Shown in pieces: positions 1 to 64,000 of a stretch of DNA of 64,000 nt. The DNA is from Thiomicrorhabdus lithotrophica (GTDB taxonomy: Bacteria > Pseudomonadota > Gammaproteobacteria > Thiomicrospirales > Thiomicrospiraceae): the NCBI RefSeq assembly GCF_029201445.1, contig NZ_CP102381.1, positions 2,232,001 to 2,296,000 of the forward strand. Reading direction: 5' to 3'. Each line of letters opens with the position of its first letter. The stretch's first letter is position 1. Under the pieces are notes generated by a model. The model was given only the letters and a program-made list of their open reading frames with translations. It did no database searches and was not told where the DNA came from. The position numbers and the translations under genes are program-made.

Positions 1-59
1 TTTTTTATTTGGTCACTTACTTAAGCAAGTTTCCACATAAATTATCTCTGAATTACCTG

Positions 60-71
60 ATTTTTAAAGAA
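60..71 (-). promoter_or_regulatory. rRNA leader boxA-like anti-termination element
   Basis: Read on the minus strand this is TTCTTTAAAAAT, close to the gammaproteobacterial rRNA boxA core (E. coli leader: GCTCTTTAACAAT). It lies downstream of two strong minus-strand promoters and is followed by GTGGAAACTTGC, which resembles the GTGGGCACT block after boxA in E. coli. NusB/S10-dependent anti-termination is the known role of such boxes. The 16S gene itself would lie to the left of the window. Confidence 0.6.
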
Positions 72-83
72 CTTAGGTCTCTT

Positions 84-129
84 CGAGAAGAATCAGATCC
101 GCGACTCAGTCGCTTGCTTTTCCTTCTCG
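84..129 (-). other. rRNA leader stem-loop
   Basis: An outer stem (CGAGAAG at 84-90 with CTTCTCG at 123-129) encloses an inner palindrome (GCGACTCAGTCGC, 101-113). It lies between the proximal promoter and the boxA-like element, as expected for leader structures of rRNA precursors that serve anti-termination or RNase III processing. The structure is seen directly; its function is inferred. Confidence 0.55.
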
Positions 130-140
130 GTAAGCCGCTT

Positions 141-170
141 ATTATAAGTCGTTTTCAATTTCGTTGTCAA
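141..170 (-). promoter_or_regulatory. strong sigma70 promoter, proximal rRNA promoter
   Basis: On the minus strand there is a perfect TTGACA (165-170) and a perfect TATAAT (141-146) with an 18-base spacer. An A/T-rich stretch of about 45 bases lies directly upstream (171-215), as in rRNA UP elements, and a GC-containing discriminator follows the -10. Both hexamers match consensus exactly, as expected for a stable-RNA promoter. Confidence 0.75.
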
Positions 171-305
171 TAATTAATTTCACATTATTTTCAACTTTTT
201 TTTCAAACTTCTTAATCAATCTTCCGATCTCAATAAGCGTTGCTCTCAACTCTGTTTCCTGTCTTGCTTAGCGCTTAACTTGTGTATCCGTTGGAACGAG
301 GGCGT

Positions 306-333
306 ATTCTATAGATAATCAAAACTAACGCAA
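306..333 (-). promoter_or_regulatory. candidate upstream rRNA promoter
   Basis: On the minus strand TTGCGT (328-333) and TAGAAT (306-311) are 16 bases apart. They are preceded by A-tracts and followed by a GC-rich discriminator (ACGCCCTCG). Its position about 165 bases upstream of the consensus promoter recalls the tandem P1/P2 arrangement of E. coli rrn operons. The -35 box is weaker than in the proximal promoter. Confidence 0.45.
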
Positions 334-408
334 CCCCTTTTTTCATCTTTTTTTCACTTTTTTGACAATTCACCTCAAACACCTACTTAACCCCATCTTA
401 CTCACTAG

Positions 409-449
409 TTATCCACAGGGTTATGCACATTACCTTCTATTTATTCACA
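409..449 (+). promoter_or_regulatory. cluster of three DnaA boxes
   Basis: Three matches to TTATNCACA lie in the same orientation within 41 bases: TTATCCACA (409-417), TTATGCACA (421-429) and TTATTCACA (441-449). A one-off relative, TTATAAACA, is at 471-479. The cluster sits between the tyrS terminator and the rRNA promoters, next to a very AT-rich stretch (510-575). DnaA binding is inferred from the known consensus. Whether this is a regulatory site, a titration site or part of an origin cannot be decided here. Confidence 0.6.
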
Positions 450-475
450 AATCCCAACTAATCAAAGTAGTTATA

Positions 476-505
476 AACAAAAAAAGCGATGTCTTACGAC
501 ATCGC
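476..505 (-). terminator. rho-independent terminator of tyrS
   Basis: The stem GCGATGTC/GACATCGC (486-505, four-base loop) is followed on the minus strand by a run of T (plus-strand A-run 476-485, broken by one C). It lies about 70 bases downstream of the tyrS stop, so it separates tyrS from the rRNA promoters. Confidence 0.85.
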
Positions 506-573
506 CTTTTGAATACTTTTATATACGAACTAAACTTTATACTTTATATAGTTATATAACCCATATTTAAAAC

Positions 574-1764
574 TTAACTAATTGTGATTTTTGCAAACTT
601 ACGCTTACCTACTTGGTAAACCGCTGTTGTTCCAACAGGCATTAGTTGACGACTATCATCAACCTTCTCACCATTAATCTTAACCGCACCTTGCTTAGTC
701 ATCCGATGACCGTCTGATGTTGAAGCTACCAGGCCTGCTTCTTTAAGCAGGTTGGCTAAAGGCATTTCACCTTCAATAGCGACTTCATCAATATCATCTG
801 GAATCGCATTTTTACTAAATTTAGTTTCAAAATCTTTTAATGCATTTTGCGCATCTTCTGCTGAATGGAATCGTGTAATTAACTCCAAAGCTAACTTAAC
901 TTTAACATTACGTGGATTTTCACCATTAGCAATCGCTTCTTTAAGCCCCTCAATGGTTTCAATACTCTCAAAACTTAATAATTCGTAGTAACGCCACATT
1001 AACTCATCAGAAACCGACATCACTTTACCGAACATATCGTTTGGTGCGTCTTTAATACCTATATAGTTATTTAAAGACTTAGACATCTTTTGAACACCAT
1101 CTAAACCTTCAAGAATTGGCATAGTTAAGGTACATTGTTGTGGCTTACCATAATGACCTTGCAGAGTACGCCCCATAAGTAAGTTGAACTTTTGATCTGT
1201 TCCACCTAACTCAATATCTGCATCCATCGCAACTGAATCATAACCTTGAACTAAAGGGTACAAGAACTCATGAATAGCAATCGGCGTATTAGCTGCATAG
1301 CGATCGCCAAAATCATTACGTTCCAACATACGCGCAACTGTCATCTTGCCTGCCAATTGAATCATCTCAGCTGCAGACATCTTTGACATCCATTCTGAGT
1401 TAAAGACAACTTTAGTTTTTGCAGGATCTAAAATCTTGAAGACTTGTTCTTTATATGTCTCTGCGTTCTGAGCAACTTCTTCAGCCGTTAATGGTGGACG
1501 AGTAACACTCTTACCAGTCGGATCACCAATCATGGCGGTAAAGTCACCAATTAAGAATAGGACTTCGTGCCCTAAATCTTGAAATTGTTTTAATTTATTA
1601 ATTAAGACTGTATGACCTAAGTGTAGATCTGCAGCGGTAGGATCAAAACCAGCCTTAACACGAAGCGGCTTACCACTCTCTAGTTTTTCGATTAATTCTT
1701 TTTCAACTAGAATTTCTTCTGCGCCACGCTTAATAATGGCCAACTGCTCTTGTACTGTTTTCAT
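574..1764 (-). CDS. tyrS: tyrosyl-tRNA synthetase
   Basis: Class I aminoacyl-tRNA synthetase that charges tRNA-Tyr in the cytoplasm. The 396-residue product has the HIGH-type signature HLGH at residues 48-51, the KMSKS loop at 226-230, the tyrosine-pocket segment LGGTDQKFN near 186-194, and a C-terminal S4-like RNA-binding region ([14 protein letters not shown]). The N-terminal [12 protein letters not shown] block is typical of the TyrRS subtype of about 400 residues found in many proteobacteria. It is followed by its own terminator and then by rRNA promoters on the same strand, a tyrS-rrn order known from other gammaproteobacteria. Identification is secure. Confidence 0.97.
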
Positions 1765-1804
1765 GATAACTTCTTACTTAAAACTTAATAAACTGATTAA
1801 ACCA

Positions 1805-1816
1805 ACCAGGCCTGGT
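1805..1816. repeat. ACCAGGCCTGGT palindrome, copy in tyrS-pyrD gap
   Basis: Perfect 12-base copy located 41 bases upstream of tyrS and 10 bases past the pyrD stop. It has no T-run, so by itself it is not a terminator. Confidence 0.9.
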
Positions 1817-1825
1817 AAACGCAAT

Positions 1826-2779
1826 TTAAACCGCGCCACACAAAACCGTATCGGTATTTAATTCTAATGCGCCGGTTAGCTCTGCTACCGACTGCATTCC
1901 ATTTGCTTGCATATACTTTGCAATACCTTTATTTATCTTTTTCACTAATAAAGGGTCTTTTGCCACAGCAGTTCCAACCGCAACCATTGACGCACCAGCT
2001 AGGAAAAACTCGATAGCGTCTTCTGCACTGGCAATACCACCCAGTCCGATAATGGGAATATTATGTAACTTGGCCACTTGATAAACTTGATGTACTTTCA
2101 ATAACGCAACAGGCTTAATTGCCGGGCCTGACAAACCACCTTGGTTATTACCTAAGGTTGGCTTGCGGGTTTTTACATCAATTTGCATCCCCATTAAGGT
2201 ATTAATAGCAGATAACGCATCTGCTCCGGCTTCAATGACTCGGCGTGCGCCCTCTGCAATATCCGTTTGGTTTGGCGACAATTTAACAATTAAAGGTTTT
2301 GTGGTACTTGCTCTACAAGCCTCAACCACTCTTGCTGCCATATCAGGATCATTACCAAATGCAGCGCCACCCTTTTTAACGTTAGGACAAGAGATATTGA
2401 CTTCAATTGCAGGCAAATCCGTATCATTAAATAAACGCACTACTTCCGCATACTCTTCAATACTTGAACCTGATACATTAATAATGAACTTGGATTGACT
2501 TAAATCCAGCTTAGGCAGATATTCTTCAATAACAGCGCGGGCGCCTGGATTTTGCAAACCAATCGAATTCAACAATCCACTTGGAGATTCCATTACCCTT
2601 TCTGGTTTATTACCCAGTTTAGGCTCTAATGATGTACCCTTTAAAAAGACAGCCCCCACATCTTGATTGGAAAACCCGGAAACAGACTGGTATTCTATGC
2701 CATAACCTGCATTTCCTGAGGCCATTGCTACAGGGGAATTAAAATGAATACCACAAAGATCAACCGATAAATCAACCAC
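1826..2779 (-). CDS. pyrD: dihydroorotate dehydrogenase, class 1B type
   Basis: Oxidises dihydroorotate to orotate in pyrimidine synthesis, using FMN. The 317-residue protein carries the class 1 active-site block [12 protein letters not shown] with the catalytic base Cys131; quinone-linked class 2 enzymes have Ser at that position. Other family marks are NSIGLQNPG (71-79), VKLSPN, and the FMN-phosphate segment [11 protein letters not shown]. Class 1B enzymes normally work with the iron-sulfur/FAD subunit PyrK, which is not next to this gene. The start lies 15 bases from the divergent trmL start, so both promoters must overlap the opposite gene's 5' end. The class assignment follows from the Cys; the electron acceptor is inferred. 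Confidence 0.92.
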
Positions 2780-2794
2780 AGAAACTATCCTATT

Positions 2795-3259
2795 ATGTTA
2801 CATATAATTCTTTACGAACCTGAAATTCCGCAAAACACAGGTGCTTTAATTCGCTTAAGCGCCAATATGGGCGCCCATTTACATTTAATTCACCCTATCG
2901 CATTTGATTTAAGTGAGAAAAAGGTACGTAGAGCTGGCTTAGATTATGCCGAGCTAGCTAACTTGCAAGAGCACAAAAGCCTAGAAGCCTGCTTAGATAA
3001 AATCCAACCAAACCGTGTTTTTGCTTTAACCACAAAAACCACGCGTTATTATACAGAGCCAAAATTTGAAAATGGCGATGCTTTTTTATTTGGTCCAGAA
3101 ACTCGTGGCCTGCCCGCAGAAGTCATTGAAAGCCTGCCCGAAGAACAGCGCTTAACCATTCCAATGATGCCGGGTGGCAGAAGCTTAAACTTGGCTAATG
3201 CCGTTTCAGCCATGGCGTATGAAGCTTGGCGACAACTCGATTTTGATATGAATCTATAA
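2795..3259 (+). CDS. trmL: tRNA (cytidine/uridine-34-2'-O)-methyltransferase
   Basis: SPOUT-class methyltransferase that 2'-O-methylates the wobble base of certain leucine tRNAs (E. coli TrmL/YibK). The 154-residue protein is the usual length for the single-domain enzyme. It shows the N-terminal [14 protein letters not shown] block (residues 8-21) and the trefoil-knot SAM-binding motifs [10 protein letters not shown] and the C-terminal SLNLANAVS. It is divergent from pyrD and close to the yibN-grxC-secB-gpsA operon, the same neighbourhood as in E. coli. Identification is strong. Confidence 0.95.
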
Positions 3260-3269
3260 TCAAAAAGCC

Positions 3270-3281
3270 ACCAGGCCTGGT
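3270..3281. repeat. ACCAGGCCTGGT palindrome, copy between trmL and gpsA
   Basis: Perfect copy in the 39-base gap between two convergent genes, 10 bases past the trmL stop. No conventional terminator is visible in this gap. Confidence 0.9.
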
Positions 3282-3298
3282 AAGTTTGATAAAGTTAA

Positions 3299-4306
3299 TT
3301 ATTCTGACTTACCAGAGCGTGACATTAAAGCCTGAACCGCTTGTTGAGGTGAAATCTTTTCACTTACCAACAAATAAACCTGTTCCATAATCGGAAGATC
3401 CAAGCCTAAATTATCTGACAGTTGCTTAACGGTTTTTACCGCCTTTGCGCCTTCTACAACCTGGCCAATTTCATTCATTACTTCATTGGTAGACAAGTCA
3501 CCACGCGCCAACCCAAATCCAAAACGTCTATTTCGTGACAAATCGTCGGTACAAGTCAAAACTAAATCACCCAGGCCTGCTAAACCCATAATAGTCTCAG
3601 TTTGACCACCCAAGGCATGACTTAAGCGCATCATTTCAACCATTCCACGAGAAACTAAAGCAGCACGTGCATTTGCACCCATACCAAGTCCATCGCTAAT
3701 ACCTGTCGCAATCGCCATAATATTCTTATAAGCGCCGCCAACTTCTACACCCACCATATCTGACTGAGTGTACATTCTGAAGGTATCATAGTGAAATTGA
3801 TCCGCCCAATACTGGGCTTCACTCTCTTGATTAGAAGCACTGACCATTGCAGTAGGCAAGCCTTTCGCCACTTCGTTTGCAAATGTAGGCCCTGATAACA
3901 CCGCAACCTTTGCAGATTTACCAAGCACTTCAAATGCGACTTCATGAAGTAGTTTTTGAGTAACAGGCTCAAAACCCTTTGTTGCCCAAGCAATATGCAC
4001 TGACCTTTCGCCAATCACTTTTTTAACTGCGATTAAGGCCTCACGAAACGCATTACTTGGCACAACCAGTAAAATAGCCTCAACATCCGAAACAGCCTCA
4101 ACCAAATTTGCTGTTGGCACTAAGTTTTTCGGCAAGGTAATACCAGGCAAATACCGAGCGTTTTCTTGCTCAGCCTTTAATTGCTCAGCTTGCTCCGCTC
4201 TATGGGACCACAAATTAACGACATGACCCACCTTAGCCAAATGAATCGCTAAAGCCGTACCCCAAGCACCAGCACCTAAAACGGCAATTTTGCGTTGCTC
4301 AGACAA
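3299..4306 (-). CDS. gpsA: NAD(P)-dependent glycerol-3-phosphate dehydrogenase
   Basis: Reduces dihydroxyacetone phosphate to sn-glycerol-3-phosphate for phospholipid synthesis. The 335-residue protein has the N-terminal Rossmann motif GAGAWGTALA (residues 11-20), the conserved ATKGFEP and SGPTFANEVAKG segments, and the catalytic block GGAYKNIMAIATGISDG. Typical length is about 330-340. It is the last gene of a four-gene minus-strand operon (rhodanese, grxC, secB, gpsA), 12 bases after the secB stop; the same order is known from E. coli. A partial AGGCCTG palindrome lies inside the coding region at 3570-3581. Confidence 0.97.
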   Translation of the reverse strand: MSEQRKIAVLGAGAWGTALAIHLAKVGHVVNLWSHRAEQAEQLKAEQENARYLPGITLPKNLVPTANLVEAVSDVEAILLVVPSNAFREALIAVKKVIGERSVHIAWATKGFEPVTQKLLHEVAFEVLGKSAKVAVLSGPTFANEVAKGLPTAMVSASNQESEAQYWADQFHYDTFRMYTQSDMVGVEVGGAYKNIMAIATGISDGLGMGANARAALVSRGMVEMMRLSHALGGQTETIMGLAGLGDLVLTCTDDLSRNRRFGFGLARGDLSTNEVMNEIGQVVEGAKAVKTVKQLSDNLGLDLPIMEQVYLLVSEKISPQQAVQALMSRSGKSE

Positions 4307-4318
4307 AATGACTAAACC

Positions 4319-4768
4319 TTATTGTTCAGTTGTTTCTGCTTGAGCTTGCTGCATATGCTCGTGATACATCATTTCAAAATTAACTGGCTCAAGTAATAAC
4401 TGAGGGAAACCACCGCGAGCGACTAAATCAGAAACTGTTTCACGTGCATAAGGGAATAATGCTGTTGGACACTGTACACCTAACATATAAGAAAGTTCAG
4501 CATCATTAAAACCAGCGATTGTAAAAATACCTGCCTGCTCTACCTCACATAGAAAAGCCGTTTTATCGTCCATTTTGGTTTGTGCTGTTACACGAACCAC
4601 AACGTGATAAATATCACCTTCTAATTTTTTGCTTTCAACATTCAAGTCCATTCCCAAAGATGGCTGAAACTCTGTTGTAAAAAGCTCTGGAGTATTCGGC
4701 GATTCAAAAGAAACATCTTTTGTGTAAATTTTCTGAATAACGAATGTTTGCTGTGGTGCTTCTGACAT
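4319..4768 (-). CDS. secB: protein-export chaperone SecB
   Basis: Tetrameric cytoplasmic chaperone that keeps preproteins unfolded and hands them to SecA. The 149-residue length fits the family (about 150-165). Visible family features are IYTKDVSFESPN near the N-terminus, the acidic ENE-like SecA-binding strand region, and the C-terminal LFPYARETVSDLVARGGFPQLLLEPVNF core. It sits between grxC (25 bases upstream) and gpsA. The export load it may serve in this window includes autotransporters, lipoproteins and an outer-membrane receptor. Confidence 0.96.
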   Translation of the reverse strand: MSEAPQQTFVIQKIYTKDVSFESPNTPELFTTEFQPSLGMDLNVESKKLEGDIYHVVVRVTAQTKMDDKTAFLCEVEQAGIFTIAGFNDAELSYMLGVQCPTALFPYARETVSDLVARGGFPQLLLEPVNFEMMYHEHMQQAQAETTEQ

Positions 4769-4793
4769 GTTTTTTCCTAAATTCTAATTTAAA

Positions 4794-5048
4794 TTACGCT
4801 TCTAAAAGCGGATCAATTTCACCACGCTTATCCGCAGCTGAAAGATCATCAAAACCACCTATATGGTGATCTCCAATAAAAACTTGTGGCACAGTATTAC
4901 GCCCTGTTTTTGCTTCTAAATCCGCCCATTTTTTTGCATCATTACCAATATCAATAGATTGATACTCAACGTTTTTTGAATCAAATAAACGTTTTGCCAT
5001 CAGGCAATACGGACATGTTGCAGTACAATAAATTACGACTTTTGCCAT
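4794..5048 (-). CDS. grxC: glutaredoxin 3
   Basis: Small thiol-disulfide oxidoreductase of the GrxC type, using glutathione to reduce disulfides. The active site CPYC follows the first strand (KVVIYCTATCPYC), and the cis-proline/GSH-binding TVPQVFIG and GGFDDL segments are present. I chose the internal ATG at 5048 rather than 5099: it gives 84 residues, matching the E. coli length of 83, and is preceded by AAGGA at good spacing. The longer reading frame adds a lysine-rich tail with no family match. It follows the membrane rhodanese by 56 bases and precedes secB. Confidence 0.93.
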   Translation of the reverse strand: MAKVVIYCTATCPYCLMAKRLFDSKNVEYQSIDIGNDAKKWADLEAKTGRNTVPQVFIGDHHIGGFDDLSAADKRGEIDPLLEA

Positions 5049-5104
5049 GTTTTCATCCTTTTTAGGTAAAACAACTTCTTTTTCAGGCTGCTGCTTCAAC
5101 GATT

Positions 5105-5545
5105 TTACTTTTTTTTGTTTTTTTTAGACTTCGCTTTTCCAACAGGTAAACCTGCTGCTTTCCAAGCGTTGATTCCGCCAGACAGATTATTCACATTGGT
5201 ATAACCATTTTTAGACATAATCCCTGCCGCTCTAGCTGAACGCGCGCCTGTTAAACAATAGACCAAAATAGGCGTTTCTTTATCCGCTGGCAAGTGACCC
5301 AACTTTGCAGAAATTTCCGTTGAAGAAATATTGGTTGCATTACCAATAAAGCCTTCTTTAAACTCACCTGCAGTTCGCACATCCAATACAAACGCATCAT
5401 CATTAAACAGGCGCGTAGCTTGATCGGTATTCACAGAAGTGTATCCAGAAATCTTGTCGCCCAAATAAGAATAGACAAGCATGGCAGTAATCACGGCAAC
5501 AGCAACAAATAACGGCCATTGCTCTTGAAAAAATTCATTAAACAT
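5105..5545 (-). CDS. yibN: membrane-anchored rhodanese (YibN type)
   Basis: Single rhodanese domain behind one N-terminal membrane segment (about residues 10-28, PLFVAVAVITAMLVYSYLG). The sulfurtransferase loop YCLTGARS carries the expected active-site Cys, and the DVRTAGEFKEG signature opens the domain. The lysine-rich C-terminus (KAKSKKNKKK) is unusual. It is first in the rhodanese-grxC-secB-gpsA operon, as yibN is in E. coli. The substrate is not known; sulfur-carrier or redox roles are inferred from the family. Confidence 0.9.
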   Translation of the reverse strand: MFNEFFQEQWPLFVAVAVITAMLVYSYLGDKISGYTSVNTDQATRLFNDDAFVLDVRTAGEFKEGFIGNATNISSTEISAKLGHLPADKETPILVYCLTGARSARAAGIMSKNGYTNVNNLSGGINAWKAAGLPVGKAKSKKNKKK

Positions 5546-5648
5546 TTACATTCCCTTAGTAGGTATATTTTCAAACCTAATGATTTTAACAGCGAAACTC
5601 GATACAATAAACCGAATTGACTAAATATTTATATGGTAGAAACTACAA

Positions 5649-7223
5649 ATGTCTCAAGAACTAAAACCTAAAATCAAAATTGAACAACGTCCGACTGGCT
5701 TAATTATCCTTGACGGCTGGGGTCATAGAGAAGAAGTAGAACACAATGCTATAGCGCAAGCTAACACACCTAACTGGGATAAATTAGTTGCCAACCATCC
5801 AAATACGCTTATCGGCACATCTGGTTTAGACGTTGGTTTACCGCATGGCCAAATGGGTAATTCAGAAGTTGGTCACATGAACCTTGGTGCAGGGCGTGTT
5901 GTTTACCAAGAGTTGACTCGCATTCAAAAAGACATTGATGATGGACGTTTTTTTAACAACAACGCACTTTTGAGTGCAATTGATAAAGCGACCGAACGTG
6001 ACCACCCTGTTCATATTTTAGGCCTACTTTCTGATGGTGGTGTTCACTCACATATCAGCCATATTAAAGCGGCTCTATCTCTGGCAGTTGAACGTGGTGC
6101 TAAAACCTACTTACATGTTTTTACTGATGGTCGTGATACAGCACCTCAAAGCGCTCTTGAATACATTGACGATATTGAAAACCATATTAGCGAAATCGGT
6201 GGAAACTGTCGAATCGCTTCCGTTATTGGTCGTTTCTACGCTCTTGATAGAGATAATCGTTGGGAACGTATCCAAGATGCATACAATCTTATTTGTTGTG
6301 GTGAAGCAGAATTTACAGCAGAATCTGCTCGTGAAGCAGTTGAAATGGCTTATGCACGTAAAGAAACAGATGAATTTGTGCAAGCAACGGCAATTTTGAG
6401 CAAAAAAGGTAAAACAGCCAAAGTTAAAGACGGTGATTCAATCATGTTCATGAACTATCGTTCTGACCGTGCTCGCCAAATAACAAGTGCATTTATCATG
6501 CCGGACTTTGGCGAGTTTCACCGTTGTAAAACCCCTATTCTTTCAGCCTTTGTTACTTTAACTGAGTACAACAAGAATTTTGAAAACTTTGGCGCAACCA
6601 TCGCTTTCCGCCCAACAAAACTAAAGAATACATTCGGTGAAGTAATTGCTAAAAAGCAACTACGTCAGTTAAGAATTGCTGAAACGGAAAAATATGCACA
6701 CGTCACATTCTTCCTAAACGGTGGCATCGAAGCACCTTACTTAGGTGAAGATCGAATTTTAGTGCCTTCTCCACAGGTTCGTACCTATGACTTACAACCT
6801 GAAATGAGCATTGGCGAGTTAACCAGCAAACTCGTTGAAGCAATCGGGTCTGATAAATACGATACTTTTATCTGCAACATTGCCAACCCAGACATGGTCG
6901 GACATACTGGCAACTTTGATGCTTGTATTAAAGCGGTTGAGGCTGTTGATGATGCGCTAGGTAAAATTTTAGCCGCCATTGAAAAAGCAGGTGGACAAGT
7001 TATTGTTACTGCTGACCACGGAAACATCGAAATGTTAGTTGATCCAGAGACAGGTAAACCGTTAACATCTCATACAACCTGTCCTGTGCCTTTAGTTTAT
7101 TTTGGCCCTAAAAAGCTAGAACTTCGTAGTGGTGGAGCCTTACCAGATGTCATGCCAACCATGCTTGACTTAATGGACATAAAACAACCTGAAGAGATGA
7201 CGGGTAAAAGTTTACGTAAGTAA
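5649..7223 (+). CDS. gpmI: 2,3-bisphosphoglycerate-independent phosphoglycerate mutase
   Basis: Mn-dependent interconversion of 3- and 2-phosphoglycerate in glycolysis/gluconeogenesis. The 524-residue protein starts its alkaline-phosphatase-type domain with LIILDGWGHRE. The phosphoserine acceptor is Ser72 in GQMGNSEVGHMNLGAGR. HVFTDGRD and the C-terminal metal site (IANPDMVGHTG, VTADHGNIE) are intact. Length is normal (about 510-525). It is divergent from the rhodanese/grxC operon and has its own terminator built from the AGGCCT palindrome. Confidence 0.97.
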   Translation: MSQELKPKIKIEQRPTGLIILDGWGHREEVEHNAIAQANTPNWDKLVANHPNTLIGTSGLDVGLPHGQMGNSEVGHMNLGAGRVVYQELTRIQKDIDDGRFFNNNALLSAIDKATERDHPVHILGLLSDGGVHSHISHIKAALSLAVERGAKTYLHVFTDGRDTAPQSALEYIDDIENHISEIGGNCRIASVIGRFYALDRDNRWERIQDAYNLICCGEAEFTAESAREAVEMAYARKETDEFVQATAILSKKGKTAKVKDGDSIMFMNYRSDRARQITSAFIMPDFGEFHRCKTPILSAFVTLTEYNKNFENFGATIAFRPTKLKNTFGEVIAKKQLRQLRIAETEKYAHVTFFLNGGIEAPYLGEDRILVPSPQVRTYDLQPEMSIGELTSKLVEAIGSDKYDTFICNIANPDMVGHTGNFDACIKAVEAVDDALGKILAAIEKAGGQVIVTADHGNIEMLVDPETGKPLTSHTTCPVPLVYFGPKKLELRSGGALPDVMPTMLDLMDIKQPEEMTGKSLRK

Positions 7224-7271
7224 GAAAACCCTTCTAAAAAATACGCTCTATTCGTCTTGAACGTATCTACC

Positions 7272-7306
7272 AGGCCTGCCAAATTTGTTTTGACAGGCCT
7301 TTTTTA
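7272..7306 (+). terminator. gpmI terminator built from AGGCCTG arms
   Basis: The arms AGGCCTGCCA (7272-7281) and TGACAGGCCT (7291-7300) pair with a single C-A mismatch around a nine-base loop and run straight into TTTTTT. It lies 48 bases past the gpmI stop. The left arm is also a 10-of-12 match to the ACCAGGCCTGGT palindrome (7269-7280). Confidence 0.8.
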
Positions 7307-7393
7307 TTCGCTAACGTTATTCTCTACTGGATAAATTAGTGCATTCATTTTATTCTTAACTCAATAAAACGTTCACAATGGAATGTTATCAAA

Positions 7394-8800
7394 ATGAGCC
7401 TATCTCTTTCTCAACCAATATTTTGGTTATACCTAATCAATATAACTTTAGTGTTATTGGTCACGCTTCACATGCTCTACCAAAGACGCTCACCGCAAAA
7501 CCTTATGTCATGGTTACTGACATTAATTTTGCTTCCCTATATTGGTGTGTTTCTCTACTTACTTTTTGGCTCACGTAAGTTCTTACAGCAACACTACAAA
7601 CCTAAAATTGCCATGCAAGCCATCTCACCAGTTGAACCAGAAAACAGTTTAGCCATTCAACTAAATCAAGTACTTCGCTCTAATCATATTGCAGGGGCTA
7701 CCAACCATAATCAAGTTGAGGTTTATCATCAAGACACTCAATGTTTTGAACAGCTTATGCTGGCTATTGCAAATGCCAAGAGTCACATTCACATTGAAAC
7801 CTATATCTTTGAACTCGATTCTACAGGCCAAAAAATATTAGACGCCTTAATCCAAAAAGCCAAACAAGGTGTTGAAGTATGCTTACTCATGGACTCTCTT
7901 GGCTCACTAAGTTTACATTTCAAATCTAAAAAACTTCAACAACTCAAACAGGCGGGTGGCAGCTATGCATTCTTTCAGCCAGTTTTATCATCGCTTTTAA
8001 AAGGCCAAGTTAACCTTCGAAATCACCGAAAGATTTACCTATTTGATCAAGAGACACTACTAACTGGCGGCATGAATTTAACCGATGAATATCTAGGGCC
8101 TGAAAAACAAAAAGGGGAAGAAAAACGCTGGATTGATCTCATGTTCAAAATACATGGCCCCATCACTTTTCACTACCAAAATATTTTTAACGCCGACTGG
8201 CATTACGCTACCTCAGAAAAACTGTCTGAACCATTCCTGGCAACGCAAGAAAACATACTAGGTGGCGAAACCATGCAAGCCGTGCCTGCCGGACCAGACA
8301 TCGATAGTGATGCTTTATATGAAACGTTATTACACAGTATTTATTTTGCTAAAAAAACCATTCAAATCGCAACTCCTTACTTTATTCCCGACCAATCGAT
8401 TATGAACGCCTTGTTAATTGCCGTAAAACGCGGAGTAAAAGTCAGTGTACTAACACCAGAGTCCTCTGATCATCTCATATTTGATTTAGGCCGAAGCTCT
8501 TATATGAGAGAGTTAATTGAAGCGGGCGGAACAGTGCATTACTACAAAGGCAATATGCTACATTCTAAACTCATTATCATTGATCAAATGGCCACCATTA
8601 TTGGTTCAGCCAACTTTGATTATCGCTCTCTATTTATTAACCATGAGATAGTGAATTTTATTTATTCTAAACCCTTAATCCAAACGCTATCCGATTGGCT
8701 CGATGAACAACTTCAATCGAGTGAGCTTTATCAGCCCAGTTCAAACCCCACAAGCAGACTACTTGAAAACCTCTCACGTATTGTTGCCCCCATACTTTAA
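7394..8800 (+). CDS. cls: cardiolipin synthase (phospholipase D family)
   Basis: Condenses two phosphatidylglycerols, or a related pair, to cardiolipin at the inner membrane. The 468-residue protein begins with two hydrophobic segments (about residues 8-26 and 36-56) and has the two HKD active sites of the PLD family: His211 in the first (NLRNHRKIYLFD) and His390 in the second (MLHSKLIIIDQ), each followed by the expected GG/GSxN block. This is the ClsA-type layout and length. The gene downstream starts 17 bases after the stop, and a perfect copy of the iterated palindrome fills the junction. Substrate details are inferred from the family. Confidence 0.93.
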   Translation: MSLSLSQPIFWLYLINITLVLLVTLHMLYQRRSPQNLMSWLLTLILLPYIGVFLYLLFGSRKFLQQHYKPKIAMQAISPVEPENSLAIQLNQVLRSNHIAGATNHNQVEVYHQDTQCFEQLMLAIANAKSHIHIETYIFELDSTGQKILDALIQKAKQGVEVCLLMDSLGSLSLHFKSKKLQQLKQAGGSYAFFQPVLSSLLKGQVNLRNHRKIYLFDQETLLTGGMNLTDEYLGPEKQKGEEKRWIDLMFKIHGPITFHYQNIFNADWHYATSEKLSEPFLATQENILGGETMQAVPAGPDIDSDALYETLLHSIYFAKKTIQIATPYFIPDQSIMNALLIAVKRGVKVSVLTPESSDHLIFDLGRSSYMRELIEAGGTVHYYKGNMLHSKLIIIDQMATIIGSANFDYRSLFINHEIVNFIYSKPLIQTLSDWLDEQLQSSELYQPSSNPTSRLLENLSRIVAPIL

Positions 8801-8811
8801 CCAGGCCTGGT
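8800..8811. repeat. ACCAGGCCTGGT palindrome, copy at cls stop
   Basis: Perfect copy whose first A is the last base of the cls stop codon; it ends six bases before the next start codon, in the ribosome-binding position of that gene. Confidence 0.9.
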
Positions 8812-8817
8812 AAATAG

Positions 8818-9549
8818 ATGCTAAAACCGAAAACATCCCCAATAACACACTCAGATTCGAATCACGCCTTACCCGAGTGCTTTACTTTATTAACCTGGAA
8901 TCTCCAGAAAGTTGATTTTTCGCACCATATTCATCGCCCTATCGAAAACTTACTCGATATTGAAAATGTGCATCTATTATCATTACAAGAAGCTGCGGTT
9001 AAGCATCAGCAAAACCGTTTCTTTAATTTGCCATTTTTTATGGCGCCCAACATTGAAACCCAAAATACATTTTATGGCGTTGTTACCGCATCAGACTATA
9101 AACAGTCGGCACACCATCAATGCCTTACTCAATCGCGTGAACTTGGCTGGATGACTCACAAAACCGCCATCATTACCCAACACCTGTTAGCGGATGGGCA
9201 AACACTTACCCATGTGAACATTCATGCAATTAATTTTGTTCCAAATAAAACTTTCAAAACAGAGCTACGTTTATTGTGGAATAATGTTACGGATACTCAA
9301 GGTCCTTTAATAGTCAGCGGCGACTTTAATACCTGGAATAAGGCTCGTCTTTTAACGCTTTTAAATGCAACCAATCAGTTGAATTTATCCAAGGTTACCT
9401 ACCCCGATAGCCGTGCCATAAAGACATTAAATCGCCAACCACTCGACTATATCTTTTACCGAGGTTTAATGTTGCGCGATTCAAAAGCCCTGTCTGTTCC
9501 GGATATATCTGACCACAACCCATTATTAGCGAGCTTTTGCACGCCTTAA
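8818..9549 (+). CDS. endonuclease/exonuclease/phosphatase (EEP) family protein
   Basis: A 243-residue protein with the full set of EEP-fold motifs: TWNLQK (N-terminal Asn site), SLQEA (metal-binding Glu), HVNIHAINF, SGDFNTWN (catalytic Asp/Asn) and a C-terminal SDHNPLLA. The family includes DNases, sphingomyelinases and lipid phosphatases; E. coli YafD is a distant analogue in size. No signal peptide is obvious. It follows cls by 17 bases and is probably cotranscribed, which hints at a phospholipid-related role, but the substrate cannot be read from the sequence. Its start has no classical ribosome-binding site because a palindrome copy occupies that position. Confidence 0.82.
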   Translation: MLKPKTSPITHSDSNHALPECFTLLTWNLQKVDFSHHIHRPIENLLDIENVHLLSLQEAAVKHQQNRFFNLPFFMAPNIETQNTFYGVVTASDYKQSAHHQCLTQSRELGWMTHKTAIITQHLLADGQTLTHVNIHAINFVPNKTFKTELRLLWNNVTDTQGPLIVSGDFNTWNKARLLTLLNATNQLNLSKVTYPDSRAIKTLNRQPLDYIFYRGLMLRDSKALSVPDISDHNPLLASFCTP

Positions 9550-9583
9550 AACATAAAAAGAGCCATAAGAACAACACTAAAAT

Positions 9584-9613
9584 TTGCCTCTATTCACTTG
9601 AATAAAGTATAAT
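9584..9613 (+). promoter_or_regulatory. candidate gltB promoter
   Basis: TTGCCT (9584-9589) and a perfect TATAAT (9608-9613) are 18 bases apart. This places the start of transcription at about 9620, with a leader of roughly 110 bases before gltB. Confidence 0.5.
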
Positions 9614-9660
9614 TCCGCTCTTATTTTTATTATTTAAACGCGCTGAAAATAGACAAATAC

Positions 9661-9710
9661 TTTGCACTTCAATAAGTTAACTGAACTTATTGGGGTTTTC
9701 CTTGTGCAAA
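9661..9710 (+). promoter_or_regulatory. nested inverted repeats in the gltB leader
   Basis: Two nested perfect inverted repeats lie in the 5' untranslated region: outer arms TTTGCAC (9661-9667) and GTGCAAA (9704-9710), inner arms AATAAGTT (9671-9678) and AACTTATT (9684-9691). Ribosome entry (CAGGACACTGAAT then ATG) lies 24 bases after the outer arm. I see no match to a riboswitch I know. It could be an attenuator, an mRNA stabiliser or a protein-binding site. Confidence 0.5.
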
Positions 9711-9733
9711 ATTTGACAGACAGGACACTGAAT

Positions 9734-12700
9734 ATGAATTCACTACAATCCCCTAACGGCTTACAATTACAAGGTCTATATTCTCCAGAGTTTGAAAAAG
9801 AGAACTGTGGTTTCGGTCTAATCGCCAATATGGATGACAAACCAAGTCACTGGGTAGTAAAGACAGCTATTGAATCTCTTGCCAACATGACCCACCGTGG
9901 TGGTGTTGCGGCTGACTGCTGTACTGGTGATGGTTGTGGACTGCTAATTAAAAAACCAGCAACGTTCCTAGCGTCAGTTGCGGCAAAAGAAGGGTTTACT
10001 CTAGCATGCACCTATGCTGCCGGTATGGTTTTCTTAAGCCAAGATACTGATAAAGCTGCAAAAGCTCGTAACTTTTTAGAGGAAAAATTAACCTCTAAAG
10101 GTTTGACGGTTACTGGTTGGCGTAAAGTTCCTGTACGTTCAGAAGTTTTAGGTGCACAAGCAGCAGGCATGGAACCAGTTATTGAACAAATTTTTGTTAA
10201 TGCTCCTGCAGACATGAATGAAGCAGAGTTTAACCGTTTACTGTTTACAGCGCGTCGTAAAACAGAGATGGAAATTGAGCCAAATGACGATACGTTCTAT
10301 ATCGCTTCATTAAACAGCCAATTGCTAGCTTATAAAGGTTTGGTCATGCCTAAAGAACTTCCTGAGTTCTATCTTGACCTTAAAGATGATGAATTTGCAT
10401 CTTCATCTATCTCTTACCACCAGCGTTTTTCAACAAACACATCACCGCAGTGGCGATTAGCACAACCGTTCCGTTTTTTAGCACACAACGGTGAGTTGAA
10501 CACTATTCGTGGTAACCGTAACTGGGCTTTAGCCCGTCAAAAGAAATTTGAAACGCCACTGCTTCCAGACTTAGCTGAATTAAAGCCATTAGTTGCGCAG
10601 TCAGGTTCTGACTCAAACTCTCTAGATAACATGATGGAAATATTGATGATGGGCGACATGCACATCTTCCAAGCGCTGCGTCTATTAGTACCGCCAGCAT
10701 GGCAGAACATCCCAAATATGGATGCGGATAAAAAAGCATTCTTAGAGTACAACTCTATGCATATGGAACCTTGGGATGGTCCAGCGGGTATGGTTCTTAA
10801 CACCGGTAAATATGCTATCTGTGGTGTTGACCGTAACGGTTTACGTCCAACACGTTATGTGATTACTAAAGATCGCCACATTACATTTGCATCTGAGATT
10901 GGTGTATACAAATACGCACCTGAAGATGTCGTTGAAAAAGGTCGTCTAAAGCCCGGACAGGTCATTGCTGTTGATTTAGAAACAGGTACATTAATTAAAC
11001 CTGAAGAAATTGACAATCAGCTTAAAAATGCTCACCCATACCGTAAGTGGATGGATGAAGGTTACATGCACATAGAAGAGAAACTAGAGCAAGATGAAAT
11101 TACTTTAGGTTGGGACAGCAACACTGCTGACACTTACCAAAAGTACTTCCAAGTGACCTTTGAAGAGCGTGATGCGGTTATCCGTGTGTTAGCTGAAGAT
11201 GGACAAGAAGCCACCGTTTCTATGGGTGATGATGCCCCTTTACCGGTTTTCTCTCATAAAGCACGCTCGGTATTTGATTACTTCCGTCAGATGTTTGCAC
11301 AGGTAACGAATCCACCTATCGATCCATTGCGTGAAAATATCGTCATGTCTTTAAACACTTGCTTTGGTAAAGAACTAAACATGTTTGAAGAAGGCCCTGA
11401 TCACGCTAAACGCTTAGAAGTTCAGTCTCCAGTTTTAAGCCCATCAATGATGGATCAACTGCTATCCATTGATGCACCTGACTATCAAAACGTTACCATC
11501 TCGTTGCACTACAACCATGAAGAAATGGGGCTAGAAGCAGCCATTAAAGCGGTATGCGCTCAAGCCGAAATGGAAGCCAAAGCAGGTAAAACGATTATTG
11601 TGCTTAGCGATATGGGCATTGAGAATGGTAAAACCACTATTCCTGCAGCCATGGCTACAGGTGCGGTACACCACCACCTAATTTCTGCTGGTTTACGTAC
11701 AGAAACAAACATCGTTGTACAAACAGCAACTACACGTGACCCACATCATTTTGCGGTATTATTTGGTTACGGTGCAACGGCTGTATTCCCATACCTTGCC
11801 TATGAAAGCATTGAAGACATGCGTCGTACCAATGAACTTAACGCAGACAAGCCAGTTAGCTTCTACATTAAAAACTACCGTAAAGCGATTAACAAAGGAC
11901 TGTTCAAAATCCTTTCTAAAATGGGTATTTCAACCATTACGTCTTACCGTGGTTCACAGCTATTTGAAGCCGTTGGTTTAAGTTCTGAGATTGTTGAGCT
12001 TTGTTTTAAAGGCACACCAACACGTATTCAAGGTACAAAATTTGAACATTTAGAACTCGACCAGCGTCGTTTAGCTTGGGAAGCATTTAACCCTCGTAAA
12101 CCTCTAAAACAAGGTGGTCTATTCAAGTACGTTCACGGTGGTGAGTACCATGCCTTTAACCCAGAAGTAGTTAATAGCATTCGTGAAGCAGTTCAAAAAG
12201 ATGACCAAAACAAATATAACGAGTTCCGTGACCTAGTCAACAATCGTCCGGCAATGACTATCCGTGATTTATTCACATTCAAAGATGGCATTAAAAGCAT
12301 TGACTTAGACAAAGTTGAACCAGTAGAAGCGATCTACAAACGTTTTGACTCTGCAGGTATCTCGCTTGGAGCTCTATCTCCAGAAGCTCATGAAGCGTTA
12401 GCAACAGCAATGAACCGTTTAGGTGCTCGCTCTAACTCTGGTGAAGGTGCTGAAGATCCGGCTCGTTACGGTACTGAAAGAATGTCTAAGATTAAGCAGA
12501 TTGCTTCTGGACGTTTTGGTGTAACAGCTCATTACTTACGTAATGCTGAAGTACTACAGATTAAAGTTGCTCAGGGTGCTAAGCCTGGTGAAGGTGGACA
12601 GTTACCTGGTCACAAAGTGGATATGACAATTGCAAAATTACGTCACTCTGTACCTGGTGTTACATTGATTTCACCTCCTCCGCATCACGACATTTACTCA

Positions 12701-14224
12701 ATCGAAGATTTAGCCCAGCTTATCTACGATTTAAAACAGATTAACCCTAATGCCTTAGTTTCAGTAAAACTTGTTGCAGAACCAGGTGTTGGAACAATCG
12801 CCGCTGGTGTAGCAAAAGCTTACGCTGACCTTATCACTATCTCTGGTTATGACGGTGGTACCGGTGCAAGCCCAATGACTTCGGTTAAATACGCAGGTAA
12901 CCCGTTTGAAATGGGTCTAGCTGAAACGCACCAAGTTTTACGTGCTAACGACCTACGCGGTCAAGTTATCGTACAGGCTGATGGTGGTCTAAAAACTGGT
13001 TTAGACGTAGTTAAAGCCGCTATCTTAGGTGCAGAGTCATTCGGTTTCGGTACGGTTCCAATGGTTGCACTAGGTTGTAAATACCTACGTATTTGCCACT
13101 TAAATACCTGTGCAGTGGGCGTTGCAACACAAGACAAACGTCTGCGTAAAGAGCACTTCATTGGTATGCCAGAAATGGTTATGAACTACTTCAAGTTTGT
13201 AGCTGAAGAGACGCGTGAGTGGATGGCTAAACTCGGTGTAAGCTCGTTACAAGAATTAGTAGGACGCGTTGATCTTCTTAAAATGATTGATAACCCGCTA
13301 ACCGAGAAGCAGAAAAACATCGATCTATCCGCCTTTATTACGGATGGTGGTGTACCTGCTGACAAGCCGCATACCGTTCAAGTTGACAGAAACAATCCAT
13401 GGGATCACGGTGATATTGCAGAAGACATGGTTAAAGCCACTCTACCTGCAATTGAAGCCAAATCGGGTGGTACATTCGAATTTGATCTTGTGAACACAGG
13501 CCGTTCTATCGGTGCACGTGTTGCCGGTGAAATTGCAGAACGTTACGGTAACACTGGCATGAAAGACCAACCAATCACTCTAAAACTAACCGGTATTGCG
13601 GGTCAGTCTTTTGGTGTATTCAACGTTGATGGTCTAAACCTTCACCTAGATGGTGACGCTAACGATTACGTTGGTAAAGGTATGGCTGGTGGTGAAATCG
13701 TTATCCGCCCTCCTGCTGGAAGCACTTTTGAAGCGAAGAACACGCCTATCGTTGGTAACACCTGTTTATACGGTGCAACAGGCGGTAAGTTATTAGCTAA
13801 CGGTACTGGTGGAGAGCGTTTCGGTGTCCGTAACTCAGGTGCAGTAGCGGTTGTTGAAGGCCTTGGGGATCACGGTTGTGAATACATGACTGGTGGTACA
13901 GTGGTAAGCTTGGGTGAAGTAGGTGTTAACTTCGGTGCAGGTATGTCAGGTGGTATGGCATTTATCTTAGATCAAGAACGCCATATGCATGATCGCCTAA
14001 ACACAGAAATGGTTGAAGCTATCCGTATCGATACAGAAAACACAGAAGCGTACCGTGTTTACTTAAAAGCGTTAATTACTGAATATGTTGAAAAAACCAA
14101 CAGCCCATGGGGACAAGAGGTTTTAAATAACTTCAGTGCTTACATTGGTAAATTCTGGTTAGTGAAATCACTCGCCATTGATGTTGATAAACTTTTCGAC
14201 CTATTTGTTAAAGCTGCTGACTAA
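9734..14224 (+). CDS. gltB: glutamate synthase (NADPH) large subunit
   Basis: Makes two glutamates from glutamine and 2-oxoglutarate together with GltD, the main ammonia-assimilation step. I place the start at the ATG at 9734 (1496 residues). An upstream TTG at 9662 would add 24 residues translated from the leader hairpin and lacks family support. The class II amidotransferase nucleophile is the Cys in NCGFGLIAN, exposed in relatives by propeptide removal. Then follow the central domain, the FMN domain (GYDGGTGASP) and the 3Fe-4S loop (CKYLRICHLNTCAVG), and the C-terminal GxGxG-type beta-helix (GKGMAGGEIVI, GGTVVSLGEVG). Length is normal. gltD follows by 12 bases. Confidence 0.97.
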   Translation: MNSLQSPNGLQLQGLYSPEFEKENCGFGLIANMDDKPSHWVVKTAIESLANMTHRGGVAADCCTGDGCGLLIKKPATFLASVAAKEGFTLACTYAAGMVFLSQDTDKAAKARNFLEEKLTSKGLTVTGWRKVPVRSEVLGAQAAGMEPVIEQIFVNAPADMNEAEFNRLLFTARRKTEMEIEPNDDTFYIASLNSQLLAYKGLVMPKELPEFYLDLKDDEFASSSISYHQRFSTNTSPQWRLAQPFRFLAHNGELNTIRGNRNWALARQKKFETPLLPDLAELKPLVAQSGSDSNSLDNMMEILMMGDMHIFQALRLLVPPAWQNIPNMDADKKAFLEYNSMHMEPWDGPAGMVLNTGKYAICGVDRNGLRPTRYVITKDRHITFASEIGVYKYAPEDVVEKGRLKPGQVIAVDLETGTLIKPEEIDNQLKNAHPYRKWMDEGYMHIEEKLEQDEITLGWDSNTADTYQKYFQVTFEERDAVIRVLAEDGQEATVSMGDDAPLPVFSHKARSVFDYFRQMFAQVTNPPIDPLRENIVMSLNTCFGKELNMFEEGPDHAKRLEVQSPVLSPSMMDQLLSIDAPDYQNVTISLHYNHEEMGLEAAIKAVCAQAEMEAKAGKTIIVLSDMGIENGKTTIPAAMATGAVHHHLISAGLRTETNIVVQTATTRDPHHFAVLFGYGATAVFPYLAYESIEDMRRTNELNADKPVSFYIKNYRKAINKGLFKILSKMGISTITSYRGSQLFEAVGLSSEIVELCFKGTPTRIQGTKFEHLELDQRRLAWEAFNPRKPLKQGGLFKYVHGGEYHAFNPEVVNSIREAVQKDDQNKYNEFRDLVNNRPAMTIRDLFTFKDGIKSIDLDKVEPVEAIYKRFDSAGISLGALSPEAHEALATAMNRLGARSNSGEGAEDPARYGTERMSKIKQIASGRFGVTAHYLRNAEVLQIKVAQGAKPGEGGQLPGHKVDMTIAKLRHSVPGVTLISPPPHHDIYSIEDLAQLIYDLKQINPNALVSVKLVAEPGVGTIAAGVAKAYADLITISGYDGGTGASPMTSVKYAGNPFEMGLAETHQVLRANDLRGQVIVQADGGLKTGLDVVKAAILGAESFGFGTVPMVALGCKYLRICHLNTCAVGVATQDKRLRKEHFIGMPEMVMNYFKFVAEETREWMAKLGVSSLQELVGRVDLLKMIDNPLTEKQKNIDLSAFITDGGVPADKPHTVQVDRNNPWDHGDIAEDMVKATLPAIEAKSGGTFEFDLVNTGRSIGARVAGEIAERYGNTGMKDQPITLKLTGIAGQSFGVFNVDGLNLHLDGDANDYVGKGMAGGEIVIRPPAGSTFEAKNTPIVGNTCLYGATGGKLLANGTGGERFGVRNSGAVAVVEGLGDHGCEYMTGGTVVSLGEVGVNFGAGMSGGMAFILDQERHMHDRLNTEMVEAIRIDTENTEAYRVYLKALITEYVEKTNSPWGQEVLNNFSAYIGKFWLVKSLAIDVDKLFDLFVKAAD

Positions 14225-15646
<1,422 letters not shown>

Positions 15647-15660
15647 GTTTTTCCAAACCT

Positions 15661-15672
15661 ACCAGGCCTGGT
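15661..15672. repeat. ACCAGGCCTGGT palindrome, copy after gltD
   Basis: Perfect copy 14 bases past the gltD stop and 22 bases before the separate gltD terminator, so here the palindrome does not serve as the terminator stem. Confidence 0.9.
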
Positions 15673-15692
15673 AACTTTAATCAGGCTCAAAT

Positions 15693-15730
15693 AAAAAACC
15701 CGCAAGGATATATTCCTTAGCGGGTTTTTT
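15693..15730 (+). terminator. gltBD terminator, probably bidirectional
   Basis: The stem AAAACCCGC/GCGGGTTTT (15695-15703 and 15720-15728) is followed by T residues on the plus strand and by T residues on the minus strand (plus-strand A-run). It can serve both gltBD and the convergent lipoprotein gene ending at 15753. Confidence 0.88.
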
Positions 15731-15752
15731 AATACATGTAGCAGCTAACAAT

Positions 15753-16229
15753 CTAGTTTTGATTTGCAACTGTGCCAGAGTTTTTATTTTCAGCAGTTTC
15801 AGGATTATGATTTTCAGGTTTGATTAAACTTTCAACACCCATTACTACTTTTAAAGTATTTGGATAGACATACGCACTTCCGTTATTGTGGTCAATTATG
15901 GCTCCAATACCACCACCAAAAATAATGTTACCGAACATATTAGCTTTTGTGTCTGAAGTTACGTTTGCTCTACCTTCTTTATGACCTTCTTTTATACACA
16001 GAACTCTTAAATCTTTGTTTGAACGATGAACCATTGTTGAACCAGGAGTAACAACAGACCAAGACCCTTCATCATTTGTGAGTTCACATTTTGCTCCATT
16101 CAAATCCTTATTGGCTTCATCATAAGTAAGAACGGTTAAATTTTGACCCGTTCCTTCACCAGTTAACGTTGAACATCCAGTAGTTAAAACAACAGGAATA
16201 AGCGCTCCTAAAAATAATATTTTTTTCAT
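15753..16229 (-). CDS. putative lipoprotein of unknown function
   Basis: A 158-residue protein with a lipoprotein signal peptide (MKKILFLGALIPVVLTTGC; lipidated Cys19). Mature-region features are two further cysteines (CELTNDEGSW and LRVLCIKEGH), which could pair, and a glycine-rich hydrophobic stretch (MFGNIIFGGGIGAIIDH) followed by an Asn/Pro-rich C-terminal tail. The layout of a short beta-rich domain plus a GGGIGAIID-type segment is common in small exported proteins, but I do not recognise a named family. It stands alone, convergent with gltBD. Confidence 0.8.
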   Translation of the reverse strand: MKKILFLGALIPVVLTTGCSTLTGEGTGQNLTVLTYDEANKDLNGAKCELTNDEGSWSVVTPGSTMVHRSNKDLRVLCIKEGHKEGRANVTSDTKANMFGNIIFGGGIGAIIDHNNGSAYVYPNTLKVVMGVESLIKPENHNPETAENKNSGTVANQN

Positions 16230-16310
16230 TATCTTTCCTAAATTAATAAACTTGCATTGCTAAGAAATAATACCACTACACTACATAATTTCAACAAAAT
16301 AAATCTATGG

Positions 16311-16560
16311 GGTCAGACTCGATTGATTTTACTGTAACTATTGAGAAGCCCTTTTAATATCTATATACCTTTAATTTCATCTATAAGCTTCCCGTTACTT
16401 TTTTGTCGTTCAACAAAATAGTAACCAAAATATGCGCCCCGAAGGAAGTGCCCCTGGGGTAAACCCCACTCCATAAATTGGCAAGTTCTAAAACTCATTC
16501 ACTGAAAACGCTGAACTCGCTCCGCAAGCTACGCTCTAACAGCAGCGTTTTTTAATCGTT
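16311..16560 (-). repeat. dispersed repeat R, copy 1 (inverted)
   Basis: The reverse complement of this segment aligns with copies 2 and 3. Shared blocks are the terminal GATATTA(G)AAAGGCTTCTCAA-like end (here 16340-16370), GATGAAATTAAAG, a TTGGTTACT ... AAGTAAC pair, and GTTAGAGCG ... GCGAGTTCA. The edges are approximate because the copies are strongly diverged. Confidence 0.55.
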
Positions 16561-16689
16561 CATTTCGTTAAGACCTTTGCACAATTTATTCCAAGGGGAA
16601 TCTTGGCGTTTGTGGTTGGCTACAGCAATTAAAATAACAACCTGCCAGGCCTGGTTAAATGCTTCAGCCCAAAATAAAAACAAGTCATA

Positions 16690-16967
16690 TGAAATGAGAC
16701 AGCGTAGAAAAAGCCTCCCCTCTGTAAGAAATCGCTCTTTTACTTAGTGAAGGTTGCGGTTAAAAGTTTGTGCTGTTAGAGCGAAGCGAGTTCACAAACT
16801 TCAGCAGACAAGCTTAGTAAAATCGATTGTGTCAGCGGGGTGCCCTTTCTTTGCTTCCTTTCTTTGGGCAAGCAAAGAAAGGAAGGGGAAGCCTGATAGT
16901 TAAAAAGAAAGGTCTATAGATATTAGAAAGGCTTCTCAACAAATAAGAAAAACCCACCAGGCCTGGT
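16690..16967 (+). repeat. dispersed repeat R, copy 2
   Basis: It runs from a CTCCCNTCTGTAAG(A/C)AATCG-like start, through TTAGAGCGAAGCGAGTTCA, CAGCAGACAAGCTTAGT and a hairpin of CTTTCTTTG ... CAAAGAAAG, to ATATTAGAAAGGCTTCTCAA, and ends in a perfect ACCAGGCCTGGT. The alignment to copy 3 was made by eye. Confidence 0.65.
16956..16967. repeat. ACCAGGCCTGGT palindrome at end of repeat copy 2
   Basis: Perfect copy that marks the 3' end of repeat copy 2. The flanks extend the symmetry (AACC before, GGTT after, allowing a mismatch). Confidence 0.9.
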
Positions 16968-17019
16968 AGGTTTCACAACACAATATTACATCAGATAGAA
17001 ATACGAAAACAACGTAGAA

Positions 17020-17354
17020 AAAACTCCCTTCTGTAAGCAATCGTGACTTCACTTAGCGCAGGATGCGTTTAAAGATTGCCATTGTTTGAGTACCCCAAGG
17101 GCATTTCCTGCGGGCACCAGCGAGTTCAGGAATATCAGCAGACAAGCTTAGTGAAATCAAGTGTGTCTGTAGGGGTCTTTTGTTTGGTTACTTTCTTTCT
17201 CGGCTCTGCAGCCGAGTTCTGTGTTTGGGCAAGCAAATAAAGTGACAGGAAGCCAGAGCGATGAAATTAAAGACCTATTGATATTAGAAAGGCTTCTCAA
17301 TAATGACTAAATTCAATTTCTTAAATTCAAAAAAAACAACCCACCAGGCCTGGT
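17020..17354 (+). repeat. dispersed repeat R, copy 3
   Basis: Direct-orientation partner of copy 2 with the same order of blocks (CTGTAAG, CAGCAGACAAGCTTAGTGAAATC, TTTGGGCAAGCAAA, GATATTAGAAAGGCTTCTCAA), also closed by a perfect ACCAGGCCTGGT. It has an extra CTCGGCTCTGCAGCCGAG palindrome at about 17198-17215. Confidence 0.65.
17343..17354. repeat. ACCAGGCCTGGT palindrome at end of repeat copy 3
   Basis: Perfect copy 376-387 bases downstream of the copy that ends repeat 2, in the equivalent position. Confidence 0.9.
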
Positions 17355-17499
17355 AAGTTTCTATATTTACACTCAAACTAATATGAATTCCAAACTCAGA
17401 ATCCACATAGAAAGTTGCATCAAATAAGCTGTAGCATCGAAAAGTCTTTGTTTAACGTCTTTCCGTTGCACTTAGGCCAACTGTATCGTCTGCTTACGC

Positions 17500-18627
17500 C
17501 TAATCCCCCTTGCAAGTTCCTGCTAATGTCTCTAAGTCTGTCAACACTGCATAATAAGTAATATTATGACTATTGGATTTATCTTCACTCGAGGTAGATG
17601 AACTGATTAACCCTTGACTGGAAATTTTTGATGAAAGCTTAATAGCCGTATCAAACCCTTCACCACCCAACACATCTTTTAATATCTGATTTAATTCTGG
17701 CCTAAACTCTAAAGGTAACGATGCTGCAATTTCAATTAAGCTGTCTTCATACGCTCGATAATAAAGATCACCAGTGGATAAGGTTAATGTCACTAATTTA
17801 ACAATATTTTTTGAATCTTTGTACTGAGTTCTTAACTCCTGAAGAGCATCACAGTCATACACAATTCTTTCAATGGTATACCCTGAAACAACCGTTACAC
17901 CGTTCTGATTATTGTTACTGGATAATTTATTTTGCGAGTCTTTGTCCTGATTAACAGAGACAGCCTTATTCTGTGACCAATCGTAAATTAATAAGTTTTT
18001 CTGATTTAACAATTTCTGGAAAGAGCTTTTAGTCTTAGAGAGCGCTTCATATTTCTCTTCGATTTGTTCTTTTATAGATTTGTCTTTATTGTCTTTATTG
18101 TCTTTATTGTCTTTATTGTCTTTATTGTCTGACAAAAACTTTTGAGCACAGGATTTTTCCTCTTCTCCCTTTTTGTTAGCACATTCATTTTTTAAATAAT
18201 CGTTAAAGTCCTTTTCAGTTTGCTTTAATAAATTAACTAAATCCAGTTTCTTTTGTTTGAACTCATTAAGCTTACCTGCAATTTGCTCTAACACTTCTGG
18301 CGCCGTTGATTTTCCTGGAAAGGTTTGGGTTAATTTTTCTAATTCTTTGTTGTTATCTTTATTTTTTTTGATTTGTTCTTTTGAACAAACCATTGCGGTA
18401 GGTGCTCGAAAATTACTCGCCAAACATAATTGACCTACCTCTAAAAAGAGCTGCCCGTTGTGCGAAACGACTGTTGTCTGTAAAGGGTAGCCTGGATTAA
18501 TCCACTTGCCTGACATAACAACACCGTCGTTACTGCTTGTGGAAGTAAGGCTATCAAAAACCGTTTTCTTGGGATGTGAACAACCTACTAAACTTAATAG
18601 GAATACTGCAATCAATATATTTTTCAT
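17500..18627 (-). CDS. putative lipoprotein with Asp-Asn-Lys repeat
   Basis: A 375-residue exported protein with a lipoprotein signal (MKNILIAVFLLSLVGC). I chose the ATG at 18627 because it starts the signal peptide directly; an ATG 12 bases upstream is possible. The first third mentions no known fold. Residues about 90-220 are lysine/glutamate-rich and likely helical or coiled-coil, and are interrupted by a DNK tripeptide repeat encoded by a 9-base tandem repeat. The C-terminal third is globular and has two further cysteines (YDCDALQELR, LAGTCKGD) that could form a disulfide. Family unknown. It is flanked by non-coding repeats, an accessory setting. Confidence 0.78.
   Translation of the reverse strand: MKNILIAVFLLSLVGCSHPKKTVFDSLTSTSSNDGVVMSGKWINPGYPLQTTVVSHNGQLFLEVGQLCLASNFRAPTAMVCSKEQIKKNKDNNKELEKLTQTFPGKSTAPEVLEQIAGKLNEFKQKKLDLVNLLKQTEKDFNDYLKNECANKKGEEEKSCAQKFLSDNKDNKDNKDNKDNKDKSIKEQIEEKYEALSKTKSSFQKLLNQKNLLIYDWSQNKAVSVNQDKDSQNKLSSNNNQNGVTVVSGYTIERIVYDCDALQELRTQYKDSKNIVKLVTLTLSTGDLYYRAYEDSLIEIAASLPLEFRPELNQILKDVLGGEGFDTAIKLSSKISSQGLISSSTSSEDKSNSHNITYYAVLTDLETLAGTCKGD
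18081..18130 (-). repeat. in-frame 9-base tandem repeat (DNK units)
   Basis: Five full copies of a 9-base unit (TGTCTTTAT on the plus strand) plus a partial sixth, identical unit to unit. On the coding strand each unit encodes Asp-Asn-Lys in frame. A change in copy number would alter protein length by three residues without a frameshift. Confidence 0.92.
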
Positions 18628-18639
18628 ATCATTAACCAT

Positions 18640-19004
18640 ATTTTTTGCGTGTGAAATACCATCCTAATAACTTTCAAACATAAATGCAAAAATAAATAAA
18701 ACAATAACCCTTTAAAATCAATAATCTACATTCATTAAAACACGCATAATCCTAAGTTACTAAGAGAAAAGACTCGTTAAAAACTTATGATTTTAATTAG
18801 CATAGAGTGCGTAAAAAATTCCTAACATTGCTTGCTATCCGCCACGCATCAGCCAACCTCTAAATTTAATCGATGTAACTAATCCACCAGGCCGGGCATG
18901 CACTGTCGCTATCGATACATAGTGAGCACCGAGTTACGGCAATAAAAAAACCGCCATAATATGCATGGCGGTTTTGTATTGTTTTCGATGAGAGATGAGT
19001 AAAT
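18640..19004. other. non-coding gap between lipoprotein and secreted protein genes
   Basis: AT-rich at its left half (probable promoter region for the lipoprotein gene). A degenerate palindrome copy lies at 18886-18897 (10 of 12) and the terminator of the next gene at 18944-18975. Nothing else recognised. Confidence 0.6.
18944..18975 (-). terminator. terminator of the 19005-19388 gene
   Basis: The stem AACCGCCAT/ATGGCGGTT (18949-18957, 18965-18973) has a plus-strand A-run before it (a T-run on the minus strand) and TTTT after it, so it could work in both directions. It lies about 30 bases past the stop of the minus-strand gene. Confidence 0.85.
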
Positions 19005-19388
19005 TCAGGGCACCAGCGTTTGTGCTTTTTCTAGATATTTTTGCCCTTCTTTAAGCACCTTCTGTTTCTCACCGTGTTCTGAAGCTTCATGAACTTCCTC
19101 AAGTAACACTTCCATTTCTGCGACTTCCGCTTTGATTTTTCTCAGCGCATTTTCCATTGAGTAGGTCATTTGATGAATATCACCCATCTCTTTCAATTCA
19201 ATTGAGCCTTTTTCGATAATCGCCGCAAACTTCTTGTTTTGCTCAGAGAAAGCTTGAACCGCTTCTGACAAGTTCTCTACTTTTCCACCTTTAAAGTGAC
19301 TTGATTCACTTGCAAAAACGAACGTATTCATGGAAAGCAAAGCACCAACAATCGTTAGTTTGAATAATTTTCTCACTGTTTTCTCCAA
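19005..19388 (-). CDS. small secreted helical protein (DUF6746-like)
   Basis: A 127-residue protein with a Sec signal peptide (about residues 1-26, ending in FVFA-SES) and a mature part predicted to be almost entirely helical with heptad-like spacing. Features are NLSEAVQAFSEQNKKFAAII, EIHQ-type MGDIHQMTYSMENALRKI and a C-terminal EVHEASEHGEKQKVL...YLEKAQTLVP. The IHQ-YxxENAL and VHxASE blocks resemble a periplasmic family I recall as DUF6746; I could not check this. It has its own terminator, and no neighbour suggests a function. Confidence 0.75.
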   Translation of the reverse strand: MEKTVRKLFKLTIVGALLSMNTFVFASESSHFKGGKVENLSEAVQAFSEQNKKFAAIIEKGSIELKEMGDIHQMTYSMENALRKIKAEVAEMEVLLEEVHEASEHGEKQKVLKEGQKYLEKAQTLVP

Positions 19389-19458
19389 TTACATTTGACT
19401 GATTTGCACTTAATTTAATACAAAAATTGGCCGTCTTCAAATTTTTAAAGCAAAACCT

Positions 19459-19470
19459 ACCAGGCCTGGT
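19459..19470. repeat. ACCAGGCCTGGT palindrome with extended 24-base symmetry
   Basis: Perfect copy whose flanks extend the dyad to a perfect 24-base palindrome (19453-19476; outer arms AAACCT and AGGTTT). It lies in the divergent gap between two genes that start at 19388 and 19661, upstream of both. Confidence 0.92.
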
Positions 19471-19660
19471 AGGTTTATTTGAAAGGCTTATAAACTTGAT
19501 TTCGATTCACATTTAAACTATCTATGTCTCAATGACTGACAAAGTATTAGAATGGTATAACTTACTAAATTTCATTACTTTACCGAGTAGTGGCTACGCT
19601 AGCTCAATAGCATTTATCTAGGGTATTGAACTCATCGTAACGCTTTAAAAGGAGAATACC

Positions 19661-20143
19661 ATGACCTCATTTAATAGCGGCTGGTATAAGATTTTTGCCA
19701 TCGTTTCTCTTGCGCTCATTCTGAGTGCTTGCACCGCAGGCGATTCCCAGTTTACTCAGGAAACACCCGCAGGATTCTGGTGGGGACTTTGGCACGGCAT
19801 TATTTCAATTATTAGCCTAATCATTCACATTTTTAACGAGAATGTTGCGGTATATGAAACCTATAATACGGGCGGATGGTATGACTTCGGTTTCTTGATT
19901 GGTGTGATTTCCATTTGGGGTGGTGGCTGTCATATGAACTGTAAATCTGCTGAAAAGAAGCAAAGAGAAAAAGAGTGGGACGAGATTGGTGAGAAAGTCG
20001 AAAACAAAGTCATGCGTAAATTGAAAATTTGGGCAGAAGATGACGATGAAACAACCATGACCGACAAAGAATGGGAAGAGATTGGTGAAAAAGTGGAAAA
20101 GAAACTCAAGCGCAAAATCCGAGAGTGGGCAGAAAAAGAATAG
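19661..20143 (+). CDS. putative membrane lipoprotein with duplicated C-terminal helix
   Basis: A 160-residue protein with a lipoprotein signal (SLALILSAC, lipidated Cys24), preceded by a strong AAAGGAG site. Next comes a hydrophobic core rich in Trp/Gly/Ile (FWWGLWHGIISIISLIIHIF and a second stretch near FLIGVISIWGG) that may insert in the membrane. The charged C-terminus is a tandem duplication: EWDEIGEKVENKV and EWEEIGEKVEKKL, each followed by a K/R-rich helix ending in WAE. I know similar lipoproteins with a GFWxGLWHG core from other bacteria but no assigned function. Confidence 0.8.
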   Translation: MTSFNSGWYKIFAIVSLALILSACTAGDSQFTQETPAGFWWGLWHGIISIISLIIHIFNENVAVYETYNTGGWYDFGFLIGVISIWGGGCHMNCKSAEKKQREKEWDEIGEKVENKVMRKLKIWAEDDDETTMTDKEWEEIGEKVEKKLKRKIREWAEKE

Positions 20144-20277
20144 ACTTGAATAATAATTGAAAAGAATCAATAGGATTAACACGTCAATCGACGTCTGTCC
20201 CATTGATTCACGATACTGTGGAGCGAGTATCGGCTTTAGCCATTACACGCCCGCACCATTGATAGGTGAATGATGCT

Positions 20278-23148
20278 CTACCAAACAATCTTCACTGTTG
20301 CAGCAAAGCTGTGATATTCGTCAGAGCTCGCTAACTCTCCGTTGTAACCAACATTCAAGGTTGTGTTCTCATTCAACTGACCCGTAACACCCAGACCAAC
20401 TTGTAAGCGATTTTGATCTAAATCAGAACCATCTACTTTAAAAGTGCTGGTTGGTACAGTAGTAAAACCCGCTTCAAGTTGTGAGACGTTATCTAAATGT
20501 TCACGTACGTAAGCAATGCTAGCCGCTGGGGTAATGGTTTTATTATTTTTGGTTTGAATATCTCGGCTCAACCTTAAGCCTAACGTCGTGCGTAAACTGT
20601 CTTGATCTTGCTGCTTAACACTTAAGTTGGCTGTACCTGCTCCCGTCTCATTAAAACTATCACGATTATTGTGACTGTAACTCACGCCGACATAAGGTGT
20701 AAGCGTGGTATTTAAATTCAATGGGATGTCTTTACCGGCTTCAAGTGCGCTAGCCAGATTAATACTGTCATAGCTTGATGAAGCCGTATTGACTGAGCTA
20801 CCGACAGTAACGGTTCTTGTCGCATCCGTTTTATGTAAGCCTAAACCGACCGATGCATTCATATAAACATTGTCGCGTGCCCAACTTCCATAAACACCAG
20901 TTTGAAAGGATTCAATATCACTGTCACTGGCAAACGGATCCACATTACTTCGAGTATAACTGCCAGCAATACCGACAACATAGTCACGCCAATTGGCATC
21001 CATACCAAAGGCAACACCACTGCTTTGATAATCGGCACCACTAGCATTAGTGGTATCCGCTACGGAACCAAAGCCCCCTACTCCTTGCACCCACCAACCG
21101 CGTGGGATTGGAGTTGAACTTGATGACTCCATCATGTCGAGATGCCAATTGTTTGAGTTATCTGCAAGCAGGTAACCTTGCATTGGCTTGAAAGTTTGTG
21201 CATTAAAACCGAGTGTGCCATTCGTACTTTGACTGCTGCGACTAAATAACAACTGTTGGAACTGTTGACTGATTTTATTCATGACAGCCTGGCTTTGCGT
21301 GTGTTGAACACCGCTTAAACTGTCGAACGCTTGTTGCGCACCCGTGTCAGTCAATGGGGTGATGCTGCTGACAATGGATTGTAAGGCGATGGTGTTGTTA
21401 TCCAGTACAGCGGACACAGCCGTCTGGTTTGGCGTACTTGCGACGCTGTTAAAGCTAATATCGTTACGCGTCAAGTTAAGTAACACGTTATTGGCATCAT
21501 AACTTAAGGTGGGGGTTAAAAACGCCAGATTGGAATTCACACTACCAAAGGTTGTGCCGCCTAAACCGCCTGCCGCGGTTAAGATAGTGTAGTCAGTAGT
21601 AGCGGCATAAGTACCTGCTTCTGGTTGTACATTCACGGTAGCACCGGTTAAGGTTGCCGTGCCTGTGGCTATAATCTTATCCGAGTTACCTGCGGCATCG
21701 ACTTCAACATTGTAGTTACTACCCGCACTGAAGGCCACGTCACCTGTTACGTTGATTGTTCCAATCGAATTACCTGGGGCAAAAGTTCCCCCGTTGTTGA
21801 TTGTGACATTACCGACAGTACCGCTACCACCTAAGGTACCCCCAGTATTCACAGTTGTGTTTGAATTTGCAATCGAACCATTGACCGACAAAATACCGTC
21901 ATTAATGGTGGTGGTTCCTGTGTAAGTGTTAACGCCCGTTAAATTAAGGTTGCCTGTATTTGACTTACTTAAACTCCCTGTACCACTCACTACGCCCGCA
22001 TAGGTGCCAGATGTACTTTGGTCAAAGATGAGGTTTGCGTTATTGGTAATATTGCCTTGTAATGAACTAGTGTTACCCTGCAAGCTTCCCCCACTTACAG
22101 TGGTACCGCCAGTATAGGTATTGGCGCCAGATAAGGTCACCGTACCCGTGTTTGTCTTGGTTAAACCACCTGTTCCACTAATGGTTGATGCGACACTCGT
22201 ATTACCTGACTGATTAACGTTCAATGACGAACCAGTACCAATAGTAATATTTGTTGCCGCAATACCGCCCGTTCCACTGAGATTGTAGACAGCACCATCG
22301 TTGATATTGAGGTTAGTTGTGGTGAGTGTCGCCGCAGAATGATTGAGAATGCCACTGGCTCCCTGACCCACGTTAAACGTATTAGAAAATGAAGTTTGAT
22401 CCAGTGTTAAAGTCACGCCGTCATTAACCCTGATTATATTTAACCTAAAACCGTTACTAGGACCTAAGACCGCATCGGTATTATAATTTCCGGCGAAAAT
22501 AAGTGTGCCGCCACCGCCGTTAATTCCACGAAACTCGCCGCTACCCTGATTGACGATTGTTGCAGTACCTGAACCCGTCAAACTCATCAAAGCACCACTC
22601 CCTATATGTAACACCCCCGTACCCGATTGCACATATGAGCCACCATTTAACACACTGAGTATACCAGCAAGGGTTGGTGCGATGTTTACTGTTCCTGCGG
22701 TTTGATTGACGGTACCGGAGCTCAGCTGCAAGTGCCTAGTTGCCAGATTATGTCCCAAATTAAAAGTGGTGGAATTTTGTACCGTGACTATTTGTAAATG
22801 ACCTGAACCAGCTGTACCAAAACTATTTTGGCTGGTCGTTGTCGCTTCGATATACACCACACCTTGCAGGTTAGTCTGGTTAGTTACCGCGCCGGAAGGA
22901 GTATTGCCGCCTTGCAAGATGAGCCTGTCTGCGGTGGTAACACCCGTCTGAAATTGTACTGTCGTTACCGCATTAACACCGTCTACTTCACAGCCTCCCG
23001 AACTAGAGGCAATCGTAATCGCCCCTGCCGCACAACTGGCTGCTGAGGCATTATTGAACACTCCTAATATCAGAAACGGTAGCATCGCCGCAGTAAGTGG
23101 TTTTAATTTAGCGTCAAGAACGCTCGAACTTTTTAGTGTGTGTACCAC
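20278..23148 (-). CDS. autotransporter 1 (type Va, beta-strand-repeat passenger)
   Basis: A 956-residue self-secreting outer-membrane protein. It has an extended signal peptide (cleavage near residue 37, NASA-ASC) and a Thr/Ser/Gly/Asn-rich beta-helical passenger. Several autotransporter-associated repeats of the form LTKTNTGTVTLSGANTYTGG occur around residues 330-420. A linker/autochaperone region (about 418-616) is almost identical to that in the next gene, and a C-terminal beta-barrel (about 690-956) ends in the aromatic signature KIVW. A cysteine pair (SCAAG...GGCEV) follows the signal. The adhesin role is inferred from the class. Transcription runs away from autotransporter 2, which lies 197 bases upstream. 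Confidence 0.92.
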   Translation of the reverse strand: MVHTLKSSSVLDAKLKPLTAAMLPFLILGVFNNASAASCAAGAITIASSSGGCEVDGVNAVTTVQFQTGVTTADRLILQGGNTPSGAVTNQTNLQGVVYIEATTTSQNSFGTAGSGHLQIVTVQNSTTFNLGHNLATRHLQLSSGTVNQTAGTVNIAPTLAGILSVLNGGSYVQSGTGVLHIGSGALMSLTGSGTATIVNQGSGEFRGINGGGGTLIFAGNYNTDAVLGPSNGFRLNIIRVNDGVTLTLDQTSFSNTFNVGQGASGILNHSAATLTTTNLNINDGAVYNLSGTGGIAATNITIGTGSSLNVNQSGNTSVASTISGTGGLTKTNTGTVTLSGANTYTGGTTVSGGSLQGNTSSLQGNITNNANLIFDQSTSGTYAGVVSGTGSLSKSNTGNLNLTGVNTYTGTTTINDGILSVNGSIANSNTTVNTGGTLGGSGTVGNVTINNGGTFAPGNSIGTINVTGDVAFSAGSNYNVEVDAAGNSDKIIATGTATLTGATVNVQPEAGTYAATTDYTILTAAGGLGGTTFGSVNSNLAFLTPTLSYDANNVLLNLTRNDISFNSVASTPNQTAVSAVLDNNTIALQSIVSSITPLTDTGAQQAFDSLSGVQHTQSQAVMNKISQQFQQLLFSRSSQSTNGTLGFNAQTFKPMQGYLLADNSNNWHLDMMESSSSTPIPRGWWVQGVGGFGSVADTTNASGADYQSSGVAFGMDANWRDYVVGIAGSYTRSNVDPFASDSDIESFQTGVYGSWARDNVYMNASVGLGLHKTDATRTVTVGSSVNTASSSYDSINLASALEAGKDIPLNLNTTLTPYVGVSYSHNNRDSFNETGAGTANLSVKQQDQDSLRTTLGLRLSRDIQTKNNKTITPAASIAYVREHLDNVSQLEAGFTTVPTSTFKVDGSDLDQNRLQVGLGVTGQLNENTTLNVGYNGELASSDEYHSFAATVKIVW
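21301..21897 (-). repeat. ~597 bp segment shared with autotransporter 2 (copy A)
   Basis: Aligns without gaps to 24357-24953 at a constant offset of 3056; by eye I count about nine substitutions. It encodes residues about 418-616 of autotransporter 1. Similarity drops sharply at both edges. Confidence 0.93.
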
Positions 23149-23246
23149 CTGAATATCCTCTATTTAATATATTTTTATTATTATCATTGCCAGTACAACT
23201 GTACCTGCAAAGTTCGTTTATTTATTTTGATTACTGGCGGTTTGTA

Positions 23247-23340
23247 CTAATTACTCGCAACCGCATAGCTACATATATTGCGGTTTAGTAACAGAATAAA
23301 TGGCATGTTTTTCATAATGAAACTCAACCTTTTAAATAAT
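23247..23340 (-). promoter_or_regulatory. conserved upstream block of autotransporter 1
   Basis: This block matches 26098-26200, upstream of autotransporter 2, over about 95 bases: a TTACTCGC start, a CGCAT ... TGCGG inverted pair and a CATAATGA ... AACC end. Here the inverted repeat is perfect (AACCGCA ... TGCGGTT, about 23258-23286). Conservation in two non-coding upstream regions points to a shared operator or leader; the AraC-type regulator nearby is a plausible binder. Confidence 0.55.
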
Positions 23341-23345
23341 TCAAC

Positions 23346-25949
23346 TTACCACTCCATCCTAAACGTTGCCGTAACGTCATGTCGCTCATCTGAACTTGCT
23401 ACTTCACCTTGGTAAGCCAGATTGAGCGTTGCTGTATCATTAAGCTGAACATTAACCCCAAGACCGACTCTAGCGTGGTCTCGATTAAGTTCTGGGCCAT
23501 AAACGGTAAAGCTTGTATTGGTTGCAGGTTCAAAACCCGCTCGTAAGATAGATTTGTTATCCATATTTTCATTTACCCAAGCCAGTTCAGCAGTAGGTTG
23601 AATGTGGTAACCTTGTTTGGTTGTCCAGCTATGAGCAATGCGAGTACCAATTACTGAGCGAAGAGACTCTTGGTAATCACTATTTACTTTTAGATTAGCC
23701 GAACCTGCACCGGTTTCTGTAAAGCCGTCACGGTTAACGTGTGTATATTCAAGGCCTGCAAAAGGCGTGATATGGGTGTTTTCATTTAAGGTAAATTGAC
23801 GACCGCCTTCAATGGCAACATTAGCGGTTGTAGCATCGTAATCTGATTTAGCCACAAGGTTAGAAAGCCCAACCGTGACGTTACGACTCGCTTTGGTTTT
23901 TTGAGTACCAATGCCTGCTGTTCCGCTCACATAGTAATCGTTGTTTAAGTGCAGTTTCCCGTAAAGAGCTAATTGGTAACTATCCGCATTTAAACGTCCT
24001 TGTTCAACATCGGCATTGGCACTGGTGAAGCCAAGAGCGGTACCAATCGTGAGGTCGTCAGTAAGGTTGTCATCAAAGCCAGTGGCAATGCCGCCTGCTT
24101 TGTATTCAGTACCTGAAGCATTAGTGGTACTATCAATTTTGCCTTCATTGCCAATAGCACGTAACCACCAGCCACGTTGTGTATCAACTGAATTATTGAG
24201 TAATTGCGAACCAGCATCGTTCATTGTTTCTCTGTCATTATAAGCAAGCATCACCGTGCCATTATTAGCAAGTAAAGAGTTATTGCCTTGAATACGGTCA
24301 AAGAGTACTCCTTGAAACTGATTAACAGATTGCAAAGCAATCTGACTGCTATGGGAGTGTTGAACACCGCTTAAACTGTCGAACGCTTGTTGCGCACCCG
24401 TGTCAGTCAATGGGGTGATGCTGCTGACAATGGATTGTAAGGCGGTGGTATTGTTATCCAGTACAGCGGACACAGCCGCCTGGTTTGGCGTACTTGCGAC
24501 GCTGTTAAAGCTAATATCGTTACGCGTCAAGTTAAGCAACACGTTATTGGCATCATAACTTAAGGTGGGGGTTAAAAACGCCAGATTGGAATTCACACTA
24601 CCAAAGGTTGTGCCGCCTAAACCGCCTGCCGCGGTTAAGATAGTGTAGTCAGTAGTAGCGGCATAAGTACCTGCTTCTGGTTGTACATTCACGGTAGCAC
24701 CGGTTAAGGTTGCCGTGCCTGTGGCTATAATCTTATCTGAGTTACCTGCGGCATCGACTTCAACATTGTAGTTACTACCCGCACTGAAGGCCACGTCACC
24801 TGTTACGTTGATTGTTCCAATCGAATTACCTGGGGCAAAGGTTCCCCCGTTGTTGATTGTGACATTACCGACAGTACCGCTACCACCCAAAGTACCGCCA
24901 GTATTCACAGTTGTGTTTGAATTTGCAATCGAACCATTGACCGACAAAATACCTGCATTCACGCTAGTTACACCGTTATAGGTATTCGCACCAGTGAGTG
25001 TGGTGCGGCCTGCCCCAGCCTTGGTCAGGTTCCCGGTGCCGGAAATAATCCCGCTGAAGCTGGTGTCCGCCGTGGTATTGAAGGTGCCGTTGGCGGCGCC
25101 CAGGGTGATGGCATTGTCGATGGTGGTGGCGCCGGTGACGGTAAGATTGCCGCCGTTGAGGGTGAGGGCGCCGCCACCCAGGTTGCTGTCTGAAGCAATG
25201 GACAGGGTGCCGGCATCGACACTTGTTGTGCCAGAATAGGTGTTGACCCCGCTCAGGGTCAGTGTGCCTGTTCCGGTCTTCACCAGGGCGTTGGTACCGT
25301 CATCGGTCACATTTCCGGAGAAGGTGACATTATGGATACCAGTGTCTATGGTGGCGGTATCCTCAATCTCAATTCTGGAGGTGTAGATCGCATCGGTATT
25401 GAGTTGCAGCTTCGAATTGCCTGAAATATCAATAAAAGGGGTGGATGTGGTCGTTCCCAGGACCAGTGTTGACCCAGCGGTGATCCAGAGCTTGCTCGTG
25501 CCGGAAACATCGCCGTTTAAGGTAAGGGTCCCGCCGTTGGCGGCGAGGATCCCGGGTCCGCCAGTAAAGTTAAAGCCTGAGTTGATGGTCAGAAAGTCGC
25601 CGGCACCTGGGCTAAAATAGATGTGAGAATCCGCAGTGATGTCATCGCCGCCTACCGTCAGCGAGGTGGTCGTGCCGGTAAAGTTCCAAATGGTTGCAAC
25701 TCCGATACTGTAGATAAGGGGGCCTGCAAGGGTGATGGTTGCCCCTGCTCCGAGATCATGGAAATTCTGAACTTGTTCGCCTGATGCTGCCCCGGCGCGA
25801 ATGGAACCGACGCTCAGATCACCGGCCGTGTTTGTGATGGTCGCAGCGGCCATTGCCCATGAACTTGTAAGAAAGCACATCAGCATCCCAATAAAAAAAT
25901 CTCGACTGGCCTGAGCATGGAAAATAGCTGTTAACGTTGATTTGACCAT
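23346..25949 (-). CDS. autotransporter 2 (mosaic, GC-rich passenger)
   Basis: An 867-residue autotransporter with an extended signal peptide (about residues 1-35, SSWAMA-AATI), a Thr/Gly/Ser-rich passenger with autotransporter-associated repeats (LVKTGTGTLTLSGVNTYSG near 235-255, and LTKAGAGRTTLTGANTYNG near 305-325), the segment shared with autotransporter 1 (residues about 333-531), and a C-terminal beta-barrel ending in FRMEW. The barrel is clearly homologous to, but diverged from, that of autotransporter 1. Codons for the first ~320 residues are far richer in G+C than the rest of the window, so the gene looks assembled from a foreign passenger and a local translocator. The AraC-type gene lies upstream on the same strand. 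Confidence 0.92.
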   Translation of the reverse strand: MVKSTLTAIFHAQASRDFFIGMLMCFLTSSWAMAAATITNTAGDLSVGSIRAGAASGEQVQNFHDLGAGATITLAGPLIYSIGVATIWNFTGTTTSLTVGGDDITADSHIYFSPGAGDFLTINSGFNFTGGPGILAANGGTLTLNGDVSGTSKLWITAGSTLVLGTTTSTPFIDISGNSKLQLNTDAIYTSRIEIEDTATIDTGIHNVTFSGNVTDDGTNALVKTGTGTLTLSGVNTYSGTTSVDAGTLSIASDSNLGGGALTLNGGNLTVTGATTIDNAITLGAANGTFNTTADTSFSGIISGTGNLTKAGAGRTTLTGANTYNGVTSVNAGILSVNGSIANSNTTVNTGGTLGGSGTVGNVTINNGGTFAPGNSIGTINVTGDVAFSAGSNYNVEVDAAGNSDKIIATGTATLTGATVNVQPEAGTYAATTDYTILTAAGGLGGTTFGSVNSNLAFLTPTLSYDANNVLLNLTRNDISFNSVASTPNQAAVSAVLDNNTTALQSIVSSITPLTDTGAQQAFDSLSGVQHSHSSQIALQSVNQFQGVLFDRIQGNNSLLANNGTVMLAYNDRETMNDAGSQLLNNSVDTQRGWWLRAIGNEGKIDSTTNASGTEYKAGGIATGFDDNLTDDLTIGTALGFTSANADVEQGRLNADSYQLALYGKLHLNNDYYVSGTAGIGTQKTKASRNVTVGLSNLVAKSDYDATTANVAIEGGRQFTLNENTHITPFAGLEYTHVNRDGFTETGAGSANLKVNSDYQESLRSVIGTRIAHSWTTKQGYHIQPTAELAWVNENMDNKSILRAGFEPATNTSFTVYGPELNRDHARVGLGVNVQLNDTATLNLAYQGEVASSDERHDVTATFRMEW
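24357..24953 (-). repeat. ~597 bp segment shared with autotransporter 1 (copy B)
   Basis: Partner of 21301-21897, with about nine differences and no indel. The adjacent barrel-coding parts of the two genes are only moderately similar, so the identity is confined to this block. Confidence 0.93.
24990..25870 (-). other. GC-rich passenger-coding segment, probable foreign origin
   Basis: Two 60-base lines counted here (25021-25080 and 25081-25140) contain 35 and 41 G+C, i.e. 58% and 68%, whereas surrounding non-coding lines are near one third and coding lines near 40-45%. The shift starts shortly upstream (in coding terms) of the shared 597 bp block and lasts to near the signal-peptide codons. 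Confidence 0.75.
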
Positions 25950-26438
25950 AATATTTTTAATCTACTTGTTTAATGTTTTAAAAAACTATTCCGCACATCT
26001 TGTTCAATAAGCACACCTGCTCGCCTTAATAACAAGATCATTTAATTACTTTGATATCTATTGCTGAACTGGCTTATAACAAATATCTTTTTCTACTTGC
26101 ACTACTTACTCGCTATCGCATCGTTCCATGTAGTGCGGCGTTAGCAAAGGGAAAAATGACGTGTTCTGCATAATGAGAACCAACCCTTTAGATAATTTTT
26201 TCTGAGTTTTGTAAGACAACTCAACGTTATTTATAGAAGAAGTATATGTACACACGGCATTAAGCACTATCCTATTTCCGCAAAAATATTCATTAATACG
26301 ATTTTTATTAAGATTTATGATGCTCTCTTCACCTTAAAACAACTGAGTTATTGGTGAATGGACAGACGAGATTGGGGTTAAGCAGACTGACTTAAGTTTA
26401 AAGTCACGCTAAGCTAAGTAAGCAAACTAGGAAGTAAA
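25950..26438. other. intergenic region upstream of autotransporter 2
   Basis: Holds the conserved block (26098-26200) and AT-rich sequence on both sides; the far end is the 3' flank of the AraC-type gene. No gene and no clear terminator seen. Confidence 0.6.
26098..26200 (-). promoter_or_regulatory. conserved upstream block of autotransporter 2
   Basis: Counterpart of 23247-23340, located about 150-250 bases upstream of this start codon. The inverted pair is weaker here (ATCGCA ... TGCGGCG), but spacing and the flanking TTACTCGC and CATAATGA blocks are retained. Confidence 0.55.
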
Positions 26439-27482
26439 TTAGGAAGCCAGTGTTGCGGAGGGTGTTTCGTTAAATAATTGGCGGTATTCAAGTGCAAACC
26501 GACCGAGATGTAAAAAACCATACCGCATGGCAATATCCGTGACGGTTGTTGCTTGAGGATCGGAATCTTTGAGAATTGTTCTCACGCGATGCAGGCGACA
26601 CAAACGAAGATAAGTAACTGGTGGCATGTCAACATAAGAACGAAAGGCATACTGCAGTGTCCGCTCAGAGACACCGACTACCTTACAGGTATCCACTATG
26701 GTAGGCACAATATCGGACATAAGGCTAGCTTCAATATAGGCGCGAGCTTCTCGGCAAAGATGAAGCGCACGGTTTCTTTCTGGTCTTAATGGGCGCCAAT
26801 TCCCAAATCCTTTCGTGGCAGTAATTTGTAAAACATCTTGCAACAGCATTTTACGTATGAGTTCTTGGTCGATAAGAGAGCTCTGTAGGGTATTCGTTTC
26901 AGCTATTTTGAGCCATCTGTTCACGGTCTCTTTTAATAACGACTGTTGTGCATTATCGATTGCCAATAGTTGTTTCGGAGCGTTCTCCCACATTGCTGGA
27001 TTAAGAAATTGTGCACCGCTCAAAAATTCATCTTGGTTAAAACTGATATAGGTGGTTTGAAGCCCAGGAGGGATATAAATATCAAACTCGGTGCTTTCAG
27101 GCAGAAAAAAAACTGTATCGCTATTGACGGCATTAAGCTCTGAAAACCGGACTTTTGGATCAGGGGTGCAATACGAGATTGTACAAAGATTGGAAGGCAG
27201 AGCGCCTTGTTTTTGAATTGCTGCGTGTTGACTCTCTCTGACAATCTGCTGATTGCCAAAATCTAGGCAATCCATTTGTGAGAGCTGTAGACCTTGGCTT
27301 AGTTGATAACATTCCATTTCAACCCAAGGTTGCATCGCCGCCTGAACAGCTGGATCTTTAATAACCTCTGATTTTAAGCCATTTAGAGAAGGCACCGTTA
27401 TGCCTTCAGTTAACACCTGGTTAGCAATTTGCGCTGGAGGCACTTCTTGTGGTTTTGGGATATCAACTGTCTTTCCAGTCAT
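26439..27482 (-). CDS. AraC-family transcriptional regulator
   Basis: A 347-residue DNA-binding regulator. The C-terminal ~110 residues form the two-helix-turn-helix AraC/XylS domain (TIVDTCKVVGVSERTLQYAFRSY, then VTDIAMRYGFLHLGRFALEYRQLF with the usual RxFxxxYxxxFxxxP pattern). The N-terminal ~230 residues show a jelly-roll-like segment (VFFLPESTEFDIYIPPG) but no signature revealing the ligand; the overall layout resembles EutR-like regulators. It is encoded upstream of, and on the same strand as, the two autotransporters, which makes them candidate targets. That link is inferred from position and the shared upstream block. Confidence 0.88.
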   Translation of the reverse strand: MTGKTVDIPKPQEVPPAQIANQVLTEGITVPSLNGLKSEVIKDPAVQAAMQPWVEMECYQLSQGLQLSQMDCLDFGNQQIVRESQHAAIQKQGALPSNLCTISYCTPDPKVRFSELNAVNSDTVFFLPESTEFDIYIPPGLQTTYISFNQDEFLSGAQFLNPAMWENAPKQLLAIDNAQQSLLKETVNRWLKIAETNTLQSSLIDQELIRKMLLQDVLQITATKGFGNWRPLRPERNRALHLCREARAYIEASLMSDIVPTIVDTCKVVGVSERTLQYAFRSYVDMPPVTYLRLCRLHRVRTILKDSDPQATTVTDIAMRYGFLHLGRFALEYRQLFNETPSATLAS

Positions 27483-27654
27483 ATTCTACTCATGGCTGTA
27501 ATTAAACTTAATAAAATAAACCGAATTAAAATCAATTAGTTATCTAATTTAAAATCATCTTTAAGATTGTATCCAATTTTTAATCAAATATTGATGTTTT
27601 TGATAACTAGAATCATTCGCCTCTAGTGAACCGACCTGAATCAATGAGATAACC

Positions 27655-27790
27655 AATAAAGAAGACCTCTTCTATAAGCACCGTCACTTTATCCCAAGGG
27701 CACTTCTATTGGGTGCACACGCATAGAAAGCGTAACAAGCAAACAGCTGACGAAATACAAAAAATTAGAAAGGCTTCTTGAAAATCATCA
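27655..27790 (+). repeat. dispersed repeat R, partial copy 4
   Basis: Shares CCCAAGGGCACTTC ... GGGTGC with copies 1 and 3 and ends with AAATTAGAAAGGCTTCT, the common 3' end. The middle of the repeat is missing and no terminal palindrome follows. Confidence 0.5.
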
Positions 27791-27844
27791 GGCACAATTT
27801 AGTCACTGTAAACCATCTACCCTAGAAGATTATTTGAAGACAAT

Positions 27845-27885
27845 AAAAAAGGGTTTGCTCTCATAATCTTGAGCAAACCCTTTTT
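27845..27885 (-). terminator. terminator of the sbtA / PII-like operon
   Basis: Perfect 15-base stem (27846-27860 with 27871-27885, core GGGTTTGCTC/GAGCAAACCC) around a ten-base loop, with A-run and T-run flanks, about 33 bases past the stop of the PII-like gene. Confidence 0.92.
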
Positions 27886-27917
27886 AAACAAAAGCTTTTA
27901 ATTTAGCGTAGAACAGA

Positions 27918-28232
27918 TTAAAAACCAATCAGCTCAGGATCCAACACTTGCGCATCGTAGGTATAGATAAGAATGTGATGCCCTTTTTTGCGATAGACTT
28001 GCAAACTATCAATCAGCGCATCTGCCATCCCTTTGGACATTAAAATCATAAATAACACATTGGTTTCACCATCAGAGTGTCCGTCTTGAACACCTGTATT
28101 ACCATTACCACGAGCATTAAGCTGTGTATAGCCAGTTACGCCAAGCTTTTTAAGAATCTTTACCAAACTATCTTCAAAAGTCGAGTTGATAATAATTTGT
28201 ACAGATTTTCCTTCAGCCATTTTTGTTTTCAT
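27918..28232 (-). CDS. PII-like signalling protein paired with SbtA
   Basis: A 104-residue protein of the PII fold family: KSVQIIINSTFEDSLVKILKKLGV is the first beta-alpha unit, the T-loop region is GYTQLNARGNGNTGVQDGHS, and VLFMILMSKGMADALIDSL forms the second half. It lacks the classical uridylylation loop of GlnB/GlnK. It follows sbtA by 10 bases. In cyanobacteria the equivalent SbtB binds adenine nucleotides and inhibits SbtA; a related carboxysome-associated group (CPII) binds bicarbonate and nucleotides. Control of the adjacent transporter is therefore the likely role, by analogy only. Confidence 0.85.
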   Translation of the reverse strand: MKTKMAEGKSVQIIINSTFEDSLVKILKKLGVTGYTQLNARGNGNTGVQDGHSDGETNVLFMILMSKGMADALIDSLQVYRKKGHHILIYTYDAQVLDPELIGF

Positions 28233-28242
28233 AAATTACTCC

Positions 28243-29229
28243 TTAAGCCCCAATGTACCAAATTGACATCTGATAGAAAAGTGGGATTCCGATAACCACG
28301 TTGAATGGGAAAGTAATCCCTAGCGATAAGGTTAAATAGTACGATGGATTCGCTTCTGGAACACCATAACGCATAGCGGGCGGTACAGCAATGTAAGAAG
28401 CACTTGCTGACAAAATTGCTAACAAGAAAGTACCACCCAATGAGAAACCTAGCATTGAAGCACCAACGAATACACCAATTGTTCCACCAATAAGCGGCAT
28501 AATTACACCGAAAGAAATCAGGATTAAACCAGCCTTTTTCAGCGCATCTAATTTTTTAGCAGCTTCAATACCCATATCTAATAAGAATAAGCATAAAACA
28601 CCCATGAAAATTTCTTTAGTGAAAGGCGTTACTTTTGCCATAGACTCTGGTGAAGCGACCGCACCAATAATTAACGCACCAAGTAATACAACCACACTAC
28701 CATTAGTAAAGGCTTCATGTAACAAAGGTCCCCATTCGGTTTTAACCGTCTCACCGCCTTGCTCAGAAGATAGACGTTTTCTAGCTAGTGCGGCTAAAAG
28801 TAAACCCACAATAATGGCAGGAGATTCCATGATAACCATCATAACAATAGGGTAGCTTTCATAGCTTACACCTGAAACTTCTAAAAACGCGACCGCGGTC
28901 AAAAAGGTTGCCGCACTTACAGAACCGTAGTGTGCAGCAATAGCTGCAGCATCAAACATATTCACTTTGTTTCTAAAGCGTAACAAACCATAACCGATGA
29001 TAGGCAAGATAAAACCTAAAATCGCTGCCCAAATAATAGATTCGACAGCCAGTTGGAAATCAGCTTTAGCTAGGGCTTCCCCTCCTTTTAAACCAATGGC
29101 TAATAATAGGTATATCCCTATTCCTTTCGTCATCCCTTCTGGAAATTTAAGGTCTGACTTAATCAGTTTTGCAATAACACCAAGCGCAAAAAACATTACC
29201 GCTGGTATTAATAGACTATCTAATCCCAT
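28243..29229 (-). CDS. sbtA: SbtA-family sodium-dependent bicarbonate transporter
   Basis: A 328-residue integral inner-membrane protein with about ten hydrophobic segments arranged as two related halves. Family landmarks include the N-terminal GLDSLLIPAVMFFALGVIAK, FPEGMTKGIGIYLLLAIGLKGG, AAIAAHYGSVSAATF (first-half substrate motif) and the second-half SASASYIAVPPAMRYGVPEANPS. This is the pattern of SbtA (formerly DUF897), which imports bicarbonate with sodium. The start is preceded by GAAGGAGTTAGG, a very strong ribosome site. It is the first gene of a two-gene operon with the PII-like regulator. The carbon-uptake role is well supported by this pairing and by dabBA nearby. Confidence 0.9.
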   Translation of the reverse strand: MGLDSLLIPAVMFFALGVIAKLIKSDLKFPEGMTKGIGIYLLLAIGLKGGEALAKADFQLAVESIIWAAILGFILPIIGYGLLRFRNKVNMFDAAAIAAHYGSVSAATFLTAVAFLEVSGVSYESYPIVMMVIMESPAIIVGLLLAALARKRLSSEQGGETVKTEWGPLLHEAFTNGSVVVLLGALIIGAVASPESMAKVTPFTKEIFMGVLCLFLLDMGIEAAKKLDALKKAGLILISFGVIMPLIGGTIGVFVGASMLGFSLGGTFLLAILSASASYIAVPPAMRYGVPEANPSYYLTLSLGITFPFNVVIGIPLFYQMSIWYIGA

Positions 29230-29347
29230 CCTAACTCCTTCAAACTATAAATTTATTTATTAAGTAATCTAAAATTTATCAAGCAATCTAAGGTTATCCT
29301 ATTCGTATTCTCTAGCCAAATTGAAATAATCAATACAATCTATAGAT

Positions 29348-29374
29348 AATAACCTATCAAATTAGTAGGTTATT
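29348..29374. promoter_or_regulatory. perfect inverted repeat upstream of sbtA
   Basis: The arms AATAACCTA (29348-29356) and TAGGTTATT (29366-29374) are perfect and separated by nine bases. The centre contains T-N11-A, the core of LysR-type operators such as those bound by CbbR. It lies about 120 bases upstream of the sbtA start. Binding by a LysR-type regulator is inferred. Confidence 0.5.
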
Positions 29375-29515
29375 CTAAAGCCACCGTCTTTAATAGCCAG
29401 AAAAAACTAAGGAACAATGCAAAAAGCCAGCCTCTTAATCTATTGAGATGCTACTTGATCCGGTTTTTAATGTTAAATAGAGTTATAAACAAATTAAATT
29501 TTAGGAGGGATAACC

Positions 29516-30031
29516 ATGCAGTCTGCGAACATCCAAATAAGAGACGAGAGCTCGACTGATTCTTCAGCTATCTCAGAACTTACTATCGCTGCTTTTGAAA
29601 CTATGGAGATGAGTAATCACACAGAACAATTTATCATTGATACATTACGAGCTGCAAATGCGCTCACTCTCTCTTTGGTAGCTGAGATAGATGGAAAAAT
29701 AATAGGTCATATTGCTTTTTCTCCTGTAACGATTTCGGACGGTACAACGGGTTGGTATGGACTTGGCCCAGTTTCAGTTCACCCAGACTTTCAACGCCAA
29801 GGGGTCGGCAAGGCACTTATTAAAAAGGGCTTATCTCGCTTAAAAGAACTCAATGCAAAGGGTTGCTGCTTGGTAGGACATCCAGAATATTATCCGCAAT
29901 TTGGTTTTAAAAATGCTCCTGAACTGTCTCTAGAGGGTGTTCCTAAGGAGGTTTTCTTTACCCTTGCATTTAACGAGAAAATTCCAAAAGGTAACGTTTT
30001 ATTTCATAACGCTTTTACAGCTGAGTATTAA
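29516..30031 (+). CDS. GNAT-family N-acetyltransferase
   Basis: A 171-residue acetyl-CoA-dependent acetyltransferase of the GNAT fold. The N-terminal IRDESSTDSSAISELTIAAF strand-helix, the core GLGPVSVHPDFQRQGVGKALI (motif A, acetyl-CoA pyrophosphate loop QRQGVG) and the later CCLVGHPEYYPQFGFKNA are typical of the YhbS-like subgroup. Its start follows AGGAGGG, a near-perfect ribosome site. It lies between sbtA and dabBA on the plus strand with its own upstream region, so a functional tie to carbon uptake is not evident. The substrate is unknown. Confidence 0.88.
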   Translation: MQSANIQIRDESSTDSSAISELTIAAFETMEMSNHTEQFIIDTLRAANALTLSLVAEIDGKIIGHIAFSPVTISDGTTGWYGLGPVSVHPDFQRQGVGKALIKKGLSRLKELNAKGCCLVGHPEYYPQFGFKNAPELSLEGVPKEVFFTLAFNEKIPKGNVLFHNAFTAEY

Positions 30032-30520
30032 ATGCACTTCATAATCAGCCTTGTCATCCGCCCTATCAGATTAGTAAGCTACAAATGAAAGCCAACTGAG
30101 AATTCACTATCACCGCTTTTGGTATTAGCAATCAAATAAACTTTGTATTTAAAATACTTACTCACACCCATCAAATAATGGCTTTGTTAGCAACAAAAAC
30201 ATAGGTAAACAGCCTTCTTTTAACCATTGGTAATTATCTATAGGTTTCAAAAATAACTTTAATAGTGAATCAAAAATTTTGTGTATATAATCATCCACAA
30301 CAAAAGTAACCAAGTAAAATGCTCGGAAATCTTGGCAATGCCTATTCGTTAAAATTAAAGAGTAATTTTCTTGATTGCTCAGAAGTGAACTGTCAGATTG
30401 ATTATTAATATTTGATAACTCGTTAAACCAACAATAATAAACAGCCAAAATGGCTAAAGAGCGGATGCTTTGAAATTGCAAGCCGTTCAAACAACAGATA
30501 AATTAATTGGGAGAAAAAAT
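30032..30520. other. 489 bp upstream region of dabBA
   Basis: No convincing gene. A TATAAT (30286-30291) without a good -35 partner could be the dab -10 box. A small inverted repeat TTTGTT-AGC-AACAAA lies at 30183-30197. The sequence is AT-rich throughout, consistent with a regulated promoter region. Confidence 0.5.
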
Positions 30521-32077
30521 ATGGCTGGTGAATGGATTGATTCTTTATTACTGCTATCAATACCAATAATGTTTTTTGTTTCTGCTTGGGCGCATGAGCG
30601 CAGAGCCAATTGGGATGTTGCAATGGGCGTTGCCATTGTGGCTTTCATTATCAGTGTTTCTACAGGAATACTATCGATTGCAGGCCTGGTAAAATTTGGT
30701 CAAGGCTTTAACTGGGTAACACATGAACCCGTTAGCTTAATCATGCTCAGTTTGATTAGTTTTATCTCCTATATCAATGTGCGTTATTCGCGTTCTTATA
30801 TGGCAGGAAATGCAGAAGAAGAAAGACGTTACATTCGCTGGCTGTCAATCACACTTGGCTTTGTAACCCTTGTTGTTGTTTCTAACCATATGATATTGAT
30901 GTTGGTTGCCTGGATTGGAATCAGCGTAGCACTTCATCAGTTATTGATTTTCTATCCAGGGCGACAGCGTGCCGTTTTAGCCGCTTATAAAAAATATATC
31001 TTTGCTCGTATCGCTGAAATCTTGTTATTGGCGGGTGTGCTCATTCTTTACTACGAATATGACACTTGGCTAATTAGTGAAATTTATGCAACGGTAAGTC
31101 AGGCCGAATCACTGAGTTATGCAGGTCATATTGCGGCTCTATTTTTAGCCGGCGCAGCAATTATTAAGTGTGCCCAACTGCCTCTTCACGGTTGGCTAAT
31201 ACAGGTAGTAGAAGCGCCTACGCCTGTATCTGCATTACTTCACGCAGGAATCATCAACTTAGGTGGTTTCTTAATGATTGTATTTGCTCCACTACTGATT
31301 CTTTCAGACATTGCGCAGTGGTTATTACTGATTGTAGGTGGTTTAACAACCGTACTAGCCGCATTAGTGATGATGACTCGAGCAACGATTAAAGTACGCC
31401 TAGCATGGTCAACCATGTCTCAAATGGGGCTAATGCTGGTTGAATGTGCGTTGGGTCTATTTGAACTGGCATTACTTCACCTGATTGCTCACTCATGCTA
31501 CAAGGCATACGCCTTCTTGAACTCAGGAACCGAAGTGGAGTCAACCATGAAACGTAGACTGGCCAAATCCGTTCCGCCAACGCGTACTGACTGGTGGTTA
31601 GCAGGTTTTTTAGCTTCAGGACTTGTAGTCGCACTTGTGGTTATTGCATCCTTACCTGCGCCATATAGCCCTTGGGTATTAATTGCTATTGCCTTAACGT
31701 TATTAATTGCAGAGCGCCGTGGTCGTATGACTTCAGCATCTGTGGTCTCTATGGTGGTGTTAGCTGCGATTCTAATGATTGCCTACACTCTGCAAAAATA
31801 TGGCATTAGTTATATTATCGAACATCAGCCAACCAGCGTTGGTTTAGCAGGTGACTTATGGATGGCTTTCTTATTTATCCTATTCTTTATCGGCTATATT
31901 ATGCTGCGTTATCATCGTGACCACCCTGCGGTAGTTAACACTTGGAGAGCATTCTATGCAGGCTTCTATTTAGATGAATATATCACTCGTTTAAGCTTGC
32001 GAGTTTATCCGACTAAGTTACCTGAACGTTTTAAACCAAAACATCTGAAAATCCCTAAAGAGGAGCTGTTCAAATGA
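30521..32077 (+). CDS. dabB: DabB, proton-channel-like subunit of the DAC carbon transporter
   Basis: A 518-residue polytopic membrane protein of the NuoL/MrpA antiporter family. I start at the ATG at 30521, preceded by GGGAG, rather than 30470, because family members begin directly with a membrane segment. The hallmark KCAQLPLHGWLIQVVEAPTP and VSALLHAGIINLGGF segments (about residues 220-250) match the proton-pathway core of NuoL. The C-terminus is highly basic. It overlaps dabA by four bases (ATGA), so the two are translationally coupled. In Halothiobacillus the DabA-DabB complex drives uptake of inorganic carbon using cation gradients; the same role is expected here. Confidence 0.92.
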   Translation: MAGEWIDSLLLLSIPIMFFVSAWAHERRANWDVAMGVAIVAFIISVSTGILSIAGLVKFGQGFNWVTHEPVSLIMLSLISFISYINVRYSRSYMAGNAEEERRYIRWLSITLGFVTLVVVSNHMILMLVAWIGISVALHQLLIFYPGRQRAVLAAYKKYIFARIAEILLLAGVLILYYEYDTWLISEIYATVSQAESLSYAGHIAALFLAGAAIIKCAQLPLHGWLIQVVEAPTPVSALLHAGIINLGGFLMIVFAPLLILSDIAQWLLLIVGGLTTVLAALVMMTRATIKVRLAWSTMSQMGLMLVECALGLFELALLHLIAHSCYKAYAFLNSGTEVESTMKRRLAKSVPPTRTDWWLAGFLASGLVVALVVIASLPAPYSPWVLIAIALTLLIAERRGRMTSASVVSMVVLAAILMIAYTLQKYGISYIIEHQPTSVGLAGDLWMAFLFILFFIGYIMLRYHRDHPAVVNTWRAFYAGFYLDEYITRLSLRVYPTKLPERFKPKHLKIPKEELFK

Positions 32078-34581
32078 TTGGCAATAACAATATCGAACAA
32101 GCACAAGCTTTAACAACCAGCTTAAGCGAATCACAAAACAACCTAATTGCAGAAGGCTGTAACCGTATTGCGCCAACTTGGCCATTAGAAGAACTGATTG
32201 CAGTAAATCCTTGGTGGGAACTTCGCGATCAATCATTTTTAGATGTATCGGCTAAGATTCAAGCTTTGGGGCAAGCACATTGCTTGATGCCTAAAACTTA
32301 CTTTCAAAATCAGTGGTTAGAAACGATTTACACTCACCACGTAGAACAAGCAATGACTGAGTTATGTCATTATGAAATGACGGTCATGCAACTGGAACGC
32401 TACCTACTTGAAGATGATGATTATACGCATTGGCACAATATCAGTGACTTCGTAGACAGTGGACGTGATCGTCAACATATGATGGCTTGGCGTGATGAAA
32501 TCACCCAACAAATTTCTCAGTTCTGTGCCGATTACTTTCGTGAACGTCCATTAAATGTTTGTTTCAACGAACACTACAGTGGCATTTATTCAGCTTGGCT
32601 AGAGACCACGCGTAAAGACTGGGGGCTTGAAATTCTGATGGCGGAAGACGGTTTGACAGAACAGTTTCTAGAGCTACCAGAAAAAGCTGAAGATCTTCTT
32701 GCAGAAGCGTTTGGTACTTTAGGGGTAGGTGATGCTCAGCTAGCCGATTATATTCATGCCTTACTGTTAGATGAAAATGGCTGGGCTTCGTGGGTTGCTT
32801 ATCTAAAATGGCAAGATGGTTTAAATGGTTTTGATAACACCTTAATGCAAGAATTCTTGGCTATAAGAGTCGCTTGGGAATTAGTTCTTTGGCGTCATCA
32901 AAAAGAGACTGGTCGCGAAGTATTTAATGAACTAAAAGTGATGTGGCGTTCACAGCTTTCGTTTTTACCACGTTTGATTGAAGCGCATAAAGAGTCACAG
33001 AAAAAACTTTGGGTATGGCAGCGTGCTGCAGAGATTGCGTATCAATCTCGTCTGCATGAAAGATTGCGTTTTACCAGTGAACACTTGCACCCTGGCATTG
33101 ATGAAAGTACTGGTGAAGTTGAGCATGTAACCAACCCACGAACAGAGCGCTCATTAGTACAAGCCGCATTCTGTATTGATGTCCGTTCTGAAGTGTATCG
33201 CCGTGCATTAGAAACTCAAAATGAAGGTATTCAAACACTCGGCTTTGCTGGTTTCTTTGGTCTACCCATCGAGTTTCAGCCTTTAGGCTCTGAGATTTCA
33301 AGACCACAACTACCAGGCCTGCTGCGTTCGGCGATTAAAGTCACGCCTTTGACAGGCAAGGAAAAGTTGACCCTAACTGTTGAAAAACTCAATAAGAAAG
33401 CGCGTTGGTCAGAATGGGGTTATGCGCCTCCAGCAACTTTCAGCATGGTTGAAGCGACTGGTGTTCTGTATGCATTCCGCATGTTAAAGAACAGTCTGTT
33501 CCCAGACTCACACTATCACCCGATAAATGACCTGCCTTTAACGGCTGAGTTTGAATTGACTGAGAACGAAGAACCTTTAAACCTGGAACGTAAGGCTGAA
33601 TTAGCCGCAACCATTTTACATGCTATGGGGCTAGACAAAAATTTAGCATCCAAGGTTCTGTTGGTTGGTCATGGTAGCCGTTCATGCAACAACCCTCACT
33701 TAGCAGGGTATGATTGTGGTGCATGTGGCGGCCAAACGGGTGAAGTGAATGTTCGAGTTTTAGCTTACTTGCTAAATGAAATGGATGTTCGTGAAGCCCT
33801 AGTTGAAAAAGGCATTATCATTCCTGAAGACACTGTTTTTATAGCTGCCATGCACAATACGACAACGGATGACATAACATTCTTCGGTGAAGGCGTTGAT
33901 GATGAACTACGCCAGTGGTTTGAAAATGCCTCTGACTTATGCCGCCAGGAACGCTCAAGTCGTTTAGGTCTGACCCACCTTGACGGTAAAGCGTTGAATA
34001 AGGCCATTCGTGGTCGAAGCAAAGACTGGTCACAAGTTCGACCTGAATGGGGTTTAGCAGGTAATGCGGCATTTTTTGTGGCACCTCGTTGGCGTACTCG
34101 TGGTGTTGATTTTGATGGTCGTGCGTTCTTACACGATTATGACCATGAAGAAGATCAAGATCGCAGCTTACTGACCTTGATTATGACCGCGCCAATGGTG
34201 GTAGCAAACTGGATTAACCTGCAATACTACGCTTCGGCTTGTGATAACCATGTATATGGTAGTGGAAACAAAACACTTCACAATGTCATCGAAGGTGCTG
34301 TGGGTGTCTTTGAGGGTAACGGTGGAGACTTACGTATCGGTTTGCCTATTCAAGCGCTTCATGATGGCGAAAACTGGATGCACGAACCTTTACGTTTGAA
34401 TGTATATATTGACGCGCCACGTGAAGCGATTGAAAACATTGCAAAAGAACACGAAGCAGTCCGTCAGCTTATCGATAATGATTGGCTATATCTGTTCCGC
34501 TGGGGAAGAAAAGGGACCATTGAACGTTACTACAAAGGTCTTTGGTCAACGGCCTACAGTACAATTCAAAAAACGACTTAA
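32074..34581 (+). CDS. dabA: DabA, zinc-binding subunit of the DAC carbon transporter (DUF2309)
   Basis: An 835-residue peripheral protein of the DUF2309 family that couples to DabB and is thought to act as a vectorial carbonic anhydrase. The four residues known to be needed for zinc in Halothiobacillus DabA have clear counterparts: Cys367 and Asp369 (FCIDVRSEVYRR), His533 (VGHGSRS) and Cys548 (DCGACGG). The His-to-Cys spacing of 15 matches the characterised protein. The nearby Cys551 may also be relevant. The gene overlaps dabB and ends in a strong terminator, so the operon is only dabBA. A one-mismatch copy of the iterated palindrome lies in frame at 33312-33323 (Leu-Pro-Gly-Leu-Leu). Confidence 0.94.
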   Translation: MIGNNNIEQAQALTTSLSESQNNLIAEGCNRIAPTWPLEELIAVNPWWELRDQSFLDVSAKIQALGQAHCLMPKTYFQNQWLETIYTHHVEQAMTELCHYEMTVMQLERYLLEDDDYTHWHNISDFVDSGRDRQHMMAWRDEITQQISQFCADYFRERPLNVCFNEHYSGIYSAWLETTRKDWGLEILMAEDGLTEQFLELPEKAEDLLAEAFGTLGVGDAQLADYIHALLLDENGWASWVAYLKWQDGLNGFDNTLMQEFLAIRVAWELVLWRHQKETGREVFNELKVMWRSQLSFLPRLIEAHKESQKKLWVWQRAAEIAYQSRLHERLRFTSEHLHPGIDESTGEVEHVTNPRTERSLVQAAFCIDVRSEVYRRALETQNEGIQTLGFAGFFGLPIEFQPLGSEISRPQLPGLLRSAIKVTPLTGKEKLTLTVEKLNKKARWSEWGYAPPATFSMVEATGVLYAFRMLKNSLFPDSHYHPINDLPLTAEFELTENEEPLNLERKAELAATILHAMGLDKNLASKVLLVGHGSRSCNNPHLAGYDCGACGGQTGEVNVRVLAYLLNEMDVREALVEKGIIIPEDTVFIAAMHNTTTDDITFFGEGVDDELRQWFENASDLCRQERSSRLGLTHLDGKALNKAIRGRSKDWSQVRPEWGLAGNAAFFVAPRWRTRGVDFDGRAFLHDYDHEEDQDRSLLTLIMTAPMVVANWINLQYYASACDNHVYGSGNKTLHNVIEGAVGVFEGNGGDLRIGLPIQALHDGENWMHEPLRLNVYIDAPREAIENIAKEHEAVRQLIDNDWLYLFRWGRKGTIERYYKGLWSTAYSTIQKTT

Positions 34582-34598
34582 GATTGATTAACAATCCA

Positions 34599-34639
34599 TA
34601 AAAAAACCGGCTTTGAAATGACTTCTTAGCCGGTTTTTT
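34599..34639 (+). terminator. dabBA terminator
   Basis: The stem AAAACCGGCT/AGCCGGTTTT is followed by TTATTG, 20 bases past the dabA stop. The A-run on its left side makes it a possible terminator also for the convergent minus-strand gene ending at 34661. Confidence 0.9.
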
Positions 34640-34660
34640 ATTGCTCTTTAGACCCTGCTA

Positions 34661-36541
34661 TTAGCGCAATATCGCAATCTTTGACTCTAACTGAATCTCT
34701 CGATTTAACTGTGCCTCAATCTGTTTTTTTACCTCATCCAACTGATTGTTATCGATGTTTTGATTAGACAACAAGGTGGCTGAGACATAAAGGGGCTTCT
34801 GTTGTTTTATCTGCACATCTCGTAATTCAATACTGTCGACATTTAAGCCTTCTAGCTTAGAAATAATTTGTTGTTTATCAACCAATTTAGCAAACGATAA
34901 AAATAACGGCACACTAACCACAACAACAAAACCTAGAGCTATTAACAAGCCTTTTCTTGCTAAGTGGAATGGACTAAATCCCATAAATAAAAACGTCAAT
35001 GTCGCCGCTAAAACAATGCCGACTAAGTTAGTAATAAACAGTAAAAATGCCTCTGAAAACGTATGCCAGTCTAACCAACCTATACCAATACCTGAAACCG
35101 CTAATGGGGGAACTAACGCTACGGCTATGGCCACACCCGCTAAACTTTTTGCCACCTCAGAACGCGCATTGGCATAAGCACCGGCAATTCCAGAAATAAT
35201 CGCCACCGCCATATCTAAAATAGTAGGGCTCAAACGCGCGGCAATTTCACTAGTCACCGCTTGTAGCGGAGTAATTAGAGTCAATAAAACCCCAAAGAAG
35301 AGCGCCAACAAAACCCCAACCAGTAAGGTTTTGGTTGCGGTGGTGATGAGGTCTATATTTTGTCGCAACACCCCCATAGATAAAGAGATAATGGGTGCCA
35401 TTAAAGGCGCTAAAATCATTGCACCAATGATGACTGGCGCCGAGTTAGCAAATAGGCCAACCGTTGCTAATAGTGTGGCAAGCACCATTAATACTAAAAA
35501 AGATTCAGAAGTTTGTGCGTTCTCTTTTAAATTCACAAACGTCTCTTTTACCTCTTCATGATCTAAGTGATGAATCCAAGGTAATGGACGGTTTATTAAC
35601 TCTTTAACCGCTTGGCCCTTTGGCAAGCTTGAAATACGTATTGACTCTTTTACTTCTTCTGAGACAACTTTGGTCGGTAAAGCTTGGCTAATCACTTTTA
35701 ACGCATCTGCTTCAATAACCACGTCTATTGCATCATCGGTATAAGGCTCACTATCCACTGTAAAGGTGATGGGTTGGGCACTTACAACATGAATGGTTCG
35801 CGTTTGCATATGCCCAATATAGTCGGCTAAACCTTGTGAGGATCTCTTTCCTGTAAAAAGGCGAGAAAGCAGAAATCGAACAACTTCTGAGATGCTTCGT
35901 GGAGCAAGAACAAAGGTATTTAATGTTGCCTTATCGACCTCAGTTTCGCTCACTAAATACCTGGTAAAGTCGCTGCTTTTAGGTCGATACACAAAGGTCA
36001 CACCCAAAGCAGCGGTGTTAACGATTGTGCCCTTTTCGGTTTGCAAAGTATAGGGAGAAAGACTCACTTTACTTAGATTGAAAGTCATAGAGACCAAATA
36101 TTTAAACTTGCACCAAAGACTATTATCCATGTTTGAAGCAGATGTCATCATGGCCGAATTGCCCAGCATGACCGAACTCAATACCAAATGGCCATTACAG
36201 TAGAGCAAATCGGATAATACGGCCGTTTGTGTCTCTTTAATGTCCGCCAGGGCCTCTTCAATATTTTTTGGCAGTGGAAAAGAGCGATAAAAACGTTTCA
36301 AATCGGGATGAGGTAAAAAACCGACTGACCAATTATGCTCAACCGCATAAGGAATCAATGCATATAAGGCTGAATCAGGTAACCAGAGCAAAACCTGACT
36401 GTCTTTCGGTAAAGTCAGCATATCAACTGATTCAAAAGCGATTATTGCCCAACTTTCATCTAAAGAGGCTTTTACCGAGCTTTCAAATAACTCACTATTT
36501 TGAGCATCATAAAGCACGGTATAGTCTGTAAAGTTTTCCAT
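34661..36541 (-). CDS. DUF389 membrane protein with degenerate lipid-kinase-like N-terminus
   Basis: A 626-residue protein in three parts. Residues 1 to about 300 resemble the fold of YegS/diacylglycerol kinases: WSVGFLPHPDLKRFYRSFP lies where those enzymes have their PLGTGNDFAR loop, and TFTVDSEPYTDDAIDVVIEADALKVI matches their C-terminal strand pattern. The nucleotide motif GGDGT is replaced by WLPDSALY, so kinase activity is doubtful. Residues about 335-545 are the DUF389 (TIGR00341-type) membrane domain with NSAPVIIGAMILAPLMAPI and ALVPPLAVSGIGIG. The C-terminal ~90 residues are a soluble alpha/beta domain. It is convergent with dabBA. Its role is unknown; the kinase-like resemblance is my inference from motif order. 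Confidence 0.85.
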   Translation of the reverse strand: MENFTDYTVLYDAQNSELFESSVKASLDESWAIIAFESVDMLTLPKDSQVLLWLPDSALYALIPYAVEHNWSVGFLPHPDLKRFYRSFPLPKNIEEALADIKETQTAVLSDLLYCNGHLVLSSVMLGNSAMMTSASNMDNSLWCKFKYLVSMTFNLSKVSLSPYTLQTEKGTIVNTAALGVTFVYRPKSSDFTRYLVSETEVDKATLNTFVLAPRSISEVVRFLLSRLFTGKRSSQGLADYIGHMQTRTIHVVSAQPITFTVDSEPYTDDAIDVVIEADALKVISQALPTKVVSEEVKESIRISSLPKGQAVKELINRPLPWIHHLDHEEVKETFVNLKENAQTSESFLVLMVLATLLATVGLFANSAPVIIGAMILAPLMAPIISLSMGVLRQNIDLITTATKTLLVGVLLALFFGVLLTLITPLQAVTSEIAARLSPTILDMAVAIISGIAGAYANARSEVAKSLAGVAIAVALVPPLAVSGIGIGWLDWHTFSEAFLLFITNLVGIVLAATLTFLFMGFSPFHLARKGLLIALGFVVVVSVPLFLSFAKLVDKQQIISKLEGLNVDSIELRDVQIKQQKPLYVSATLLSNQNIDNNQLDEVKKQIEAQLNREIQLESKIAILR

Positions 36542-36984
36542 AACAATTCCAATTTAGGTGATAAACGAAAAAATGTTAAATAAACATTATCTCTAGCGTG
36601 GTGGATTAACATAACCTTGGCGAATCCATTACTTCTGCTCATTTTGAGGCTACCAGTTTGGGTTCATTCTATAATTTGGACATTAACTCATTTCTGATTT
36701 TTCATCGAATCGTCCATCTCTATTTAAACGTCGAAATCAAAGTGATACTTCCACTTAGGGTTGCCCATCCTCTTATAGAAGCCTTTGGTCTCCTGAAAAA
36801 TACTACCATTATAGTTCTGAGAATTTTTAATATTAAATGTTCAGTTCACCCTAATACATTTGATGGTAATAAACACTGATTATATCAACTATTGGAAACC
36901 AGCCCATCATAGCCAGTTTTAACAAATTCAATTTATTAATAGGCCTGCTACAATACCTTTCAATAGTAGTAAAGGTATACAAAA
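36542..36984. other. 443 bp intergenic region
   Basis: AT-rich, between divergent genes, with probable promoters for both. An incomplete palindrome (AGGCCTGCT) lies at 36941-36949. I see no gene, terminator or structured element here. Confidence 0.5.
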
Positions 36985-37695
36985 ATGAGACATGTCGTAA
37001 TAACAGGTGGCAACAAAGGTATTGGCCTTGCACTCACCAAAAAATTTGTAGAAGTGGGTAGCAAAGTACAAATTATTGCTCGAGATTTTAGTAATCAAGA
37101 AGAGTTTGATTATCAAAACCATCCTTTAATCACTTGTACAGAGTTTGATTTAACCGATTTAGACAAGTTACCAGGCCTGGTAGATTCTATTGAACAAATT
37201 GATGTATTAATAAATAATGCAGGATTATTACAGCCACTTACCGTTGATGATTACCCCGATGAAAAACGTGATTACTCGTTGCAATTGAATATTATGGCGC
37301 CCGTTAAATTAACCGAACTGCTCACCGAAAAGTTACTGGCCTCTTCTGAATACACGCCAAGAATTGTCAATAATGCCTCTATAGCAGGCCAAATAGGCCA
37401 TCCTGACATTTGGTATGGTATCAGTAAAGCGGGGTTGATTAACGCAACCAAGGCATTTTCTAAAGCTTTTCAAGGAAAAATTATCGTCAATGCTGTCGCG
37501 CCTAGCCCTACTGAAACCGACATGCTAGATAATATTCCACAACACAGACAACAAGCTTTTTTAAAGAATACCATCACGGGTCGTTTTGCTACTGCACAAG
37601 AAGTGGCGGATACGATGTACTGGTTAGCCACAGATTCGCCTGAATATATTAATGGAAGTTGTCTAGATATTAATAACGGTTCTTTACCGAGGTAG
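36985..37695 (+). CDS. short-chain dehydrogenase/reductase
   Basis: A 236-residue classical SDR. The cofactor motif GGNKGIG (residues 8-14) matches the TGxxxGIG pattern, NNAGLL is the NNAG strand, NNASIAG carries the catalytic Ser, and WYGISKAG has the Tyr-x-x-x-Lys pair. The ending YINGSCLDINNGSLPR is usual for the family. The substrate is not evident; 3-oxoacyl-ACP reductase-like activity is one option. A perfect ACCAGGCCTGGT lies in frame at 37170-37181, read as Leu-Pro-Gly-Leu-Val. Confidence 0.92.
   Translation: MRHVVITGGNKGIGLALTKKFVEVGSKVQIIARDFSNQEEFDYQNHPLITCTEFDLTDLDKLPGLVDSIEQIDVLINNAGLLQPLTVDDYPDEKRDYSLQLNIMAPVKLTELLTEKLLASSEYTPRIVNNASIAGQIGHPDIWYGISKAGLINATKAFSKAFQGKIIVNAVAPSPTETDMLDNIPQHRQQAFLKNTITGRFATAQEVADTMYWLATDSPEYINGSCLDINNGSLPR
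37170..37181. repeat. ACCAGGCCTGGT palindrome inside the SDR gene
   Basis: Perfect copy within coding sequence, frame xxA-CCA-GGC-CTG-GTx (Pro-Gly-Leu core). Confidence 0.92.
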
Positions 37696-37711
37696 ATCAA
37701 ACTGGGGCGGG

Positions 37712-38905
37712 CTAAATCTCAGAAATCTTATTTACTTCTTTAATTGCTTCTAAATAAAGCAATGCAAAATCTTGATGATCGTCCGCATTATTCAACTCAA
37801 AACTTTTGGCTATTTTCAGCAAACGACCTATTTCACCTTCGCCATTTAACACTCCATTCTTAATATGTTCATTCAACGGAATATTATCTAACGCTTGATC
37901 TAAATTTTGACCAAGAATGACATCAATCATCGAAAAAAGTCCAGCTAAATAAAAGCTATCTACCGCAGGTAAATTTTCTTTTTGAGCGATATTTCGCATG
38001 AAAATTGCTCTTAACCTGGCTAAATTAAAGACTTCTGGAAAGACATCATCTAAAGATGTCATAGAAATCATCGTCGCCCAAGACTGTACACGTTTTAAAC
38101 CAAACAACATCATGACTTCTTTCAAAGAAGAAAAATTCGGCATCGAAATACTTTTATACTGCTTAGCAAGCTTTAAAATTTTGATGCTTAATCCCACATC
38201 TTTTTCAATAATGCTCTCTAGATCATCAAGATGCAAAGACTCATCAACCACCTTTTTTAGTAATTCAAGCAAATGAATTTTAGCGACACTGAGTTTTTTA
38301 CCTGTAACGACTTCTGGCTTAGCAAAATAATACCCTTGAAATAGATCTGCACCAGCCTCTTTACATAGATCATACATTTCCTTATTTTCTACTCGCTCAG
38401 CTAAAATAGTGACGTCTTTGATGCTTTTAATCTTGGTAAATAGTGGTTTAATTTTTTCTGGTTTAATGACCAGCACATCGAATTTCACAATATCAGCCAT
38501 CTTAATAAATGGAACATACTTTTTACTAAATATGAAATCATCTAAAGCCAAAATATAGCCTTGGTCTTTAAGATACTGCAAACTTTCAATCACTTGTTGA
38601 TTGGGTTCAACTGTTTCCAAAACCTCAATCACGACTTGCCTAGGATGAAAACAAGGATCCCTCATTTCATAAAAGAATTCTTCAGGAAAGTTAATAAATG
38701 CTTTTGATTTTCCAACTAACTCTTTAATGTCCATTTCCATCATGGAATTACAAATTACGGTAGCGGTTGCTTGGCTATCTGAATCAAACTCAGCAACACT
38801 AGAATTTAAGCCGCCACGAAACAGAAGCTCATACCCATAGATATTTTCATCTCTGTCTACTATAGGCTGCCGACCGACAAAAAAATCTGTTTGTGACTGT
38901 TCCAT
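37712..38905 (-). CDS. HDOD protein with degenerate EAL domain (YuxH type)
   Basis: A 397-residue two-domain signalling protein. Residues 1 to about 195 form an EAL-like domain (FVGRQPIVDRDENIYGYELLFRG, LALDDF, LAERVENKEMYDLCKEAGADLFQGYYF). The signature Glu-Ala-Leu reads Glu-Leu-Leu and several metal ligands of active phosphodiesterases are altered, so c-di-GMP hydrolysis is uncertain. Residues about 200-390 form a HDOD domain (LLELLKKV, DVGLSIKILKLAKQY, LKEVMMLFGLKRVQSWATMISM). Relatives such as CdgJ and YuxH act in motility or c-di-GMP networks. It is monocistronic. Confidence 0.9.
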   Translation of the reverse strand: MEQSQTDFFVGRQPIVDRDENIYGYELLFRGGLNSSVAEFDSDSQATATVICNSMMEMDIKELVGKSKAFINFPEEFFYEMRDPCFHPRQVVIEVLETVEPNQQVIESLQYLKDQGYILALDDFIFSKKYVPFIKMADIVKFDVLVIKPEKIKPLFTKIKSIKDVTILAERVENKEMYDLCKEAGADLFQGYYFAKPEVVTGKKLSVAKIHLLELLKKVVDESLHLDDLESIIEKDVGLSIKILKLAKQYKSISMPNFSSLKEVMMLFGLKRVQSWATMISMTSLDDVFPEVFNLARLRAIFMRNIAQKENLPAVDSFYLAGLFSMIDVILGQNLDQALDNIPLNEHIKNGVLNGEGEIGRLLKIAKSFELNNADDHQDFALLYLEAIKEVNKISEI

Positions 38906-39226
38906 TTAATTTAACCTTTAACTCTTTGTAAGGAGTTATCTCATAGATGTTTTATAGAGATTTTTTATAGAGATTTTTTTTATAAAATTTCATAATCAAA
39001 AGCATTCACTCCTAGGCAAATCAAACCGCAGGATATTCTTTATGAAAATTAGTAATTATTATACCCTCAGCACATATGGTTAAGTAAGTATATTAATCTA
39101 TTAAACGTCTGATATACCTATGGCATAAACCTAACAATTCATTATCCGTTAATATAAAAATCTTCGTGGTTAGCGTTTTAAAATTACATTACAATCAACA
39201 TTAATATCTCAAAACCTGAGGCCTCT
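38906..39226. other. 321 bp intergenic region with a short tandem repeat
   Basis: Divergent promoter region. Two tandem copies of the 13-mer TATAGAGATTTTT lie at 38953-38965 and 38966-38978, about 50-70 bases upstream of the HDOD gene. No gene seen. Confidence 0.55.
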
Positions 39227-40447
39227 ATGAGCGACTTACGTACTGATGCCCTGCATTATCATGAGCTACCAGAACCTGGTAAATTAGAAACCGGCTTAAC
39301 TAAACCGTGTGAAACTCAACGTGATTTAAGTCTAGCGTATAGCCCTGGCGTGGCTGAACCTGTTCGTGAAATAAAGCAAAACCCGTCTGATGCCTATAAA
39401 TATACTGGCAAAGGGAATTTAGTTGGTGTGATATCAAATGGTACCGCGGTTTTGGGGTTAGGTAATACTGGCGCTCTCGCCAGCAAACCGGTAATGGAGG
39501 GCAAAGGCATGTTGTTTAAGCGTTTTGCCAATATTGACGTATTTGATATTGAAGTGGACTGTAACGATACCACCGAGCTAATTCAAACCATTGCCAATAT
39601 CGCCCCTACTTTTGGAGGAATTAACCTTGAAGATATCGCTGCACCGCAGTGTTTCGAAGTAGAAAATGCACTGAAATCCATGTTAGATATACCTGTATTT
39701 CATGATGACCAGCATGGAACAGCCATTGTCGCCTCAGCGGGTTTAATGAATGCCTTAGAACTACAACATAAAAAAATCGAACTGGCGCGTATTGTCTGTG
39801 TTGGCGCAGGTGCGGCGGGTATTGCTTGCATGAATCTATTAATGGCTATGGGTGCACAGAAAAAGAATATTATCTTAGTCGATAGCCAAGGTATTGTCTC
39901 CACACATCGTACTAATCTAAACCCATACAAGCAGGCCTTTGCTTTAGAGACCGATAAAACGACTTTGGCTGAAGCGATGGAAAATGCCGATGTATTTTTT
40001 GGGGTTTCAGGAAAAGACATTCTTACCCAAGAGATGCTGCAATCTATGGCGGCAAACCCTATTGTCTTTGCCATGGCCAATCCTGACCCAGAAATAGACC
40101 CCAACCTGGCACATAAAACGCGTGATGATTTGATTATGGCAACAGGTCGAAGTGACTATCCAAATCAAGTTAACAATGTACTTGGCTTTCCCTATATATT
40201 CCGCGGTGCATTAGATGTACGTGCTAAAGAGATTAATATGGAGATGCAAATTGCGGCCGTTAATGCCTTACGTAAACTCGCACATAGCTCTGTACCCCAA
40301 TCTGTTTTGGATGGATATGGATTAGATGAGCTGTGCTATGGTAAAGAGTATATTCTGCCAAAACCGAATGACCCTAGATTAATTAACGTGATTCCAAAAG
40401 CGATAAGCCAAGCGGCCATTGATTCAGGCGTTGCTCAGATAAATTGA
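39227..40447 (+). CDS. NADP-type malic enzyme, short form
   Basis: Decarboxylating malate dehydrogenase producing pyruvate, CO2 and NAD(P)H. The 406-residue protein shows TRDLSLAYSPGVAEP-like QRDLSLAYSPGVAEPVREI, the GTAVLGLGNTGALASKPVMEGK core, FGGINLEDIAAPQCFEVE, FHDDQHGTAIV (metal ligands) and the Rossmann VGAGAAGIACMNLL. It corresponds to the N-terminal part of MaeB; the phosphotransacetylase-like C-terminal domain found in the long bacterial form is absent, which is a normal variant. In an autotroph the role may be anaplerotic or in supplying NADPH. Confidence 0.93.
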   Translation: MSDLRTDALHYHELPEPGKLETGLTKPCETQRDLSLAYSPGVAEPVREIKQNPSDAYKYTGKGNLVGVISNGTAVLGLGNTGALASKPVMEGKGMLFKRFANIDVFDIEVDCNDTTELIQTIANIAPTFGGINLEDIAAPQCFEVENALKSMLDIPVFHDDQHGTAIVASAGLMNALELQHKKIELARIVCVGAGAAGIACMNLLMAMGAQKKNIILVDSQGIVSTHRTNLNPYKQAFALETDKTTLAEAMENADVFFGVSGKDILTQEMLQSMAANPIVFAMANPDPEIDPNLAHKTRDDLIMATGRSDYPNQVNNVLGFPYIFRGALDVRAKEINMEMQIAAVNALRKLAHSSVPQSVLDGYGLDELCYGKEYILPKPNDPRLINVIPKAISQAAIDSGVAQIN

Positions 40448-40495
40448 ATTGAATACAACTTATCATATTGATGCTTTATTCACCTGTGGATAACT

Positions 40496-41518
40496 ATGTA
40501 TAACTTAAGACTGATTAAAACAATCATAACGACAGGCCTGGTAACTTCTCTGTTAACGGCTTGTACGATCATACCCAATCAAGCCCCAGAACCCTCAAGT
40601 AGCTTATCTCAAAAGCAAAGCCTTACTCACGCCTATGATTATGTATTGCTTAATAAGCAGCGCCAACAAATCAACCTAACTCAGGCTATTAAACAACTCA
40701 AAGAAGCCGATATTATCTTTATTGGCGAGTATCATGGCAATCATGCTTCGCACCTTTTAGAGATGCAAGTCTTCTCAGCACTCCATCAACGCAACGCCAA
40801 TATAATTCTAAGCATGGAGATGTTTAACCGAGACCAGCAAGATAGCCTAAATGACTATTTGGACGGTGCGATTGGCGAAGCTTACCTAGTCAAAGAAACC
40901 CCAGCATGGAATAACTATGTTGCCAGTTATCGCCCATTGGTAGAGTTTGCTAAAAGCCATTTTATACCAGTCATCGCTGCCAATGCATCAGCCGATATTG
41001 TGCGCTGCATTGGCCGACAAGGCACAGCCTATATTGATAAATTAGATTCAACGGAGAAACAGCAAATTGCTAAACAACCGTTTGCAAAAATTCCTGACTA
41101 TAAAGTTAAGTTTTATGATTTTTTAGAAAAGGTTCGCCAACTGCCTGAAGAACGTAAAGAGCGCAGTTATCTAGCACAAATTACCCGTGACAACACCATG
41201 GCTGAATCAATCTACCAGGCCTGGTTGGATCATCCTGAGCATAAAATTGTGCATCTTAATGGAACCTTTCATAGCGAGAATCATTTAGGAACGGTCGCAG
41301 CTTTAAAAAGATTAAATCCTAAACTAAACATACAGGTAGTGACGCCTGTTCAGGTAGAACAATTTGAGACGATTGAAAAATTGAATTTAGAACAAAAAAA
41401 ACATGATGAATTTATCTACTTAGTGAAGCCACAACCAGAACAGTATATTGATGCGGGCTACAAGAAAAAAGCCCGTAAGCAGATGTTTGAAAAATCGGAG
41501 CAAGCTACCTGCAAGTAA
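40496..41518 (+). CDS. ChaN-family lipoprotein
   Basis: A 340-residue lipoprotein (signal TTGLVTSLLTAC, lipidated Cys23) of the ChaN/DUF399 family, which in Campylobacter binds heme and is linked to iron uptake. Characteristic segments are DIIFIGEYHGNHASHLLEMQ (with the two-His start of the fold), ILSMEMFNRDQQ, AWNNYVASYRPLVEFAK, VIAANASADIVR and KIVHLNGTFHSENHLG. The start follows a DnaA-box-like TGTGGATAA by two bases. It carries two palindrome copies in different reading frames (40533-40542 partial, 41214-41225 perfect). Heme or iron binding is inferred from the family. Confidence 0.88.
   Translation: MYNLRLIKTIITTGLVTSLLTACTIIPNQAPEPSSSLSQKQSLTHAYDYVLLNKQRQQINLTQAIKQLKEADIIFIGEYHGNHASHLLEMQVFSALHQRNANIILSMEMFNRDQQDSLNDYLDGAIGEAYLVKETPAWNNYVASYRPLVEFAKSHFIPVIAANASADIVRCIGRQGTAYIDKLDSTEKQQIAKQPFAKIPDYKVKFYDFLEKVRQLPEERKERSYLAQITRDNTMAESIYQAWLDHPEHKIVHLNGTFHSENHLGTVAALKRLNPKLNIQVVTPVQVEQFETIEKLNLEQKKHDEFIYLVKPQPEQYIDAGYKKKARKQMFEKSEQATCK
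41214..41225. repeat. ACCAGGCCTGGT palindrome inside the ChaN-like gene
   Basis: Perfect copy read as TAC-CAG-GCC-TGG-TTG (Tyr-Gln-Ala-Trp-Leu), a different reading frame from the copy in the SDR gene. Confidence 0.92.
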
Positions 41519-41546
41519 CTTACTTGAAGAATAGAAAGATTAAAAA

Positions 41547-42551
41547 CTACTGCAAGTACAGATAGTAGATACCCGCTTTAAGCTTGGCTTGTTCTAATAA
41601 AGGAATATCCAACAATTGCACAGGCTGTACACCCTCTTGTAAAGACATGCTAGGAGAGTAGCTCGTCACATTTGGATTTGCCTTAAAACGGTAGCTGACT
41701 ACTTTACAGTCCTTAGCTTCAGCCAGTTTACAAGCTTGTTCAGTTGCATCGGATAAATAGCCTAAAGAATCTACCAGGCCTGCTTGAATCGCATCTTTAC
41801 CAGTAAAAATTCGTGCCGTTTTTAACTCAGCCATCTGTTCATCTGTTAGCTTACGCTGAGTCTTAACCACTTCATAAAAATTTTCGGCCATGCCATCAAC
41901 CATGTTCTGAAAAATGGTTTTATCACTTTCTGTCGCGCTTCTAAATGGAGACCCCATATCTTTGTTGTCGCCCGTTTTATAGACGTTAACCGCCGCACCA
42001 ATTTTATTCATTGTGCCTGACAGGTCTGCATTAATAGAAATCACCCCAACGGAACCTGTAATCGTCGAGGCATGTGCTTGAATATGATCAGCAGCCATTG
42101 CAATATAAACACCCCCTGAGGCGGCGACATTCATCATCTGAACATAGAGTTTTTTATTGGTGCGCTTTTTAAAACCTAGCAATTCATGATAAAGAATATC
42201 ACTCACTGTCACGCCGCCACCAGGACTGTTGATTTTTAATACAACGGCTTTGATTTTTTTGTCTTCTTCCGCTTTTTTAAGTTGCATCATGACCGAGTCT
42301 AATAGACTGGGGGCTTGCGATAATAAGCCACGCTTTGGGCTATCGCTCAGTGTTCCATTAATGCTCAAAATCAAAACCTTATCTTCGGTTTTACCCTCGT
42401 CTACAACCTGCTCCTGAATCGGGCTATCATAAGATTGACCTAACTTAATCACAGCACAACCTGATAGTGAGAAAGCTAATACAACAATACCAATAACCAC
42501 CAGGCCTTTAACCCCCCTTGCAGGGTGTGATAACTTCCATTTTTTAACCAC
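41547..42551 (-). CDS. sppA: signal peptide peptidase SppA (short form)
   Basis: Membrane serine protease that degrades cleaved signal peptides. The 334-residue protein has one N-terminal membrane anchor (about residues 15-33). The catalytic Ser lies in VAASGGVYIAMAAD and the catalytic Lys in VYKTGDNKDMGSPFR; VLKINSPGGGV forms the conserved oxyanion/Gly region and GSVGVI follows. The single-domain length is that of 36K-type enzymes, not the 600-residue E. coli form. The start overlaps the stop of the upstream dehydrogenase gene by eight bases. An AGGCCTGCT palindrome variant lies in frame at 41773-41784. Confidence 0.92.
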   Translation of the reverse strand: MVKKWKLSHPARGVKGLVVIGIVVLAFSLSGCAVIKLGQSYDSPIQEQVVDEGKTEDKVLILSINGTLSDSPKRGLLSQAPSLLDSVMMQLKKAEEDKKIKAVVLKINSPGGGVTVSDILYHELLGFKKRTNKKLYVQMMNVAASGGVYIAMAADHIQAHASTITGSVGVISINADLSGTMNKIGAAVNVYKTGDNKDMGSPFRSATESDKTIFQNMVDGMAENFYEVVKTQRKLTDEQMAELKTARIFTGKDAIQAGLVDSLGYLSDATEQACKLAEAKDCKVVSYRFKANPNVTSYSPSMSLQEGVQPVQLLDIPLLEQAKLKAGIYYLYLQ

Positions 42552-43548
42552 AAGTCACCTCATTTTCTGAACAATCGGTAGTGGAATTTAATCCCTCATA
42601 GGCGTGAATATTGTCTGCCGTGGTTTGTGCAATATGCGATAACGCTTCTGCTGTAAAGTAAGCTTGATGGCCCGTTATCAATACATTTGGAAAAGTAAGC
42701 AAACGCTCAAAGGCATCATCATGGATAATTTCACATGAGTGGTCTTCAAAAAAGAGCGCACCCTCTTTTTCGTATACATCCATGCCTAAGTAACCAATCT
42801 GTCCAGACTTTAAGCCTTCAATCAAAGCTAAAACTTCCATTAAAGCGCCTCTTCCCGTATTGATTAACATCACGCCCTTTTTCATTTTGGCGATATTTTC
42901 AGCGTTAATAATATGATTGGTCTCTTTATTTAGCGGGCAGTGTAACGATATAATATCGGCTTGTTTAAACAAGCTTTCTAACTCAACCTGTTCTATACCT
43001 AACGACTTGCACGCTTCACAAGTATAAGGGTCATAAATGACAACATGACAACCAAACGCTTTAAGCATCTTACCAACCAAACGACCAATGCGCCCTGCAC
43101 CAATAATGCCAACCGTTTTGCCATGCATATCAAAACCTAGCATTCCGTTTAAAGCAAAGTTACCTTCTCTAACTCGGTTATAAGCTTTATAAAGCTTGCG
43201 GTTCAACGCCAACATTAAACCGACGGTATGCTCTGCCACCGCATAAGGTGAATAAGCTGGCACACGCACCACTCGAATACCCAGTTTTTTAGCTACTGGC
43301 AAATCCACATGATTAAAACCAGCGCAACGTAAGGCAATGAGTTTAGTACCACCTTTCGCTAAAGCCTCTAATACTTTAGAATCTAGCCTATCATTTACAA
43401 ACGCACTCACCACTTCTGCACCCTGTGCATAAGCAATCGTATCTAAGCCTAAGGGAACTTCTAAATATAAAACTTCCCATTCTGCATCAAACACTCTACA
43501 AAGAGCCTGTTTGTCATAAGGTTTACTGCTGTAAACTACAATTTTCAT
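42544..43548 (-). CDS. D-2-hydroxyacid dehydrogenase, D-lactate dehydrogenase type
   Basis: A 334-residue NAD-dependent enzyme of the LdhA/D-isomer family. The catalytic set is visible: RCAGFNHVDL (Arg of the substrate loop is nearby), the Rossmann GIIGAGRIGRLVGKML, CPLNKETNHIIN, NTGRGALME, and the C-terminal His in TGHQAYFT. I chose the second Met (43548) because AAGGA stands five bases before it; the ATG at 43554 abuts that ribosome site. The stop of the upstream GGDEF remnant overlaps this start region, and sppA overlaps the end. Pyruvate/D-lactate is the likely substrate pair. Confidence 0.92.
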   Translation of the reverse strand: MKIVVYSSKPYDKQALCRVFDAEWEVLYLEVPLGLDTIAYAQGAEVVSAFVNDRLDSKVLEALAKGGTKLIALRCAGFNHVDLPVAKKLGIRVVRVPAYSPYAVAEHTVGLMLALNRKLYKAYNRVREGNFALNGMLGFDMHGKTVGIIGAGRIGRLVGKMLKAFGCHVVIYDPYTCEACKSLGIEQVELESLFKQADIISLHCPLNKETNHIINAENIAKMKKGVMLINTGRGALMEVLALIEGLKSGQIGYLGMDVYEKEGALFFEDHSCEIIHDDAFERLLTFPNVLITGHQAYFTAEALSHIAQTTADNIHAYEGLNSTTDCSENEVTCG

Positions 43549-43550
43549 GC

Positions 43551-43859
43551 TCATCCTTGTGGATTTTGTTCAGCGTTAATAATCACCGCTTGATTTCGGC
43601 CTTTATGCTTAGCCTCATATAGGGCTTTGTCAGCAATACGATATAAAGAACTCATTGTATCTAAGTTTTTTACTTTAGCAGAGAAAACCCCAATTGAAAT
43701 AGCAAGATACTTTTCTGGCGCGCTGGCTGCATGAACAATCTTTAATGATTCAATTTTATTTTTGAGTTCACTTACCCAAGCGCTTGTTTCTTGAGGGTCG
43801 CTGGTAATCAATAACCCACCAAACTCTTTGCCATCTAAACGAAACACCAGATTTCCCAA
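43551..43859 (-). pseudogene. truncated GGDEF-domain remnant
   Basis: A 102-codon open frame that corresponds only to the C-terminal half of a GGDEF domain (FRLDGKEFGGLLITSDPQET to LYEAKHKGRNQAVI). It is clearly homologous to the end of the neighbouring diguanylate cyclase (FRLGGEEFGGLIETRKPQET to LYQAKHNGRNQFVV). The signature is spoiled (DGKEF for GGEEF), and nothing upstream encodes the first half. It looks like the residue of a tandem duplication. Translation into the next gene (ATGA overlap region) may still occur, so expression is possible but catalysis is not. Confidence 0.8.
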
Positions 43860-43934
43860 AAGATTATTTATAAAAACAAAAAATTAAAGAATTTTATTTA
43901 AAAAAGTATCCTACTTTATCGAAACTAGCCCTCA

Positions 43935-45089
43935 CTATGACTTGCTTTTCTCACCATACACAACAAACTGATTTCTGCCATTATGTTTGGCTTGGTATAA
44001 AGCATCATCTGCTCTTTTATAAAGGGTATTCATATCCGTGTCATGCGTTACTTTCATATAACTCACGCCACCTGAAATCGTTAAACATGGCAAATCGACA
44101 TTAGGCGCATGCAGAATATTTAAATGGCTTACTTCTTCTACTAATAAGCTTAACCACTCTACAGTTTCTTGTGGCTTACGGGTTTCAATAAGCCCACCGA
44201 ATTCTTCTCCGCCTAATCGAAACACAACATCATTTTCACGTTGCACATATTCTCTAATTACCGTAGCTATCTTCTGGATCGCTAAATCACCTGCTTGATG
44301 ACCATAACTATCGTTGTAAGCTTTAAAAAAATCGATATCTACAATAAAAAAGGCTAAATATTGTTCATGATCACTCAATGCTTTTATTTTATCTTTAAAT
44401 ACCCTATTAAAGTAATGGCGGTTATATAAACCAGTAAGACCATCTGTCATAGACAAACGTTTTAACTCATCTAAATACAGCACCTCTTTTTCATGTGAAC
44501 GTTGCTGGCGCTGGTTAGACAAGTTCTGAGTAACATCAATTAATATCGCAACTAACGCGCCCAAGATTAAACCAATAATAAAACGATATGCACTTGTGCT
44601 ACTCCAATCTCCGTTATCCCAAACACCTATATTCATATAAGCCATTGGGAAAATAATCGAATAAAGAATCAATAAATAAACTAACCCAACTTTCCAACCA
44701 TTCAGCAAAATTATGAATAAAGGCGCAAAAAACACCCATACAAAACTCATATGTTCATTTTGTGTTACGGGGATAAATACCACATAAAAAAAGATCATAC
44801 CCACAGCACTTAAATGACCAATTAACTTAATCGATTTTCGTATCCTTAAATGAATATTTAAAAAAATAATCAAGGCTAAAACAAAGGCATCAAATCCACC
44901 TAATATATAATTCTCTGTATAACCAAAATGGAACATCACAAAAAATAATACAACCAACCCCACTACATACATAATGGCATTCATAAATAGCAATCTTGTA
45001 TACAAATGCGGATTTTCTTCACTTATTCCAGAAGTAAATAACGTATTCCACGCACTTCGTTTTCTTACCTGAAACCGTTCAATCTTCAT
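43935..45089 (-). CDS. membrane diguanylate cyclase
   Basis: A 384-residue c-di-GMP synthase. I use the ATG at 45089 because AAAGGA precedes it; the ATG at 45122 has no such site. About six hydrophobic segments fill residues 25-190 (LLFMNAIMYVVGLVVLFFVMF first), forming an unassigned membrane sensor. The GGDEF domain (about 215-375) has the active signature GGEEF and an intact inhibitory site RxxD (REND) exactly five residues before it, so product inhibition is expected. The remnant at 43551-43859 is its degraded duplicate. Confidence 0.92.
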   Translation of the reverse strand: MKIERFQVRKRSAWNTLFTSGISEENPHLYTRLLFMNAIMYVVGLVVLFFVMFHFGYTENYILGGFDAFVLALIIFLNIHLRIRKSIKLIGHLSAVGMIFFYVVFIPVTQNEHMSFVWVFFAPLFIILLNGWKVGLVYLLILYSIIFPMAYMNIGVWDNGDWSSTSAYRFIIGLILGALVAILIDVTQNLSNQRQQRSHEKEVLYLDELKRLSMTDGLTGLYNRHYFNRVFKDKIKALSDHEQYLAFFIVDIDFFKAYNDSYGHQAGDLAIQKIATVIREYVQRENDVVFRLGGEEFGGLIETRKPQETVEWLSLLVEEVSHLNILHAPNVDLPCLTISGGVSYMKVTHDTDMNTLYKRADDALYQAKHNGRNQFVVYGEKSKS

Positions 45090-45202
45090 GTCAATCCTTT
45101 TACATTTTAGCGTTACAACCAACCCTTCAACTTCAGTATAAGCTAGTTAAAAAAAATAAAAAACACTTTAAAACAGTAAAGAATTTATCACAATATAGCC
45201 AT

Positions 45203-45240
45203 AAAAAAACCCCCATTACCAGGCCTGGTAATAGGGGCTT
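45203..45240 (-). terminator. terminator of the TRAP gene with the palindrome as stem
   Basis: CCCC-ATT-ACCAGGCCTGGT-AAT-A-GGGG forms a long hairpin whose inner stem is a perfect palindrome copy (45218-45229). The plus-strand A-run 45203-45209 becomes a T-run on the minus strand, just past the TRAP-protein gene. Confidence 0.82.
45218..45229. repeat. ACCAGGCCTGGT palindrome within a terminator
   Basis: Perfect copy extended by ATT/AAT and CCCC/GGGG arms into the terminator hairpin. Confidence 0.92.
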
Positions 45241-45266
45241 TAGATAGCAATTCAATTAAAGAATGA

Positions 45267-46370
45267 TTACAAAGAACGCGCTCTTAAATAAGCTTGCTCA
45301 GAAGCCGCCGTCCATTGCATAACTTGCTCTTTAAACGCTTTTTGCGATGCCCATACCTTTTGAGATAAAGCATCTTTAGCCGCTTCTTCTTCAACAACTT
45401 GCTCTGAAATCGTCTTCAATGACTTTAAAACTTCATCGGGGAAGTGCTTAAGTTCAACATTATGCTCAGTAATTAAAGAGTGTAATGCTTGCTGATTACG
45501 TGCCGTGTATTCAGACAGCATATCTGCATTAGCCACTTTAATAGCGTTTCGCACAATGCTTTGTAAATCTGCTGGCAATTCGTTAAAGGCTTTTTCGTTA
45601 ATCATGCACTCCATTGTGGTACCTGGCTCATGCCAACCTGGTGTGTAGTAGTATTTTGCCGCTTTATAAAAACCAAAGGCTAAATCGTTATAGGGTCCAA
45701 CCCACTCCGTGGCATCTAAAGCACCTGATTGCATAGCAGGGAAAAGCTCACCTCCAGGCAGAGTCACAGGTATACCACCTGCACGTTTCAATACTTCTCC
45801 ACCCAAACCTGGTATACGCATCTTAAGGCCTTTTAAGTCATCGACCGAATTGATTTCTTTATTGAACCAACCGCCCATTTGCGTTCCAGAGTTTCCGCCT
45901 GGATTTGGAATTAAACCAAATGGCTTATAGGCTTCTTCCCAAAGTTCTAAACCACCGCCATAGTACATCCAAGCATTCATCTCTTGAGCCGTTAAACCAA
46001 AAGGCACTGAAGAGAAAAATGCCGCTGATGGAATTTTGCCTTTCCAATAATAAGCACCTGCATGACCTAATTGAGCATTACCACGAGAAACCGCATCAAA
46101 AACCTCAAACGCACCAACTAATTCGCCTGCACCATACACTTTAACGTCAATTCTGCCACCCGACATCTCAGTAATTAACTTGGCGATGTTATTTGCGCCG
46201 GTACCTAAACCAGGAAAATTCTTTGGCCAAGTTGTCACCATTTTCCACTTGTAGGTTTTTTGTGGTTCAGAAGATGCCGTCTGTTTAGGCGCTTCTTCTG
46301 TTCCACATGCTGTCAATGCCGTTGCTGCTGTTGCACCGGCAATGGCGCCAATAAAGTCTCTACGTTTCAT
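45267..46370 (-). CDS. TRAP-transporter solute-binding protein (DctP family)
   Basis: A 367-residue periplasmic binding protein. The N-terminus combines a twin-arginine motif (RRDFIG) with a lipobox-like ATALTAC, so it may be exported folded and lipid-anchored. Family landmarks are WKMVTTWPKNFPGLG, LAGTGALVG-like YGAGELVGAFEVFDAV, GNSGTQMGGWFNKEI, GLKMRIPGLGGEVLKRAGG, and ALDATEWVGPYND. This set is typical of the TakP-type subgroup that binds 2-oxo acids as metal salts. No dctQ or dctM membrane genes adjoin, so it is an orphan here; the partners must lie elsewhere. Its terminator contains the iterated palindrome. Confidence 0.92.
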   Translation of the reverse strand: MKRRDFIGAIAGATAATALTACGTEEAPKQTASSEPQKTYKWKMVTTWPKNFPGLGTGANNIAKLITEMSGGRIDVKVYGAGELVGAFEVFDAVSRGNAQLGHAGAYYWKGKIPSAAFFSSVPFGLTAQEMNAWMYYGGGLELWEEAYKPFGLIPNPGGNSGTQMGGWFNKEINSVDDLKGLKMRIPGLGGEVLKRAGGIPVTLPGGELFPAMQSGALDATEWVGPYNDLAFGFYKAAKYYYTPGWHEPGTTMECMINEKAFNELPADLQSIVRNAIKVANADMLSEYTARNQQALHSLITEHNVELKHFPDEVLKSLKTISEQVVEEEAAKDALSQKVWASQKAFKEQVMQWTAASEQAYLRARSL

Positions 46371-46670
46371 CTTTTAAATACTCCTTTTAAAATCAGTAGT
46401 GACATTTTAAGCAAAAACCTATCTATAAATAGGTTTTTTTAGTGTAATCTCAAACCAAAATGCACCTTTAGTTGAAACCCTGTCCCAAAATACTCAAGGT
46501 GTTCACAACAAAGTTGATGAACTAAGTTCGGTGATTGAAGGCTTTAGAATTAACCATTCAAGCCTCTTAAAATAAGCCAATGATATTAAAAGGCTACCGA
46601 GTTTTAAAAAAAAGAAATTTATAGTAGACTGATGACTTAATCTATCAACGAAGGTTTAGCAGGTGGTTAT
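46371..46670. other. 300 bp gap holding a chemoreceptor remnant
   Basis: The left part is the upstream region of the TRAP gene. 46444-46575 is a decayed chemoreceptor tail (separate entry). The last 90 bases are the probable promoter region of the H-NOX gene, with TATAGT at about 46622-46627. Confidence 0.55.
46444..46575 (+). pseudogene. C-terminal remnant of a chemoreceptor (MCP)
   Basis: In one frame this stretch reads 43 codons followed by TAA. It includes SNQNAPLVETLSQNTQG and DELSSVIEGFRI, which match the end of the MCP signalling domain (typically [13 protein letters not shown] ... L ... VxxFxI). The intact receptor at 60111-63005 has [17 protein letters not shown] at the same place. 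No start codon, ribosome site or upstream domain is present, so it is a decayed gene end. Confidence 0.65.
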
Positions 46671-47213
46671 ATGAAAGGTATTGTATTCTCAGAGTTTATC
46701 GAACTTGTAGAAGATAAATTTGGCTTTGAGATGGCGGATGACATTATCGAAAAATCAAACCTTCCTTCTGGAGGTGCTTATACCTCGGTAGGCACATATG
46801 ACCATCACGAACTACTCGAGTTAGTCACTCATCTAAGTCAAGAAACCGGAATCCCTGTTGAAGACTTAGTCAAAGTGTTTGGTGAACATCTATTAGTTCG
46901 CTTTGCAGAAGGTTATCCTATGTTCTTTGAATCGGTAACCACCTGTTTCGAATTTTTAGACTCCATTGAAAACAAGGTGCATGTTGAAGTTAAAAAACTT
47001 TACCCAGAAGCTGAACTTCCAACCTTTGATTCTCAAATTGAATCTGAACAAAAAATGACTCTAATTTATACATCCAAGCGTCCGTTTTCTGCACTAGCCT
47101 ACGGTTTAATCAAGGGTGCATCTACCTACTTTAATGAACAAATTGAAATTGAAATGGAAGATAAGTCTACACCTGAACAAACCAAAGTTATCTTTTCGTT
47201 AGTGAAACTTTAA
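46671..47213 (+). CDS. H-NOX heme nitric-oxide sensor
   Basis: A 180-residue stand-alone H-NOX (HNOB) domain. The N-terminal MKGIVFSEFIELVEDKFG is the family opening. The proximal heme ligand aligns with His104 (KVHVEVKKLY), and the heme-propionate motif Tyr-x-Ser-x-Arg is YTSKR at 133-137. No distal-pocket Tyr typical of oxygen-binding forms is evident, so NO sensing is expected. A hybrid histidine kinase starts 18 bases downstream, the standard partner. Bacterial H-NOX/kinase pairs control c-di-GMP, biofilm or quorum responses; several c-di-GMP genes lie in this window. Confidence 0.92.
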   Translation: MKGIVFSEFIELVEDKFGFEMADDIIEKSNLPSGGAYTSVGTYDHHELLELVTHLSQETGIPVEDLVKVFGEHLLVRFAEGYPMFFESVTTCFEFLDSIENKVHVEVKKLYPEAELPTFDSQIESEQKMTLIYTSKRPFSALAYGLIKGASTYFNEQIEIEMEDKSTPEQTKVIFSLVKL

Positions 47214-47231
47214 CTAAAGCGCTTCTAGTAA

Positions 47232-48551
47232 ATGACTACAAATCCTTATGAAAAAAGATTTTTTCGCGAACGCCAAGCTAGAAAACAAGCTGAGCAAATT
47301 CTTGAAAGTAAATCTCTAGAGCTGTATGAAAGCAACCAAGCTTTAAAACTTTTAGCAGAAAATCTAGAATTACAAGTTATCAAACGTACAGCAGAAGCTG
47401 AAAAAGAAAAGCATAAAGCCATTGCTCTCAGTAAAGCCAAATCTGAATTTGTAGCGACTATGAGTCATGAAATTCGCACACCTATTAACGGTATTATTGG
47501 CGCTTTAAACCTATTAGAATCAGAAGTCATTTCTGGCGAGTGTAAAAAACTTCTCTCAATCGCCGACCAATCTGCCAATGTACTTCTTCATATCATCAAT
47601 GACATTTTAGATTTTTCTAAAATTGAAGCCGGTCAAATGGATGTGGAGAGCATACCCTTTGATTTGAAACGGCTTTGTCAAAACTCTCTTCTTGCGTTTG
47701 ATAAAATTTGTAGCCAAAAAGACATTAAGCTCAGTTTAGATTGGGATGATGCCATCAATCAATGGCAACTAGGTGACCCTTACAGGATTACCCAAGTGGT
47801 AAACAACTTTCTTAGCAATGCGACTAAATTCACAGAACATGGCAAAGTTTCACTTAAAACGGAATTGCTAGATAATTCCATTAAAATCACTGTCATTGAT
47901 ACTGGAATAGGTATTTCTCCACAAGGGCTTTCCAAACTGTTCATTGATTTCTCTCAAGTCGATGCTTCTACTACTAGACAGTTTGGTGGAACAGGCCTTG
48001 GTTTAGCCATTTCAATGAAACTTAGTGAATTGATGGGTGGAAATGTTGGCGTAGACAGCGAAGAGAATCAAGGTTCAGAGTTTTGGATTTCGTTACCAAA
48101 TAGAGAAACTGAAGCTCAGCAAGCGAACTCTGTTAAAAAAGGGATTGCTGAATTAAAAGCGCAAAGTAGTCGAATTTTATTGGTCGATGACAATCTTGTT
48201 AATCGTCAAATTGGCCTGAAGATTTTAGAAAAGCTGGGGCATAGCGTTACATTAGCCGAAAATGGTGAGCAAGCTGTGTCGATTATTAAAGAGAACCATA
48301 TTGATAATCAAGCACCGTTTGATTTAGTATTAATGGATTGCCAAATGCCTGAGATGGATGGATTTGATGCAACGAAGTCTATCCGAAAGTTACAGATAAC
48401 CACGCCAATCATTGCCTTAACGGCCAACACTTCTAATGAAGATAAGCAGCGCGCGTTTGATTGCGGAATGACCGACTTTCTAAGCAAGCCTTTCAAAGTA
48501 GATGAAATTCAAGAAATCATTAAATCTTATCAAAGACCTTTACACGGCTGA
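47232..48551 (+). CDS. hybrid histidine kinase partnered with H-NOX
   Basis: A 439-residue cytoplasmic sensor kinase without membrane segments. An N-terminal coiled coil (about residues 5-65, [18 protein letters not shown]) leads to the HisKA dimerisation helix with phospho-acceptor His79 ([15 protein letters not shown]). The ATPase domain has N-box [13 protein letters not shown]1 [10 protein letters not shown] and G2 [11 protein letters not shown]. The C-terminal receiver (about 315-435) has phospho-acceptor Asp369 ([11 protein letters not shown]) and Lys in LSKPFK. With no sensing domain of its own, it most likely takes its signal from the upstream H-NOX protein. The output regulator is not encoded here. 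Confidence 0.93.
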
Positions 48552-48615
48552 ATCCCGAAAAAGGTTCCATTGAAGCTATAAAAATGGCCAAAACTCTCTC
48601 GTACAAAACTCTCAA

Positions 48616-48655
48616 ACAAAAAAGCCAGCGCATATTTCTATCCGCTGGCTTAATC
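48616..48655 (-). terminator. terminator of the DnaJ-family gene
   Basis: The stem AGCCAGCG/CGCTGGCT (48623-48630 and 48643-48650) has a T-run on the minus strand (plus-strand A-run 48618-48623), about 40 bases past the stop of the minus-strand gene. It may also stop the convergent kinase transcript, though the plus-side T-run is short. Confidence 0.82.
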
Positions 48656-48690
48656 AAACAACACTTATAAGTAAGCGTTAAACCCTTTCT

Positions 48691-49590
48691 CTAAAAATCT
48701 GCTCTTGGGTTAAAAGGCATCTGCTCTGCCATTTTTTCATATAACGCTTTATCTTCATCTGTAGCAGCTGGCGGGGTATGAATTTCTACAATCACATACT
48801 GATTACCAGGGGTTGTGCCTAAACCACGACCTTTAATTCGCATCTTAGAACCTGACTGTGTGCCCGCTGCAATAGCCATTTTAACCTTACCTTTTAAAGT
48901 AGGAATTTCTACCTTTGCACCTAGAGCTGCTTCCCAAGGAGTGACCGGAAGATTTAAATAAACGTCTTTACCTTCAATCGTGTAATACGGGTGCTTTTCA
49001 AGATTCACTTGAATAATCACATCCCCATTCGGCCCACCATTGAAACCTGTAAAACCTTTACCTTTAACTCGAATCTTCTGTTCTTGTGTCACACCAGCAG
49101 GGATACGCACTTTGATTGGTGTCGTATCGTAAGAGTAACTATTAGAGTGTGGGTTACCTGTTTGAACATTGATGGTTCTTTCAGTTCCTTCAACCGCTTC
49201 GGTTAATGAGACCATGACCTTAACGGTTTGGTCTTCACCTTTTTGTGGACGAGCTTGTTGCTGGCTAAACCCACCATGACCTCCACCAAAGCCACCGCCA
49301 AACATATCACCAAAAATATCGCCAAAGTCTGCGGCATTGCCTTGGAAGCCACCGCCACCAAAACCACCAGCACCACGCTGTTCATAATCAGAACCAAACT
49401 GATCGTACATAGAACGTTTTTCGGCATCACTCAATGTTTCGTAAGCTTCACTAATTTCTTTAAACTTAGCCTCATCACCTGTTGGTTTATCTGGGTGATA
49501 TTTAGCCGCCATTTTGCGATAAGCTTTTTTAATTTCAGCATCACTCGCACTGCGAGAAATACCTAAAACCGCATAATAATCTTTACTCAT
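48691..49590 (-). CDS. cbpA: CbpA-type DnaJ co-chaperone
   Basis: A 299-residue type II J-protein that stimulates Hsp70. The J-domain (residues 4-67) has the His-Pro-Asp motif in KYHPDKP. A Gly/Phe-rich linker ([20 protein letters not shown], about 75-110) follows, and the two C-terminal substrate-binding domains start near [13 protein letters not shown]. The zinc-finger of true DnaJ is absent, so it is of the CbpA class. A heat-shock-type promoter candidate lies upstream. DNA binding, as in E. coli CbpA, is possible but not shown by the sequence. Confidence 0.92.
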
Positions 49591-49628
49591 AACTTTATGT
49601 CTTTCTCTACATTCTTTAATTGGCTATT

Positions 49629-49657
49629 AAATAAGGCCAAAACATTCTTTTTTCAAG
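49629..49657 (-). promoter_or_regulatory. candidate sigma32 (heat-shock) promoter
   Basis: On the minus strand CTTGAAA (49651-49657) and CCTTATTT (49629-49636) are 14 bases apart, close to the sigma32 pattern CTTGAAA / CCCCATNT with its usual 13-17 spacer. It lies about 40 bases upstream of the DnaJ-family start. The -10 part is imperfect. Confidence 0.4.
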
Positions 49658-49818
49658 GCTTAACATCATAATTTTTACTATTCTACCCTATGCTTACAAG
49701 ATAGGTATGGTCATAGCTACTTCCAATGCATAAACAAATAGATAGGCTCACAAAAAAGGCCTGGAATTTTTGCAAATCACCAGGCCTGTAAGTTATTTAG
49801 ATTTAAACTTAAAAAATA

Positions 49819-51957
49819 TTAAAAATCTAAACGTGCTTTCAGTTGAACATTACGTCCTGTATTTAACGTTAGACCTTTGTAGGTATTTAAAAAGTCTACA
49901 TAGGCTGTATCAAACACATTATTAACCGATGCCGCTAAATACAAGTTTTGCTTATCCAATTTCACTTTAGCTTGGTAGCCTAAGTTCCACAACGCATACG
50001 CATCAGTTGATGCGGTGCCAAACGGCTTATCATCAAACTGCGAGAAAGGTTCATACAAGCCAGCGGCATTTTTACTATCAACCAACTTCACACCTACCGT
50101 GATCTTTTGGCTTTGTAACCCTGCAAAGTCCTGAGGCTGATAATGCACATTGATTCGTGCATTATTGGCAGGCATTAGAGGTAACGCTTGATTATTGCCT
50201 GTATCACGCCCTTCAATTAATTCTAATGCCAAATCAGATGACCAGGCCTGGTTAAATTGATGATTCACACTAAATTCAAAACCATTAATCACCGCATCAG
50301 TTTGTTGTGCTTTCATTACAGGAATCGTAGCACCCGACTCACTTGTAGTCGTTTCAATCGTCACACCATCGGCTTCAAACTGGTTAGCTAAATAGATATA
50401 GTTATCTACCCAGTTTTGATAAACCGTCGCCACCATTTGCGTTTTAGGCGCTTGCCACCTTAATGATAAATCGGTATTTAAAGAGGTTTCGGCTTTTAAG
50501 TCCGGATTTCCCTCTTGAAACGCTTGAACACCGCCATGTTCTCCGCCTGCATACAGTTCAAAAATACTCGGTGCACGAAAACCACTGGCTAAGTTTGCGG
50601 CCACACTCCAATTTGAATCAATACGGTAAGTCGAGCCTAAAGAACCACTAAAGACGTCAAAACTGCGACTATTGTTAGTTCCATCAAAAATACCTTCATC
50701 CACAAATTGCTTGTTAATCCCGTCTAGTGGCGCTGAAACTTCATGCCAGTCATAACGAGCACCAACTTGAATTAACCATTTATCATAATCGGCTTCTTCA
50801 AATACATACACCGCTCGCTTGCTCTCTTTAGCCGAAGGGGTTAGCTCACCCGAGCGAAGTACCTGTTCTTTTTCAGACAACTCAAAACCAACCTCACCCT
50901 GAAAGTCACCCATATTAGGATGCTCTATCGCTAATTTCAAATCATCACGTTTTACTAATAAATCTAAATAATGCTCAGTACCCTTGTCTTCTGACATGGT
51001 TTCGTAAGGTAGATCATGTGAGGCTTCACGGCCATTACGCGTATGGGTATAACTTGGCTTAACAACCCAGTCATTATCCAAATAGAATTCCGCTTTTAGT
51101 TGGGTTTCATCGTTTTGTAACTTTTGCCCGGCAGCTAAAGGCTCTCTAGCGTTGTCGATACCCAAATAGTTTTGCTTAGAAACCCATTGCGTGTGGCGTA
51201 ACTCAATCTTACCCCAATCTTGTTGATAACCAATCCCGATATTCGCAGAGCGGTTTTCAAAATTCGTAAATGGCACTTCACCCACAAACAAAGGACGATC
51301 ATCGCCAGGAACTGTACCTGGTGCAGTTGACGCATTTGGTACAGTAAAGTTATCCGCCGAACGGTTTGAAACGCCCGCCTGAATCGCAAACTCTTTAGAG
51401 CCAGCGCCTACTTTTGCTCCAAACATTTTCTCTTGGTTATTCGTGTTATATTCGGTTGCCAGCTCACCCGACACGGCTTTTCCGTAAGGCAACTCCGCCT
51501 GAATAACATTCACAATTCCACCCATTGCCTCTGCACCATACAGCACACTTTGTGGGCCACGAATCACTTCAATACGTTCTGCAAGGTAAGGATCAACATT
51601 CGGTAGGTGTCTTGTGCCGTAAGCTTGATAATCAGTCGACTGACCATTCGACAACACTTTCACTCGGTTTCCTGTCATACCACGCACTACCGGCTTACCA
51701 GACTGGGTACCTGCCGACTGATTGTTGACCCCTGGAATGCCATCCAGCATTTGCCCTAAAGAACCACTTTCAGAGGCAATTTTGTCACGGCCTGTAACAA
51801 CATTAATTTGCGAAGGTACTTCAAATATTTCATGGTCATGAATAGGTGAAGCTGAGACAGTGACCGATTGTAGAGTAGATTCAGCCACATCCTGTGCAAA
51901 CACAGGCAGTGACCCTGTGGCACAACAAAGTGCCAAAGTCATTTTGGATAATTTCAT
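49819..51957 (-). CDS. TonB-dependent outer-membrane receptor
   Basis: A 712-residue receptor. I use the ATG at 51957 (ribosome site AGGA; signal peptide MKLSKMTLALCCATGSLPVFA), not 52005. A TonB-box-like LQSVTVSASP follows the signal. The plug domain (about residues 45-160) has LDGIPGVNNQSAG, KPVVRGMTGNRVKVL and IEVIRGPQSVLYGAEAMGGIVNVI. The 22-strand barrel ends in NVQLKARLDF. The His/Asp stretch HDHEIF near the N-terminus and the small His-containing gene upstream suggest a metal (for example zinc or copper) rather than a siderophore, by analogy with ZnuD-like receptors. A palindrome copy is in frame at 50241-50252. Confidence 0.9.
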   Translation of the reverse strand: MKLSKMTLALCCATGSLPVFAQDVAESTLQSVTVSASPIHDHEIFEVPSQINVVTGRDKIASESGSLGQMLDGIPGVNNQSAGTQSGKPVVRGMTGNRVKVLSNGQSTDYQAYGTRHLPNVDPYLAERIEVIRGPQSVLYGAEAMGGIVNVIQAELPYGKAVSGELATEYNTNNQEKMFGAKVGAGSKEFAIQAGVSNRSADNFTVPNASTAPGTVPGDDRPLFVGEVPFTNFENRSANIGIGYQQDWGKIELRHTQWVSKQNYLGIDNAREPLAAGQKLQNDETQLKAEFYLDNDWVVKPSYTHTRNGREASHDLPYETMSEDKGTEHYLDLLVKRDDLKLAIEHPNMGDFQGEVGFELSEKEQVLRSGELTPSAKESKRAVYVFEEADYDKWLIQVGARYDWHEVSAPLDGINKQFVDEGIFDGTNNSRSFDVFSGSLGSTYRIDSNWSVAANLASGFRAPSIFELYAGGEHGGVQAFQEGNPDLKAETSLNTDLSLRWQAPKTQMVATVYQNWVDNYIYLANQFEADGVTIETTTSESGATIPVMKAQQTDAVINGFEFSVNHQFNQAWSSDLALELIEGRDTGNNQALPLMPANNARINVHYQPQDFAGLQSQKITVGVKLVDSKNAAGLYEPFSQFDDKPFGTASTDAYALWNLGYQAKVKLDKQNLYLAASVNNVFDTAYVDFLNTYKGLTLNTGRNVQLKARLDF
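50241..50252. repeat. ACCAGGCCTGGT palindrome inside the receptor gene
   Basis: Perfect copy; on the coding strand it reads AAC-CAG-GCC-TGG-TCA (Asn-Gln-Ala-Trp-Ser). Confidence 0.92.
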
Positions 51958-52028
51958 ATTAGTTCCTAAATTGTAATGCAAAACATAGCATGCAACAGTG
52001 CACACTGTATTTATCTAAAAGCAAACAA

Positions 52029-52340
52029 CTAGGCGACAGGCGGTGCTCGTCCCAAAAAAACGGGAATGTAAGGTGATTCAAACACAGAGTGCACTTGAAT
52101 CGACTGAGGAATAAGAGGTGCTGGGCTAGCAAGGTTAGGTATGAAGTTGGCAGGTGAATCTAATGGTTGACCCAGGTTATCAAAAACATCACAACTTGCT
52201 TCATGCTCATGAAAAGGGTGAATCTCAGCATGCAACAAACCTGCCGTTTGTGAAAACACAAACAGTAAGATTAAACCACTGATAAAACGACTAAGTTGGT
52301 TAGGCTTTAGTAAGTTGTCGAATTGAGCCAATTTTTTCAC
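52029..52340 (-). CDS. small exported His-containing protein linked to a TonB receptor
   Basis: A 103-residue protein starting at GTG (52340), with a membrane/signal segment (about residues 18-38, FISGLILLFVFSQTAGLLHA). A short metal-ligand-rich motif (EIHPFHEHEASCDVFD) and a proline-rich tail follow. Short proteins with this layout, some annotated DUF2946, precede metal-linked TonB receptors in many proteobacteria. The receptor gene starts 71 bases downstream on the same strand. It may be a periplasmic metal-binding or membrane accessory factor; that is inferred from layout and position. Confidence 0.7.
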   Translation of the reverse strand: MKKLAQFDNLLKPNQLSRFISGLILLFVFSQTAGLLHAEIHPFHEHEASCDVFDNLGQPLDSPANFIPNLASPAPLIPQSIQVHSVFESPYIPVFLGRAPPVA

Positions 52341-52413
52341 AGAATAAACAGTTATCTAAATGAATGAGTTTGTTATTAATTAAATATTTTATAGTGAACA
52401 ATAAAGTAATTTT

Positions 52414-52429
52414 ATTATAAAAATATAAT
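52414..52429. promoter_or_regulatory. AT-rich inverted repeat upstream of the receptor operon
   Basis: The arms ATTATA (52414-52419) and TATAAT (52424-52429) are separated by four A residues, about 75 bases upstream of the GTG start. It could be a metal-regulator operator, but such AT-rich dyads arise easily, so support is weak. Confidence 0.25.
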
Positions 52430-52479
52430 ACTACAAGGATTCTTAACATTAATTTTTAATGATTCATTTTCTTGGTATG

Positions 52480-52491
52480 ACCAGGCCTGGT
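52480..52491. repeat. ACCAGGCCTGGT palindrome between receptor operon and pgm
   Basis: Perfect copy in a divergent intergenic gap, 105 bases before the pgm start. Confidence 0.92.
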
Positions 52492-52595
52492 CAAACTCGA
52501 TTTCACATTATTTTTTTATTTAAACTTCTTCAAAGCCTTACAAAAAACACGTAATATAACCTCACAAACATTCAAACCACTAAAGTGAGAACCGC

Positions 52596-54236
52596 ATGGC
52601 AAACTCTCCGTACGCTGGTAAAAAAGCACCCTACACTCTTTTAGAAAACATCCCCCTACTCATGGCGGATTATTACAATCTAACGCCTGATGCAAATAAT
52701 CCAGATCAAGCGGTAAGTTTTGGTACCAGTGGTCACCGTGGTTGTTCCAGTAAGACCACCTTCAACGAAGATCATATTGCTGCTATTTGCCAGGCCATTG
52801 TAGAGTACCGTTACTTACAAAACACAGTTGGCCCAATGTACATTGGTATGGATACGCATGCCCTTTCAGAGGCTGCTCATGCCACGGCTATTGAAGTGTT
52901 TGCCGCCAATAAAGTAAATGTCATTATTCAATCTAATGGTCGTTATACACCTACACCAGTAGTTTCCAATGCAATACTAACGTACAACGAAGGGCGCCAA
53001 GGTGGACTAGCCGATGGGGTGATTATTACTCCATCTCACAACCCGCCACAAGATGGTGGTTTTAAATACAATCCACCAACGGGTGGTCCGGCGGATAGTG
53101 AAGCCACTAACTGGATTCAAGATCGTGCTAACGCCATGATTATGGATGGCTTAAAAGAGGTTAAACGTATCGCTTTCACAGAAGCGATGGCTTCTGAGTT
53201 TGTCAGCCCGACTGACTTGATTACCCCTTATGTCGAAAACCTGGATAAAGTTGTCAATATGCAGGCCATTAAAGAAGCTAATCTTAAGCTCGCTATTGAT
53301 CCAATGGGTGGTGCAGCCGTTGATTTTTGGCAGCCGATTGCTGATTATTACGGACTAAATTTAGAAATTATTAACCCGCAAGTGGACCCAACATTCTCAT
53401 TTATGCATGTCGATAAAGATGGAAAAATCCGCATGGATTGTTCATCGCCATACGCGATGGCTGGCCTGATTGATTTAAAAGACAATTACGATTTAGCTTT
53501 TGGTAATGACCCAGATGTTGATCGTCACGGCATTGTCACTAAATCGGTTGGTTTAATGAACCCCAATCACTATTTAGCCGTGGTCATTCAATATTTATTT
53601 AGCCACCGCCCTAACTGGCCAAAAAATGCTGCTGTGGGTAAAACGTTAGTTTCTAGCTCAATGATTGATCGAGTTTCCGATGCAATGAATCTGAACCTAA
53701 GCGAAGTGCCCGTTGGTTTTAAATGGTTTGTGGATGGCTTGCAGACAGGTGAGTTTGGCTTTGGTGGCGAAGAGTCTGCTGGGGCTTCTTTCTTACGATT
53801 TGACGGTGGGCCTTGGAGCACAGACAAAGATGGCATTATCTTGAATTTACTTGCGGCAGAAATTACTGCGGTAACAGGAAAAGACCCTGGCGTGTTATAC
53901 CAAGAGTTGACAGAAAAGTATGGCAATCCAATTTACAGCCGAATTGACGCCCCTGCAAATCGCGAAGAGAAAGCCATTTTAAGCAACCTATCTCAAGATA
54001 TGGTTAAAGCAGACACCTTAGCAGGCGAAACCATTACTACAAAGCTAACTCATGCTCCAGGTAATGGCGCTGCCATAGGCGGGCTAAAAATCACCACAGA
54101 AAACGGTTGGTTTGCAGCTCGTCCATCTGGAACAGAAGATATCTATAAAATTTATGCCGAAAGCTTTAAAGGTCAAGAACACTTAGATGCCATTTTAGAA
54201 GAAGCTAAAGCCATTGTTTCTGCTGCTTTAAAGTAA
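52596..54236 (+). CDS. pgm: phosphoglucomutase (alpha-D-glucose-specific)
   Basis: Interconverts glucose-1-phosphate and glucose-6-phosphate for glycogen and envelope-sugar metabolism. The 546-residue protein of the alpha-D-phosphohexomutase family has the opening [10 protein letters not shown], the phosphoserine loop [17 protein letters not shown], the metal loop [10 protein letters not shown], the sugar loop [12 protein letters not shown] and the phosphate-binding [16 protein letters not shown]. Length and sequence match the E. coli Pgm group. A patatin-like gene starts 42 bases downstream and is probably cotranscribed. Confidence 0.96.
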
Positions 54237-54278
54237 TAACACCCTACGAGGGGATATAAAGGCCTGGTAAGTAATCCA

Positions 54279-55199
54279 ATGACATCACCTAATCAACCTA
54301 AAACAGAATCTAAAACCGTTTCTTTAATCTTGGGAAGCGGTGGTGCCCGTGGTTTAGCCCATATAGGGGTTATTCGTTGGCTAGAAGAACATAACTACCA
54401 AATTAATTTTATCTCTGGTAGCTCTATGGGAGCCTTAATTGGTGGTGTGTATGCTACGGGTAAACTGAATGAGTTTGAAAAATGGTTTAAAAAACTCAGC
54501 AGCACGGACATTCTTAGCCTTACCGATATTGCCTGGGATAGAAGCGGACTAATTAAAGGTGACAAACTCTTTAGTCAATTAAAAAGCCTCATTGGTAGCC
54601 CTGATATTGAAGATCTTCCTATCGCTTTTACAGCCGTGGCCACAGACATAGAAAATGAAAAAGAAGTTTGGCTACAAAAAGGTTCTCTTTTGCAAGCCAT
54701 TCGTGCCTCCATTGCCCTGCCTATGATTTTTACCCCCCTTCATCAAAACGGACTCACGTTGATTGATGGCGGTGTTTTAAATCCTGTACCCATCGCCCCA
54801 ACTTTTAATCAAACAAATGATTTAACCATCGCAGTAAACTTAGGGGGTAAACCCCAAGCAACGGAAGCTCAAATTTTAACGACCTCGTCAGAAGAGAATG
54901 AGGATTCTTGGTTGAATAATGCATCAGAACTGTTTGACTCTCTTATCTCTCGTTTTAGGGACAAGGATCAAAAAACAGCACCTTTTAACTGGGATATGTA
55001 CGATATTAGCAACAAAGCTTTTGACAGCATGCAAAGCAGTATTGCACGCCAAAAACTAGCAGCCTATCCACCAGATATTGTTTTAGAAATACCACGTAAT
55101 GCATGTGGCATGCTGGAATTCACCAAAATTAAGGAGATGATTGACTTAGGCTATCAAACAGCTGAAAACACTCTCGGATCACTTGAAAAATCAAATTAG
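54279..55199 (+). CDS. patatin-like phospholipase (RssA type)
   Basis: A 306-residue serine hydrolase. The oxyanion loop GSGGARGLAHIGVI (residues 18-31), nucleophile motif Gly-Ser-Ser-Met-Gly (GSSMGALIGG) and catalytic Asp in DGGVLNPVP complete the Ser-Asp dyad of the patatin family. The size fits cytoplasmic RssA/YchK proteins; no signal peptide is visible. A partial AGGCCTGGT palindrome precedes its start (54260-54268). Lipid acyl hydrolysis is inferred from the family. Confidence 0.92.
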   Translation: MTSPNQPKTESKTVSLILGSGGARGLAHIGVIRWLEEHNYQINFISGSSMGALIGGVYATGKLNEFEKWFKKLSSTDILSLTDIAWDRSGLIKGDKLFSQLKSLIGSPDIEDLPIAFTAVATDIENEKEVWLQKGSLLQAIRASIALPMIFTPLHQNGLTLIDGGVLNPVPIAPTFNQTNDLTIAVNLGGKPQATEAQILTTSSEENEDSWLNNASELFDSLISRFRDKDQKTAPFNWDMYDISNKAFDSMQSSIARQKLAAYPPDIVLEIPRNACGMLEFTKIKEMIDLGYQTAENTLGSLEKSN

Positions 55200-55263
55200 C
55201 CTAAAACTAACTAATTTTTAAGTAACTGGTTCAACTCTTCAGGCGTTATTACTGAACTTGAAT

Positions 55264-55503
55264 TCACACGGCCTGATCAAGTCTATTGGCACGACGATCT
55301 CGGCCTTTGCGACGATCTACACCAAGCCTTGGTTTGATTAATGAAGTAATCCAAGAACGAATCGAACGTAGTGCCCAAGCAGAATCACGAACATCATCTC
55401 TACGTTCACTTTCCACACGACGTTCAGGTGCTCGATTCACCATTTCGGAGGATTCTCTTTTTTGTTCGCCCTTATAGTCTTTAAGATTATTGTTTTCTTG
55501 CAT
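55264..55503 (-). CDS. small arginine-rich protein of unknown function
   Basis: A 79-residue charged protein with clusters of the RR-x-RR type (ERRVESERRDD, VDRRKGRDRRANR) and a short amphipathic stretch between them (ALRSIRSWITSLIKP). Such clusters recur in small proteins near c-di-GMP genes, but I do not recognise a family. No ribosome site is obvious at the ATG. Past the stop, another frame reads SSSVITPEELNQLLKN and then a stop at 55211, which looks like a protein tail, so a frameshift near 55265-55290 is possible. Existence of the gene is likely; its exact end is not. Confidence 0.5.
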   Translation of the reverse strand: MQENNNLKDYKGEQKRESSEMVNRAPERRVESERRDDVRDSAWALRSIRSWITSLIKPRLGVDRRKGRDRRANRLDQAV

Positions 55504-55812
55504 AAAAAACCATTAATTTGAAGCTCTGTTTTGTCATTAAACCAAATCTCTTGGTTGTTAGTAAATAAGCTGTTGTACGTATAAAACAGACTTCAAAATA
55601 CTGCTCAACCCTATGATTTTAAAGGTTTTTATTAAACCCTCTTCCACTTCGCAAATACTTTCAATTTAACTTCATACATAACGAACCCTCAACTTAGTGA
55701 GTAAAAATTTTATTCGTATAGCAATTAGCAATCAAATCACTCCTTGCATTCAACTGTAAAACTCTTGAAAATAGCGCCATTGCTCTCTCTCAAATTATTT
55801 AAAGGATTTTTC
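55504..55812. other. 309 bp intergenic region upstream of efpL
   Basis: AT-rich divergent promoter region with no further gene or terminator that I can support. Confidence 0.5.
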
Positions 55813-56376
55813 ATGCCTAAGATTAATGAACTTAAAAAAGGTAGTGTTGTTGAACTTAACGGTGTACCGCACATTGTTAAAACATACGATGTAAGAAATC
55901 CTTCTTCTCGTGGTGCATCAACCATGTACAAAGTTCGTTTCAATAATCTGAAAACAGGCCAAAAGGTAGATGAAACCTTTAAGGGTGAAGACATGATAAA
56001 AGAAGTGGAAACCACTAAAGTTTCAGTTATGTACTCTTATATTGATGGCGATAACTATGTTTTCATGAATAACGAAGACTACAGCCAATACCTTTTAGCC
56101 GCAGATGAACTGGAAGAAGAACAAAAATACATTACGGAAGGTTTAACTGGTATTACGGCACTGCTATATGAAGACCAAGTTTTGGCAATAGAAATGCCTA
56201 CGAATGTTGAATTAGAAGTCATTGAAACTAACCCTGGCACGAAATCGACTGGAGCAGGACGCACAAAACCGGCGGTGTTATCCACGGGCTATGAGATTCA
56301 AGTACCCGAATTCATCGAACCCAATGAGATTGTAAAGGTCAGTACCTTAACGGGTAAATTTCTATCAAGAGCATAA
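55813..56376 (+). CDS. yeiP: elongation factor P paralogue EfpL (YeiP)
   Basis: A 187-residue three-domain EF-P relative that rescues ribosomes stalled at certain motifs. I start at the ATG at 55813, preceded by AAAGGA; the upstream ATG at 55744 lacks family support. The N-terminal KOW-like domain carries the loop NPSSRGAST where true EF-P has its modified Lys or Arg; this Ser-Arg-Gly-Ala arrangement, with MYKVRFNNLKTGQKVDETFKGED and the middle YSYIDGDNYVFMNNEDY, is characteristic of YeiP/EfpL. The C-terminal OB domain has VIETNPGTKS and the IQVPEFIEPNE ending. No modification enzymes are adjacent. Confidence 0.93.
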   Translation: MPKINELKKGSVVELNGVPHIVKTYDVRNPSSRGASTMYKVRFNNLKTGQKVDETFKGEDMIKEVETTKVSVMYSYIDGDNYVFMNNEDYSQYLLAADELEEEQKYITEGLTGITALLYEDQVLAIEMPTNVELEVIETNPGTKSTGAGRTKPAVLSTGYEIQVPEFIEPNEIVKVSTLTGKFLSRA

Positions 56377-56383
56377 ACATTCA

Positions 56384-56426
56384 AAGCTACCATGTCTTCC
56401 AATTTAGACTACTAGCCTGGTAGCTT
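56384..56426 (+). terminator. stem-loop after efpL, weak terminator candidate
   Basis: Perfect nine-base arms AAGCTACCA (56384-56392) and TGGTAGCTT (56418-56426) with a 25-base loop, starting eight bases past the efpL stop. No T-run follows, so it may stabilise the mRNA rather than terminate. Confidence 0.4.
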
Positions 56427-56562
56427 ACACTTCACTCCTCTTTATCTATTTTATTAGTCCTAGAGCTCTAAAATTCTATAGTAAAACTATCTAAATCGTA
56501 TTATTATCAATATGTAACATATAGTAAAAAGCATCCAAAAAAACCTTATAAGCCAGAAATAA

Positions 56563-57864
56563 ATGAAGCCTCAGTTAGAAAGCAACATTAATAAAAAACC
56601 CCTTTATTGGCTTGCCGCCCTATTGCTGATGGCATATACAATCATTGTTACTGTTGTATATCAACAAGTAAAAAATACCGTAATCGAGAATAAACTGGAT
56701 GAATTAAACCAACATATCCTCTATCAAAAATCACTACGTCAATATATTAATACCCAACTTAAACCCGTTATTTATAATCTGCAAAAACAACAAATCATCT
56801 CTTATGACTATTTTGATCCACATCTTCTATCAGCTACTTTTATCGCTAGAAATATCTATCAGAACTTTGATGAAAGCTTAGATGCCAAAAACATGCACAG
56901 TTGGAAGTATCGATTGGCCGCAAAAAACCCACTAAACCCAATTAACCAGGCAACACCAGCTGAAATTGAACTCCTAAATAAATTTAATAACAACCACAAC
57001 TTAAAAAGTATCTATCAGATTGAAACCATTAATGGTGAAGAAACCCTCTACTATGCCGCACCATTTAATCCAAACAATGCCAGTTGTTTAAGGTGTCATG
57101 GTATCCCTAAAGTTGCACCAAAAGGACTGATTGAAAGATATGGCTCTGAAACTGGTTTTTATGAAAAAATTGGAGACATTCGGGCTTTTTTCTCATATCG
57201 TTTAAAGCTTTCTGAAAGTATGGCTTACGCACACAAACCTTTTATCGCTATCAGCATAATTATTTTTGCTTTTATAATGATTTTCTATGCCATTACAGCC
57301 TGGGCTTATTTAGTTGAACAAAAAAGAAAGCTCTTGGTTGCCCGCCAACAAGAAGAGTTGGAATTTGTAGCTCATCATGATTTTTTGACCAAGTTAAAAA
57401 ATCGTCATTGTTTAAGCCGTGATTTCAGTGCGCAATTAACTGAAATTAACAAAGCAACCCACCACTATTCCAATCTCTGGGTGATTATGCTCGACATCGA
57501 TTTTTTCAAAGCGATTAATGATGATTTTGGCCATGATATCGGAGATATAGCATTGAAAAAATTTGGCGAAATCCTTCAAGAGGAGGTAAAAAATCTAGAG
57601 CATGCCGAAGCATATCGACTAGGTGGAGAAGAGTTTTTAATTATTATTCGCAACACCGATGCTAAAATCATAAACGCGCTTTACACAGACATTTGTGAAT
57701 CATTCGCCAACATTGAAATCCAAGGTTTAGATAGAACCATTCAGCTCTCCGCTGGCGCAACGGAAGTACAACTAGAAGAACATCAATTCGACATTCTCAA
57801 ACGTGTAGATAAAGCTCTATATCAAGCCAAAGAGCAAGGTAGAAATCGTTTAATCATTATTTGA
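56563..57864 (+). CDS. diguanylate cyclase with periplasmic c-type heme motif
   Basis: A 433-residue sensor. The N-terminal anchor (about residues 13-32) and a second membrane segment (about 224-247) enclose a periplasmic domain of the Tll0287-like/DUF3365 type with CxxCH (Cys175, Cys178, His179), the covalent heme-c attachment motif. It is followed by GIPKVAPKGLIERYGSETGF. The cytoplasmic GGDEF domain (about 260-433) has the active signature GGEEF. The inhibitory RxxD site is missing (EHAE stands there), so product inhibition is not expected. Redox, NO or oxygen sensing through heme with c-di-GMP output is inferred. Confidence 0.9.
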   Translation: MKPQLESNINKKPLYWLAALLLMAYTIIVTVVYQQVKNTVIENKLDELNQHILYQKSLRQYINTQLKPVIYNLQKQQIISYDYFDPHLLSATFIARNIYQNFDESLDAKNMHSWKYRLAAKNPLNPINQATPAEIELLNKFNNNHNLKSIYQIETINGEETLYYAAPFNPNNASCLRCHGIPKVAPKGLIERYGSETGFYEKIGDIRAFFSYRLKLSESMAYAHKPFIAISIIIFAFIMIFYAITAWAYLVEQKRKLLVARQQEELEFVAHHDFLTKLKNRHCLSRDFSAQLTEINKATHHYSNLWVIMLDIDFFKAINDDFGHDIGDIALKKFGEILQEEVKNLEHAEAYRLGGEEFLIIIRNTDAKIINALYTDICESFANIEIQGLDRTIQLSAGATEVQLEEHQFDILKRVDKALYQAKEQGRNRLIII

Positions 57865-58139
57865 ACCTAGGTGTCGCTTAGGACATTACCAAACCTCGCA
57901 AGGTGTATAAAGACCTGATTAATTCAAAAAGCAGCCTCAATTTAATAAATAAATACTTCCATCTTGCCGGAATTCAGTCTTCACCCTTAACTTAGCTCTC
58001 AAACTTATTGCCGCCTTGTTCAAAAAAACATAATCACCTTGTCACATTCTCGTCAAATTCGTCCCTAATAATGATTTACGTAAAATTCTATCCATCTAAT
58101 TATTAATCGTAATACATCATTTAGGCGATAAAGAACACT

Positions 58140-59891
58140 ATGCTAAATATTGAAGCGGCCATTACTGAGAAGTTTCCTGAACTGCCAAATAAGAAAACGG
58201 GAAAGCTCGCCATTAACCTAATTAAATCTCTTGCTCATGAAAAAGAGATCAATGCATTTATAGAAACCCATCAACACTTAAAAGGCTTTGCCTTTTTAGA
58301 TGAGGTTTTGAACTTTTTCAATTTTAGCTACAAAATTAACTCCCAAGCTTTGGCGCGTATTCCGGCACAAGGCCGAGTAATTATGGTGGCCAACCATCCC
58401 ATAGGTTCTTTAGACGGCCTAGCGTTATTAAAAATGGTACGAACCGTTCGAGCAGACGTCAGAATTGTAGCCAGTGATTTACTGAATAATATTGAACCCT
58501 TAGAATCGCTGTTTTTGGGCGTCGACAATCTTACTGGTAAATCTGCTCAGAAAACCCAATTTAAAAAAATACTTACTACACTAGATAACGAAGAAGCGGT
58601 GATTATTTTTCCTGCCGGTGAAGTTTCTAGAATACGCCCTAATGGCGTACGTGATGGTAAATGGAAAGCAGGTTTTTTAAAGCTTGCCGAAAAATCTAAA
58701 TCACCTATTCAGCCTATCTACATTGATGCTCGTAATTCATCACTGTTTTATGCTTTATCTACGCTGTACAAACCACTAGGCACTATGATGTTGGTAAACG
58801 AGATGTTTAATAAAAAACATCAAGAAATTCAGTTTTTTGTCGGTAAACAAATTCCTTGGAAATCACTCTCTGAAATGGACATGTCGGCTAAACAGCTCGC
58901 TAATCAGTTCCGTAAACATCTTTATAAATTGGATAAAGAAACTAAAAAAACAAAAAAAGCCAAGGCTAACCTATTTAAAACTGAAGAGACCATTGCGGCT
59001 CCAGTGGATAGACAAAGTTTAAAAAAAACGCTTAAAAAATCCCAACTTTTAGGCCAAACCCAAGACGGTAAAAAGATTTACCTTTACGATTTTGAGGCCG
59101 ACTCGCCTGTGATGCATGAAATTGGTCGCTTACGTGAGCTCACCTTTAGAACGGTAGAGGAAGGTACTGGAAGCTCTATGGATTTAGATGCCTATGACAA
59201 TCAATACCGTCATCTCGTACTTTGGGATGAAGAAGACTTGGAGATTGTCGGGGCTTATCGAATAGGTGAATGCGCAAATCTGATTAAAAATAGTTCAGGT
59301 AAAAAAAGTGGCCTCAAAAATCTCTACACAAGCACCTTGTTTAATCTAAAACCTGAAATAGAAGCCTACCTACCTAACTCCATAGAACTAGGACGAAGTT
59401 TTGTTCAACCTAAATATTGGGGAAAACGTAGCTTAGATTATTTATGGTACGGCATTGGGGCTTATGTCGCGCAACACCCTAATATCAAATACCTATTTGG
59501 CCCTGTATCGTTAAGTGATGCCTATCCACAAAACTCAAAAGAACTCATTATTGGTTTTTATCAGCAACAGTTTGGTTCTAATCAAGATTTAGCAGAAGGC
59601 ATTCACCCAGTTAAATTAAGTGTAAACAATCAACAAATTTCTCAAGAAGTCTTTAATGGAGACTACAAAGAAAGTTACAAAAAACTCAATGCCCTACTCA
59701 ACTTAGAGGGCGTAAAAGTGCCAACACTTTTCAAACAATATGCAGAAGTTGCCGATGACAAAGGTTGCCGTTTTATTGATTTCAGCATTGATCCTGATTT
59801 TAACGACTGTGTTGATGCCTTGATATTAGTTGACTTAGATAAACTAAAACCAAAAAAACGCGAGCGTTATTTAACCCCAATCCAAGTTTAA
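58140..59891 (+). CDS. OlsF-like fused acyltransferase (ornithine-lipid type)
   Basis: A 583-residue protein with two catalytic parts. The N-terminal ~260 residues form a PlsC-type lysophospholipid acyltransferase (His86 in VANHPIGSLDG; IIFPAGEVSR as the substrate-binding block). A lysine-rich linker (about 265-300) follows. The C-terminal part is a GNAT-like N-acyltransferase of the OlsB/autoinducer-synthase type (IGRLRELTFRTVEEGTG, ELGRSFVQPKYWGKRSLDYLW, YLFGPVSLSDAYP). The same fusion in Serratia, OlsF, makes ornithine lipids on its own. Those phosphorus-free lipids are known responses to phosphate limitation. The substrate assignment is by analogy. Confidence 0.85.
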   Translation: MLNIEAAITEKFPELPNKKTGKLAINLIKSLAHEKEINAFIETHQHLKGFAFLDEVLNFFNFSYKINSQALARIPAQGRVIMVANHPIGSLDGLALLKMVRTVRADVRIVASDLLNNIEPLESLFLGVDNLTGKSAQKTQFKKILTTLDNEEAVIIFPAGEVSRIRPNGVRDGKWKAGFLKLAEKSKSPIQPIYIDARNSSLFYALSTLYKPLGTMMLVNEMFNKKHQEIQFFVGKQIPWKSLSEMDMSAKQLANQFRKHLYKLDKETKKTKKAKANLFKTEETIAAPVDRQSLKKTLKKSQLLGQTQDGKKIYLYDFEADSPVMHEIGRLRELTFRTVEEGTGSSMDLDAYDNQYRHLVLWDEEDLEIVGAYRIGECANLIKNSSGKKSGLKNLYTSTLFNLKPEIEAYLPNSIELGRSFVQPKYWGKRSLDYLWYGIGAYVAQHPNIKYLFGPVSLSDAYPQNSKELIIGFYQQQFGSNQDLAEGIHPVKLSVNNQQISQEVFNGDYKESYKKLNALLNLEGVKVPTLFKQYAEVADDKGCRFIDFSIDPDFNDCVDALILVDLDKLKPKKRERYLTPIQV

Positions 59892-60110
59892 GTATTCTCT
59901 TGAGCAAACAACCACTCCCAGCACTCTTTTATAAAGGCCTGGTCACTCTTAACAACAGTTCGCCAGACGACTTTCAGGTCATTTATAAATTGTCATAAAA
60001 ACTTTTAATCAAATTTAAAAGTTTACGCATACTCATTTTAACTTATACTTTGGTTCTATATTTGCTTAGCAAATTTGCATATACTTATTTTTTATTTCGG
60101 GGTTAGTCTA

Positions 60111-63005
60111 ATGAATCAAAATATCCGTCTTATCGCACGCGTGGATGCCAAAGGCATTATTCAATATGTAAACAATGAATACCTAGAGTGGCTAGGCTAC
60201 CAATCCGATGAACTGACGGGGCAACCAACTAAGGTTCTTAGAGCGGCTAACGCTGTAGAAGAAGTACAGAAAACGATTCAAGAAGAGTGTAAGCAGAATA
60301 GACCTGTTAACTTTCCAGTATGTGAGAAGAAGTCTAATGGCGAAACTTATTGGGCGGACATGCGTATTCAGCCAACCTTTGAAGATGGACAGTACACTGG
60401 ATATACCTCTGTTAAACGTTTAATTACATCCCCTGAAAAAATCCAAAGAGCTGAAGAGCTTTATCAAAAAATTGCCGACGGCAAGTTAGTCTTTTTTAGT
60501 GGCGAATGGGTCAGCAAAAAAAAGCATAAACTGAGTGCATTGTTCGGATTACATCGTGCCTCTTTAAATCAGAAAATAGTCGCAGTAATGGCCAGTGTTA
60601 CAGTATTAATCTTAGGTATCGCTTTTACCTACGAGGAACTAGAAAAAAAGAAAATTGAAGCAAGTGCCGCCGTTAATTATAGCCAAAACTTTGCAGGCAC
60701 TTTAGAAGGTTTGATGATCAAAAAATCAGAACTAGGTATCACTAATGCGATAGGGATTACAAACGATGCAGAAATTCAAATTGCAGCGGCAAATAATGAC
60801 CAACAGCGTCTACATAATGTACTGCAAAACATTGGTGTAAAATATCGTGCTATGACTGGTTTTAAAAATATCAAGCTACACTTTACTGATGAAAATCAGC
60901 AGTCATATTATAAGTCATGGAAACCTTTAGAGAAACAAGAGTTAAGTGACTTATCATCTCGTGGCTACCTTAAAAAACTCGCTGCTGAACAAAAACCGAT
61001 GACCGTTTACGCCGTCAGCTCTGCTGGCTTTAATATCAAAGCAACCATCCCATTAATCATAGATGGAAAATATGAAGGTGGTGTTGAACTAATTCAAGGC
61101 ATGGGATCGATTCGTAGAGACTTTGCAAAAAATAACCAATCTTATCTTCTAGCGGTATCAAAAGAGTATATTTTGGCAGGTGATAAATTTCGCAAAACGA
61201 ATGCTAAAAATGTTCCAGTATCAGGCGATGGTAACTGGGTAGTGGGTCATAATAAACAATTCTCAATGAAAGTCTCAGGCCAACAAATTGAAGCATTACG
61301 CAAAGTGAATTTAGAGCAACTCTTTAGCCAAGGTTCCTTAACTACAGACACCCACTTTCACTACGCTCAAGCCATTTATGATAATTCTAAAAACTTGATT
61401 GGTTATCATATTATTTCAGAAGAAATTTCCCGCTATAAAGCTCTTTTAGATGAACAGTTCTCAGTGGCTGAAAATGCCTTTATACAGCTAGCTTTGGCAT
61501 TAATCATTATGTTGATTTTGGTTCTATCTTTACTGTGGATAATGGTGATTAAGCCCATCCGACAAACTCAAAACACAATGGAACAGTCGGTAAATAATTC
61601 TGACCTATTCTCACGTGTGCACAGCTATGGTAATGATGAAATTGCTCAAATGGCTAAAGCCTATAACCGTCAATCTATGCTGGCGCAGGTTGTAAACGCT
61701 GAAGTGTCCTCTGCCATGGAAGAGATTTTAGATGGCCGCTTAGACTACGAAATCACATTCCCATTCCAATCCGATTACGGCATCCTAAAGAATCGTATTA
61801 ACGAAACCAGTCAATCATTACGTACTACTTTTGAAGTGATTGAAGAGGTTATGCAAGACCTACAAAATGGTGAATTCAATAACCAACATCAAAACAACCT
61901 TAAAGGGGCATACGCGAAAGTAGTTGAAGATTGCCTAGCTTCAATGAATAGGCTATCTAGCGTTTTTGGTGAGATAAACAATGTTATGAACTATGCCGCA
62001 CGCGGTAAACTGGATGAACGTATTCAAGACTTTGCATCAGGTGACATTCGCCAACTACAAGAAACCTTAAACCAGACCCTAGAGCATATCGAGACAGGCT
62101 TTAGTGATATTGTTAAAGCATCTCAGCGTATTGCTCAAGGTGACTTAACTCAGCCAATTACTCACGAATATGAATTTACAATGGACGAGGCAAAACACGC
62201 TATTAACGAAAGTATTAATAGCTTAACCACTACCTTGTCGCAAGTTACCGAAATTGCCAACCAAGTAAGATCTGATGTAAGCAGTGTAGCTGAAGGTGCG
62301 CAAAACTTGAATCAGCGTACTCAAGAGCAAGCCGCCGCTTTAGAAGAGACTTCTGCAGCAATGGAAGAGACCAATTCTCAAATTCAAAACAATTTAAACA
62401 ATACCAAAATGGCAAGTGAAATTGCGCAATCGCAAAACGGTATTCTTCTGGATGCAAACGGCGTTATGGAAGATACAAAAACGTCTATGAACAACATTCA
62501 AACCGCTTCTAATAAAATAAGAGAAATTACAGGCTTGATTGATTCCATTGCCTTTCAAACCAATTTACTCGCCTTAAATGCAGCTGTTGAAGCCGCTAGA
62601 GCAGGCGAACACGGAAGAGGCTTTGCTGTAGTAGCGGGTGAGGTTCGAAATCTTGCTGGTAAATCTGCAGATGCCGCTAAGGAGATTAGTACCTTAATTG
62701 AACAAACCTCTAACGCAATTAACATTGGTGTGGATCAAGTTGGAAAAGTCGGTAGTTCTTTAGATCACATTACTAATGAAACTCAAAAAATGCTAACCAT
62801 AGTCAACGAAGTTTCAACCGCGTCAGTGGAACAGTCACAAGGGATTGATGAAATTAACAAAGCCATTACTAGCCTTGACAGTACCACTCAGCAAAATGCT
62901 GCATTGGTTGAAGAGACAACCGCAACAGCTGAAACTTTATTAGACTCATCTGAACAACTACAGAACTCAGTTAGCTCATTTCAACTACAACGCAAATTGA
63001 ATTAA
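60111..63005 (+). CDS. PAS-containing methyl-accepting chemotaxis protein
   Basis: A 964-residue chemoreceptor; the ATG at 60111 follows CGGGG and begins the PAS domain directly. Layout: PAS (about residues 5-115, [23 protein letters not shown]), membrane segment (about 152-172), a large periplasmic sensory region (about 175-440, Cache-like), second membrane segment (about 457-480), HAMP and a further HAMP-like stretch, then the signalling domain with the hairpin tip [20 protein letters not shown]. Combining an Aer-like cytoplasmic PAS with a periplasmic sensor suggests two inputs. No C-terminal NWETF-type tether is present. Its terminator is made of two palindrome copies. Confidence 0.92.
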
Positions 63006-63041
63006 GTTTCATTCACGGAATTTCTAATTCATTAAAACAAG

Positions 63042-63081
63042 CAGGCCTGGTAGAGTTGAACTTTACCAGGCCTGTTTTTTT
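63042..63081 (+). terminator. MCP terminator built from two palindrome copies
   Basis: CAGGCCTGGTA (63042-63052) and TACCAGGCCTG (63064-63074) are exact reverse complements and form the stem; TTTTTTT follows. Each arm is itself an 11-of-12 copy of ACCAGGCCTGGT. It lies 36 bases past the chemoreceptor stop. Confidence 0.9.
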
Positions 63082-63109
63082 ACATTACAAAGAAAGTATT
63101 CATTTGCGG

Positions 63110-63256
63110 TTAATCACTAGATTTATCAGATTGCTTAGACTCCTTACCTGAATTCTTAAACAACCAAACTACCACAAAATGCATTAGTAAACTCAGCACT
63201 AAAGATCCGCCAGCCACTAACCACAAATTATCTAAAGCCCAAGCCGACCAGCCCAT
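63110..63256 (-). CDS. 48-residue single-pass membrane protein
   Basis: A short open frame with ATG at 63256 and a good ribosome site (AAAGGAAAGG, three bases before). The product starts MGWSAWALDNLWLVAGG, continues with a hydrophobic stretch (about residues 10-33, LWLVAGGSLVLSLLMHFVVV) and ends in a charged tail with Lys/Ser (NSGKESKQSDKSSD). Size and layout recall small accessory subunits of membrane complexes, but I do not recognise the family. It lies 84 bases downstream of the rhodanese gene on the same strand, so it may be its operon partner. Confidence 0.65.
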   Translation of the reverse strand: MGWSAWALDNLWLVAGGSLVLSLLMHFVVVWLFKNSGKESKQSDKSSD

Positions 63257-63340
63257 AACCTTTCCTTTTCAGCTTTACAACGCCTAACAAATTCAGCTAC
63301 CACGAACCTAATTGTTTTTTTGGGTTTTTATCAAATTACG

Positions 63341-63793
63341 TTAACACACATTGCCTTCTTGAAAGCCAGGGTTCCAAGGGTGATCTAAACGAATTAAGCC
63401 GTTATCGACTGGTGGTACGCTAATATCACCATTACACTGCTTCCAGGCGTTAAATCCACCTGCTAGATTCACTACATTGGTGTAGCCCATTTTCATCATC
63501 GTATCGACAGCCAATGCACCACGTCCACCCGACAGACAAAATACAACCCAACCTTGTTCAAGGTCAGCTAACTCACCACTATGACCCTCGTAACATTTAT
63601 CACACATAGGCTCTAACATCCCACGTGGAACATGAAGTGACATCGGAATGGTGCCGTCAAGATACTCAGCAGCTTCACGCACATCTAAAGGCTTATAACC
63701 ACCACATTTAAACAAATCCTTTGCTTCTGTAGTGGTTACCTCTTTTATATTGGCTTTGGCTTGCGCCACAATATCTTTTAACCGCATTGGCAT
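63341..63793 (-). CDS. rhodanese-domain sulfurtransferase
   Basis: A 150-residue soluble single-domain rhodanese. KPLDVREAAEYLDGTIP is the N-terminal signature, FCLSGGRGALAVDTMMKMG holds the active-site Cys and loop, and VVNLAGGFNAW closes the domain. Additional cysteine pairs (CDKC near the middle, and a final Cys at the C-terminus) are unusual and might bind metal or carry sulfur. The upstream AGGAGGTTGTT is a strong ribosome site. In sulfur oxidisers such proteins often pass sulfane sulfur between carriers; that role is inferred. Confidence 0.9.
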   Translation of the reverse strand: MPMRLKDIVAQAKANIKEVTTTEAKDLFKCGGYKPLDVREAAEYLDGTIPMSLHVPRGMLEPMCDKCYEGHSGELADLEQGWVVFCLSGGRGALAVDTMMKMGYTNVVNLAGGFNAWKQCNGDISVPPVDNGLIRLDHPWNPGFQEGNVC

Positions 63794-63912
63794 AACAACC
63801 TCCTAATTCATATTGACTTATTCTTGATATTTAATCGCTGGTTCTGCGTTAATACAATACAGGCTCAGAACTGATACCTGAGGTTTTTAACTAAACATTA
63901 ATAAAAACTTGA

Positions 63913-64000
63913 TTAGTGCACCTGAATTTCATTGCGTAGGCTAGCCGATGAGACTAAGGCCTGAGTTCGCCAACTTTCGGGCAGGGTCCACTCTTTAATA
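63913..64000 (-). CDS. C-terminal end of a gene cut by the window edge
   Basis: On the minus strand one frame runs open from the window edge for 28 codons to a stop at 63913-63915 and reads KEWTLPESWRTQALVSSASL before the last residues NEIQVH. The composition looks protein-like, and the other frames are quickly closed. Too little is visible to name a product. Confidence 0.4.
   Translation of the reverse strand, partial: IKEWTLPESWRTQALVSSASLRNEIQVH

Follow-up and report, generated by a model that had tools for sequence, protein, structure and literature searches.

Two tandem type Va autotransporter genes, A and B, lie in a 64 000-nucleotide window of the Thiomicrorhabdus lithotrophica genome (the window being the whole stretch of DNA analysed, with positions counted from its first letter), and they share an almost identical connector of 597 bp between flanks that are unrelated at the DNA level. 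We consider it highly probable that a connector of type II, most probably from A, was recently placed into B by non-reciprocal conversion, and that the two short motifs in which the converted tract ends, here termed J1 and J2, are general joints. Judged from its sequence, B is a three-part chimera of a foreign passenger, an A-type core and a native barrel. The genes and their cores are as follows.

20278-23148, minus strand: gene A, type Va autotransporter of 956 aa with a GTG start (PF03797; PATR PF12951; TIGR01414; TIGR02601)
23346-25949, minus strand: gene B, type Va autotransporter of 867 aa with an ATG start (PF03797; PATR)
21301-21897, minus strand: core (connector) of A, residues 418-616, predicted to run from the last rungs of the beta-helix through the autochaperone into the first helices of the linker
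24357-24953, minus strand: core of B, residues 333-531, the putatively overwritten copy, of type II, the barrel of the same gene being of type I

The preliminary description of this DNA had reported two blocks of about 597 bp that align without gaps with about nine substitutions, and this proved exact: the cores of A and B comprise 199 codons in frame, at an offset of 3056, and differ at nine sites, seven of which are synonymous. The shared stretch opens with GGT ATT TTG, at G418 in A and G333 in B, and closes with GTT CAA CAC (H616/H531); with the offset unchanged, identity falls to 24-49 % in the 100-bp windows next to it. Transcription follows the minus strand in both cases, so that the passenger-side (upstream) edge lies at 21897/24953 and the barrel-side (downstream) edge at 21301/24357. 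In a protein-guided alignment nucleotide identity between A and B was 98 % in the core, 45 % over the 90 codons before it and 50 % (40 % at the amino acid level) in the barrel. Breakpoint likelihood placed the 5' edge at one codon and the 3' edge within one codon, and none of 200 permutations reached either edge. Synonymous divergence (dS) between the genes was 0.05 in the core and 2.57 in the barrel, and was saturated in the stem, so that neither simple duplication nor selection at the protein level explains the core; the smooth identity through the whole genes that would have spoken for simple duplication is absent.

In transcriptional order B comes before A, on the same strand and 197 bp away. 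Both C termini match the PF03797 profile of the 12-stranded barrel (E 9.8e-64 for A and 1e-63 for B; 215.9-216 bits, the cut-off being 26), and the modelled barrel matched EstA, NalP, EspP and BrkA in Foldseek. Both genes also encode a beta-helical passenger with PATR repeats (PF12951/TIGR02601), with which the strands of the model agree, and an autochaperone before the linker that matches the C-terminal part of Ssp (8e7f) in sequence and fold. By eye, the pair has hydrophobic N termini that end in ...NNASA-A and ...SSWAMA-A, putative Sec signal peptides, and the C termini KIVW and RMEW, each with an aromatic last residue. Pfam and TIGR domain searches found no protease or esterase domain in A or B. 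B was modelled with AlphaFold over residues 206-867 (mean pLDDT 86.9), and the core falls at model residues 128-326, with predicted last beta-helix rungs and autochaperone sheets to about residue 271 and helices to 322. The core would end in the SLSGVQH turn, between the helix at 311-322 and a long helix at 325-350, with barrel strands from 387. The ends of the tract lie in two short motifs common to all these proteins, GILSVNGSIANS (J1) and SLSGVQH (J2).

21862-21897, minus strand: upstream joint J1 in A (GILSVNGSIANS), from the A-B edge at residue 418, the A-D edge at A residues 424-430 and the alignment of relatives (gene D is introduced below)
24918-24953, minus strand: upstream joint J1 in B, from breakpoints and the alignment across relatives
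21301-21321, minus strand: downstream joint J2 in A (SLSGVQH), from breakpoints (A-B at 616-617) and the alignment across relatives
24357-24377, minus strand: downstream joint J2 in B, from breakpoints and a predicted break that separates the model helices 311-322 and 325-350

The crystal structure of Ssp of Serratia marcescens (8e7f), the last rungs of which resemble an autochaperone (PMC9977779), has 43 % identity over 194 columns with the homologous region of B. Ssp matches the beta-helix and autochaperone part, so that A and B resemble it in having a beta-helix with PATR repeats and an autochaperone, and their barrel end and linker match those of EstA, AaaA, NalP and EspP; the passenger heads of A and B, however, differ from those of Ssp, EspP and EstA.

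A check for mobile elements found no tRNA and no Rfam family at the A/B locus, and a plasmid search returned distant relatives only, below 60 % identity and none covering more than 80 % of the query. Promoter and terminator scans (8 hits vs 11.3 expected by chance and 4 vs 6.5, respectively) were uninformative on operon structure. The gene upstream of B has a homologue in the same place beside gene D of a congener.

26439-27482, minus strand: AraC-type regulator upstream of B, 63 % identical to its homologue beside gene D in congener G029

Compared between the two species in amino acid sequence, this AraC protein is 60 % identical (dS 2.2), whereas gltD is 93 % identical in amino acid sequence between the same species, so the regulator is either fast-evolving or has itself been exchanged. 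Adjoining the autotransporters is a putative inorganic-carbon uptake cluster, with genes that by eye are SbtA/SbtB-like and DabB/DabA-like at 27918-29229 and 30458-34578; together with a genome of 2.5 Mb, they suggest an autotroph of the Thiomicrospira group that oxidizes sulfur. On the other side, at 16785-17303 and between open reading frames, there are two families of imperfect direct repeats, about 80 % identical, of 56 nt spaced 334 and 85 nt spaced 361, and at 17500-18639 an open reading frame for a 379-aa lipoprotein-like product with a (KDN)n run and without a Pfam match.

A search of 32 genomes of the genus, our own included, found the core outside its own genome in G029 only. A scan of 84 980 species genomes yielded 49 relatives, the nearest in Betaproteobacteria metagenome-assembled genomes, Pseudomonas aestuarii and Methylophaga. 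A third autotransporter gene, C, lies in the same genome far from A and B, with a core 70 % identical in nucleotides. Gene D (L009, 6016-10959) is the single such gene of G029 and stands, like B, beside the AraC homologue; the wider surroundings are not conserved. Its passenger contains about eight near-identical 64-residue PATR units, of which A has one; the copy number of this unit in the D passenger probably varies. A near-identical core between copies within one genome was not seen again among the relatives, the two copies in Methylophaga having clearly different cores. The parts outside the core have the following affinities.

23349-24356, minus strand: type I barrel of B with its helix, native in appearance (GC3 0.34; 91 % amino acid identity to gene D)
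21898-22215, minus strand: stem of A common to gene D (about 81-86 % amino acid identity)
20281-21300, minus strand: type II barrel of A with its helix, closest to Methylophaga L060/L061 (50-52 % amino acid identity)

The species yardstick gltD has a dS of 0.78 between our genome and G029. The stem of A and D (dS 0.67) and the barrel of B and D (dS 0.57) come near this value and are of about the age of the species split; the A-B core, at 0.05, is much younger, and the event that produced it postdates the split from G029. The D core is 67-68 % identical in amino acids to those of A and B, the synonymous sites of which are saturated against both D and C.

Trees of the core and of the barrel conflict. 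In the core tree A groups with B (support 98/94) and both with Methylophaga L060 and L061 (96/94), whereas in the barrel tree B groups with D (100/99), near gene E and L056-L059, and A with L060 and L061 (99/98). The approximately unbiased (AU) test rejected A+B for barrels (p = 1.8e-11), B+D for cores (p = 1.4e-49) and a grouping of all type I cores including that of B (p = 7.4e-5). The preliminary description had read the sharply bounded block as recent gene conversion or domain swapping, and the low core dS together with these conflicts bears it out. As the type I barrels formed a clade with low support (42/27), we read the direction of transfer from the B+D barrel pairing, the core clade of A, B, L060 and L061, and linker length. 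The linker of B is of the form, four residues shorter, found in A, C, L060 and L061, while the other holders of a type I barrel (D, E and L056-L059) have the longer one. The core of B is thus the odd one out, and an A-type core would have replaced its own. Both the trees and the length of the linker indicate a donor of type II, for which A is the simplest candidate. Against the opposite direction, in which the core was B's own and was copied to A, stand the barrel match of B and D with a mismatched core and the trees. Among the 1176 pairs formed by the 49 proteins, A-B was the largest outlier in core identity given barrel identity (+7 sd). Linker and barrel identity were correlated (rho 0.63) and stem and barrel identity were not (rho 0.02), figures that are descriptive because the pairs are not independent.

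The edge of the core had also been proposed as a crossover point for passengers, a suggestion for which two lines of evidence were found. The A-like stem of D stops at the same upstream joint and is followed by a B-type core and barrel, the likelihood break falling at A residues 424-430 for A-D, against 418 for A-B. The passenger of B, moreover, is compositionally foreign up to this edge.

24954-25841, minus strand: passenger of B, compositionally foreign (GC3 0.65 vs a background of 0.34)

The background was taken from 129 windows of other genes (mean 0.34, sd 0.03, maximum 0.40); the shift in B falls at J1. The core has a GC3 of 0.47 in both genes. The nearest stem to that of B is L058 (63 % amino acid identity), and no relative or donor of its passenger head was found in 369 genomes of the class. 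On this pattern of stems and composition, passengers appear to have been exchanged at J1 in both the species and its congener. D and Methylophaga L060 are 53 % identical over some 950 passenger residues, yet differ in barrel type (38 %). For J2, the B-D breakpoint lies between B residues 517 and 536, around the joint at 525-531. Sphingomonas L077 and L079 are 92 % identical in amino acids in the core, 87 % in the stem and 57 % in the barrel, and their best break, over the broad interval of alignment columns 1589-1644, includes a J2-like motif at 1632. This is probably an independent barrel exchange at or near J2, though a fast-evolving barrel could also explain it.

Other histories must be weighed against conversion. 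In one of them A was recently duplicated in tandem, or the tandem genes underwent an unequal crossover, the core is what remains of that event, and barrel and passenger of B were replaced afterwards; we judge this unlikely. The same mosaic would be expected, the passenger of B was indeed imported (GC3 0.65), and an unequal crossover between two cores would also set one core beside two different barrels. The scenario, however, requires at least two further replacements and a newcomer barrel in B, while that barrel has background GC3, a dS to D of 0.57 against 0.78 for gltD and an adjoining AraC gene, and so looks resident. A plain duplication with a slow core and fast ends is scarcely credible: no other part of the family is as conserved as the core, with the autochaperone at 70-80 % amino acid identity even between proteins with 40 % identical barrels, but the near-identity of its synonymous sites between A and B (saturated against D and C), the conflict of core and barrel trees and the one-codon edges refute it.

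It is quite improbable that A and B each received the core independently from an external or lost type II autotransporter gene. The elevated core GC3 in both genes would fit such imports, and gene C indicates that several autotransporters circulate in this genome; but the A core groups with the A barrel type (L060/L061) in both trees, so that A needs no import, and a single import is more probable than two that share their edges. Assembly can also collapse or misjoin near-identical repeats lying 3 kb from each other, an origin we regard as very remote because the copies differ at nine sites, the genome is one contig of closed size with 99.99 % completeness, both junctions run in frame into intact genes, and comparable joints occur in other assemblies (D, L077/L079).

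Our working model of conversion starts from A and B as old, divergent tandem genes. Ectopic, non-reciprocal recombination would have exchanged the 199-codon connector of B for a type II connector, the donor most likely being the neighbouring A, and the tract would end inside J1 and J2. Both joints hold the reading frame and fall between predicted structural elements, so that swapped genes would stay usable, and the hybrid B protein is presumably secreted. The joints would be general ones, serving for passengers at J1 and, in Sphingomonas, apparently for a barrel at or near J2. The enzymatic route may have been conversion of the RecA type. Donor and recipient cores were probably about 63 % identical before the event, as those of A and D are today, which makes them a poor substrate for RecA-driven recombination and is the weak point of conversion. 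The conserved motifs may have primed the conversion, or an unequal crossover may have come first, with further replacement after it. An unseen third type II gene could have been the source of both cores, and since core GC3 is above background the core itself may be an older import.

In the bab genes of Helicobacter pylori, ectopic, non-reciprocal copying between outer-membrane paralogues swaps a variable middle while the common ends stay. The copying described here would likewise be non-reciprocal, but it is the middle connector that is homogenized and both ends that stay different. Subdomain shuffling is known for Antigen 43 (agn43) of Escherichia, where type Va modules have different phylogenies, as in the family of A and B, and the autochaperone clusters separately (PMC10058404). 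In Antigen 43, the autochaperone goes strictly with the neighbouring EJ-BL module of the passenger, and the translocators make up a single clade (PMC10058404), whereas in our case autochaperone and first linker helices appear to have moved into a gene of which passenger and barrel both differ, with edges defined at the nucleotide level. Celik et al. (2012; PMC3419190), in the part of their survey that deals with passengers and barrels, noted a conserved linker motif and found that passenger type is not bound to barrel type, with which the uncorrelated stems and barrels (rho 0.02) agree; the survey compares families, and that part describes neither joints, nor direction, nor a connector moving apart from both ends. 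As shuffling in Antigen 43 and the mixing of passengers and barrels are published, exchange as such is not new. What is new, among the literature searched, is a connector moved apart from passenger and barrel, with codon-exact edges, a direction and two recurrent joints.

We suggest, tentatively and as the less likely outcome, that the connector and its end motifs form a standing recombination joint of this autotransporter family across the Proteobacteria, such that passenger, connector and barrel would be inherited independently, as three cassettes, and homogenization of the connector between paralogues would ease later swaps of passenger or barrel between them. The connector of B belongs to another barrel type, so that B offers a natural experiment on the need for autochaperone and linker to fit their barrel; as linker and barrel otherwise covary, a functional B would reveal how much mismatch is allowed. 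The A/B pair is a nucleotide-level case of free-living bacteria building autotransporters through exchange at fixed joints, and a warning that a tree made from entire autotransporters blends three histories.
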